From positions 4,383,501 through 4,447,500 of the forward strand of contig OW285192.1 of assembly GCA_935421135.1 (NCBI GenBank): DNA of 64,000 bases. The letters run 5' to 3'. Source of the stretch: Bugulina stolonifera. Taxonomy: Eukaryota; Bryozoa; Gymnolaemata; Cheilostomatida; Bugulidae. Positions 1-64,000 of this stretch are shown here, in pieces. Both the position numbers and the translations under genes were made by a program. Each line of letters opens with the position of its first letter. Position 1 is the stretch's first letter. The notes under the pieces were generated by a model that worked only from the letters and a program-made list of their open reading frames with translations, ran no database searches and had not been told where the DNA came from.

Positions 1-1405
1 TAATGTGTTATATAGTGCCTTCACGACATAAACTTCAGGCACAGGTCACCTTGCTAAAGCATCTCCCGGCGCACTTCCATCACAGAGTCAAGAACACAAC
101 TGCCTGGGCCGAAAGCAAAATCCTCATTTTCGTGCAAAAAACTCTGGTGTGCCTTGCAAAATCCCAGGTCAACTGCCCTTTGGACCTAGGCCGGACAGCT
201 ATCCTTGGATTTTTATTTGCAACCCAGATCAGTCCAAGAGGTTGCTAAGACACCAATACTAACATAGAAAGAGTACATTCAAAAAGTATGGCCCCTAGCA
301 CAAAAGTATGCAACCAACAGAAATAACATGGCTGTAAGTAGAGGTGTATGGTACATGTACAAGGCTAGGACGAGTGTGTGTATAGTGTTAACAACGTACA
401 CCTATCATAGCTGTAATACAGAGGTGATAAAGCAGATATCAAATATGAAATGTATACGCAACACCTGTTACTTGAAAGCAATTGATATTGACACACAAAG
501 ATTCAAGTTTTGAGGTGGGTACACTTTGTATATTGACATGCACTAACACTACACTGCAGTTACATTAGCACAGTAGAACTCTCATATGAATAAGCAATAA
601 TTATTAGTTACTAATATCATATCAGAAGCTCCCAAGAAAATGATGAAATTTGGCTCTCAGTTAGTAGAGGACAACTACTAGTAACATAAATATTATTTCT
701 ATTAGTATTCTGTTATACTTTCAAGTTCTTATCTAATATACAATGTATAAGTTAGCTGACTTATTAGACCAACTATTAAATGCACTGTACAGGTATATGC
801 AACAAAAAAATATTTTTAAGCTTCGGGTTACACCCGATTTCTCTTTCTTTAAATTGTTACCAATGTACATGAGTGTATACAGACGCACTATCATTATATT
901 ACAGCAATTGTTACCAATATACATAAATGTATACAGGCGCACTATCGTTATATTACAGCAATTGTTACAAAAATGAAATGAAATATTTACTTACATTATA
1001 CACATGTGCGTACAAGTAGCATCGTTAGACTTTGTGGAATGCGTGTTGTTTGTTAGAAAATAGAACAGAAATGTATATTATTTGTGGAGATAACTTCAGG
1101 CTTAGATAAACTCAACTGTTATGACTTAGAGTACATGTAATAGTTGTACATGTGATACTATTTCCTAATGCATGTAGTAAGTATTATTGCACTGTTCTGG
1201 GCTAATTATTCAAGAGATTCCTATGGAATGTGCCAAATTAACTTGTTCCCTGAAATCACTGACCAAAGTACGTAGCTAAGCAAATTAATTATTCCCACTA
1301 AAACTTACTCGAAGAAATCTAAAATTTAGGAGTTGTCCTTTCTCTGATCATTTGCTATGACTACGAATCAATCATACCATTTTAATTGCAATTGCTTAAT
1401 AAATA

Positions 1406-1411
1406 TTTATT
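1406..1411 (-). terminator. Poly(A) signal AATAAA, copy 1
   Basis: AATAAA on the minus strand, about 46 bases past the stop codon, in a stretch that is almost identical downstream of copy 2. Confidence 0.6.
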
Positions 1412-1456
1412 CAGATCTTGATGTTGGTAAGATAGAAAATACAAGTATTGTTTAAT

Positions 1457-3619
1457 TTAGTTGGAGACGGTGCCAGAAACAGCGTCAGAGACGTGTCCAG
1501 CAGCAACTCCAGCAGCGTCTGTTCCAGTGCTGACAATATCTCCCAGAGTGCCTGCGGCGTTGCTGACAGCTTGGGCTGTAATTTTCATATATTTACATGT
1601 AATTGCATGTATATAATATATGCTGGATTACAAGAGACCAAATAGCTATTCAAGTGATGTAAACAGCTCTGTTGCTGCAGCCTCATGTGTATATACTTGT
1701 ACTTGTATAAACATTCTGACAACAATTGATCAACTGGGAGCTTGTTGAGAGTGTTGAGAAACTACCGGGTAGATTTTGATTAAATTTATTAAATTCTTCA
1801 AGTTTAAGAAACATACCGGCAATGCTGGAAATAGCGTCCTTGAGTGCTGCTACGGTGTTGACTGCGTGTGTTCCAAGAGTTCCAACGTGTCCCTTCAGGG
1901 TGTCAAGATGTCCGGAGAGTTTGGTCTTGAGGTCATTGAAGGAATCTGTGGCAGCAGCAACAAGGTTTCCACCGTGCTCCTTGGCCTTGGCAGCGAGGTT
2001 AGCGACCCCCTATAACCGGTTGATAATAAATACTTACACTATCTGGGAGTATATGCTGCCATAAAATATTATTGCAGTTCAACAACCATTGGTATCTATT
2101 ACACTGTACTGCATATGGTGGAAGAGAGCTTAACTAAGCCTGTTTTGCTACTTACACTCTTGAGAGCATCCAAATGGGGCTTGAAGGCATCAGCGACATT
2201 GCCGGCGAGTCCGCTAAGGTGCTCTTTAGCTTTGTTCCATGCATCTGTGATGGAGTCGAATCCAAAGATGGCTCTCTCTTCTACCTTCTTGCCGAATCTC
2301 TCTCTCAGCTTAGACATACCCTCAGCAAAGATGTCTTTGATCTTGCCAGCTACAGCCTTGGCCATGGAGAAGAATCCCTTGTGACCTTCCTTGTTGAACT
2401 CCTCTGCAATACAAGATAATATATGCATTTTTCTGTGAGGGATTACAGCACAGAGTTTTCTACCAACCAACATAATTTCTTACTATTTATACTGAATCAA
2501 AAATTGACTAATTTAAATATCTTTGGAGCTGAAAATTCATATAATAAAACATTCCCTTACCAACAGCATCATCAATTTCTTTGTCGGCGTTTTCATCAAT
2601 TTTCTTCAGGGAGGCCATGTCAGCGAGCTTGCCAGTGAGCTTGGTAACGGCGGCCTTGAAAGCTTTGTGGAGTCCATCCTTGGCCTATTGAAAGGAATCC
2701 ACAACAGTGAGATCATTGTATTTGTACACTTTCTTACAACATGTACACATGTCCATGCATGTGTATTTACTTTCACAGTATTCAGATAAGTAGGTAAATC
2801 TTCATACATAATTTACCTGCTTGAGAAGCTCAGCACCGTTCTGGATGTGTGACTTGACCTTGTCGAAGAAAGCAACGTCTCTCTTTCCTACGAGTCCTTC
2901 ATTGTTCAGATGGTCCAATACGGTGCCAGCAACAGCTAAGAGTAAAATAAAAACCTATTAATAACTCACTAGTACTTATACTCTCCAACCGTGTGAATAG
3001 GAAGAAATCTACATGCCTTACTGTGACTTTAACACCAAGTTTACTATATAAACACTAAACACGTAACCAGCGCAAGAGAAGATTGAGATGCTTACCCTGT
3101 GCACCAGATGTTAGAAGACTCTTTCCATGATCAACTGCTTGTTTAAGAACTGCTGTGCCAACCTCGGCGAGTTGACCTCCAAGTTTCTTAGCGTGGTGGG
3201 TGATCTGTTTACCAAGATCCTTGAACTACAAGTACAGAGTTAGTTTAGTCTTGTTGCTATGGTAACAAATTGTTTCATTGACTCTACATGTGTGTCTGGG
3301 TAGCCCTGTTGTGCTGCTCAGCTTCAATATTGGTACCTTACTTCTGTCAAACTAAACACCTTGTTTAAATGTTGAATAGCTCTAAATCTAATTGGTTAAT
3401 TCATACACTATCACTATTACACTATTACTGCTCTACCTTTTACAAATGGTCAAAATGTGAAATCTCCCTGAATGCATGTACCGTTACATAGTAGAAGTAA
3501 GAGTATATGATATAAATACTTACGAAGCAGACGAATGAGTTGCTAGTGCAGGGTTCTGCTGTCTCGGCAGCACATGCTCCAATAAGGGCCAAAGCCAGGA
3601 TAACTGCAGCGACCTTCAT
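1457..3619 (-). CDS. Secreted helix-rich protein, copy 1 (7 coding exons)
   Basis: Coding exons, 5' to 3': 3619-3524, 3225-3096, 2935-2817, 2684-2561, 2403-2156, 2009-1817, 1575-1457. All have AG/GT borders and consistent phases, and total 1029 nt (342 residues plus stop). Residues 1-18 (MKVAAVILALALIGACAA) form a clear signal peptide. The mature N-terminus has two cysteines (about C24 and C31) that could form a small disulfide loop. The remaining ~310 residues have no cysteine and are rich in Ala, Lys, Leu, Asp, Gly and His, in amphipathic-helix patterns (e.g. HAKKLGGQLAEVG, LKGHVGTLGTHAVNTV). This resembles apolipoprotein- or LEA-like helical proteins in style only; I recognise no family. 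The protein is probably exported and abundant, judging by the strong TATA promoter. The start is set by the signal peptide and the matching start in copy 2. Confidence 0.85.
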
Positions 3620-3947
3620 TATTACTATTCAGATGTTAGCCTATAAAATAATTAACTTAACATTAAATAATACGTTCCGCATCTGTGGTGAAAATATAAT
3701 ATGTTGCACTTACACGTATATCTCCAGTAGCAGTTTACTCACCCAACATTTACGTTGCAAAACTTTGGAAGACTATTGTAGCAGAATAATTCACTACATG
3801 CACTACATAAACTTCATTATTAAAAGCAAAGTATTCATATTATTGCAAAGTTTTATCAATAACAGGGTCATGCAATTGCTATAAGCTATAATATTAACAG
3901 TATAGCAATAATAATATAACTAGAGATATATTATAATTGAATACATT

Positions 3948-4004
3948 ACCTTCTCTATAATGACTACTTGAGTGACTCTCTACTATTCCCGTTACCCTTT
4001 TATA
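3948..4004 (-). promoter_or_regulatory. TATA promoter and non-coding first exon, copy 1
   Basis: On the minus strand a TATA box (TATAAAAG, 3997-4004) is followed about 50 bases later by a splice donor (AGAAG|GTAATG, exon end 3950). The non-coding first exon, roughly 3972-3950, would splice to an acceptor just before the ATG at 3619. TATA box, spacer and donor are nearly identical in copy 2. The transcription start is inferred from TATA spacing. Confidence 0.7.
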
Positions 4005-4199
4005 CACAGCTCAAACTACGTCACAACGTTACCCATTTCCTGTCAGTACTATTCTATTTCACATGATGAGTGTAGGATGGAAGGTGCAGGTGGTGGTTCT
4101 CTTACAGCCTTATCTGATAACGCTTCTACTGCTAGCACATGCGATACATCTACTCCTTTTGCACCATGTGACCTCCTGGAATATACCTATTCACCATAA

Positions 4200-4855
4200 G
4201 AAATGCAGGGCTTGCTAAATTTGTGACAAACTGATAGCCCTGACACTTGCTGAAACTTTGTGTGCCGGCCATATTGTGTGCTGGAACATTGTTATAAAAG
4301 AGTTGTCTTGTCTGCCATGTCACTGCAGATGGAAAACATGATGTATGAAAGTGCCAAATAAAACATGACCTGTCTGACAGAACCTACTGATGCTGACGTT
4401 AAACTGATGCCATCTACATGTACCTAAAATGAAATGAAATGTAGCCTAGTAGTTTGACCTGCTATATAGAAAATGGAAAGATAATATAAATCAAACAACA
4501 GTAGTAAATACATAACATAACATAGCATTTATTAATATCCAGTTGCATGTACACTGTACATACACATAGGTGTTGGCAAGCAAGCTCTGACGCTGTCATC
4601 AATAAAGAATCACACATTTAATAAGCAACACTTTCTCACTAGTATGTATTGTACATGCTTTATACAAACTACATTGTAAGTTGTATGTAAATGTACAACA
4701 GAAGACTGTAGTGAATGCTTGCCCTCGGCAATCGGGCTCCATGTATCATATATAGATTACATTTATAGTAATTAGGTTGAGCGCCCATAAATGACTTATA
4801 CATGCATGTAGATACTTTTGTGTATTTTTCCTATAATGTGGATACCCTATACTGA
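4200..4855. other. Gene-free upstream flank of copy 1
   Basis: Upstream flank of the copy 1 gene. It aligns loosely with 11710-12026 and 12800-12900. No open exon with splice signals was found. Confidence 0.5.
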
Positions 4856-5350
4856 TTGTATTGACAATTGCATGCAATTCTATGACTTTGATAAAAGGCC
4901 GAACCCTGGGTGGCCTTCGTGCCTTTATTGATATGTTTCGATTATTTGTAAGACCGACTGTTGTTCATCCTTTTGTCGGAAGTTACCAGAAGCAGATTTT
5001 TTATATAAGTAGCAATATTCTCGTATGCAAATCAGTTGTTTGCCGAAGCTCAATAAAGTCACATCTATATTCTATATAAAGAACTTGTGTTATCTCTGAA
5101 CTAGTAGACTCTTAACTGTTAACTCTACTGTTAGTCCCTCGCGACTAACAGCCAGAATGCTAAGATAGACTAGGTACATACACGTTGACTACATACACGC
5201 TATGACAACTCGGACCTATGGGTCAGCACTCACTGACATCATTCCAGTCAGCACACTAAGTCATGTAATAAAGAGGAGATCAAGAGACCACTCTTGATTC
5301 TCTCCAGTGCTCGTACCTCGGACACGCTCACTCAAACACGTTACAATACT
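4855..5350 (+). mobile_element. LTR-like sequence, family B, copy 1
   Basis: It contains a TATA-like TATATAAG (about 5003), then CTCAATAAAG (about 5050) and a GC-richer tail ending near the word CACGCTCA. The stretch from the TATA box to the tail matches 13790-14185. TATA box, a short transcribed stretch and AATAAA inside one repeat is the layout of an LTR U3-R-U5. No coding remnant or target-site duplication was found, and the boundaries are approximate. Confidence 0.5.
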
Positions 5351-7420
5351 GTAATGGATTTGTGTTAGGTTTACGCACGAGTGCCAATATAGCACGGGTG
5401 CGGGGAGTGCTTGGTAGCGGTAGTGGTAAATTTCCACACATTACATAAATAATGAACAGTTAAGTAAGCTCTTGTGATTATTGGAGAGGACGTAGGTCGA
5501 TGCTTAGACTCATTGAAGAGCCAAGGGTCGACGTAGGTCCTATAGTTTATACTCCAAAGGAGTGTAGAAAGTACCTGTGTTGATCTAGGGACGTAGACCC
5601 GATGCTAGATCCATTGAAGAATCCGGGATCGGCTAAGGTCCAATGATGTAGAACTCACAACGAGTGTAGAAAGAGTACTTAACGAGTATGAGGACGAGCT
5701 CGGGCGCTGAGGTCTAAAAGACCAGGGCTGGAGCTGCCTGCCTGCAAGGGTAAGACTCTGTAGGTTGAGTTAGGAGATGTTGCTTTATTAGAGCGCAATC
5801 AACAACTGACTTGTTACAGCAAAATGTGTGAGCTTGTATACATAACAAACTTCCGGCGAAAAGGCCGATATGGTATCGGGCGGTACGATAAGTTATCGTA
5901 CCGGAAATTTTTCATAACAACATGGCGGAAAAATGCCCGAGGTTCAACCTTGCACAAAAAGTGCTTATAATAAGGTAAAATGGATAATATGTAATTATGA
6001 CCATATTCTATGACATCGGCCTCACATGTATGCAGGTAAAAAGACTTGGACAATAATCAAGCAAGGAAATAATTGTATAATAGTAGTAGAATTGACTACA
6101 CAACAATGCAAGGACCTGATTGGTTGATAATTATACAATGCACATTAGGCAAGCAGTAGTTGATAACAATATAGTATGATAAGCATGTATGGACTAATGC
6201 ATAATGTAAGATATATAATATACAATTTCTTGAGCACTTTACCTGGGAGATACACTGAACTGGTGGCATTACGCAATTCTCGCTGTCTCTGGCAGCTTGA
6301 GAACTTTGGTTCAGTGGATTTCACACCTTTTAAATATGCTTTGCTGTAAATATACAGTATTGCTAAGGTGTTCTCCCAGGCATATCTCTGAGCTACACTG
6401 ATGAGGTGTTAAACACCGAAACAGTACACTGTATGCAGATTGAGTAATATACAATGTATATACATATAGCAGTAGCACAAGATAATAATTATAGTCCATG
6501 CGGCTGCAGGCTATGCCGATTCACTACAATACTACTATTGGTGTAGTTCTGAACATGTAGACCATGTTGTGATAAACACATTAAATAAATACCAGTGGTT
6601 TTACTTCCTATTTAAAACAGAATTGTTGTCGATATGAAAGTTATGAATTACTCAGTTATAGGTTAGTATGTACATTGTATATTATGTACATGTATATGGG
6701 GTAGAGTTATACCTGTCTTACAGCTAATAAATTAGTAGTGTCTGGCAGAAAAGTAGAAGTTCTCAAGCAGTGATGCTTGAATGTGGTAGATGGACACCCA
6801 TACTGACACTAGAAATGTGATGCGTTTCACTTGGGAAGCAGCAGCTTTGAAAGTCAATGCCCGAAATGTTAAACCAGTGACTAAATATTTAGTGAAGAAT
6901 TTTCCCCAAACTGTCCCCATATCAACCATAGCCAAGGTAATGAGACACAGTAGATGCTGTAGAACCCTGGGCCCATCTATACCTTTACTAACATACAGTA
7001 TTGTGCGTTCAGTGAATGGCCAATATACAGGTCTGTAAGACATAACAAATGACCAGGTATGGAGAAGTCAATGTCTTTTTCTAGCAAATTATTGTGAGAT
7101 GTCTAACAAAAAGTTATTGGTTCTCGAGCTAAACCTATGCCAGTTCTGGGAATATCTGGGAGAATCAAACAGAGGCTTAAAAGCTGTACAAGATGGATTT
7201 TAATTATAATATAATATTACATGTATTACATCTGTCTGCTTCAGACGTGGTGAAGTGTTCCAAGCTATGTATGTATGTGAATGTTGTATGAGTAAATGCA
7301 TTAATGTAGTATATACATGTATAACTAACCCTAAGCTATGAATTGGTTGGCATTAAGAAAGAACATTGTTATCTCCAAAAGGTGCATGTATTGTTAATAC
7401 TCAAACCTAGGCTAATTGAT
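5350..7420. other. Spacer between the tandem copies
   Basis: Apart from the direct repeats and a perfect 23-base palindrome at 5881-5903 (CGGTACGATAAGTTATCGTACCG), I see no gene. Part of the stretch near 6545-6620 and 7010-7060 resembles the flank of unit 2 (about 12970-13065 and 11820-11870). Confidence 0.4.
5489..5690. repeat. Two diverged ~100-bp direct repeats
   Basis: Two copies (about 5489-5589 and 5590-5690) share GACGTAG, GATGCT.GA.CATTGAAGA and GAGTGTAGAAAG in the same order. They lie beside the family B LTR-like block and may be remains of its internal region. No protein-coding content was seen. Confidence 0.45.
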
Positions 7421-8882
7421 AATGTGTTGGATAGTGCCTTCACGACATAAACTTCAGGCACAGGTCACCTTGCTAAAACATCTCCCGGCCCACTTCCATT
7501 ACAGAGTCAAGAACACAACTGCCTGAGCCCAAAGCAAAATCCCCATTTTCGTTCAGCAAGCCCCCATGCGCCAATGAGCTAGGGATGGTTTTCTCTGACC
7601 TAGCAAAATCCCAGGTGAACTGCCCTTTGGGCCTAGACCAGACGGCCATCCTTGGACTTTCATTTGCTACCCAGATTGGTCCACGAGGCTGCAAAGACAC
7701 TAATACTAACACAGAAAGAATCAGAGTACAAGAGGAAACAGTCACATTTAAAGTATGGCCAAAACCCTTTGCTCAGAGATATACAATAACCAGAAATAAC
7801 ATGGCTGTAAGTAGAGGTGTATGCATCATGGTACATGTACAAGGCTAGAACGAGTGTGTGTATAGTGTTAACAACGTACACCTATCATAGCTATAATACA
7901 GAGGTGATAAAGCAGATATCAAATATGAAATGTATACACAACACCTTTAACTTTAAAGTAATTGATATCGACACACAAAGACTCAAGTTTTGAGGCAGGT
8001 ACACTTTAATTGTATATTCACATGCACCCTAAATTCCAACACTAGTTCCATCAGCACAGTTGATCACATAATATATGAAGAAGAAATGTTTTTCAGTAAC
8101 TAATCTCATATCAGGGTTAAGTATAGAAACAATCTTAAGCTCCCGAGAAAGTGATGAACGGAAAAAATGACTTTAGCCCCCAGTTAGTAGACTAACAAGA
8201 GAGGATAACTACAGTACATTATGAGTGTGTAAACAGACAGTATAGTGACGTATATTATTTCTATTCTATCTGCTATACTTCCACGTTCTTAATCATTAAG
8301 TCAGCTGACTTACTAGAGCAACTATTAAATACACTGTATATGTAATGAAGAACAATGTTTTTATGCTTCTGATAGTGTTGAAGGTCACTGAACACTCAAT
8401 TTCCCTTTCTCTAAATTTGTACCAATACATGATAGTATACAGACTCACTATTGTTATATTGCAGTTATTGTTACAAAAATAAATGCCTATTTACATTAAA
8501 CACATATGCATGTGTTTACATGCAGTACAGTTAGGTTTCGTGGAATGCGAATTGTTTAATAGAAAATACACCAAGGATGTACATGTATATTATTTGTGGG
8601 AACAAGTTCAGGCTTAAATAAACTCAACTGTCACAATTCACACAAATAATTGTAATAGTATTTTCTAATGCATGTAAAAGGTATTATTGCACTGCTCTGG
8701 GCTAGTTATTCAAAAGATTTTTATGGAATGAGTCAAATTAACTTGTCTTCTGCTGTTACTATTAATTAGTCCCACTAGATCTCACTCAAGGCAATCTAAA
8801 ATTTAGGAGTTGTCCTTTCTCTGATCATTTGCTATGACTACGAATCAATCATACCATTTTAATTGCAATTGCTTAATAAATA

Positions 8883-8888
8883 TTTATT
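8883..8888 (-). terminator. Poly(A) signal AATAAA, copy 2
   Basis: Same position relative to the stop codon as in copy 1, within a conserved 3' flank. Confidence 0.6.
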
Positions 8889-8933
8889 CAGATCTTGATG
8901 TTGGTAAGATAGAAAATACAAGTATTGTTTAAT

Positions 8934-11132
8934 TTAGTTGGAGACGGTGCCAGAAACAGCATCAGAGACGTGTCCAGCAGCAACTCCAGCAGCATCTGTT
9001 CCAGTGCTGACAATATCTCCCAGGGTGCCTGCGGCGTTGCTGACAGCTTGGGCTGTAATTTTCATAGATTTATATTATATAATTGCATGTATATAATATA
9101 TGTGGATTACAAGAGACGTGAAATGGCCAAATAGCTATTCAAGTGATCTAAACAGCTCGGATGCTGCAGCCTCATGTGCATATACTGTACTTGTATAAAC
9201 ATTCTGACAACAATTGATCAAGTGGGAGCTTGATGAGAAACTGCCAGGGAAAAATTGAAATTATGAATAAATTCTTTAAGTTTAAGAAACACACCTGCAA
9301 TGCTGGAAATGGCGTCCTTGAGTGCTCCTACGGTGTTGACTGCGTGTGTTCCAAGAGTTCCAACGTGTCCCTTCAGGGTGTCAAGATGTCCGGAAAGTTT
9401 GGTCTTGAGGTCATTGAAGGAATCTGTGGCAGCAGCAACAAGTTTTCCACCGTGCTCCTTGGCCTTGGCAGCGAGGTTGGCGACTCCCTAGAACCAGTTG
9501 ATAACAAATATGTACATACACTATCTGGGAGTATATGCTGCCATTAAGTATTATTCCAGTTCAACAACCATTGGTATCCATTATACAATATATGGAAGAG
9601 AGTTTGATCAAATCTGTTTGACTACTTACACTCTTGAGGGCATCCAAATGGGGCTTGAAGGCATCAGTGACGGTGCCAGCGAGTCCGCTAAGGTGCTCCT
9701 TAGCTTTGTTCCATGCATCTGTGATGGAGTCGAATCCAAAGATAGCTCTCTCTTCTACCTTCTTGCCGAATCTCTCTCTCAGCTTAGACATACCCTCAGC
9801 AAAGATGTCTCTGATCTTGCCAGCTACAGCCTTGGCCATGGAGAAGAATCCCTTGTGACCTTCCTTGTTGAACTCCTCTGCAATACAAGATAATATATGC
9901 AGTATTCTGTGAGGGGTCACAGCACAGAGTTTTCTACCAACCAACATAATCTATTACTATTTACATTGAATCAAAAATCGATTAATTTAAATATCTTTGA
10001 AACTGAAAATTCATAAAATAAAACATTCCCTTACCAACAGCATCATCAATTTCTTTGTCGGCGTTTTCATCAATCTTCTTCAGGGAGGCCATGTCAGCGA
10101 GCTTGCCAGTGAGCTTGGTAACGGCAGCCTTGAAAGCTTTGTGGAGTCCATCCTTGGCCTATTGAAAGGAATCCACAACAGTGGATCATTGTATTTGTAC
10201 TCTTTCTTAAAACATATACACATGTCCATGCATGTGTATTTACTTTCACAGTATTCAGATAAGTAGGTAAATCTTTATAAATAATTTACCTGCTTGAGAA
10301 GCTCAGCACCGTTCTGGATGTGTGACTTGACCTTGTCGAAGAAAGCAAGGTCTCTCTTTCCTACGAGTCCTTCGTTGTTCAGATGGTCCAAGACGGTGCC
10401 AGCAACAGCTAAGAGTAAAATAAAAACCTTTAACTCACTTGTACTTATACTCTCCAATCATACAAATAGGAAGGAATCTACATACCTCATTGTGACTACC
10501 ATCAAGTTTACTATATAATACTAAACACATAAACAGCGTAAATAAGGAATGAGATTCTTACCCTGTGCACCAGATGTTAGAAGACTCTTTCCATGATCAA
10601 CTGCTTGTTTAAGAACTGCTGTGCCAACGTCGGCGAGTTGACCTCCAAGTTTCTTAGCGTGGTGGGTGATCTGTGCACCGAGATCCTTGAACTACAAGTA
10701 CAGAGTTAGTTTAGTCTTGTTGCCATGGTAACAAGTTGTTTCATTGTTTGTCTGGCCAGCCCTGTTCTACAGGAGACTCTCTCAACTTAACTATGAGTAC
10801 CTTACTTCTGTCAAACTAAACACCTTGTCTCATGAAACCTCCTAATCTAATTGGTTAATTCATACACTATCGCTATTGCACTATTACTTCTCCACCTTTT
10901 ACAAATTGCGTAGCCTATCAAAATGTGAAACCTCCCTGAATTCTAAGAGATTAAAAGGACAGATGAAATGCACCTAATGTTACGATACACAAATGTATAC
11001 ATAGTAGCAGTAAGAGTTAATGATATAAATACATACGAAGCAGACAAACTTGCTGCCAGTGCAAGGTTCTGCTGTCTCGGCAGCACATGCTCCGATAAGG
11101 GCCAAAGCCAGGATAACTGCAGCGACCTTCAT
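8934..11132 (-). CDS. Secreted helix-rich protein, copy 2 (7 coding exons)
   Basis: Exons 11132-11037, 10691-10562, 10408-10290, 10158-10035, 9877-9630, 9487-9295, 9052-8934. Every exon has exactly the length and phase of its partner in copy 1, giving 342 residues. Signal peptide and both N-terminal cysteines are kept. I saw about ten substitutions, for example EPCTGSKFVC for EPCTSNSFVC, GAQITHH for GKQITHH, and KRDLAFF for KRDVAFF. The last exon encodes an identical peptide. Introns differ more than exons, with small insertions and deletions, so purifying selection on the protein is likely and both copies look functional. Function is unknown; a secreted amphipathic helical protein is the most that can be said. 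Confidence 0.85.
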
Positions 11133-11465
11133 TATTACTATTCAGGTGTTAGCCTATAAAACATTTAACATACTAATACTATTCCGTATGCGTAAAGAAA
11201 ATGTATATTTTCTAGTTATAACTCGAGTAACAATTTACTGATGCAAAACTTGTGATTGCAAAACTTTGAAGACTATTGTAGCAGAATAATGCACATTAAA
11301 CAAATAAACTACATTATTAAAAGCGACGTATTAATATAACTATATAATATTATGCAAAGTTAGCAATAAATTATAACAGAATCATGTAAATGTTATAAAC
11401 TGTAATAATTCTTAACAGCGGAGCAATAATAGCATAACTAGAGATATATTATAATTGAATACATT

Positions 11466-11522
11466 ACCTTCTCTATAATGACTACTTGAGTGACTCTCTA
11501 CTATTCCCGTTACCCTTTTATA
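11466..11522 (-). promoter_or_regulatory. TATA promoter and non-coding first exon, copy 2
   Basis: TATAAAAG at 11515-11522 (minus strand) and donor AGAAG|GTAATG with exon end at 11468. The layout is the same as copy 1, so both copies kept their own promoter. Confidence 0.7.
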
Positions 11523-12026
11523 CTCAGCTCAAACTACGTAACAACGTCAACCATTTCCTGTCAGTACTATTCTATTTCACATGATGAGTGTAGGATGGAA
11601 GGTGCAGGTGGTGGTTCTCTTACAGCCTTATCTGATAACGCTTCTACTGCTAGCACATGCGATGCATCTACTCCCTTTGCACCATGTGACCTCCTGTAAT
11701 ATACCTATTCACCATAGTCAAGAGATGCACGACTTACTAAATTGGGGACTAACTGACATGCCCTGACACGTGCTGGATGATTGCGCTAAAAGAGTGTTAG
11801 CTCATGCCATTGCAGATGAACAATATGCAGGTCTGTAAGACATAGAAAGTTGCCAGGCATGGAGGTGCCAGAAAACAGCCGTATGGTGACCTGCTTGGCT
11901 GAAACTACTGGTGCTCGTGTTATACTGATTACAGTGTTGGATCTGCGTCATGTAAAAAATTGTAGTAGTTCGAGCAGCTGTAAAATAAATTAATAGATAA
12001 TAATTATAAATCAAACAACATATTAT

Positions 12027-12777
12027 TGTAATGGCCAGGACATTTACCAATACGGCGTCAGCCTGCCTGATGAACATTATCGCACCTTAAGTGCTTGTAG
12101 TTGTCATTGCTCAACTCACACTCGTCCAAATACTCTTGTACTTACCTACATTACTCACATATCTTCATGTTGTGTACTGTCTTGAACTACATGTATATGT
12201 TATAATTACTAAGTGTAAATACCTTTTTTATACCCATGTAACTGGGGCCGACGTCTCAGAATTTGCTATAATTAATTTTGCACATGGTTTGCATGTTTTT
12301 AAGCATATTTTGTATGGCCGACCCATGTAACATTGGGCCTCGGGCTTCCGGCCTTCATCTTGTTGTGCAATTTCCGGACGACGCTATGTCAGCCTTTTAC
12401 CGGAACCTTTTTCCAGAAGTTAGAATACTATATAAAGCAAATGTTTTCTAGTGTTATTGTCTCAGTGGATGCTTGGATCTCAATAAAGACACTTCTATAC
12501 TACTTATACAGAGTCTTCTCTCGTAGTACAGGTTAGTTCCAGCTGATAAGGTCTTCGACCTTGATGCCCGAACAACCTACTAGGACTGATCATACTCTTT
12601 TTCAAGTATAGCAGCAATCATTGACTCGAGACCACATGGGTCGTCTTGGTTAACTTTATTACTACAAGTGGCTGTCGATCTTTAATGTAATGCAGAAGGC
12701 CTAGCACCACTCATAAGCTCTACACTTGTGCAAGTAGGTTGTCCCTCGACCATGCGAACACCCACAAAAACATTACA
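12027..12777 (+). mobile_element. LTR-like insertion, family A, copy 1 (probable solo LTR)
   Basis: It begins TGTAATGG and ends ACATTACA, inverted ends of the TG..CA type. Inside are CTATATAAAGC (about 12430) and TCAATAAAGAC (about 12480). The central block is clearly related to 54430-54660. TTAT flanks both ends (12023-12026 and 12778-12781), a possible 4-bp target duplication. Unit 1 has an uninterrupted counterpart of the insertion point after AAATCAAACAAC (about 4500). No internal coding region is present, as expected for a solo LTR. Confidence 0.6.
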
Positions 12778-13544
12778 TTATATAAACATGTAAATTTATT
12801 CAAATCAAGTTTGCATGTAAACACACATATAGGCCTACATTGTACGTGTTGGTAAATAAATGCTGACGCTGTCATTAATAAAGCAGCAGCACATGGGAGC
12901 AAAATTAATAACATGTTCTCTCTATCATGGATGTCAACATGCAACAGAATACCAAGATTGTTGTCATTATGACCACATAGACCACATCGTGATCGATACT
13001 GTAAATAAGTACCCACTGATCTGCGCTCCAGAATATGCCAGTGGTTTACTCCTCCATTATAATTTACACTAAGACTGCAATGATATTTTCTTCATGTACA
13101 TAAAAATATTGCTGTGTATAAAAATATTACAGTATAATCAAGTAAAGGAATTCCCCAGCACTGAGTTAATGTTCGCTTCCGTGCTTAAATTTCTAGCATA
13201 ACATTCAACAATCACCTTATGAGTTGACGTCCATTTTTAACAACAATGGAAGAGCTTTACTGTCAGTCTAGTAATACTACATTGGTCTCTAGGTCTAGCT
13301 AGTGCTATCAGTGTTATACTGTCAGTACAAGCAACTCTACCCCATAAATACATCATATCTTATCATTCAGAGGATAAAATGGTTGCCTTGAATGTCAACT
13401 CTCCACTGTCTGTAATTCTATCAAAGTATAGCAATACAATCGAATGATATTTATTTTATTGTCAATTGAACTGTTAAAAGAATTGACAGTTTTTTTGCTG
13501 AAGCATTTAGGTAATATTATAGAATATGGATGTATGGTAGGGTA

Positions 13545-14190
13545 TGAGTATAGTAATGTGGTGAAGTGGACATTTCATCGCTGACGTTGCATATGTATAT
13601 ATTTGTATAAATTGTATCTCATTGCATGAATTTAACATGCCGAGTCCCTGCTCAATTGTAAACTTTTATGTATTATGTGAAATGGTAACCTTTTATAATG
13701 CTTTCCATTGTATACCTGACCTAAGAGGACGACCTTAGGTAGGTCGGTCCTCGGATATTTGACAGTTTGTATTATTTCACAATACTTGTGAGATCGACTG
13801 ACGGTTGTCCTTTTGCCGGAAGCCACCGGAAGCAGATTTTGTACATGTAGATAAATAGCGATATTTTTTTATGCAGTTCAGTTGTCTGCTGGAGCTCAAT
13901 AAAGCCCCATCTATATTCTATAATAATGACATTGGAGTTATCTCTTCTGAGCTAGCAGACTCTTAGCCAAGGTACATCAGGACTAACAGCCAGAGACTAG
14001 GTACATACATGACTACATATACATGATAGGGCACTCTGACCTATGGGTCAGCACTCACGCACAGCATAGCTAGTCAACTACATGTAGGTCATCTCACACT
14101 CAGTACATGTAATAAGGGCGAGATCAATTATAGACCACTCTTGATTCTCTCCTGTGCTCGTACCTCGTACCTGCACGCTCAAAATATGAC
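13545..14190 (+). mobile_element. LTR-like sequence, family B, copy 2
   Basis: Related to 4855-5350: it shares CCGGAAGC..CCGGAAGCAGATTTT, GAGCTCAATAAAG, GACCTATGGGTCAGCACTCAC and CCACTCTTGATTCTCTCC. Ends are not defined. The different surroundings suggest an insertion separate from that in unit 1. Confidence 0.5.
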
Positions 14191-16190
14191 AGTAATATTA
14201 GTATGAGCATATAAAAAACAATGTGTATCAACTGGTAGATTATGAGCAGAAATACCAGAAATACTCTAGTTGTTATTTCAAGCTTCACGTGTAATATATA
14301 GAATCACAATGATGATTTGGTATTACTTGTCATAAAACTTTGTTATTGCCCTTACATTGTACCAAATTTTCTATGTCATTATTATATTACTCTAATAGCC
14401 TTGCGCCATAAATGATGATTTCCAGGTAGTTTCTTATGTAAACTTAACTCAACTTCGGTAGAGAAAATATAAGATAATTTTTGTTATCAGTTGAACACCA
14501 AAAATAAAGTAATGCAACACCATGTGATATGACAGGTGCCCTAGTTGCTGAGCATATAGTACATACTTGCATACCATCGTATAGTTACAAATGATTATTG
14601 CTTCACATTGTGTTATCCTTCTATGGAGAAACTGAAGCGAAGCAGTTTAACAACACCGAGAATTAAACAAAGTTATGCCATTTTAAGCATTCTGTTTCAA
14701 GTGCAAAACTTAGGGAAAGAATGTTTATGCCCAGTATTTGTATAATTAATAATTATGTAATAGTGAATACTGTACTACTTTTATCGGCAAATGAAGTCGA
14801 CCGTGTAACCCTTACAATTATAGTATGACTATGCTGCTACAGTATCCTCTGCTAGTACTCTGTTGGCCATATGTAGCTCCTTTCAGGGATTTATCCATTC
14901 ATTTTATTTTTTCATCTATTAGAAATAACTAAAAGAAATCATAAAGTAACTTATTAATGTGAACCCTATAATTGGAGTTGCCCTCCCTGTGTGTAGAAAA
15001 TGTGAGATGACAACTCCAATCAAATGGTTGGTATAAATCATAACTACATGTATATCACTTAAAAGTGCACCATGAAGGTTCGGCTACGCTGGAGACCGTG
15101 AGCTGGCTCAGTTGTTCTTCAGCCTGACCCCACTGGCTAGGCATAGTGCCAGCCTATCAGCTTATGTTCAAAAATTCAGCAATTGGTGTCGTGGTATTTG
15201 ATATTTAGCCATTTAAAGCTAGAGAACAAATTTTAATTGTCTTTACTATCATTTTTCCTGTGCACTTAATCATGATTATTGTAGTATATAGTTTTCTGTT
15301 AAAGGCAGTAGAATAGCATCTAACACATAGTAAGAAAATAAATTTGCGACTGTTTGAAAATTTCAGTTAGAAACGGGACGTTCTGAAAGCGTTTGGACCC
15401 CAAACTCCATACGAATGTTTTTAGAACGTCCTTTTTCTAACTGACATTTTCGAAATGCTCCTCTACCTACAGTATGAAAAACTTTGCCCATTGCGTGAGA
15501 TTAAGTTCTAATGAAAAGGTTGAAATTTGGGGAAAAAATAAACATTTATATAAATAATTTCCTTAATTTGTAGAAATGCTGCCTAAATTGTATATTAATG
15601 ATACAGATCATTCTTTATGATTTGTTTATTATTGACAAGAGAAGAGATAAAATAAAATAATAATTTTCAAAAGCCTGTGGCTATCCTACCTTATGAGTTT
15701 ACAAGCAGAAAAAACTCAATTTAAAAAAAAAACAGCATAAATTGTGGCAGTGTAAAAATAAATAACTTAATCAGCTAAATAAACAAATAAATCTACCAGT
15801 CTCTAGAGAAATATATAATCTATCTAACTTCGATGATGAATTTAGGAGAATTATTTTGATATGCAAAATGTATAAATCGATGTGAATATCATCACAATCT
15901 AAATACTGAATTCTAGGCAGCTTCCAGTATGGTGAAATATCAATTGCGTATGAAGGAGTTATACTTTCTTAGCATACAAAGACAATTAATGCAGTGATAT
16001 CCAAAAACAATTCTTCAACATTATGCCAAAATACAATGTTTATACTTCATAAGTCAATAAAAATATAAGTCCAGTCAAATATACATTGTAATCAGAATCA
16101 TTAGTTACACTATCACAGAGCGCTAATAAACTTATCATCTTAAATTTCCGCATATATATATTACATGTACATATAGTTCTATAAAAACAG
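14190..16190. other. Gene-free interval
   Basis: AT-rich and without a supported exon. An imperfect inverted repeat at about 15345-15470 (arms around CAGTTAGAAACGGGACGTTCT and AGAACGTCCTTTTTCTAACTG) looks like a small foldback element. Nothing else was recognised. Confidence 0.4.
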
Positions 16191-16194
16191 TTAT

Positions 16195-19100
16195 TTACAC
16201 AAAATTTGCTACACCGTAGCGATTGGTGTGTGGGGCAAGGTACACTCTAGACCCATAGCCTTGTGATTTGCGACGGTGACTTTTTCTGAAAGCATTTTTC
16301 TTCATAGAACTAAATCTATCTTTAACAGACTCCACGACAGACACTGGAAGGCGTTCTGTCTCTCTGTGTAGTACATACTGACAGAAACACATACCCTGTC
16401 AACAAAAACAAATACCCTGTCAACAAATACAAATACCCTGTCAACAAATACAAATACCCTATCAACAAATACAAATACCCTGTCAACAAATACACATACC
16501 CTGTCAACAAATACATATACCCTATCAAGAGGATGCGCATACCTGATCAACTTTGTAGATAGCTGATAATATTTCCAAAAGAAAAATGCAAACTATTGCA
16601 AGAACGCGCTCTGTATTCACCCAAAAACCTCACCAATACTCAATAGCTTCCAAAGACCCTAATGATATCTCAAATAAGTTGATAATACTGTGTATATTAT
16701 TACACAAGATCTCTTACCTTCTGACGGTGGTCCTTCTCCTCTACATATGGCAGTTTGTTTCTAGTGAGAGCTTCAAAATAATCCCATTCAAACTTTTTAG
16801 TGAGCGTATTTACACGTTTCTAAAATAAACAGACGGCAGTAGAAAGTAGGTCACTGTACATGTACACATACTGTAGAAAGTAGGTCACTGTACATGTACA
16901 CATACTGAAAGAAGTAGGTCACTGTACATGTACATATACTGTAAGAGGTAGGTCACTGAACATGTACACATACTGTAGAAAGTAAGTTGTTGTACATGCA
17001 CTTAGTAACCTAACTGTACTTAGTGGTAACTGTTTTAAATATTTTCATATACGGAATATTGTACGTAAATAATTATGTGGATACACTATACTGTATATTA
17101 CTGCTGTTATGCTGCAGGTACATGTACATTGTTTTTAGTGCTCATTACGTATTGTGCAGAACTGCGACAGCTAAGCGTCATAACATAAAAAAACTGCCAA
17201 TCTTACCATTATCTTATCTAGTTTGAGGGTGGTGCTCTCCCCGTTTCCTAGAAAACTTGATTTACTGGAAGCAGACCCGTTTATTCTCGTCATGGTGTCA
17301 TGTACATGACAATATAGTGTTTGCTGTAACATAGTAGAGTAGGTTGTTAACCTGACAGATAACAGACTTGACACACACCTGACACTCACCTGACACCTAT
17401 CTCACACACCTGACACCTATCTCACACACCTGACACTTATCTCACACACCTGACACCTATCTCACACACCTGACACCTACCTCACTCACCTGACACCTAT
17501 TTCACACACCTGACACCTATTTCACACACCTGACACCTACCTCACACACCTGACACTTATCTCACACACCTGACACCTATCTCACACACCTGACACCTAT
17601 CTCACTCACCTGACACCTATTTCACACATCTGACACCTATTTCCCACACCTGACACCTATCTCACACACCTGGCACTCACCTGACATAACTCAAAGTTGT
17701 AGTATATAAAGTATAGGTGGATCTTAGCCGAACATGACCAGTACGCTCTCTGACAGTGCAGAACTAAGTTGGTTTCCCTGAACTTTTTATTTAATTCTTC
17801 TACTTTAATTCTATATTTCAAATATTTCTAAAATAAAGAGTAAACCATTTTATGGATCTCACATTATACAGTGCAGATCAGTTGAAAACTATTACGAATA
17901 TGGTCAACAGTAAACAGTAATAATGTCTGCTGGACGCTGCAAGAGAATGACATGTCATCAGTATACAATGCATTAGTCTTCAATCACAATCAGCACAGAA
18001 AACTAGATTCTAGAGAGAATCTGCTCGCTACATGACTGCTGTCACTATATGGCTGCTGTCGCTACATGCCTGCTATCACTATATGGCTGCTGTCGCTATA
18101 TGCCTGCTATCACTATATTGCTGCTGTCACTATATGACTGCTGTCACTATATGGCTGCTGTCGCTACATGACTACTGTAGACAGTGCCTGAGAGACATTA
18201 CTAATGCTTGCCAATTATTGGTCATTCTTGAAGCATATTAGGAGAGGTTGTCTGCTCTTACTAAGGTAGAATATTATGAATCTACAGTGAGTTATACAGG
18301 ATTCCAAGCCTTGATTACTAACTGCTTACGTGGAGCAAGTGTAAGACAACTCACATAGTTAACTAGATGCACCAGAACAGCCACCATAACTGCAGCAACT
18401 GCTGCCGGAATGAAGAATATTAAGATGATAAAGCTCCAAAATATGCTGCCTGAGATGTTCTCGTCTTCTGCTTGGTGGTGTTGTAGTGCTCCTGCAGGTA
18501 AAACATGACAATTGTTAATATCATCAACTGTTTATCTCTCCTGATGTTAGTCAGCAAAAATTGAACACATTGAAGTAAAAGAAAATGATGAAAAGCAGTC
18601 TGCATTCGACTGCAGATTTGAGGAGTTTTCGCCTGGAAATTTGAACATCTTGGAATTTCAAATAATGCTTTTGGTCAAAAGAAACTTTAATAGATTTCAC
18701 CCACTCCCCTACCTATACTAACATCGATTGATTTGCATCCATAAAGCAGGGTAATTGTGAAAGTTTCAATCTATCATTTGCTGTAAACTACTTAGCATGA
18801 AACGTGCTCATACTAAATTTATTCGCTCTGAGAAATGTTGAGCTCCAAAAGCAAACTCAATTTAGTAGCAATCAAAGTAGCTGTGGAGGTTGTTGTTGTC
18901 GTTGTTTACTACTATTCTACAGTTAGGTACTGAAAATGGTTACTTTTTCTTTAATAGCAATAGGTAAGTATTTCTATGACTCGGATCTACTGACCTACTA
19001 CGAGAAACCAGAGAGAGATGGTAATGGCTGCAGTCACCACCATTGTAGTGAGCAGAAGACAAGGAAGTGAGCACTCTACAGATTTCTGGAAGAATGTAAC

Positions 19101-22100
19101 TCTGGAAGCCTCAGTCAGGCTCACCAGAATCTCCTCAAACTCTGAATCAGTCACCTGAAAAGAGGAGAGAGAGAAATGAACGACATTAATTTACAATATT
19201 TATGCTATGTTAACGTAAGCATCAGAAAGGAAATACATGTACATATCAGTTTATAAAGTTCAAACATGTATTGAAAAAAAGGTGGAACGCACCTGTAACC
19301 CCCGTTTTGTGAGAGCCGATGGAGCGCGGTGCTGAGGATCAGGTCTAGGGCATAATATATTACTCTGGGGACAGTAGGTAGCCCAGAATCCCATTTCTTC
19401 ATCAGAAGGAATTTCATACTTTGTGTATTTGCAAGCTGTGACTCTCTTGATAACAGCACCATTTGGATAGTCTGTAGATAGAGATAAACATACACCATGT
19501 TTAGTTATGTACTCAGATTGCTATACATGGTCTCCTATGTCGCCAATATGACGTGAGTAAGTAACTCATGAAACACTATCGTCACCGAAAGTGATGGGGT
19601 TGAATAAATCCCGTCATTAGGTGTATACCAAGCATACTAGAGACGAGTAGCCCGGGTTCCACATCCTCTGAAAGATGAGTGAAATTGTTTGCTATAGCCT
19701 ATATTCATAGCCTAAGTTCCATGGGCAATACCCCAAACATTTGGCAGGTTATCCACACAGGAAACTTATTGTACACATCTACATCACTATAACAGCCGTA
19801 AGATGTAATTGCATATGCATTACTAATCTGCTGCAGCCAATGGCTACAGAAGGAGGTAATGAGCGAATAATCTCACGCATGTGTCTAGCATGATGTCTAG
19901 CATGATGTCTAGTCGTCTTCAACTTACTGGTTGGTTCTTTAACAGTTACTGAATGCTGGTCTGTTGCTGAGTTGTGATTGGTCACGTCTGTTTTGATGCT
20001 AGGAGATACAGTTCTACTATTGGAGTTTTCAATGGGTGGAGCTGATGGTTTGAGAGACTCATCTTCTTTGGTCGGCATAGCTAGAATGGTAAACAATCAT
20101 CATGGGTATCTGCGTTGCATGCCGACACAATGACAACAATCAGAACACAATGCCATGGATTGAAACTGGAATTCATAACCACAATTAATATGGTTAAAAA
20201 ATTTTATTAATATTTAAGCATATTCAAAATATAATTTCCAATAATTGAGCATAATTAATAATTACATTACTCAGCACATTACATGATTCATCACAACCTA
20301 TGACTCATTATTTCACATGATATAATGCATTGTTACTTCACTCCTATCATCACATGACATGACACGTGACATGACTTGTAATTTCACATGACACATTACA
20401 TGAATCATCACATCGCATGAGTCATTGCATCAAATGACTCATCACTATGTGGCTCATCATCACATGACTCGCCGCATTACATGACTCATATAAAATGACT
20501 CATCATCGCATGACTCACTGCATCATATTATTCATCATCACATGACTAATCACTGAACAAGACCGATTAGATAAACCAACCTGAAGAAAGGAGCCTTGTG
20601 AGTCTCTCAATACAGCCGTGGTCCGTGACGTAGAATATTTTGGGTAGTTTGAGCAGACTAGCAGGCAGCTCCACATCAGGCAACACAAGGAGCACAAGTT
20701 TATTCTTCTTTTCCTCCTGTGAATAAAAAGCAGCATACATATAAATACACACTGCAAATGTATTACATACATGTATATGTATATGGATGTATAATATGTA
20801 CACTCAATGCATCATCATCATCATTGTGGTATTAACTCCAAATGGCATAACTATCATCTCTGATTGGACATCGGCATAGTTCTACAAACAGTAACTCCAG
20901 CAACAGCCCAAAAACACATAAATACGCTTAAAACAACAAAATACATATTTTATTTGTTTATTCATTGTAACAACAACAACATGAGTAGTGAACGTCAAAT
21001 TATGCAAAAATTAAGAGTCATTTCCACCTACCTCTGGTAATGCACTATAAGCTATAGTCTCAAACTGTGGGAGATCATTTTCTACAAACTCCTGACTGCA
21101 TAGAAGGACCGTTCTTTGAGCTAGAGCTAAGGCTAGCATCAAATTCTGAGTGTGAGAGAGATCTGATTTAAAATCTCTTTCGTTAGTCATGACCTTGAGG
21201 TCATGAGGACTACAAACCAACAGAAAGTAAGTTAACATCGCTTGGCCAATAGGAAGTAAGGTAACATTTCCTGCTGATTAATTAGAGATAATAGCCTACA
21301 ATCTACATTTAATTGATTCTATTCATACTTGTTTAACATAACAACATGTAGAATGTATTATACTGTAACTTAGCCTAATTATAATTACACCTACACGTAC
21401 ATCTGCATTGAGCTACATCGTACAATGTAGAGAATAATATGTCTGATCATGTTATTACTTATTAGTAATTAGAGATATTCTCTTGGAATACACAAAAGAT
21501 ATGCAGAGAAGTTTGTAAAGTGGGAGATTTCGGATAGCAAATGAGATGTATACGTTGTGTTACTGCACCCTCCACATTGTACTTGTATGTTATGTATTCG
21601 AAATGCACGGTTTTATTGCAAGTTATGTACCAATCAAATAGTGCTGTCTGTATGACTGAGTCAGATAAATGTTATGTACATGTACATACTCAGGTATGTG
21701 TATATGCAAATATAATCACATGCCTGGGTAATACATGTACATGTATGTAGGCCTACATATTATACATTGTACATGTATATTTTATAAATTTCTATATACA
21801 TGTACATATACGTACATATTATACATGTATGTATGTATGTATGTACATGTATATTGGTGAGTATGCAGTGCGCTTACACTTTAAATTTGGCTGGCATTGC
21901 CTGATGGGAAGAGAAAAGAGAGAGCATAACTCCCTTGACTACAGGGTGTAACAATGATCATAAGAAGATAATATGTAAAGAATGCGACTACAATGGAATT
22001 GTAATAACATTATTCTACATCGCTAGTGGTTATGCAGCAGCCTCCAGGTCTTCTAACTGCCACAAGAAGAACAGCAAGCAAATTCAGCATTCACATATTA

Positions 22101-25100
22101 TGCTGTATAATTCACACAAGGATTACTAACGGGTTCAACGATTCAAACCATGAAATGTCTGTAAATTGCTCCAAATTTTACCATTTACTAGTTTTTCGCT
22201 CTGCTCTGCCCCCATACTACACCTTTATGCATGTGATTTGTGTAGCTAATCAAGTTATTTTGTGTTTTGGAAAATAAACGTTAATATAAGGCAAAGATAG
22301 TGGAGGGAAAGACATGCAACTCAGCCTCAAAAATGTCCCTCAAACGCCGACAAAAGTTTAACCAATCACGTTAGCTAAAACTTAAAATCCCCCATTTATT
22401 AGTCAACCAATCAGAATTATGTCCTCAGAAAGTACAATGCCTATACTCTTCTTGCTCACACTCACTGTTCATTGGTTCAATGGTTGGTGTTCGGAGTCAG
22501 AGAGACAAAGAGTTACATTAAGTAGCACATCTTTCTTTCCATCATCATTGGGTACAGTATATTATAATATTATATCGACAACTTTCTAAGCCCATCCAGT
22601 GGACCTATTATAGCACTGGAGGGAGGAGTTTAATGCAGCAAACAGACGGAACTATCGGCAACATTAAGAGCCAATGAGAGTAGAGCACATAAGACGATAT
22701 ACGTAAGGCAATGACGTAAGGCAATGACGTAAGGCAATGACTTGAGCACGTGCACCAACCGCAGCCAATCACCACGCATCACATCGTACATATCTACAAG
22801 TTACGCTAGGAGTATAAATAAGAATGGAAGCCAGCTACAAACACAAGACACTGTAGCGGATAGCGAATGACAATCAAAGAAATTGAATTACGTATAAAGA
22901 TAAGCGGGGATGAAACAAGAACAGCTGGGTTTATCATGGAGAAAATGTAAGCTTTACAATGGACGGTTTGGACAAATAATAGCAAATTGATTACGTATCT
23001 ACCTGTCCATGATACTAGATTTAGAGAACAAAGCAATACAGTGTATTATCTTGGGAAATATGGAGTCATAGCAACAGGACATGTGACCTACATAAAGGTA
23101 AGTATACATTCCTATAGCATGAGGTCCTACAATGCATTTACATGTACTAATAACATACATTGGGTGGTGTTTGCAACTCTACGCAACATTGGTGAGTACA
23201 GTACAGGACTTTCAGTAACTATTCTGGGAGTTGCCTTGCCTTGGGCAGCTAAAACTAGTCAGGGGAGGTAATTCTACTATGGAGAGAGAAGCATAGGCCT
23301 AGTTCAAATTATTGGAGGGCATTGCTAATGGATTCATCCTGCATTGCAGATTAGTAAGTCATAGCTAGGAGTTGTCCTATCTTATGTATTAGTAAGTGAC
23401 ATGCATGTAGGAGTAATCTTCTCTCGTGTAGCATACTTGGGAGTTATGTTATTATATCTCGTAGGCTCACCTGTTTTCCAGTTGAGAGACGTAATGCTCC
23501 ACCTGGTCTTGATCCTCTGCGTTGGAAGAATGGTAGATGAAGACGTGGCAATGATCTTCAGACTTGAGAGGGGGCGGACCATCGGCCAGGTGTGCGTCAT
23601 CTTCCTCGTGACAACCAGCTGACATGTTGTCTTCAGAGTCACTTCCTGTGAAGTTATATCAATGGAGTTAATAGGAAACATTCCGAGAACATAAAATTTT
23701 GAAGCAAAATAAGTGAACTCTTCCGAGTAGCATCTGACACTATAGTGGAACGCGCAGTAAGCATATCCGTACCAAAAATGTAACACAAATGTGAAACTAA
23801 ACATACCAACATATATTTTATGTGTACGAGAGCAAACCATACTGTAAACTGAAGACACTGACAACATTAAGCTATTTGTACAGACGTGGACAACCCAACA
23901 GCTAAACCTACGCAATGTGAGATAATATTATTCTAGCTGGACAAAGACAAGGTTCAAACTAGGAAGTTACACATGGAGCTCAGTATCACTTTTAATACTC
24001 TTGAGAGTGTCCTAACGAACTTATCGAGGGAGATAACTTATAATATGTATCAATTTCTGGACTAACATTAAGTAGACCTAATAAGAAAAAAATAACATAA
24101 TTGAGGAATCTGACTACGCTTTAGTTGTATGGTACTAAGGCTACAGAGATTTCATCTAGTCGACCTAATCACCTAATTTTGATAAATAATACGGAATAAC
24201 TAACATGCACATGTATGGTGCTCATGTACATTGTAGGCCTGCATTGTACATGTAAATGTACCAGATTGCGAATTTTTTACACTAGTAAGAGTAGGTGAGT
24301 TAATAGACATCGGGTACAACATGTAGGGGTACAATAAGTAGTTAGTAGCAACGCCAATAATAGCTAGTGACGAGCATCTAGTAGGCTATTTTACTACCAT
24401 TATCGGTTGGACTATTGGCCTCTGAGGCAGTCACATTGCCCTGTAGACATATATCCCCACCGTCTGCATAATAGTCTATATCAATAAACACACAGAGATA
24501 AGCTGTTGAGAGAATATTATGGAATACTAATGGTGACATTGGAACAGGAGTTGTCTGCTCTGCTCTGGTAAGCAATCCACTATATTATTACTAGAGGTTC
24601 AATATAAAAATGTTGGAAAAATGAAAAGTATTAGTTAGATTGGGATAAAAACTACAACACCACTTCGGTTAACAATCTAATTTTCCATAATATCATATAC
24701 ATTTGAAATATAGTATGTTGCGTTTAGAGGTGTTATTCCATTGATAAGAACGTATTTAAATATTTAAATAACTAAGCTATGCAGTGTTAAAGCAGAAATG
24801 ATACGTGTACAGTTAAGTAATTTACCGATCACATCCAATATATCGTCACTGACTGTATAGGGAAGACAAATAAGGGATATGATACAATAATTTCAAAAGT
24901 AATTATGTGCATAGAACATCGGCATCGCAGTATTAAAATAAACAATATCAACAATGAGCCTGTTTTAAATGCAAGGTAACCAATCTATTTATACTAAAAT
25001 GTAGTAGACATGCATGTGTTTTGTGTGCCGTACAGTGTGAATGATTGAAGTTCACATGAGTACAAGTATAACATGAGGGAGAATCTACAATATCTAGTGC

Positions 25101-27412
25101 CATGGAAATATACACGTAGCACAAGAAGCCAGGTTGATATACATTGAGAAATAAAGGAGGAAGGACGTGCACTACCACGTTACAAAGAAAGAAATAGTGT
25201 ACACATCACCATGACGACGATGTAGGGCCACAGGCATTTTGTATTCCCAAGCACATTGGTTGAAATACAAAAAAGTAAAACGTTTGTACTTTAGGCTAAG
25301 TTATAAAGCAACAGTTTCAGTATAGATACAATCTCTCGCATGTAACTCTCACAAGGACATTTGAGAGCTACGATACTCATGTAATGTTCCGGAAGCATCC
25401 CTTGGCATGCTAAATAGTTTATCTTGATGGTCACGTTTTAGTGATACACATCATGGCTAAGGACATACTGCGGGGAGGGGGGGGGGGAGGGTCATCTTGT
25501 AACTAAGTGGATGTAGAAAAAGAATAGCTATGATGAAACTGGTCTGATATTAGCCTAGTTTCTTGAGAAAAGAGGTAAAGGTGCGGGAAAGAGAGTCTTA
25601 CAGCCACTATACAGTTGTTAGTTCACTCGCAGAACTACAACTATAATAGATTAGAGTACTAATACACATATCAATTACTATAGGCACCTGAGCTGTCGTC
25701 AGAAACCCCTGATTCTAACGATGATTGTGATGAGCCTGGAAAACGGAGCATGATTAAAGCTGACATGTATATGCCAGGAGAATCCAAAAAAAAATATATC
25801 ACTGTATTACTAAAATATGAGATCCTAAGAAATTAATATGCAGTGGAAATTCTGTAATTTTATAGAAAAAAAAAAACAGTACAGTCGGAGCATCTTCTCT
25901 CTCATAAGTGAGTAAAAGAAAAAGGATGGATGATGGATGCGATGTTATATGTTCACATGTCACATTGATGCAGAGACGTGAGTGAATTAATAAAATGAGT
26001 TTGCAAGTCCGACAACATATTGACTTCACTCAAAATATATTGGATTGTGTTATGGTAATCGCAATACTGGTTCTTAGATGTGATCTTGAATATGATTACG
26101 ATCATTCAGATAGTTGATCGCAATTTAGAGTTAATTTGAAGATGACAATGATTTGAAGATGATAATGATTTGAAGATAATAATGATTGAAGATGATAATG
26201 ATTTGAAGATGATAATGATTTGAAGATGATAATGATTTGAAGATGATAATGATTTGAGGATGATACAAGTCAATGTATGAAAGTTGGATTCTATGATGAA
26301 AGTTTCATCAGTGTCTAAGTAGACTATAATGCTGCTTACCTAATTTTAGAATTTCAAATAATCAGTATTTTAGCTTTTTAACCAAAAAAACACAGATAAA
26401 GAAGGTTAAAAATATAAGTGTTATAATTAACATAATGTATGATATGTAGCTTATAATTACTAATAGGTAAGCTAAGGCATGTATTGTACGTAATTATTGT
26501 AAATACCATAATGTTATGTATGTACATGCTCATGGATATTTGCAAAGTATATTTACATTTACAGTGTATGTACATGTACATGTGTGAGCAAGCCAACTAT
26601 TACAGTGTGTGTAAGTAGTAAGTAAGTATGCCATGTACATGTAAGTATAGTTAATACATTCACATCAGTGTACATACACGTACATATTTCAGAAGTGCAT
26701 CATTCATTTTAAAAGCTTAAGTAGATTATAAAGATCAGATTTGTTTGTACGTAATAGACAAGACACGCAGCCTAAATAGTATATACTGGTTTATACACGA
26801 GTTTTCAATCCAAGCATCTCTAACCTTCAAAATATTTTATGTCCACTTTGATGGAAAACCATTTGCTAGAAATGGATCAATAGATACGTCAGCAGGAGAA
26901 ACATTGATAGAGGTCATCTAAAGAAATCACATTACTAAGTAAATATTCTACCTGCGCCGCTACCTGTGTGCTAATCCCCAGGGTAATGTGGTCCTGGGGC
27001 AGCTGACAGTATATCTACTACTTACACTGTACCTTCATGTAAATGTCTAGCATAACATTGTAAATGGTAATTAGGGTATTAAACTTTTCACAAATATTTG
27101 TAAATAATAATGTACAATATAATTTATTATTATTATTAGACGTGATAATTAGTCTACAAATAAATATAACACACATGTACATATAGCAATAATATAATTA
27201 TATTATAATCAAGGTTCACATTCATTACCATCCAACACGTAGCTGTATGTATCTCGTAGCTCTATATCATCTAGATGTCTATGCATATAGAACGTGCTCC
27301 TACATGCCGTAGCTTTGTTCAAAGGCGGGTGGGCATGCTGTTTTGCTGCACCACCCCCACTCGCTTTGTTTGTTTTCTTGGCACCACTACCGGTCCCCAC
27401 ATGTTTACCCAT
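16195..27412 (-). CDS. TIR-domain protein fused to a TMEM268-like two-pass membrane region (13 exons)
   Basis: Exons 27412-27229, 25735-25688, 23645-23471, 21209-21032, 20716-20581, 20080-19928, 19471-19293, 19154-18995, 18491-18355, 17827-17681, 17323-17207, 16819-16718, 16377-16195. All twelve junctions agree in phase: 1899 nt, 632 residues plus stop. Residues 1-61 are Gly/Lys-rich and 62-108 Ser/Asp-rich. Residues ~109-240 form a TIR domain: box 1 HVFIYHSS, then ERDFKSDLSHTQN, strand RTVLLCSQEFVEND, LPQFE (where enzymatic TIRs carry a catalytic Glu), then KLVLLVLPDVELP and KIFYV. After a Ser/Pro linker (241-291) comes a region resembling TMEM268: NGAVIKRV, LTKRGLQVTDSEFEEIL, membrane spans ~381-403 and ~421-446, KYRIKVEELNKKF, LYFIYYNFELC and a basic C-terminus. 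TIR and membrane phase are seen; TMEM268 kinship is from memory of the family layout. Likely role: membrane-anchored TIR signalling or NAD cleavage, inferred. Two adjacent genes wrongly joined is the alternative. Confidence 0.75.
16390..16535. repeat. 21-bp minisatellite (TACCCTGTCAACAAATACAAA)
   Basis: Seven to eight copies with few changes. It directly abuts the splice acceptor of the last exon of the TIR gene (exon starts 16377), so the upstream part of that intron end is made of this repeat. Confidence 0.9.
16843..16985. repeat. 34-36-bp repeat, 4 copies
   Basis: Unit contains AGTAGGTCACTGTACATGTACA. Lies in the intron between exons 11 and 12 of the TIR gene. Confidence 0.85.
17364..17690. 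repeat. 20-bp minisatellite built on a splice-donor sequence
   Basis: About fifteen copies of CTCACACACCTGACACCTAT. On the minus strand each unit reads GTGTCAGGTGTGTGAG or TCAGGTGAG, like the true donor TGTCAG|GTGAGT that ends exon 10 at 17681. The array is in the intron directly downstream of that exon. Confidence 0.9.
18030..18180. repeat. 17-bp minisatellite
   Basis: About nine copies of a unit like GGCTGCTGTCACTATAT. Intronic in the TIR gene (exon 9 to 10). Confidence 0.85.
20330..20560. repeat. Degenerate CATGACTCAT repeat
   Basis: Many irregular copies of CACATGACTCATCA-type words, in the intron between exons 5 and 6 of the TIR gene. TGACTCA is also the AP-1 site core, but the repetition alone explains it. 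Confidence 0.7.
22671..22820 (+). promoter_or_regulatory. Promoter-like cluster: CRE/ATF repeats, E-box, CCAAT, TATA
   Basis: On the plus strand: CCAAT (22671-22675), three 13-bp repeats ACGTAAGGCAATG (22701-22739) that create TGACGTAA at 22712-22719 and 22725-22732, an E-box CACGTG (22747-22752), CCAAT (22765-22769) and TATAAATA (22813-22820). Spacing and order fit a Pol II promoter for the small gene at 22867. It sits inside an intron of the TIR gene, on the opposite strand. The factor names are inferred from motif cores. Confidence 0.6.
22867..23097 (+). CDS. Start of a small unrecognised gene nested in the TIR gene intron
   Basis: Exon 1 is 22867-22946 (starts MTIKEIELRIKISGDE, donor AT|GTAAGC, phase 2). 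Exon 2 is 23025-23097 (EQSNTVYYLGKYGVIATGHV..., donor AAG|GTAAGT, phase 0). Together they give about 51 residues in one frame, about 50 bases below the TATA box. No convincing third exon was found, so the gene is incomplete as read. The alternating charged and hydrophobic pattern suggests a small folded domain; I recognise no family. It could be a lost or non-coding transcript. Confidence 0.4.
26137..26262. repeat. 17-bp minisatellite (GATTTGAAGATGATAAT)
   Basis: Seven to eight copies, in the first intron of the TIR gene. Confidence 0.9.
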
Positions 27413-29229
27413 GCTGTATCAACTTGAACTGTCCAACAAGTGCATTCAACACAATCTGTTACACACAAGTCTAAAAGCTAACTACCCAGACACTAACACA
27501 GAAGGCAAACAGAACAGGAAAAAGTATAAATATAATTTTAAGGTAACTACGTAATTTAGAATAACAGCTGTATCATCTTCATTCTAACAGATATACTAGC
27601 TGCTCTGACACAGATATACATGTGCCTGTCAGCACCTGTACATAACGGGAAGCGTAACGTAAATACATTATCCTGTCAGAATGTTTAGAAACTCAACACT
27701 CCATCAATCAATCAATTAGTGTTGTATTACCTGATGTAGAACTTATTGCAAAAAACACTATTGATATTAATTTACTACTGTTCAACATGTAGCATTAAAC
27801 TGAAGGTTGCACTTTAACAGAGGTATGCTATTGTTAGGGTACACCTACCGCATGCTGAATCTACCCGATTTCCCATCAGTACCGAGAGAGATGTATGCTA
27901 GCTATTAGAACTTACAGCAGATATAATTAAAGAACCCCTTTAATAATGCTTACTACTTTCAAGTGAATGTTACAACAAGCAACAGTATCGCCCACCGTTT
28001 TAGACATCATTAATTAGTTCACAAGTCGAGTAAATATAAAACAATAAATTTAGAATCACAAAAATAATGACTAATTGGGAGGAAGTGAGATCACAGTTTG
28101 ATGCAATTAGTCAATTACAATAAATATTAATATTGTTTGTAATTAATCTATTGTGGTGCATCAAGAATTACCAGTCTACAGAAATTATCCTTTGCCTCAG
28201 CCTATTGCCTAGTCTAGAGACGCACGTTTCGGTCACATAAAATATCTGTAAACTCTTCAAATGCTAGTTAGGTTTCCTTCATAAGCATCCTAAATTATAA
28301 CATGCATGTATGAAGTTCTAAGGCTAAATTATAACATACATGTACATTTTTCTAAGGCTAAGTTATAACATAATTATATGCACATGTCATGTCAGTAGTT
28401 CTAAGGCCTTTATAATTCAAAGAAATGGAGACATCAATGGGATACCAAATAACAAGCCCAGAGCGTTTTGAGCACCATCAACTAGTCTAAAGGTTAACCC
28501 ATCAAATAGGTGTCACTCCTTTGAAACAGATAGACAAAAGTCTACACATAGATTTACACTCTACAAGACAAATTATAACAAATATAAATTATTCACTTGG
28601 TAATGAAATTAAATCAATTGAACCAGCCTCAAAAATCATTAAAATTATACATGTACATGTATAATTTGTTCTATTCGTAGCCCTCTGTACAAACACACAA
28701 CACAACGTGAAAATTCACACAACAGAATTTTCACCTTTGTTAAATATACTACATACATGTACAGGATGGTATCAAATACTTCACAACTAATATTATAATA
28801 TAAGCACTACAGAATATCAATTGCCCTTCAGCTGACATTGTTGTTGTTGTTATTATTATTGTTGTTGTTAAGATGAAAAGGTAATAAAACAATTTGCTAA
28901 TGGACAACAGTTTAGAATAAGAAATACAATGGCATGCTGTTAGACATGAACACAATGTAAGGTTTACTGCTGCTATATACAATTACCCCAGTGTGAATAG
29001 GCATACATATACTGTATGTGCAACCTAATGCACTCAATGACTTGCTTGTGTAAAGTTTATATTGTTTGGTATTATTCATAGACTACATGATTGTGCCTAT
29101 TATACCTGTATAAATGTACTGTGAGGTGAAGTAGTGGCACTTGGGAGGAACAATTCTCAATACAACCTGACATTTCAATACTTTAATCCAAACATTGTTT
29201 TTGGTAGTCGATGCAATGTAACAAATTGA
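27413..29229. other. Intergenic region between the two large minus-strand genes
   Basis: Contains the presumed promoter of the TIR gene on its left and the 3' flank of the basic-protein gene on its right. No TATA box of the quality seen elsewhere was found near 27.5 kb. No exon was recognised. Confidence 0.4.
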
Positions 29230-29235
29230 TTTATT
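29230..29235 (-). terminator. Poly(A) signal AATAAA
   Basis: Minus-strand AATAAA about 155 bases past the stop codon at 29389, a plausible 3' end for the gene with terminal exon 29532-29389. Confidence 0.4.
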
Positions 29236-29388
29236 AGACCAACAAAAGCTCTCCCTATATAAAAGTACTAGAAGTTAACTAGTAAAGTAAACGTATGCAG
29301 ACACCCATATCTCCTTTCCAAAGGGTGGAATACTGACTTTTGAACAAACTAAAGCATCAAATTCTTCTAGTATAATGACTAGCCCACA

Positions 29389-32300
29389 TCAAATAAAAGA
29401 ATACGGAGTGCTATATTGACACAGGCTGAAGTAGAAATCTCTTATAACAAGGGGAAGACGATTCACAGTAAATAATTCATCAAGTGGAATAATAATGGAA
29501 TACTTCACAGCTCTTGAGAGCTCCCCAAGTGTCTATAAAATAAACAGCTCAAGGAGAGAGCGAAAGCTGGAAGCACTTGAGTACGCAAACAAATGAAACA
29601 TCGCTGACTTCGGAATCATACTACGCATTTCCTTACACCACAGAAATACCAGGCGCTGCCAATTCATATAAACATGTACATGTAAATTGATATGTAGTGC
29701 TATATTCCACACAACCTTAATTAAGTTGACAATGATAAAATAAGAGATGACAATTCCTGAACATTAACAGTAACCTACATGAATTAAGGGGGGAGAGGAG
29801 GTAGATTCTGTGTGGATATGTACGCATATGTCTCGCGTAAGTCTACATTCCCTGTGCATTGTTCTAACAGTGGTAACTAAACACGTAAGAAAAAGTTATG
29901 TCAACCCAAATTTAAGGTTATTAATATAATGTTTAATTTTTGTTCTCATATTAAACATTAAAAGGTTTACTTTCAGCAAATAGTAAAGAATAATTGACAT
30001 TCCTTAAGGTATTTCATAACAATCGAAACATGTAACTTAATGGGTCATATCCTGTGTCACCCCTAATATGTGCTTTTTAAATAAGGTACTGAGTATACAT
30101 TACTTACCCGTGCCAAAGTAGAGATACATGACGATATGACAACATCTACAAAGGCATGACTGTTGCTGCCGGAATCAAGCGCTGACACTGAATGAGTAGG
30201 AATGAGGACAGCCCCTCATACACCAGCAGGCATTATTAATCAGATTACAGATGTGCGATTGAACAATTATAGAACTGAATCAATAGCTACTAACACACTT
30301 TAGACTCATTCTCTCTCCGTAGACTGAGAGGGAATGAGTCAGGGAGCATCTACTGTATGGTAGATAGGTAGAGTGTTGTCTCCGTACAACAACAAAAAGA
30401 GTTTATATCCTATTTATATACACACCTGTGTATACAAACATATTGTATAATGATCATAGCCGTATAATGGGAAGGGTTAAGCAAACAATATGCTAATCAA
30501 TACCAAGTAGCTTATCTGATGCCATGTGGAGGAAAGAGGCAGCGGTTAAGTCAGCGAGCATCAGCCAATATCAAGTGTGGGAGGAGAAAGTCTGTCGCCG
30601 ATTATATTGGCGTAACCAATCACAGATTAGCATGTGGTAACCAGGAAACAAGATGGACGCAAAGTAAACTGAAGAAAGGCTCAGAGCTAAAGCTGCATCA
30701 TGCATTCATGGAAACACTAAATTAAACATCACGCAAATACATGTGTTACTTTCCTAATAAATACATTGTACAGCATAGATACTAGTAACCTTTTCCAGGA
30801 GTTGCTTCCCCTGTGGACTAATACAGGACAATTTAAATTCATTTGAAAATTTTGCTCTTACAACTTTGGCATATTATGCAATATTTTATAGAAAGTTGAA
30901 GTGGGAAAGATTCCAAACAAACTTCGCAACTGTTCGAAAATTACCTGTGCTTTTGCTATGATTACAATTGTGCAAAACTAATGTGCAAGCCTCAGTTTCA
31001 TATCAGTTACGAAACGTCCAGTTAGTAACAACTGTTCATGTAATTCTGTGTTTACCAAACCTTAGTTAAGAAGGGAATTGTAACTGAATCTAAATCTTTG
31101 TAACTTGTATCACAATCCTGACACTTATACAAACAAGATAGACACTAGGTACCACTAGGTACCACCAGGTACCACTAGGTACCACCAGGTACCACTAGGT
31201 ACCATAAATAATATTTGTGGATTAACAGATTAATAAAGACGTATGTGTAATTTTATTAGTTTCAGCTACTGCCAAGTATTATTATTATCAAAATGTTTAA
31301 AGAACAATCGAGAAATAAGTTACAAAATGATGCTTTGTATCTGCTGCCATGTGTTTAATGAACAGTTAATCACAACTGATAACCCTGTATAGGGCACTTG
31401 TGTATGTGTGTCTAATAATTGTACATAATAAGTATTCTACTGTAGACATAATTAACCCAGAGAGCCTGACAGTGTTACACTAATAACTTTAATTACAATA
31501 GCTACTTCAAACATGTCCTGGACAGTCCATAGTATATGTTCAGACAGTCTAGCCTGAGAGTAATTAGTTTAGATTAGATTAGTTTTACTCTGATTAGGGG
31601 TTGCTACTAGGGGTTCTCAGCCAATACAATAGAGCAGTATATACACAGAGAGAGGATAACTCCTGTCTAGTTAGAGTTACCCATTGTGCTGAGGTATGTG
31701 CCCAAGTTGACTGTCTTTATATTGACTAATAGACAAACATACGGATTCAGTGGCAGTGTAGGCTGTAGGGCAGCACTTGACAGTGTATACTTGACAGTGT
31801 ATACCTGACAGTGTATACCTGACAGTGTGTACTTGACAGTGTATACCTGACAGTGTATACTTGACAGTGTGTATACCTGACAGTGTATACTCGACAGTGT
31901 GTACACTTGACAGTGTATACTTGACAGTGTATACTCGACAGTGTGTATACTTGGCAGTGTGTATACTTGGCAGTGTGTATACTTGACAGTGTGTATAGCC
32001 TACTTGGGTTTGGTAATGTTACATACTAGGATATAACAGTGCGTACTTGACATCTTGTACTTTATGCTCTGTGCAGGAATTGATGGAAGAGATGATTCAT
32101 GGTTATGCAGAGAAGAGAAATTTGAGAGAGAAGAAAACTCCAAAAGTAAATTTTCTCAACAGCTGAGACTAATCAGTTGTTTCTCTACTGACTCACCTTG
32201 TACAATTAAAGATAAATACCATGTGCCATGCCTTGGTACACGTATAATATCATACTAACATTCTTTGTCACAGTCCTCTATTAATTGTATCGAAGCTTAA

Positions 32301-35300
32301 TTTTTCATTTTCAAGCAGCCTACATTTTCAGAATACTAGTTTTTATAGAGATCTGTGTGGGGATGAAGTCTAAAGGAAAACTCACCACCCATGATCTCTG
32401 CCATGTCAAGCTCATTCAACATGGCCTCATCAGCGGAGAAGGGATCCTCATCCAACATGTCCTCATCATACATGAGCCCATCACTCATGGCTGCCCCAGC
32501 AAGCCCTGCATGTAGGTACCTCCTCCTCATGTGGTAGTGGTCCATACGACGCCCGGATCGAACGCCGCCAGACCGCGTCCCCTACAAAAACATCAAATTC
32601 ATAAAGCTAAAGCTAATTGTAGAGAGAAAACGTGTTTTGCATTCACACAATAACATACTGTAAAATAATATACATGGTTGTAGGCCTACATGTAACATAC
32701 TATTTCATTAACAAGTCATTGCATAATATCCATACATTAGGAGTTATGTACACATACATATACACACTGTTAGGTGTTATACTTTATATGTAAGGATATA
32801 ATGCATGCAGAAAGTAGCTATGTAGAATAGAAAGCATTGTACCACTTGTAATACAGCGTATACCACTTGTAATACAGCGTATACCACTTGTAATACAGCA
32901 TATACCACTTGTAATACAGCGTATACCACTTGTAATACAGCGTATACCACTTGTAATACAGCGTATACCACTTGTAATACAGCGTATACCACTTGTAATA
33001 CAGCGTATACCACTTGTAATACAGCGTATACCACTTGTAATACAGCGTATACCACTTGTAATACAGCGTATACCACTTGTAATACAGCGTATACCACTTG
33101 TAATACAGCGTATACCACTTGTAATACAGCATATACCACTTGTAATACAGCGTATACCACTTGTAATACAGCGTATACCACTTGTAATACAGCGTATACC
33201 ACTTGTAATACAGCGTATACCACTTGTAATACAGCGTATACCACTTGTAATACAGCGTATACCACTTGTAATACAGCGTATACCACTTGTAATACAGCGT
33301 ATACCACTTGTAATACAGCGTATACCACTTGTAATACAGCATATACCACTTGTAATACAGCGTATACCACTTGTAATACAGCGTATACCACTTGTAATAC
33401 AGTATATACAACTTGTAATACAGCGTATACCACTTGTAATACAATGTGTACCACTTGTAATACAGCGTATACCACTTGTAATACAGCGTATACCACTTGT
33501 AATACAATGTGTACCACTTGTAATACAGCGTATACCACTTGTAATACAGCATATACCACTTGTAATACAGCGTATACCACTTGTAATACAGCGTATACCA
33601 CTTGTAATACAGCATATACCACTTGTAATACAGCATATACCACTTGTAATACAGTCATGTATTACACAGGTATAACACATAGGCCTGGAAATGTAAATAC
33701 TAACCCAAGTAATGTAAGGTATATAAATCTGTAAGATATTTTATAATAACACACATGAAGACACACAGAGTAATAGCAGAACCTATTGCTACTTATGAAA
33801 ACAATGACTCAAACCTACATACTCGTGATTGTGTTTGGGAAATTTTGTACTGTTTAAATTTAAATTTTACACACATAAAAAGAATAATGCTGTTCAGGGT
33901 CGAACTACATGTATATTACAGAATAGGGCGAAAAGACATCAGTGTGTCTCTTGTATAGTGGATATAGAAACATAGAAAGCGTTCCTCATGATACATGTGT
34001 GAGCATGGGTTCCAACCCGCCATCTCGTACAGGTGTGAGGGTGGGTTCCAACCCTCCCTCTCTTAAAGTTCTACAGTACATGTACTTTGACCCATGGATA
34101 TATTCGTTGCTCACTTACATACAGGTAGATTATTACGTTCATATAATGCAGCAGACGCTCTCAGCCAAGTCACAATCTCATTTATCTGGAGCTAATAATA
34201 GACTTATCTCTTTCATGAAACTGAATATCGATAAAAGAAAGTATAAGAAATAATCCATCAATTTCATCTTATTTTTTAATTACAACTTCAAAGTTATACG
34301 TTTAAGCTGACTACTTAAAGTCGATACGTAATGTATAATTTATTTCATTAGAACATTGACCTCTTAAGCTAAATTATCTACGTCTGATATTCTCACAGCT
34401 CAATCTTTGATAGCGATCAAAGTGTTTTTACTGGTAGGCCCATACAATTTACAGATGTCCGTGTATATGTACATGTATAATAGCCTACACTGTTTTATAG
34501 TATATGGTCATATTTCATATTTATATGAATATGCTATAAAATCAATAGACGCATGACACAAGAGTTGTGGGCACATGTAGGCTTCATGATTGTGTACTAT
34601 TTAAGTGGAAGAGTAGAGTTATCTTCTCAACCTACACAATGATGAAATCTCCCCCCCCCCCCGCCTAGGCCCACCTTTGTAACGTTTGACACAGAGGCTA
34701 AATATTATAGCACATAATACATAAACATTGTCATGCCATAATATTATCTACATTGCTACACACATTTAGCCGCTGCCTACGTTGTGTGTCCATAGACACC
34801 AGATAGCTAGACAACTATTTAAACACAAATACCATGACACTCTGCATTTATTGAGTAGGTAGCATGTAGGCCTAACACTCTCTGAATTTTTAAAATATGC
34901 ATGAAAATGCTCTATGCACTAGACTACAAGAATCAAATAGGTGTGGGTTGTAACTGTTATTGAATTATCCAATGTTTCATTAGAGTAAGCACTTGAGGTC
35001 TGCAGTATATGCACTCAGAATACAGAGAGAGAAAGAAGGTGCCGGATGCAAATAAAAGCTAGACTTCTAGAATGAAAACTGAAAAGTTAGTAGACATGTA
35101 TACTATTTACTGCTATTGAATAGTACAGTAGTTATTATACAGTTAGAAACTGGAATATAATTATATAACATAGCAACCGCACCTTCAAGTACATAGTTGC
35201 TATAACCAAATCAAGCTAAGTTAATTAAAGTAAACGAAAAAATAAAATCAGTTTCAAATAAGGGACAGAAACAACAGAAATCAGTAAACAAAGGAATTTA

Positions 35301-38300
35301 AAAACATAACATCTTTAGAGCTGGCAACTATCAAATCGGTGTCAGTGCGAATAAAATCATTTTTACTACAATGCTTACACGTCAGTACTGGTGTATATTT
35401 TTTTCCATTTTTATGGCTGTTCTTGGGCCTCAAAACTCTGGATAATTTTTTATTTCAAGCAGTGTAGAAATACTACACTATCCCAATAGCAATAGTAACT
35501 ATCAACTGACTTCCTGATAGGCTAAATAACGGTTGATGAGGAGAGACAAGAATAAAAGTATATTATATTATTTAGTAATAATGATCAGAACTAGGGACTG
35601 CTCAGTTTGTCAAATAATACACTATTACGCATATAAATTATTACGGTTTCAATTTAAAATTAAATATTTTTAAATATAATACCTAACTTAGATTGCCAGC
35701 TCTAAATTATATTAATACTGCCATTGCAAATGGCTGCCTTCAGCACTAAGTCGAGAGGATGGGCTGATAGAACAAGACAGCACAACGCCACAGTAGACTT
35801 ACACTCTCGTTGTTGTAGAGGGTAAGCTCCTAGGAGGGAACAGATGTCAGTCACAAGAATCAAATAAAAGCAGAGCCCAGAATAGACTACCAGCTTTACT
35901 TGTCAAGCGTTAAAAGAGAATATCGTTGTGCAAAACATGTCTCAATTCCATTGTTGGAGAGCAAAACAATGAGAACGAAATTGACTGGAATCTAGATAAC
36001 AATGCAAATTTCAAATCGTATCTGAAAGTCAGTATTGTTTGGTGTAAATTTATAGTAAGAGGAACAGCAAAACATAGAACAGATTCGCTCCGGCAAAGCT
36101 TGCAATAGAAAAAGTGTTTTCCCAGTTGTTGTAACAAACAGCGGCATGTCATCTGTATTCTGTCTCAATAAAACAAGCGACTTATACAAAAAAGAATGAA
36201 ATAGAATAATTGGAATAGTTACCCTGCCCCATGCCTTGTACGCATCTCGAGGTCTACGTCGAGCTCGAAAGCCCCTTCTCTCATAGCCTCGTAAACCTAC
36301 TACCTTCCTGGAATGGTTGATTCGGTACAGCCTATTGGCCCCAGACCTATGGCCATGCATGTACCTTCTCATTGTAAACTAGTGAGTGACCACACTAAAC
36401 TAAACACGCTGCCAGACTCCAGCAACATGTGTTAGCAACTGACACCAACAATGCTGCCGACAAGAATGATACAGTGTTCAAGATCCAGCAATACAAACAA
36501 AACGTATGCAGGTTTCATGTAGCAAGACTCTTGCATACTGTGAATGGGCCATTTAGAAACAATTATTGATTATCCATCTAGCGAAACGTAAACTATTAAA
36601 CAGAGAGGAAAGAATAACAATAGAGAGCAGTCTGATCGACCTATGACAGTAGTCAAGCTAGCTCTTGAGAATAAAATTAATTATTAACGCTAAGTCGCAA
36701 ACTCTAAGCCTAAAAGAGAACATTAGTCCAAGGTCTAGTTTCAAACACACAGAATAAAAATTCTGCATTGGAAACCCCTACTCTACAGGTCCAGCTCAAG
36801 TTTGCACAACTAGCAAGTCTATAATATAGTTTTCATATACACTACATTGTATATTTTATGCACTGGCCACATTGTAAATATTACATTATACAATGTGCAT
36901 AAATGTTTACACAAATAGATAATTATGAATAATTAATGTAACTGCTGCTTCTGTTGTATTGTACTACATGTAACTGACGGCAGCATTACCAATACCAAGC
37001 ATCATGATGGCAGTCATTCAGCTATATAGTCAGTTGTAGTTATGTCATGTTTCCCACAATACATCACCCAGCTGAGCTTTCGGGTGAAAGTGTTTTCCTT
37101 CCACAAGGATTAATCAGGACTTGAACTTGTGATCTTAAGTCAAAGTTGAAGATACAAGTCCCACAAGTCCCTGAGTGGAATGAGGTGTGGTACATGCTTA
37201 ACAAAGAGTCTACCGCAGTACCCTGCCATCAATATCGAACATATAACAGAGGGATAAGGTCCACAGTACTAAATGCTGTCTCAGAGTAATAGGCCTATAC
37301 ATGCATACCACAGATTACGTATATAGACAGTGGTACCATCTTGTATTTTCAATATTTTTATAACATAATATTCTACAACAAATAAAAGTGAATAATTCTG
37401 AAAATTATCCAATGTAAAAAATTGCACTTCTATGCCAAGATGCAACGACTTCATCTAATATAACTCTGAATGACATGACTATGTACACACGCAACATGTC
37501 AATAACAGAGCTGTGTAATATCGGCATGAATAAATAACATGAGGAAAGCTAATTTACAATAATAGCTACGTCAGTCTCCCTGACAGGAAATTAAATTTGC
37601 TTTTAATTAAACTAAGAGCATAGAGGACTACAACTTATAGTTTATCAACTAGCTACAACTCATACATAGAGACAGAATCGGTATGACTTAACAGCAACAT
37701 CAAACTGGAGAAACGCTTTTCAAAATTAAAATCCTTTAGTTCCTTAATTAAATTATATCACCACCTCACGAATACTAATTCAGCCAACAGAAGTTTAAAG
37801 TAGAACTCTCTAAGCTGGTAAACCAATAAACACTCAGAGTAAACGTAAAGCAAAATTTAATTAGCCAGACGGACTTGCTGAACAAGTTCTGAGGCTATCA
37901 TTAAAGTACCTGGCACAGCTACTAAGGTCACATCATTGACACTTAAACTCAAAACACAAGCTCCATGATCTTTTTGGAGTTATCTTTCTTTAAACAAGGG
38001 GTAAATTATCTTGAAAATTATATAAAAAATAGTAGGCCCTATATTATTATATGGTAACCACTGGTTTAATGGCTTATATATATGATCGTTGAAGACGAGA
38101 TAACTCCAAACTACAAAGACTGTCTATTAATAGCTGTACATGATTTTAGCCCATAGTTGTAATGTGTATGTATCCCAAGAGAGAATATAGAATATACCTT
38201 CATCTGACAATGTTCCTCTTAGATTTGATAGAATAACGTGGAAAAGGCATTAAATAAGCAGTAAACCAGTGCAATATAGCAACCAGCATAGCAACCAATA

Positions 38301-41300
38301 TAATATTGCATTTCAACATAGCGTGACAGGCAGCAGCGGAGACAGCAGTTACCTTTGTACCGTGCTTGCTGCTGTGGTGACGACCATAAATGTCCATCTC
38401 CCAGGGGAAACAACCAAACTCATCCTGTGAATCCATTAGTGAGCAACAACAGTTAGTTAAAGGGACAGTGAACAACAATTAGTTAAAGGAACAGTGAACA
38501 ACAATTAGTTAAAGGGACAGTGAAAAGCAGTTACTTTAAAGGACAGTGAACAGCAATATTAGTTAAAAGGGAGAGAACAAAATTTAGTTAAAATAACTTT
38601 AAACAAGAGTCAGTTAAAGGAGAGAGAACCACAGTTACTTAAAGAAGGGGAGGTGAGTGACAACAGTCAAATATACAAAAGTACATGTGTATAAAAGGAA
38701 ATTACAGATAAAAGTTAGTAACAAAGAGTTGTATCAATAATCAGCTAAAGCATTGTAACAAAAAGGAGACTATGAACATAATTACTTAAAAAGCATAGGA
38801 GGGAAGATTTAAATGATTTTACTGCTAATTCACTCTAGGAATAGCACAACGTAAATGCAGAACTTGGCCTGTATTAGTTACAAGCTAGAGGTCCTGACTG
38901 CACTAGGTATATATACATTGTACAAGTAGTTTCAAGTACCATGTGTGCAGTTCTACATATAAACTGTTAATAGAAAGTGAAAATAACTTCTAAAAGGAAG
39001 TACACTAATTATAGTAATTGTCTAGCAACCTATCATACAAGGAATTCATAAAGTGCACCTAAATAGACTAATGAATGCTGATGATATTAAAACTGATGAA
39101 TATAAAGCATCAAATACTACTTGAAAAAAAACACCAATGCAACCTGAACCAAGCAGTACATGGTGAATGAAAGCGCCAACTAAAAACCAAACAGCTGCAG
39201 AGAAATACTTCACATGCGGCTTACAGTACTTATGCCTAAATTATATAATCTTGTTCACACATTTCTAACTGGCGGTTAGGTGTATGATTAGAGTATATTT
39301 GAATTGCTTGTTATCATTATAAAATACACTGCATGGTCTGCATGCATAAACTGTATACCAGTTCAGTAGTTATCTGCACGGTGCACTATCTAGTCTGTAG
39401 ATATTACTTTGTGAAGTCTGTCCTACACATGTAAGAGATGCTGCATACATGCTACACCTAGTAGGCTACATGTATAATGGCCCACACAGTTTAACACAGA
39501 GGAGAGACAACTCTCATTATGCATTGTACATACAATGTAATATGTGTACAATGGAATATAAAGCAGACAGGTAGTGGGTTCTTAGATACAGATTAACCGA
39601 CATAGTATAAACAGTAGACCAATATTTATAATAATATTATTATTATTGTTTGTATTATATTAGTATCTAGCAGCAAATTGAAGTACCTGGATGAATCTTA
39701 CATTAGAATGGCACACATTCGCCTTTGATAAACTACATTAATTAACTTCATAAAGTTTCTACATTGTAGGCCTATACGTAATTGGTTGATATGGTACCTC
39801 TAGTGGGATTGGTCGGACAAAATTCTCATCGGGTAGGAGGCTATCGGCCCGTTGTTGAGCCCAATAATCTTCTTTTCCAAAGAGAGCACCTAGAACTCTC
39901 TGTCCATCTTGTAGAATCTCTACATTGTCACGTCTCCTTTCGCTCATTACATGACCATCTTTACCGCGTCGTATTCTTCTTCTGCGCCTACGACGCTGGA
40001 TTCGTGATGGCATCATCTGTAAGCTGGTCACAGCTCTAATATACTACCTTCACGTCGATGTATTTGGACTAGAGAGTAGAGTAAAGTGCAATATGATCTC
40101 TGTCAGTGCTGCGCGTTCGTGTTACTGTATTCCGTGTTTGCAAAAGTACAGTTGCTATCAAACTCGTGAATTGGAAACAAGTGGTACATGTCAAACACTC
40201 ATGTAACGCACTCCCGGGGTAGTAAAGTCCCGCCCCATCAATGCAGTGTATATATTAGAGGCAGCGTATTATCATGTCCTCCAGGTTCAGTCGACAAGTA
40301 ATTACAAAGTGTGAATATTCATGTTGATAGTGCAGTCAACTACCATGGGATGCAAGTTAATGAGTAAATCAAAGAAGTTAATAGGATCGAAGGTGACAAC
40401 TTGAGCACTTGTAATCTTAAAGCAGACAAACTAATCACCAATTATAATTAAAGCAAATAATGAGATTCCAAATCTGTGAATATCGAATCCCTTTGAACAT
40501 AAATTCGGTGAAAACCATGTAGTTACTTCGAAAGACTACAAGTTGACGACAGTGGAGGTCAAATGTTACAAGCTTTGCAGGCTGATTACAATGCTACACG
40601 TACAGTTCCAAATTGTCACTGTAAAGTGTATTTATAGTGTATATGTTATAAAGCATGCCTACATCTACAGGTGTATATGAACTACAGTGTATATAACATG
40701 ACTGTAAGTCGTGTTTTCTTGCAAATGGATGTACATGTACAACTACATGTATATATTAGAACACAGCATGCTTGCTTGCTTATTATGTGTTATGTAGTTT
40801 ATGATCTTCCTTATGTTTGATGAAGTGAAACTTCTTGAGATAGCTTGATAAAAAATATGCCATAATATTTGGCCAATATTACTAGCCAATGAAATGGAAG
40901 ACAAAGGTAGCATAACTCCCATCCTTGTTGAGGCCAATTTATTACACAGGTAAGAGATGTTTTCATGGTAGAGTTGCAGATCTTCCATTCCATACTCACT
41001 GTATCATGTGGCAAAAGGTTGTGGCTAGCTGAAGCTGAAGAAATTAGAGCTGAAAGAGGACAACTTCTAACCATGATTCAGGGGCTAGCAATAGATTCCA
41101 TTGGCTACCATGCAGTGGAGGCCGCAGAGATTATTGAATGCAAAACAACTTCAGATCGGTGACATATTTTACACCAAGTAGGCAGTTGTCAGTAAAGTCG
41201 TCAGTTATTAGCAAACTTCATTAACATGTTAGCTTACCATTGTATGTACAGTGTTCTAATAATACATCTGGTAGAATTGAAGTACAACAAAGTAGGAACA

Positions 41301-44300
41301 CCCCAGTCCCAACAGAAAGTACTGTCCTATACTTACTTCTCTGCCATTTCTCTTTGCTTTGAGACTCTCGTTGTAAATAGAGTCCAACAGCTCCTCTGCT
41401 TCCTGCCTGTTCAGTGCAATGTTGGGTTTAGTTGAAGGACGTCTGTTCCGAGCAAAGTAACGATAGTGACGCCATTGGGCCCGGCTACCAGTCGTGTATC
41501 TAACAGGAAATCGTCTACCCATTTCAATAAGCTGTGTATTCTGTTCCAGTTGTTCACAAACACTACACCCTCTATGTAGGGTTCCTTCCTTGATCTCCGA
41601 GAAATGGAGTTAAAAGGTGGTAGTTGTTACCGAGATTTGGTCGTAGAGACGTCCATGCATGCTACTGCGTAGTTGAGTCGAATAAATGTGTAATATGCTG
41701 CACTCTGTGTATACTTTAGACAAGCATACGAATCGCTGTTGTACACATGATTAGCTTTGAAATTCCAGTAAATGCTGCACCTCAGCTGTCAATTAGGCGA
41801 AATCAGCATGGCCTATGGCAGCATAGTCATATCTATATGTGTATATATACATTGTTTACAGCGGTACGTAGTGCGTAATGTTGTATATAATTGCTGCCCC
41901 TAGTAACGTCAGTCCAATTGAATATAAATACATACCCGCCATTTTGTCTGGGAGATCCCATGTTTGACTTTATAGTTTACACTAATTAAATTACGTAAAG
42001 GCTTGCTTATATTTACCTATTAGATACAACAAGGCAATAGCTAATAAGATTATGAGTAACTAATTACGCTACATAGTATAATAACACCACAAAAGCTACA
42101 AAGGTTACCGAGTAACAATGCTCTCTATTATTATGTTTTTTGCGTGAATATAAATTTATCGAACATCTCATGCGATGTATACGATGTATGTTTTGATGAA
42201 GATCAACTTCAAGATTTTATGTTTAGTGAATTGTACATAATGTAATGTCTATATGGAGTCAGTATTTAGTACAACACAGATCTTATAGTAGCTACTGGAC
42301 ATTGTAATGTTACATATCATTCTAATCAATAGCGAAGAGTTGATGGCACTGAGAAAGCAATTCCCAGTTATTAAATTATTCACTCATGATAATAATATAC
42401 TATTATTAATATTGTATTGTTCTATTACATGTAGTATTATTAAAGAGGCCTATATAATTTTATATCTGACTTACTCATCTACACAGAACTGCAAAATAAA
42501 AAACAATTGATCAGATGCAATCAACATCTCAGATTATATTATAGGGTGTGATTGATAGTCGTAGCTAATAAGCTGCATATGCGGAGTTGTCCCCTCTCTT
42601 CCAGAGCTCATGGAGCACAGATTAACAAATCACAATACTCATTGAAGTTTACACTTTTTATGAACATCAATGGATATAATTGAGCTGTGGAAATTATATG
42701 AGCAAGCACAAAAAGAAGACAACTTCAGCCTTATAACTAGGAACTGAAGAGTGACTAGCATACAGTACTTGCATGAGTGGGAACTAATATTTAACCTATT
42801 ATTACAAATAATAATAATAATTAAATAATGGTGTACATTACTCCTAAATCTCTGCAAGTACAAAGTATTAGGTTTTAGAAATTATTAGGTGCTCCTCGAG
42901 ATGTTGGTTTCAGCATATATAGTGATCTACACTACTCAATATTTTACCATCAAATGAATATTATTTTCACCAAAAGCAAAAAAACTGAATAATTATAGAC
43001 TAATAATAAAAGTAGCCTGTGAATAGTATGTGATATATAACAACTGAACTTGAGTGAGTAGGTGCTGAGTCTAAATAGCTGAGTATTTACCCTTTTAGTA
43101 TGGTGTTCGCCCATCACTATTGAGGGACGGACTACTGGGGTCACATCCCATATAAACCCAAATGGTGAGTGCTGAATTAAACAGTAAAGTAATATATAGG
43201 CGTGATATATGACTGTATAATACCACAGTTTGGGGGAGGGAAGGAGAGAATGACAGCAATATAATCACTGTTATGCATTTTTTCAATGAAAGCCTGGATG
43301 CCGGTAGTTTGGAGTCACATTTTGATATTGTTTGTTGATAAATAATGGGTGCAGAAAGAGGGCAGCTATGAAGTTATTTCTTTCCATAGGCACCTATTTC
43401 GTGATAATCGAGGTCCTAACATTATGGTGCATGTAGTTACTGATACAAACATATGTGGAATTGTCTGCACATGTTGTCACACAGCTACTGATAGATACTT
43501 AAAGTTCCATGGGTTAGTAACTCCACCCCTTCATGCATCTTTATTTATATACATGTACAATGTGTACTGTCTGTTTATTTATCTCACACTTTCCTAAACT
43601 GTTATGTCGGGAGTAGGCTTTCCAGGTAAACTTTCTATTTCAAAAACTTAATAGTCTAAATATAGCCACTAGAGGGCGTTAGTATAACACAATAATATAG
43701 GATATTACCACTAGAAGGCTTTAGTTTTGCATAATCAATTAGTACTCACAGTAGGCTTTGTCCCTTTGTGTTTAGAGGAAGTTCGGCCATGTTTATTTCT
43801 TTGATGATGAGCTCTTCGGGTGGCACCATGCCTTCGTCTGCCTGACATCCCCTTCTACAAATATTCAATGTCACAAGTTGGCTTTCGAAGGTCACAAATA
43901 ATAGGCTAAAAGTTAAATACAATGAAATATTTAAGATGGCTTCATGGCCCACGTTTGACACAGTTAAACTCAATAAATTTAATCTCTGGCAAGAATTTTC
44001 CGACTCCTATTCAGTACAGATGAAGGGAACGAGTTACACTGTACCAAAGCTCTAGGGACGGATTCCTTTAGCTAACAGAAATCGCAGGTAGTTTGCACTT
44101 TCAGCCAAGGCAAACAAGCCATAGTGGCACTAAGATTTCCGGATTAAGTTGGTCACAAAGATACATGTACCTATGAATACGTACACACATAACTTTTATA
44201 AACATTTACATGCTACAGGTGAGTGAAAGAATCTTTAAAAAAGAACAAGAATTCCACCCAGTCTTTTAGCGATTATTAACAGCAATCTATTTGCCACAAA

Positions 44301-44522
44301 AATATATTATTGATTGGTACAATAACTAATATCACACGCAAGTCAGAGTGCGAGCACCTCGTACATGCACCCTGGAGAACTTACAGATTTGCTCCGGGCT
44401 CCATAATTTTTTGTTTTAGACGACTTAGTACCAGAAGCCCTATTTTTCTTGGCACGTCTAAGCCTAACACCGTGGCGTACCATCGTAACAGAGCAATGTA
44501 TGTAGTTGAATGATACGACAAA
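29389..44522 (-). CDS. Arg/Lys/His-rich protein built from many small phase-0 exons (core, 10 exons)
   Basis: Exons 44522-44385, 43854-43750, 41531-41337, 40016-39798, 38424-38353, 36378-36223, 35829-35803, 32581-32386, 30145-30108, 29532-29389. The first eight enter in phase 0, and all junctions agree, giving 429 residues with an open N-terminus. The peptide is strongly basic: RRAKKNRASG, SGRRRHGATRRAHH, an uninterrupted run of seven Arg in the fourth exon, RRGFRARRRPRD. It then becomes acidic and Met-rich (MYDEDMLDEDPFSADEAM) and ends with a hydrophobic stretch (KYSIIIPLDELF). Nuclear, nucleic-acid-binding or mineral-associated roles are all possible; I recognise no family. The last two exons rest on phase and splice signals alone. 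Several separate genes sharing this region is the alternative. Confidence 0.55.
31141..31205. repeat. 10-bp repeat (GGTACCACTA)
   Basis: Six copies alternating GGTACCACTA and GGTACCACCA, intronic in the basic-protein gene. Confidence 0.85.
31776..31997. repeat. 16-18-bp minisatellite (ACTTGACAGTGTATAC)
   Basis: About fourteen copies with length variants (GTGTATAC or GTGTGTATAC). An open minus-strand reading of CQVYTLSSIH-type repeats is a by-product. Confidence 0.9.
32841..33654. repeat. 21-bp minisatellite, ~39 copies
   Basis: Unit ACCACTTGTAATACAGCGTAT, nearly perfect. Most differences fall in one spot (GCGTATA, GCATATA or ATGTGTA). It lies in the intron between 35803 and 32581 of the basic-protein gene. 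As 21 is a multiple of three and the unit lacks minus-strand stops, all three minus frames stay open for about 800 bases. These are not genes. Confidence 0.95.
33735..35790. other. Intronic, no feature recognised
   Basis: AT-rich sequence with a run of 14 C at about 34651 and no supported exon. Confidence 0.4.
38453..38530. repeat. ~28-bp repeat (AACAATTAGTTAAAGGGACAGTG)
   Basis: Three to four good copies followed by decayed ones to about 38640, just upstream (minus sense) of the exon at 38424-38353. Confidence 0.8.
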
Positions 44523-45935
44523 CTTAAGCTATGCTGACTGCTGCCCAAGCTTTCGAATGAATGCTGACGTTATGAAACACTGTGTAGAAGAGAGCACTTG
44601 AATAAATGCAAATATTTTATGAAAAACCAAAGTAAAAGCAAACTTGTATTTCAATTAGACTTAATTTCTTCTTAATTTAGTGAGTAGATTTAAATGTTTA
44701 AATTAAACAAAAACTGGCACATGGCATGTAATGTTTGTTGACATTGTGAAGTAGGGTTAGCAATGAGTGGTAGCTTATACATACTGGTTAGGACTACTCT
44801 AATACCATGTAATACAATATCAGATTTAATCAGTGGAAAGTAAGTGGCCACTTGTAGCCTACAATGGCAGCAATATAATTGTATTCAATAGGATTTCCTT
44901 ACAATGCTAGTGACATGTAGCAGACAACTCCTCATGCCCAGAATACAATTCGTATTATTCTGAATATCACTTCAAGGTGAATATTTTTAGTATGTTTAAA
45001 CTGTTAGTGTTACTTGGTGATCGGTGATTATAATATACACTATAAATGTAAAAAGTCAAACAATTTACTTTCTATCAAATCATTGCTATGCGTGTACATA
45101 CATGTATAGTACCTGGCAATGCTCAAGTATAACATACATATTATACAACTATACTAATAAATAAACATGTAACTATTAGTTACAACAGCATTGTTATTGT
45201 TATAAACATACAAGTGATGCAGCGACAGCTAAAGTGTGATTATACTGTATGCATGGCAGGAAATACTTATTTACATTATGTACAAAGCTGTTTGTCTTGT
45301 TTATAGGAATAAATCATATAAATGCCATACTATTAGCTCCTCCATAAAATACTATCTACAATGTATATAAACTAGTAATACTATTATAAAAACACAGAAA
45401 TAACAAGATTTATCTTCCCTCTGTAACGTTGAGACCTAATTTAGTGAGCAGTGACCTCCACTAGTTCTGTCAAATATGTGTATACGATTTAATATACATG
45501 TACATGTAGATAATCTATTGGGAGATTTAAACAAACCAACTATTGGTTAATTATATTATCTTAATACAATATTATAATAATTATGTAAGTTCTATTGCTA
45601 TAAAAAACAAAAATACTTTTGCTTTGTCATGATACCTCACTGTAAGGATTTTTAAATTAATCCTCGTTTAAACTTACAAAAAATTCCAATCTAGTTCCAA
45701 GTCAGAGATTGTAGTAGTCAGCATGATACAAAGTACAATACAATAAGCAATATTTACATGTATAGCCTACGGTTTTATACCATAGTGAACTTGACAGCTT
45801 TCAGTGGGAGTAAAATGCATCAGAAATAAATCTGAGATAAAATATATTTATGAATATCTACGAGTATATTATACCTTTTACTGATTATCCCCTCCATGCT
45901 GTATTTAACAAATTACACTCATACACTAGACTCAC

Positions 45936-46029
45936 CTGTGCCATTGATCTAGCTTTATTCCTACATTTGGATTTGAATACATTTTTTCTAAACGCTGCTC
46001 TACTTCTAATAGGCATACTAATAAAGAGA
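45936..46029 (-). CDS. Candidate basic exon
   Basis: Good acceptor (CCCCCTTCCAG) and donor (CAG|GTGAGT). One frame gives MPIRSRAAFRKNVFKSKCRN, like the other basic exons. Its entry phase (2) does not match the phase-0 chain, so it may be an alternative or spurious exon. Confidence 0.3.
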
Positions 46030-47256
46030 CTGGAAGGGGGAGCTGCCAGTATTACCACTAATCTATGTCTACTGAATGTACAGTATGTAGGTGTATATAC
46101 ATATGTACAGTAGTACAGCAGATACATAGAGATATATCACCTCTATAACTCCCCAGATGCTAGTTGATCAAATATATTTAGTTAACATAATATTATTATA
46201 TTATACATGTAGTTGAACACTAAATGTGAATTTACTTGCAGCACTATTATGTGCAGTTATAATATTACACATGCATTAGATTATACTATTGTACAGTATG
46301 TCTATCTACTACATTATGGCATCATATACATTTATACATTTACATTGTGGTGTATATTTACATAACGAAGAATCGACGCAGCTATAATGTACGCTGTACA
46401 TCTACACGTATATATACATACTGTATTTTATATAATAACATACACCTTCTTTGAAAAATCAAACAATAGACTTGGAGTTGATTATGTTGATTACATTGCA
46501 TATGGTGGCTCCCCCTACCTACCCACCTAGCCATTCACCCACTGGGTATAATGTGTTTCATTGTAGATTGTAGACGGTATAAAGTATACTCGTATATTCA
46601 ATATTTTGGAACAGCATGATGAAAAATATAACATATTGCTGCAGAGAAGAGAAGAGGACGTACTTGGATTCGTTGTCTCTCTATAATATTGATACAGTTT
46701 GCATCGTCTAGCGTTACCACATATCACTGTAATACTGCAATAATAATCTGTGAGAACCAACATGCTTGATGTAACATTATATAATACAGTAATACAAGTA
46801 CATACATAATATGGTGTACTTGTAATTGTACTTGTTAGTCCTACATGATGTACAACAGTATAGCTGTAGTTTAGATAAATCTTTAAAAGAGTTCCAACTT
46901 TCACTATTATTTAATATAATATTTAATTACCACACAAATAATACCCAGGGGAATAAAACTACTGATCCTACTGTTTGCATGTGATCTACCATGTACACAT
47001 GTAATACTGTATCTAACTAAATTATATTTATATACAGTAGAATTAGTACACTAGTATGCACAGAGAAAACTACTTAGTATAAGTATTGATTTATGTTATT
47101 ATAGGCTACGCATTAATGTACATACATGTGTAGGGTAAGACAACTACAGAACTATCAACATGGTAGTGTATGGCGAGTAGTGGACTCTACTCTACACCGA
47201 TTTGGTTTAGATTATTTACACTTTGATAATATATAATAGGAGTTGCCTATCCTCAC

Positions 47257-47313
47257 CAATTTCAAATCTACTGAGAAACCCTTCTCATTGACCCTTCTGA
47301 TTGTACCACGCAT
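47257..47313 (-). CDS. Candidate short exon starting with ATG
   Basis: Frame MRGTIRRVNEKGFSVDLKL ending at donor GTGAGG in phase 0. No acceptor precedes it, so if real it would be an initial exon. Confidence 0.25.
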
Positions 47314-48541
47314 GGTGGAATATTATGAGAGAGAACAAATATTCAGCATAGAATTTATATAAGAAACAGAAAGGAAATCAAGAAATGCAGTAGGTACACA
47401 ATCATGTACCAAGAGCTAAAAATGTGCCTGAGCAAATCTACTATAATGTGTAATTATGATGCCAATCTACCGATATCATAGCTACAGTTGACACAATCGT
47501 TATATGTATACAGGTGTACCTTTACGTAGGCTACTACGTACATGTAGGTACAAAGGCAAAAGTATATTATTATCCCACACACTTACCTACTTATATTGCC
47601 CGTGCAGTTATGTGTGCTTGATAATTGATGCTAATATTGTGTGAAATGATATTTTTAAAAATCGCTCTGGGTAGCTGAGATCAGAAATAATAATAAGAGG
47701 TATTTATACTAACTTTTTTCTTATTGCTACAGTCATGTAATAGCATTCCTCTAAGAACAAAGGATATACGTTACACCTATGGAAATAGTATCCAAATACA
47801 TACATTAAGACAGGATTAGCTATTGTATTCATTATAATAACTATTGATGATTACCATCCAAAATTCTCACACACAGAGAAAAATTTCAAATCTTGTTTAG
47901 TCTATGTTACATACTATACATCTACCTGTATTGCAATCTGTGTAGCAAAACAAATATTTAAGAAGTCAGCTACACAAAAGCTTCAGTTGAATAGATATAA
48001 TAAAGATGTGAACGATAATAAATGTCGCCGTATAATTTTGTGATTGGATCATATTTTAATCACAGAGTGAGCTTCACAGGGAATGTCCACAATTATACCA
48101 ATAAACAATTGAGTGGTAGGGTCATCAATTTATCAATTTATACTTTTGGACCAATACTTGTAGTCTATCCGTATACATGTAGACAATCTGAACACATGTG
48201 ATGGAAGTTAAAATGAGTCAGTGAAACCTGACAGTGAGCAAAATTGTGTGAACTAGATGGCTATGCATCAAACAAAATGCATCATATGCAAACTACCAGT
48301 TTAAGAACTGCTAGACTATAATATAAATACTGCACACTATGACTATGATGAAGCTCAGATGAGGAGACACATAGATAGGCGACATTGCTGAAGGGAAGTG
48401 ACTGTTACGATAATGAGACGACATAATGTAATTTACACCTAACACCACAGATGGCAATTATGTTTTCCAAGAAGAACAAAAATATTCACAATGTATAACA
48501 AAACACAGCCCTAATTCTACCAATGCTAACAGCGCACCTAC

Positions 48542-48589
48542 CTCGGGCCCCCGACGTGGCCCGTGGCCCATTTGCTTGCGGAAGCCCAT
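48542..48589 (-). CDS. Candidate short exon starting with ATG
   Basis: Frame MGFRKQMGHGPRRGPE ending at donor GTAGGT in phase 0. An in-frame stop lies upstream, so it could only be an initial exon. The composition fits the neighbouring gene. Confidence 0.3.
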
Positions 48590-48945
48590 GTTGATCAAGG
48601 CAAATCAAGGCAAAATTAAAGTATAGTCTAACATACAGTCCTGTTGGCTTGGCCTGTCCATAAGTAACTACCACCTTCAAGCGATGGTAGCCTTACATAA
48701 TTAAGAGTACACAATAATTTAATTAGCTATAAATATTATATACATGTCAATAGTATAATTGTAAGTTATATCCTTAAGGCTAATATAGAAATTGACAAAA
48801 AACTCATCTTTGTAAATACGCAAGTACGATACATTTAACAGGAAAAGCTACAGCTCGGGTGAATAATGAATTTTATCTAACAGAAAGGTACATCTTGCAG
48901 TAATAATGGCTAATAGATGTTATACAGAAGTGAGACAAGAACTAC

Positions 48946-49104
48946 CTTGTGTAGGTGAAATGGATTACGACCAGTTGACAGCACATCCCACATATACTTA
49001 TCATTATAGCAGAAAGTACTACCACCTCCGAAACTCTCAGCACCCAATGAACCATAATAATCCTCATAATACGGCATCATGAATGATATAGACTTGCAAT
49101 CGAC
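48946..49104 (-). CDS. Candidate internal exon (Tyr/Gly-rich)
   Basis: Acceptor ATGTAG at 49105 and donor AAG|GTAGTT. 53 codons in phase 0 at both ends. The peptide contains MMPYYEDYYGSLGAESFGGG and NPFHLHK. Phases allow it to join the core at 44522. Confidence 0.45.
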
Positions 49105-49109
49105 CTACA

Positions 49110-52100
49110 TGTAAACTAAACTATTTTCCAGAAACTGGGACTCTACTCACTATATCTTATATCACCGTTTATATAATATTATAATGATTATGTTAATTTA
49201 AATCTACTTCAAATGTAATATAAAGATACAATCATTGATAAAACTTACCTTAATGTATATTTACGTATATTATCTCAAAACTAATGAACAAGATGAAAGT
49301 AGCTCAACGTAAATGCTATTTCTGCACGAACCATTTCACAAGACACGCGTCAGCAAATGGAAATTCATTTAACAAACATAATGTAGTCTGCATAGAAGCT
49401 CATAAATTTAAATAAACAACCAATATATATTGTAAAAGGAATGTGCTAGAACAATAGCTATTGTATTATGCACTTGGTAATGGACATTGTTGAATTTTAA
49501 GTGCCGTGTTCTAATTGCTTGTTTCAAAATTAAACTTGAAAATTGTTCATTGATTTACTGGCTTAGTTGTTTATTTAACAGGTTTGAGCGAATAGCAAAC
49601 AATAATTCTATTGAGTAACTTCTCTTATACAGTGGACATGTTTGATCTCAGTAGACCAAATACCATATCAACACTTCGAAGAGAAGTAGTCTCCCCTTGA
49701 GCAATTATTACAATTACAATTACAACGACATACTTTTAATAAAGTAATATACTCTATTGATACTCAAAACTTTTCATTTAATACAATTTAATTTAATGTT
49801 ATCAGCATAGTAATATAGCTGCTGAACTTATTTTTGTAAAAGGTTTGGGCCTCTTCTAATTCATTGCATTGCCAGTAATCAATCAAGAGCAGATAACTCC
49901 TGATCAGTAGTTTACATGGTGGATGTCAGTGAGGCATTATTTAATACAGTACAACCCACTTGAGATGTACATACATGTGTACATATTACAACCTGCTATA
50001 TATACATTATACAATACCACGACTCACTACATACCATATATTTGGTAGGCTACCCATTAATACCTTACAGATACATGTAATGTAATAGCATGATTTTTTG
50101 TTCTTTACAATTATCAATAAGTTGTATATCAACCATGATTTTAAGCCAATGCAGTAAGGATTAGTTAAGCTTTTTTGTGAAACTCAAATATTGCGCTTTT
50201 ATGAGATTAATGTAGAACAAAAGTGGTTTATGATTTCTAGTAAAGTTATATCAATATTATTACTTCAGTTAGCTAAGGATGTTTCGATACAATAAATAAT
50301 ATGCATGCAAGTACATGTATATCCAATTGCAATACTAATGTAGGCCTAAATAATTCAATTATGTTGCTGTGATATGGACTTATTCAGGGAAAGCTCTTAC
50401 TAATTTATATGGAATGTGGATTATTGAAGAGCTGATAACTTTCCATAGCTACAAGACTGGAGGCACGTAACTACAGCCTATCTACATGACTGTGCTATAT
50501 GTACTATATTCTATTGTGCATCGACTTGCACTGGAATTCCTCAAAGCTATCGGTTGGGGAAATTTAGTACAAATGAATCAATAGCAAAATATTCCAAAAT
50601 GTCAGAGAATTCTGTGTTTGCGAATGTTGTGTTTTCAAAGGTCCATTATAAAGTCATGCAAATAGAGAGGCTTTCTTTCAGCCAATATAATTCGTATTTC
50701 TTTTATAGAAATATATGATCATATACTACGGCTTAAGAGCCTTAAACTATAACGATAACAGAATGTAGCCACTCCATGTGGGGGATAACTGCACCTTAGC
50801 TATTATACTGGTACATAGTCTAATAAAATTATACACTGGAGCAGCGTACCAGCATCATACTGGCAGACTGGTCTAGTCCTGAGGTGGGGCGCTTTTATAT
50901 GTGAGGAACGGAGGTTTTATGCTGTGCGTTTATAATACACAATAACAACATCTTTTTTTAAAACGTTTGGTCGATGGAAATTAATAGTGTTTACACCTAC
51001 ATAAGATCATGAATGATTTAGCTAAATGTAAGGGAATGCTGATACTGATTTGATGATGTCAGCTCTAAGTAAACAATCGGTTTGTCATCATAATTAAGCA
51101 GAAAAAGGTTTACTGCAGGTTCAAACAAAACCCATTATATTTTCTAGCCTAGGAACAAAATATCTAGAAGTTAACTTCATACGTAGTACGCCTAGTATCA
51201 TACAAAGGTTTGCATGACTAATAGGATAGGGCCTTGGGGCTGGGTGTAAAATTAGTCTAAGTACAGGTATTCTGGAACATGTCTACCTAATGCAATTTAA
51301 ATTGGTAAACAAAGAGTCTGCAGTAAACTGCACTAACGAGACACAAACAGGAAGACCAGATGTAAAAATGGCAAAAGATGACATTCAGAAAAGTTCACTC
51401 ACTGTTTGTATAACTACACTATGTGGTAGATATAATTTTATAGTGTTGTCATCATAACTGTGCTGGGTTGTAAACCGTAAAATGCTTATTATGATTGAAG
51501 ATACTGATATACAGAATAATAGCACAAATTTTGTCCAGGACTCATTGCAGACGTAGTGGAGATACACCAAATTACTGAGCAAACTAGAACACTGATGTTA
51601 CGTGGAGTGAAAACGTGTCCTTTACAATATTATTCAGTTAAAAATTATAAATTATAATAATAATAATAATAGATATCCTACTATCAACTAAAATAATAAT
51701 ATTAATGTCTATTTCACTACCAACTAAAATACTAATATTATCATATTGAAAACGTGTCAACTCACCATTCTCTAGGTTTATAGACTAGTTTCAGTATGTA
51801 TATCTTTTAACTTTATTTCGACGACGCAAATAATAATCATTTCCCACTGGCAATACTACTAATATAGTCTAAGTTGATACTGCTTTACTCCTGTCATTAC
51901 TATAAACAATAAGTTGGATCAGAATATAAACTATAATGATGGGAATGACAACAATCATGTACATTTAAATACCAACTTCTTACACATATTATTGATTGTT
52001 ATTAATTATAGCCTAAGTGTATATAATGTAATTATTATACTAACAGAAGAACAATCACTGCTTTATGAATGAATGAAAAACACAATGGAATTGGCAACTA

Positions 52101-52740
52101 ATAGCCATAGTTCTATGGAAACAATATAACAATAATATAGGGCAGAGGGGTTATTATAGTAGAAATAAGTTATAAGTATGAGCTAATATCCACATATGTG
52201 TACCTCAAGATTTGGCAAACAACTAAAAGAGACCATTTGCTCCAAAAGAACATTCTGAATGCAACAAATGCTGCCGATTATTTTCAGAGAACACCAAGTT
52301 GGTATTTTCAACGACGGACATCACAAACGGGTTTGTGATTGGTTATTTTAAAACATAACAATTCCAGTGATAAACACCTCTGGTTACATTTTAGAGATTC
52401 TTTTCCATTGATTGAATGATAGTTGATGGAGATGATAAACTAGCAATACACCCATCAGTGTGTGTAGCCAGGACAACTAAATTCAACGCTGGCATATCAA
52501 AACTCGCAGATCCCCCCACTGTGTAGCTGCATCATCCCCATATCACCATTGCAATACTTTGTTTAGCAACTAAGTTGAAGTACTGCATGTACAGCGTGTC
52601 AATAACCTACAGAAAAAGCTGGTTTGTATACTGCTGCTTTATAAACACATAATATGAGTTGTCCTCCTACACCTTACCTAGTATTAGGAGTTACCTACTC
52701 TTGTTTACTCTACTAATTAACAATCTAGTACATAGTATGT
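49110..52740. other. Gene-free interval
   Basis: AT-rich, with short TAA/TTA runs (51640-51740). No exon with both splice signals was found, apart from a possible six-base AGAATG between AG and GTGAGT at about 51760, which I do not trust. Confidence 0.4.
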
Positions 52741-52782
52741 ATGTCTGCATGTAAACACCCTGTTAACTTTGGGCTTACCTAC

Positions 52783-52821
52783 CCTGCCTCTAAGAGCACT
52801 TGCTGGAACCTCCAGCTTCAT
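52783..52821 (-). CDS. Candidate microexon
   Basis: MKLEVPASALRGR ending at a donor. Either an ATG start at 52821, or a 33-base phase-0 exon from 52815 with a weak acceptor. Confidence 0.25.
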
Positions 52822-54191
52822 TCAGTATTTGGAACATATCAAATTTTTACAAATAATCCAGGAATATGCTAAAATCAACTGTCGTAACTATGCTTCTCCA
52901 ATTACACACTTTGGTATAATACTGTATTTGGTAAATAGAAAAAATTGGATATTGAAGTGTGTAGCAACAGTTACTATCAAAATAGACGTGTGCATATATT
53001 CACTGCACATTTTATATCAGTTGGGACCAACTTGAAAACTGTCCTGACAGAAGTGCAGGCAGAGTGAGTCTCTGAGATGAATGTGGAGTGCAAACCGATG
53101 GAGAGAAAACCAACACTTTGAGAGAAGTTCTGTTTATATGGCAAGTAGTCCCAGGGTGTGGATATACATACAATATATTATGTAGTTATAATGACTTGTA
53201 ATAAAATATTATACATGTATTAATAGTGTATCTAAATAATCTGGAATAATCAATTACTATATCTTTGACACAGCATCATCAGCTGCTGATTTGATTGATG
53301 TTTACATTTAACTGTCATCAGCTAGATTAGCTGAAGACTACAAAGAGGTGACCAAACTAATCTATGACTGGTCAACGCTAAGGATTATATCCCATATTTC
53401 CATATTCCATATTAAATGTTTTACATGTATATTATTATTCCTTTTCCGATATTTAAAACAGTATCTCACAGTACAACCTCGCCATTCAGCTACAATTCAA
53501 AGTCGTCCCATGGGCAAACTATAGATTTTTATTGAGGGAGGGAAGAAAATTGGCAAATATAAAAGCTAATCGTATTTGAAATAATTTGTGACATAATTCT
53601 AGTGAGAAGACAACTCTAAAATCGGAAAAGTTGCAACTTACAGACATTTTCAGCTATGAGATTTTATCCTTCCTTTAGGCTACACAGTGGTGATGTGATA
53701 GTCACAATATTTTCGATTACACAAAAACAGTATTTCTTCATTCGGATTTATACTATGCAGTAAAATTGTAACCAGTCTGGGCTCTAAGCCCTTCTATGGG
53801 TCATGTGCCGCAACGTGCCCACGCTTTTTAAAGAGTCGGAACTTAAGCTAAGGATGCGATCTTCAATCAATGAGTATATTTCAAGTCAACGTTATAAGTC
53901 GAGGTGTAACGCAGTACGACTACATTAATTACTGTTTATCATAGTGACAGCAAATGAACTATTCACTATAATACTAGTACTATGTGTATCACTAAAAGAG
54001 TTGCAACACAAGTCATGATTTTGCATTATGCACAACTGTATAATCATCTTATTCCAGCAGGGTAAATATTTTTTAAAAGAAAATACTTTTGAAAGGAAAA
54101 TCACATGTAAACATTTTACACCTGTTACTAATCCTCCACAGACCCACACTGCTTGCACGCTGCTTGCTACTGTTTCGCGTGTCTATATTAT

Positions 54192-54866
54192 TGTAATGGT
54201 ACGCACAGTCGTCTCCTACACCTGACACTCATTATTATGTGTGCTTACATGTATATATCTGCTTGTATTCTACCTTGTGTAACTTTTATATCATTGTATA
54301 TACTTGTATGCTTATTACTAAGTCTTTTAGTGCCTTTTATACCCATGTACAGAGGTCCGACCTCTCAGAATTACTTGATATTCATTTTGTACATGAATTG
54401 GATCATTATAAGCAACTTTTGTATAACCCGACCCATTTTGGGTCGGCCGTCGGGCTTCCGGCGGCCATGTTGTTGCGCAACTTCCGGACGACCCTATGTC
54501 GTCTTTTCCCGACACTACGTCGGGCGGAAGTCCTTATACTATATAAAGGGCATTGTTTCACTGTTCATTGTCTCAGTCTTCACTTGGCTTTCAATAAAGA
54601 CACATCTATACTTGATACAGAGACTTTTACTTCCTTTTGTCAGGTCATTCGCTTAGCGAACCGCCTACTAGGTCGGATCACTCTCTTTCAACGCATAGTC
54701 TGAAGGTCAGACTTGGGACCAGATGGGTCGTCTCTGGTAGTTATTGGGCTACTGAGACCGCTTGATCTTTCATGTAATGAGAAGGCCTAGCACCACTCAT
54801 AGGCACTTCAGTTTTGGGTCGGTAGTCGTCCAAGGACGACCGCACGAAATACCAGAAACCATTACA
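54192..54866 (+). mobile_element. Solo LTR, family A, copy 2
   Basis: Ends TGTAATGG and CCATTACA, with the 7-bp direct repeat ATATTAT on both sides (54185-54191 and 54867-54873). Inside: CTATATAAAG (about 54539), AATAAA (54593-54598) and the GC-rich block shared with 12330-12500. No internal protein-coding region is present. Confidence 0.7.
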
Positions 54867-54989
54867 ATATTATTGTATCATGAGCTGAGTGGTTCTCTGA
54901 AATTAGTGATTCTAAAAGTTTGCTACAACTAACCCTTATAGAATAATAATTTATTTCGGCATAATTCTGCAAAATATTTTATATTAATC

Positions 54990-55240
54990 ATACAATTTGT
55001 GACTGCTCGAAAAAGACAGTTCGAAATAGAACGTTTCGAAACTAGACAGTCCAACACCGGACAGTTTGAAACGCTAAACTGCAAACCCCAACCCCCACAT
55101 TTCAACTAATTTTTATTTTTAATGTTTTTATTTTTTACTAAATTAATTAAAATTAATTATCTGTGAATTGTGTTCTTCTAAGTAATCTACACAGTTTTTA
55201 ACTGTCCGGTTTTCGGTTTTGAAACGTTCTTTACCTTAAT
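54990..55240. repeat. Possible foldback element (GAAACGTTC/CAGTT words)
   Basis: Repeated ACAGTTCGAAA, GAACGTTTCGAAAC and GGACAGTTTGAAACG, with inverted partners near 55200 (AACTGTCCGGTTTTCGG, TTTTGAAACGTTCT). Similar words occur at 15345-15470 and 30926-31045. Boundaries not set. Confidence 0.4.
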
Positions 55241-55696
55241 AATAATACTAGATAGCGTAGAGGACTTTTACTACGGTCTTCCACAGCAGTGCCGCAGATT
55301 TTTTCTCTAAAAAATTGTAAGGCTCAGTATTTGTAAAACTTGAACTGGTGTTAATAGGTACGACATTCACATGCATGCTAGGGAAAGAGAGAGACTGTTA
55401 AGCCTTCACATCACAAGAGCCAGGAAAGGAAGTTCCTATACACACCTACATGTACACTGTACATATGTAACACTACTGCATAACACTATTACATAACGCT
55501 ATACATAACACTATACATAACACTAGTCAGTGCTGAAAACTTAAGAGACACAGAATCAGTGTTCAAGAATAACATGCTAACAGTGATTATGATCGTGATC
55601 ACGATGAGTTTAATTGAAATCACAATGACTTTGATTGTAAACACACTATATAGTCACAGTTAACTAAAGCAGAAGTGTTCACATCAGACGACTTAC

Positions 55697-55732
55697 CATC
55701 CTAACAAGGCGTCGCGCCATTCCTCCATGACC
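55697..55732 (-). CDS. Candidate 36-base microexon
   Basis: Acceptor GATTAG and donor ATG|GTAAGT. Twelve codons, GHGGMARRLVRM, phase 0 at both ends, basic like the core exons. Confidence 0.4.
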
Positions 55733-56414
55733 CTAATCAAGACGCAACAGCTGTTATATAATAATATAACCACAAGGTCAAAAGGTCAGATTTCCTGAGT
55801 GCCTATTTACTTACACTCTCAAAAGCCTCTTACTCTTTATCTTTTAAGTTATGTTATAAATATCTGACCTTATTACTATTAGCTTACATTGTGCATGTAC
55901 AAAATATTTTACATGTTTCAATGTTTGCGTTCCTTAATAATGATATGAAACTAGTAAAGTGAATCACTTCTAGTACCTAGTGAATCATGGTAACCATTGG
56001 CCGATGGTGTAAACTGTGCTTTGCGTGTTTCCAAATGGCTTTGAGTAGCAACTTTGAATCGAATAGAAATTTTGTATTTAAAGTTATTTACACAATGTGG
56101 CTAAAAATAGTAAGTGTAAGTACATAAATAAACTTACACCTACCATACCAACACATGGGCATCTGCAACACTGCCTACTCAATCAGTTCAATTTATTTAC
56201 ATGTACAAATGTACAAATGTACTTAAATGCACTTAGTAAGCATGTATACATGCTTACTTTCATACATGTACTAACTAACAACTTACTTTGGATGTGGTAC
56301 TTACTAAAATACAACATAGTAGAAAGAAAAGTCATCTACTCGTACATTGATAATACTCGTACAGTATACCAACAACTAATGAACCAACAAACTCTAGTTG
56401 GAGATCACACCTAC

Positions 56415-56512
56415 CCCAGCGAAACTAAACCGAGTACGATGTTCACTAGATTCTGGCGTATAAACTGGTTTGGTGTTCCATCCAACACCGGCCCAACCAC
56501 CCAGCGGACCAC
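56415..56512 (-). CDS. Candidate internal exon (Gly/Trp-rich)
   Basis: Strong acceptor (CACTTTCTAG) and donor GGG|GTAGGT. The frame GGPLGGWAGVGWNTKPVYTP exits in phase 0 and so joins the microexon at 55732. Entry phase is 1, so an upstream exon is missing from the model. A second frame is also open. Confidence 0.4.
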
Positions 56513-57518
56513 CTAGAAAGTGGTTGAGAAAACCAGATGTATCCATTTCTGCTAGTGGCTAGCAGTCTGTCCAGGCAGCGAGTGAAGTGCTGACTACGCA
56601 AATCATAATCTTTCAAGAAATAATCCAATTTATAAGTGTGTCGGGTCTAGCAAGTGTTAAAAGCGTCCATTATCCACGACAAGGTAACCACGATTGTCAC
56701 GGTTTTAAGCTAGATTAAGAGGGAACAGTTGAGGATATTTAGCGCAGCAAATAAACTATTGGTATCAGCAGATCAATAAAGTCTGTGCTAATTTCAGAAA
56801 TGTGATACAAAATCAGCAAGTTTTCCGAGTTTCTATACAATGTGACAGCATATACTAAAGCAGTGATACATTTGATCTGCTAATGATGACAGCTGCAATG
56901 CTGTTAGTAGAGGTAACACCAGAGTCAGCGCTGCCAATCGTCTCAAACACAGTGCCGTGCAAACAAAAGATATAATTATCATTATTTTATCACTTAGCAT
57001 TACATAGACAGAGAACAGCTACAGTAGTTGTTATCTGTCTGTGACAGTAACTATCACATTATAAAATACAGTATTTGCTGTCGGCAGCGTCTCCATATAT
57101 CTAGGGAGTTCATTCAAAGCAAACAGAGGATTTAAATTATTCACTAGCTGTGATAATACAGTAAATCAGCTGATTGTGTTAAGGTATCAGGTCCACAAAC
57201 CAATGGGAGACTGATTATCAATGGTTTCCATGGTTCGACTCGATTGAGGTGAAACCGCTTCATGAATGGAACGAGCTAGTCCCTATAAGCATATTATACA
57301 CTAGGTATTAACAAGCTTGTAGTTCATGCTATGCGACCGCCTCATACGATACGTCGTCTCAGTATACACTCAAGGGACCTGGCTATAAGCTATCCATAGT
57401 CTATGGGATAGCTTAGCTCAAACCGGTTAATATTAGTGCAAGCTGTACCCGGCCATTTTATTCTGTATTCACATGGTGTGTAGATTAGAGTAGTGAACAC
57501 TACGACCTTGTTGTAGGA

Positions 57519-57680
57519 TGTGATTATGTTGCACAGAGGAATATTGTATGAGAAGGAAGCCCTGAATACATTTGCGTTTGTAGCAATGACCAAACTATCT
57601 GTAAGGGCGTCAGTTCGAATCCGGTCAATGTATTCAGGGCTTCCTTCTCATACAATATTCCTCTGTGCAACATAATCACA
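57519..57680. mobile_element. Foldback element with perfect 54-bp arms and tRNA-like loop
   Basis: Arms 57519-57572 and 57627-57680 are exact reverse complements. The 54-base loop holds GTTCGAATCC (57613-57622), the Pol III B-box/T-loop of tRNAs. There is no obvious full cloverleaf. It may be a recent inverted duplication of sequence next to a tRNA-derived fragment. Confidence 0.75.
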
Positions 57681-57689
57681 AGACTCAGT

Positions 57690-59400
57690 TTAATGAAGAA
57701 GCCCACAAATGAAGGCAGATCTAATATAACATGTTAGGTGCACACTTAAAGGCATACATGTACATGATTTTGATGTAGAATCTACACTTTGCAGTTTTCT
57801 ATAACATTAGACCTACCATGTACACCTTGAGTGACCGGTCAAACTCTCAGTGTTACCAAAAATAATAGTAATTATTGTTAACCCATACTCAACACTTCAC
57901 CTATTTCATACGTTGTTCTTAGCTGTATAATCCAATGAAACTACCTCTACTCAACTTTCTACTTATAAATTAAATTATAATAAGTAAGATGTTACTCTTG
58001 TAAACGTAGGTTTAGGAATGCATGATACAGCTGCATATGTGTAGTAGTGGATAATATTGTACTATGTATAGTGTATATAATTATCCTATGTTTGTTTTGT
58101 GTTTTGCAAGAAAATTTATTTATGAGCAGCCAGGGACTAGGTTGCACATCTGTAGAAATATCCCATTTTGAACCGGCAGCTCTACAGCACCTACATGATC
58201 GTGTAGCGTAGTGGGCAGTACCCATTACCCACTACACCAGCTAGGCTTCCTGCAAGGCGGTTCAGTTTACACAGACACTTCTCACTGATAAAAACTTCTG
58301 TTGTTACAGAAACCGTCAAGGCTGAAATATTTCCATAGATGGAAAACCCAATTCCTGGCTGTTCAAAAATAAATTTCCTTGCAAGAAAAATACATATACA
58401 TGTATATGAAATAAAACCTATGGGCAAATCCCTTAATAATCCCTATATTATATCATATTTTAACACTATTTATTACGCGTATGCCAGTACAACTAAATGT
58501 ACATCCTCATGCACACTGAAAAGCACACATAAACCTAAACATACACATACGTGTAGGTGCATGTACATGTAGGGCGTGTGCATGTGTGTGATGAAATTAA
58601 ACACTTTGGCTGGACACCACATAAATTCTTCTATTACATGTACATGTTGTATATCACCCTGTTAGAGTCAAGCGTGACAACGTTTGAACCAGAGGCTTGG
58701 AGAAATGAAAGATTCCTTATAATATAAAAACAAGTAAGACATTTATTGTACTCAATAAATTTAGAGAGAATATTGAATATTTGAATAAAATTCTGTTTAC
58801 CTAGGTTGACAGGTGATATGAGTACACTAACATTATGTAATTGTTTAATAACCGAGTTCACACATTCCGTTGATTGAAACGGAATATTGTGTATTTTAAT
58901 GATCAATACTCTTCTGAATTTTTAATTAAATACACATTTCCATTTACAAAACAAAACACAGCAGTATAAATAATTAATTAACACAAGTTGTATGACAAGT
59001 TAAAATTGATTTTAAAATAGACTATGATTGAGTAGCGTCAGACGTTGTACCCGGTAGCTATCGCTGAGATACATAATATGTCAGCACCAATTAGAAACCT
59101 CTAAAACTAGATCTACATGTATATACAGTGGAACTTGCTTAATTCCACCTCGGGTAATTAAAAAACTTGGTTAGTTCAGACTATTAGCTTTGCTCAGGGT
59201 TGGGAACTTTGATCTACTTTTGCATTCGATTCTCGATTTTCGATTATGATGATTAAACCAAAGAATACAAGCATTCGATTGTTACTTTACCAAATCAATG
59301 ATTGTACTTCAATCGATTTTACAATCGATGACGATTTTAGAAAGTACTCATGTATACGGGTAAAATTTTTGTAAAAATAGAGAAATTTATTGTCTTTACT
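57690..59400. other. Gene-free interval
   Basis: No exon supported. ATCGATT-type words at 59220-59340 resemble the inner sequence of the neighbouring hAT element and may be a second, decayed copy. Confidence 0.35.
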
Positions 59401-59412
59401 AATGCTGTCTAT

Positions 59413-60161
59413 TAGGCCTGCAACGATGAATCGATAACGATTCTCGATACGATTAATTTGCAGCATTTTCAATATCGATTCATTATACTCAATTTTCGAT
59501 TCTTGTTAAGTATATACTTAGTCTTGGGACACCCAAGTTATCACTATAGTATGGTGGCAGAGCGCTCGCTTTACAAACGTGTAGTCATGGGTTCGAATCT
59601 CAGTGAAGCACAGTTTTTTTCTAGTAATTTTGTTGACAATAAGTGGATAGCTATAAAATACATCATGTGCTAAGATGTATTACTAATATAAGTCTATAAT
59701 TATATAAAAACCCCAAACATACAATTTGTATTTGATATTCCACACAATTAGAAGGGTATGCTTCTGGAATCTACTCATTCTATTCTTTTTGGTGATTCTA
59801 AAATGGAATTATCAACTCAATTACTACAACTGACAGTGTTCTAAAATACTGTTGCGAAGAACTACTGCAACTTAAATGGTGTCAGGGTAAATGATTCAAA
59901 TAAATAGCAAAATTGATAGTTGTGCTCACTGTCTTCATTCACTGCTTGCTTGGGGTTACAGTAACACACTTGCTCTATTGTTGTACTACATAGCTACATT
60001 ATTTCAGTAAAATTGTGAGATACTGTTATTGGTCTGATTGACCTGACTAGTGTATTTTCTGTTAATTTTGCGCAATGAAGTATCGAATCGAAAAAATCGA
60101 AAAAGTTAATTGGCAGAATCGAAAAAATCGAAACAGTATTTTGTGAATCGTTGCAGGCCTA
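59413..60161. mobile_element. Non-autonomous hAT-type element
   Basis: Terminal inverted repeats TAGGCCTGCAACGAT / ATCGTTGCAGGCCTA (15 bp, exact) and an 8-bp target duplication CTGTCTAT at 59405-59412 and 60162-60169. The 8-bp duplication and the terminal motif are typical of hAT elements. Subterminal ATCGAAAAAATCGA/TCGATTC words are repeated. At 749 bp without a transposase frame it is non-autonomous. Confidence 0.85.
59551..59620 (+). ncRNA. tRNA-like unit (SINE head or tRNA pseudogene) inside the hAT element
   Basis: A-box-like TGGTGGCAGAGCGC, a TTTACAA anticodon-loop-like stretch, B box GGTTCGAATC (59590-59599) and a T7 run (59614-59620) serving as a Pol III stop. Stems are imperfect, so a functional tRNA is unlikely. 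Confidence 0.55.
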
Positions 60162-60540
60162 CTGTCTATTACTTTAAAATGTTATAACAAACGTGCCTAA
60201 TATTACCAGTTTTATTTGCATTTTCTCATAGCTGAGAGTTATCTCCTCTACCTTTATGTTTCTTTTTAGCCTCCAAATATTTCTATGTACAGCAAATCTT
60301 GGCCAGAAATACCAGGCTATCATTTCTTATTTATTGCTAGCCACTCACATTTCATCCTAGCTTGCAAATAGAGGCTAAACAGTTCATCATCATTTTTTTT
60401 ATTAAAAAGATGAGAACTAAGCTACGAGGCTTTTTGTTTATTTCCTGTACTAAACATTACTAGCAGATCAATTAGCAGTTAGCAGTCAACCAACACTACA
60501 TGTATGTCACAGTCAGGAGACATGCAAAATAGCCTGTATG

Positions 60541-60700
60541 CCTATGCCTTAGTTTTTATTGACAAGCCTCATGCATTTATGCTAAGAATATATGGCTAAT
60601 TTGGGAGTGACATTGAACATGAGTGACAACTCCAAATTAGCCATATAATCTTAGCAATACATGTACGTCATTTGTCGTCAATAAAACCTAGGACATGGGC
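60541..60700. mobile_element. Foldback MITE-like element
   Basis: Core arms GCTAAGAATATATGGCTAAT (from 60581) and ATTAGCCATATAATCTTAGC (to 60655) are near reverse complements. The pairing extends outward, with gaps, through TTTTTATTGAC / GTCAATAAAA. Confidence 0.65.
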
Positions 60701-61106
60701 TTATTAGAATTATCTCCTCTATTAATGGGCTGGCATTTGCGCATGCACTACTTTATATTGAGTGACTCCTCTTTTCTCACAAGTATATATAATATTGTTA
60801 TAGTCATTGTGTTGCATATTAAATTCAAATAATATTTAAGAGATTGGTACAAAGACACTGTGATAGTAGATATGTGCTAAAGTGAACGAATGCAATAATA
60901 ATACAACACAACCAATTAAGCAGCATACAGGTCAATTCCAATGAGTATACTATGAGATAAAACTGAGAAAGAGAGGATAAATCCTACAATCAATAATACT
61001 ACATACTTGTTTGTACAAGTTGGTAATATTACACATTATACATGTAGGCCTACATGTACATAACATTATACATAATTATAGCTACATTGTATATATTTCT
61101 ACAGGC

Positions 61107-61138
61107 GTATTAAGCTATATATATATATAGCTTAATAC
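61107..61138. repeat. 32-bp perfect palindrome
   Basis: GTATTAAGCTATATAT followed by its exact reverse complement. A cruciform-prone (TA)n core. Confidence 0.9.
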
Positions 61139-61245
61139 ATAGTCATAGTTATAGTCATACTCATGATAGTTGATGCATAATTTTAATGCTACAAGAAATA
61201 CACACACGTATAACTACAGTACATGTATATGTACATGTATATATA

Positions 61246-61350
61246 CTATGACTATAACTATAACTATGACTACAACTATGACTACAACTATGACTACAAC
61301 TATGACTACGACTATGACTACGACCACGACCACGACCACGACTACTACTA
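61246..61350. repeat. 6/12-bp repeat (ACTATGACTACA)
   Basis: Grades from ACTATAACT through ACTATGACTACA to ACGACC units. Two open frames across it (Tyr-Asp-Tyr-Asn and Met-Thr-Thr repeats) are by-products. Confidence 0.9.
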
Positions 61351-61827
61351 TGATTATACCTCTAACTATGACTATGATAGACTATTATTAGAAAATTGGT
61401 TCGCAAATTGAGGCAAGATACCAGACATTTGCTAATAATCACAGTCTAATTATTTCCCTAGTAGAGGTCCAAGCTGTCCCAGAGTCTACACTGTATGTAA
61501 GCAGATAATCTTTCCCCAGGTTATTTATTGTGGAGCAAAAGCAACAGTGACCCAGAGAAATGCTAAGGACACTACCATGGGCTCCAAGGTTAAACAAATA
61601 TCATTCAGACAATAAGAAGACAAATCCAAATTCCTTCAACAAAATGGCACAACATTACAACATTTTACTTCGATTACCAAATGTATTAGTCAATTTAGTA
61701 AGTACATACTGATCTCCTATATGGTTTTAGTCCTGTTTACACTGTATAAGTAGTGTTATATACATTAGATAATGAATATAAATGCAGGTAAAGTAAGTAT
61801 AATATGTAGAACACTAACAGTACTTAC

Positions 61828-61857
61828 ACCTTTCTCTAGCATCCTAACCAAGAACCT
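61828..61857 (-). CDS. Candidate 30-base microexon
   Basis: Acceptor TTCTAG and donor GGT|GTAAGT, ten codons RFLVRMLEKG in phase 0. The LVRM core recalls the microexon at 55697-55732. Confidence 0.35.
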
Positions 61858-62879
61858 CTAGAAGCTACCACCTTTACCTCAGTGACTATGACTACATAGA
61901 GTACTGATGAGCAACAATTAGAAAACTACAAGTGATGCACAGCTATTTAAACTAAGTTAACAATCACTTATATTATACCAAGTAACTAGTAAATTATTGA
62001 AGCTCCTGGAATATTTATCTCACTTTGCAGTTCAATGTGTTTACAATCCTCCATCATACAACTCAAAATATCAACTGGCCTACTCTGAATTCAACAATGT
62101 AAAAGCAAATTAAAAACTGTATTGAACCATCATTATACTGCCATTATACTCATCAGCAGAGTAATTAGCTAATAAGAAGAATGGCTGCCAAGTGCACTTG
62201 AAGAGGGAGGACAACTTTATATTAGCCCATAACTGCCCAATCAATTATTCATACATTGTTTACTCAAATTAATTGACATTTAAAACCAATTTAAATTATT
62301 GACAAGAGGAAAATGAAGAGAGTCAGTAGTGTCAGATTACAGCTTAATCATATTATAGTATTATTAATAGTAAAAGGAACGCATACATAACATATAACAC
62401 AATAATATATATTATTATAGCAGATCACATGATATAATATTTACTACTAAAACATATACCATAGATAGCAATAAAAATACTAAGGCATGTAGCAAATGTA
62501 CACACGCACCAAATATATTTAACAGTAGCCCACCATTGGTGAATCACTACATGACTTGTGTAGGCTGTTTATTAGTATATAAACCTCCCTCCCCTCAGGC
62601 AAAAATCAAGGCAAAATGCTCAGTCTAAACTGTTATCTGCGGAACAGTGACACCTTCGTAACCTCATTCCATTAGTTATGTAGCCTTGAGAACTTCTGAC
62701 AATAAAATTTCAGAGGCATTTTGCTTAGCGTAACCAACAATATTTATTTATATTTATATTTATTACAGTTAGGTATCTGAACTGGTATGTGATATCCACA
62801 CTGACAGTTCCGCAGATACAATCATGTGATCAGTATAATAGTAAATGTGACTACCGCTTAATACTGAACTGTTTGCTAC

Positions 62880-63028
62880 CTTTGTGTATCTCGGAGTAGC
62901 TCTCCTGGTGCCCACCATATTTGCACCTCTACTTTGCCTTCTGCGAGGACGAGAAGTTGCATCAGACTGGGAATTGTTATAAGTAGCGTTAGATTGAGAG
63001 TGGATAACTCCCCGCTCTGCTGTCGCTG
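62880..63028 (-). CDS. Candidate internal exon (Ser/Asn then Arg-rich)
   Basis: Acceptor TTTTTAG and donor AAG|GTAGCA, 49 codons, entry phase 1 and exit phase 0. It contains SQSDATSRPRRRQSRGANM and GTRRATPRYTK. Composition links it to the core gene, and its exit phase fits the microexon at 61857. Confidence 0.45.
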
Positions 63029-63994
63029 CTAAAAATAGTTATTATTATGATATTACTAGTAATACTACGACCGTATTACAGCAATATTAGTTATACCCAC
63101 AGTTTATACAGTAGACTCATCTGTAGACTAAATAGTTTTGATGTTAAAGATTAACAAAACAACGATCGTTCACTTGGCCAGGTGATTAAGATTATCTATT
63201 TTAAAATAAATTTTAAACAATATGCAAAAGATTTTAATTAAATCAACTTTAGGGACGTAAGAAAATCAGCATAGATGAAATTCAAAGAATAAGCACTAAT
63301 TATACTAATAAGATGGCCAAAGAGCAAATAATTAAATAATATATGGGTTAATATATAGTAGGTTTTCCCCTAACTCTACGAAAACAAATCGTCATGCATA
63401 CAAATTATTTCATCATAGTGTCTAAGGAAACCGTGGACTATGTTGCTATGAGAAAATATAAATCTCAGTTGAAAAGATACGCAACTCCCCGTTAAAATCA
63501 AAACCTATATGGTCTATAAGCTTGGACCAATGAAGAGCAGTTGCTCTATAAGCTTGGACCAATGGAGCTCGCGGTTGCTCTATGAAAGATGGATTAACTT
63601 GATACAGAAAGGTGACTAACAATTGTTTAGGCAGCACCCTAGTTGATGTGAAACCTTTATTGGATAAAATCAGCCAATAGAAACATGATATAATAATGAA
63701 GTTCTATGGACTTGATATGCCATGCCCTTTGAAGGCCTATCAAGGGTGTTTTATGAGGTGCTGCTATGTACCTTTCCCACCATAATATTTAAAATGTTGA
63801 CAAGTCAGACAGCACAGAAACAAGTCCCTTGGTATGAGAAATAGAAATGCTGATTGGTGCATTGTGGGTTATGTAGAGTGTATTATATAAATATAGTGTG
63901 TCATTATACTAACTATGATGATGTATAATATTCTATCTGGTCGACAATAAAAATGTTGAAAGAAATAAACTTTAAATTACAATAGCAAACTTAC

Positions 63995-64000
63995 CAGGCA
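63995..64000 (-). CDS. 3' end of an exon cut by the window edge
   Basis: TGCCTG|GTAAGT on the minus strand is a consensus donor. The exon body lies beyond the window. Confidence 0.3.

Follow-up and report, generated by a model that had tools for sequence, protein, structure and literature searches.

Among proteins that carry a TIR domain, adaptors of the TRAM/TIRAP type owe their location to lipidation or to the binding of lipids, and MyD88 carries a death domain. TIR domains fused to other modules are already known, e.g., oyster TIR-STING (available portion of PMC10732462). Human TMEM268 (C9orf91), 342 aa long by the residue numbers in the accessible part of PMC6748091, is described there with two transmembrane domains and the DUF4481 module only; the same text places its predicted spans at residues 104–126 and 130–152 and reports that it binds ITGB4. 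According to the accessible text of PMC11169502, loss of Tmem268 in mice weakens bacterial clearance, and TMEM268 binds to CD11b and delays its breakdown along the endosome-lysosome route.

The gene described here lies on the minus strand of a 64,000-nt stretch of Bugulina stolonifera (contig OW285192.1), the whole of which is referred to as the window, and was rebuilt from the letters. We consider it to be one real gene encoding a fusion of a TIR domain with a TMEM268-like region (probability about 0.96). With TMEM268/DUF4481 its product has in common two close hydrophobic spans and their flanking blocks, but, unlike the human protein, it carries an N-terminal region, the TIR and a linker ahead of that module, and its match to the Pfam profile leaves the last third uncovered. 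Compared with the TRAM/TIRAP-type adaptors and MyD88, the anchor here is a two-pass protein. Among solved structures, it is the TIRs of Toll-like receptors (TLRs) that come closest in sequence (TLR2, E = 1.4e-5), whereas the bryozoan protein has two spans instead of one, carries its TIR on the N-terminal side and shows no leucine-rich ectodomain, an LRR family being absent from the Pfam matches of the window and its relatives. In oyster TIR-STING (6wt6, 6wt7) the partner of the TIR is STING, which is unrelated to the TMEM268 module. The TIR–TMEM268 protein appears to be so far undescribed: no description of the combination was found in the literature searched, most subscription papers lying outside it. 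The fusion is already visible in databases, where the relative P0001 carries both Pfam labels.

When phase-compatible upstream exons were chosen by eye, an alternative build of 15 exons and 673 aa with GT/AG sites was obtained, in which Pfam places TIR_2 at residues 147–253 (28.2 bits, just above the cut-off of 28; 32.7 bits for the piece alone) and DUF4481 at residues 379–546 (27.1 bits, cut-off 25). Both scores are modest, so that relatives were needed as support. Five were retrieved from 5.8 billion proteins by a search that computed scores just for the 7995 candidates with the most words in common and therefore depends on shared short words, and a sixth came from a profile search based on the membrane half; a search with the TIR region returned three of the same fusions and no other proteins. 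The six relatives are as follows, the deposited proteins P0001, P0003 and P0004 being taken as gene predictions:

P0001: B. neritina EB796_016842, 660 aa, fusion
P0002: 558 aa, longest contig 2168 bases, fusion
P0003: W. subatra (Watersipora subatra), 995 aa, fusion
P0004: W. subatra, paralog of P0003, 698 aa, fusion
P0005: B. neritina model, 389 aa, ends after the TIR
P0006: 636 aa, 5428-base contig, fusion

The exons lying between 23645 and 16195 (minus strand) share one open frame with matching phases and GT/AG splice sites. Two exons further upstream, 43848–43750 and 32581–32386, were found via tblastn of the relatives and are in phase with the exon at 23645. The resulting homology-supported model comprises 13 exons from 43848 to 16195 and 659 residues with no internal stops:

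43750..43848, minus strand: exon 1 (homology-supported), MSGRRRHG...KPT, basic, counted from the ATG; tblastn 73% to P0001 and 80% to P0003; donor gtgagt
32386..32581, minus strand: exon 2, GTRSGG, then RRMDHYHMRRRYLHAG, then acidic residues and IMG; phase 0 in, phase 1 out; tblastn 75% to P0001 and 65% to P0003, with matches to P0004 and P0005 too
23471..23645, minus strand: exon with acidic stretch, then TIR strand 1 (HVFIYHSS); splice phase and tblastn
21032..21209, minus strand: exon with TIR core, BB-loop region NERDFKSDL and catalytic-equivalent glutamate (codon 21061–21059); Pfam and tblastn
20581..20716, minus strand: exon with C-terminal part of the TIR; Pfam and tblastn
19928..20080, minus strand: linker exon from TIR to membrane part, PSAPP at 20048–20034; tblastn and phase
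19293..19471, minus strand: exon in which the TMEM268-like region begins (YPNGAVIKRVT ... LTKRGLQ); Pfam and tblastn
18995..19154, minus strand: exon with hydrophobic stretch 1 of the TMEM268-like region; Pfam, tblastn and hydropathy
18355..18491, minus strand: exon with short loop and hydrophobic stretch 2; Pfam, tblastn and hydropathy
17681..17827, minus strand: exon with basic post-span region and LYFIYYNFELCQ block; Pfam and tblastn
17207..17323, minus strand: exon with QTLYCHVHD block; tblastn
16718..16819, minus strand: exon with KRVNTLTKKFEWDYF block; tblastn
16195..16395, minus strand: last exon and stop (GMCFCQYVLH ... FV*); tblastn and phase
27229..27412, minus strand: first exon E1 of the earlier note, outside the 13-exon model; coding-like, without counterpart in the relatives tested, possibly an alternative first exon, or chance

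The 5' end thus differs from that of the earlier note, which had drawn its first exons between 27412 and 24398: these gave no tblastn match with P0001, P0003, P0004 or P0005, and we discard them as the main 5' end since the relatives match 32581–32386 and 43848–43750 instead. Exon 2 is matched by all four relatives whose sequence extends over the N-terminal part (P0001, P0003, P0004, P0005), exon 1 clearly by P0001 and P0003 and weakly by P0004 and P0005. Nor was the 632-residue frame reproduced, the builds giving 673 aa (15 exons, in the style of the earlier note) or 659 aa (13 exons, homology-supported). Codon use, a weak measure because the 13 supported exons themselves spread from −0.167 to 0.210, gave scores per codon of 0.162 for E1 (27412), 0.145 for E4 and 0.110 for E2 against 80 control segments (90th percentile 0.076, 95th 0.157); by this weak measure, three of the four discarded pieces exceed the 90th percentile and the 27412 exon exceeds the 95th. 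Owing to its coding-like codon use, E1 may be an alternative first exon. An additional 5' exon may also precede 43854, because an acceptor, TTGTAG, stands 6 bases above the exon-1 ATG (its TAG ends at 43855, so that the exon possibly starts at 43854) and P0003–P0005 carry residues before that point. A search for a basic first exon above 43854 turned up a weak candidate that ends at 44385 and another, weaker still, at 45936. P0003 begins with a long serine-rich extension (residues 1–334), which may reflect an additional 5' exon or a merger of gene models; the first 345 residues of P0003, searched against the window, gave no convincing match before residue 335.

At 32840–33654, just upstream of exon 2, a 21-base unit is repeated in tandem about 39 times (96% matches), and this repeat accounts for the long open frames that overlap there on the two strands. 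Between 16387 and 18178, each of the last four introns of the gene harbours its own kind of minisatellite, with units of 21, 34, 20 and 17/34 bases, the first of these arrays entering the last exon by a few bases.

That a single protein contains the two halves, first the TIR and then the two-pass region resembling TMEM268, is borne out by five of the six relatives (P0001, P0002, P0003, P0004 and P0006), in which both are present. Transcripts ending after exon 5 and starting anew at the ATG at 20078 are not what the relatives point to, as P0002 reads through on 2168 bases and P0006, as weaker evidence, on 5428 bases. P0002 is probably a spliced transcript or cDNA crossing the TIR–TMEM268 junction, because its contig is too short for introns like those of the window, which total about 5.8 kb by their coordinates in the matching stretch; for P0006 (636 codons), the longer contig leaves room for small introns and the same argument is weaker. 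It is hardly credible, then, that a TIR gene and an adjoining TMEM268 gene were wrongly merged by the earlier note and by gene predictors alike, since, for all that the gap between the exons at 20581 and 20080 is only 500 bases, that read-through beyond the TIR donor meets a stop after four codons, that an AATAAA lies at 20208 and that P0005 ends after the TIR, the two halves occur together in five of six relatives, P0002 crosses the junction without space for window-size introns (as does P0006, with more space), and P0004, which the TIR tree pairs with P0005, is a full fusion. A TIR-only form or isoform of the fusion gene is nevertheless possible, given that P0005 ends after the TIR and the AATAAA falls into the intron between the halves.

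The 659-aa model is 78% identical to P0001 (residues 1–659 to 1–660), 69% to P0002 (window residues 99–659), 67% to P0003 and 51% to P0004. Broken down by part, identity between window and P0001 amounts to 89% in the TIR, 81% in the TMEM268-like region and 83% in the C-tail, as against 51% in the linker. The TIR and TMEM268 parts are 69–89% identical to those of P0001–P0003 and 56–64% to those of P0004; in the alignment of TIRs alone, identity to the window is 55% for P0004 and 40% for P0006. As judged from these alignments, identity of the two parts is far above chance, and the TIR half and the TMEM268-like half are both constrained. In a small, unrooted tree of the TIR domains, P0004 pairs with P0005 (support 0.92), separately from a group of P0001, P0003 and the window, with P0006 as a long branch beside P0004/P0005 and P0002 between both groups. 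This suggests that a duplication preceded the split of those lineages and came after the fusion, the latter because P0004 retains both halves. B. neritina and W. subatra are members of separate superfamilies within Flustrina, which places the origin of the fusion at or before the divergence of the two.

The presence of a TIR domain was confirmed by the TIR_2 match above the cut-off and by a confidently predicted fold (pLDDT 86), whose top structural matches are MyD88, TLR2, TRAM and oyster TIR-STING. Tested singly, the relatives scored below the TIR_2 cut-off of 28 (P0001 26.7, P0002 19.6, P0003 21.3, P0005 18.1 bits) or, in the case of P0004 and P0006, gave no Pfam match to TIR_2, their TIR halves being recognised by alignment. 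In profile searches against solved structures, TLR TIRs gave the best sequence matches, and the SIGIRR TIR a weak one (E = 0.06). The residues invariant across the relatives include DFK of the BB region; the proline and glycine of the BB loop are replaced.

For the membrane half, the proposed likeness to TMEM268 was recovered in the window as a match to positions 28–182 of the 293 positions of DUF4481 (PF14800). Five of seven proteins pass the cut-off of 25 bits for this family (window 27.1, P0001 26.4, P0003 25.2, P0004 29.1, P0006 28.1 bits); P0002 falls below at 22.3, and P0005 lacks the region. The distal helices, also likened to TMEM268 at the outset, lie beyond the part of the profile covered and this likeness is not supported. 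The structure of the TMEM268 half is poorly predicted (mean pLDDT 39, four sequences). Hydropathy delineates two hydrophobic stretches at about residues 402–427 and 440–468 of the 659-aa model, separated by about 10–16 residues and followed, after the second, by a strongly basic stretch. Because of the short loop between the stretches and the basic residues after the second (positive-inside rule), both termini would be cytosolic and the TIR would lie on the inner face of the membrane.

The linker contains P(S/T)APP in five of six cases (window, P0002, P0003, P0004, P0006), P0001 being without it. Shuffled linkers contain the motif in 0.05–0.4% of trials, a figure to be read with the real linkers being related and not independent cases. 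TSG101 binds a P(T/S)AP motif (available portion of PMC8232796), and the linker P(S/T)APP would be a putative ligand motif for ESCRT-I (TSG101).

The earlier note had envisaged an innate immune receptor or adaptor. An adaptor is plausible and the likelier of the two, as a loop of 10–16 residues leaves no space for the ligand-binding ectodomain of a receptor. The data on TMEM268 in integrin and CD11b biology, taken together with the TIR evidence, lead us to favour a membrane-tethered adaptor near receptors of the endosomal system; that this adaptor is non-enzymatic and works through its TIR is our leading functional reading, held tentatively and at slightly less than even odds. The protein has an N-terminus that is first basic and then acidic, followed by a TIR of the TLR/MyD88 signalling type, a poorly conserved linker and the two-pass TMEM268 (DUF4481) module. 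The latter would put the protein at a surface or endosomal receptor, the TIR would recruit or nucleate MyD88-type TIR assemblies, and the P(S/T)APP motif of the linker would connect the protein with ESCRT-I for sorting. A more far-reaching version, doubtful at present, makes the protein a bryozoan immune hub in which a TIR, the TMEM268 integrin-trafficking module and an ESCRT-I motif unite sorting and signalling; if true, TMEM268, recently tied to phagocyte defence in the mouse, would be anciently linked to TLR-type signalling.

A decoy or inhibitory TIR that restrains MyD88-type signalling at membranes, in the manner of SIGIRR, is unlikely; the replaced proline and glycine of the BB loop, the missing ectodomain and the SIGIRR match would fit it, but the match to TLR2 is far stronger, and activators and inhibitors are indistinguishable from sequence alone. 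We regard as similarly improbable a structural or trafficking protein whose TIR fold serves as a plain protein-binding module outside immunity. Many immune receptors evolve fast, and set against these the high identity kept in this gene speaks for such a role. So do the ties of TMEM268 to integrin stability and adhesion (accessible parts of PMC6748091 and PMC11169502), whereas the invariant TIR residues, DFK among them, suggest that TIR contacts have been kept. The suggestion of an NAD-cleaving TIR, here a membrane-tethered, SARM1-like executioner, finds no support in the alignments and is very unlikely, as the catalytic-equivalent glutamate, present in six of seven proteins and in TLR2 too, is Cys in P0006, the most divergent one, the sequence is nearer to TLRs, no SAM or ARM family is among the Pfam matches, and SARM1 is absent from the lists of best sequence matches among solved structures. 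The structural aligner puts SARM1 at rank 43 of the best 50 shown, a position to which we attach no weight.

Protein fusions can show which proteins work together. The membrane-tethered adaptor would tie the poorly understood TMEM268 to TLR-type signalling, with the prediction for mammals that TMEM268 acts near TIR-containing receptors or adaptors. A TLR survey (accessible part of PMC8609888) reports none in a B. neritina transcriptome and six in Membranipora, while TLR-like proteins are noted in these groups; other TIR carriers could therefore matter for bryozoan immunity.

Of the 81 listed open frames of the window, 20 were compared with Pfam, with no match above cut-off; Rfam gave none for the window, and NCBIfam no relevant one for three relatives. 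Related peptides (AKAKEHGG and GHVGTLGTHAV), chance hits of the P0003 search, occur on the minus strand at both 2000–1845 and 9469–9317, pointing to a repeat or to a small gene present in duplicate. A PF01582 profile search of the same genome returned 13 matches, the TIR of the window not among them; on contig C5, six TIR exon matches fall on one strand within about 54 kb (9596148–9649684), which suggests a tandem cluster of TIR genes.
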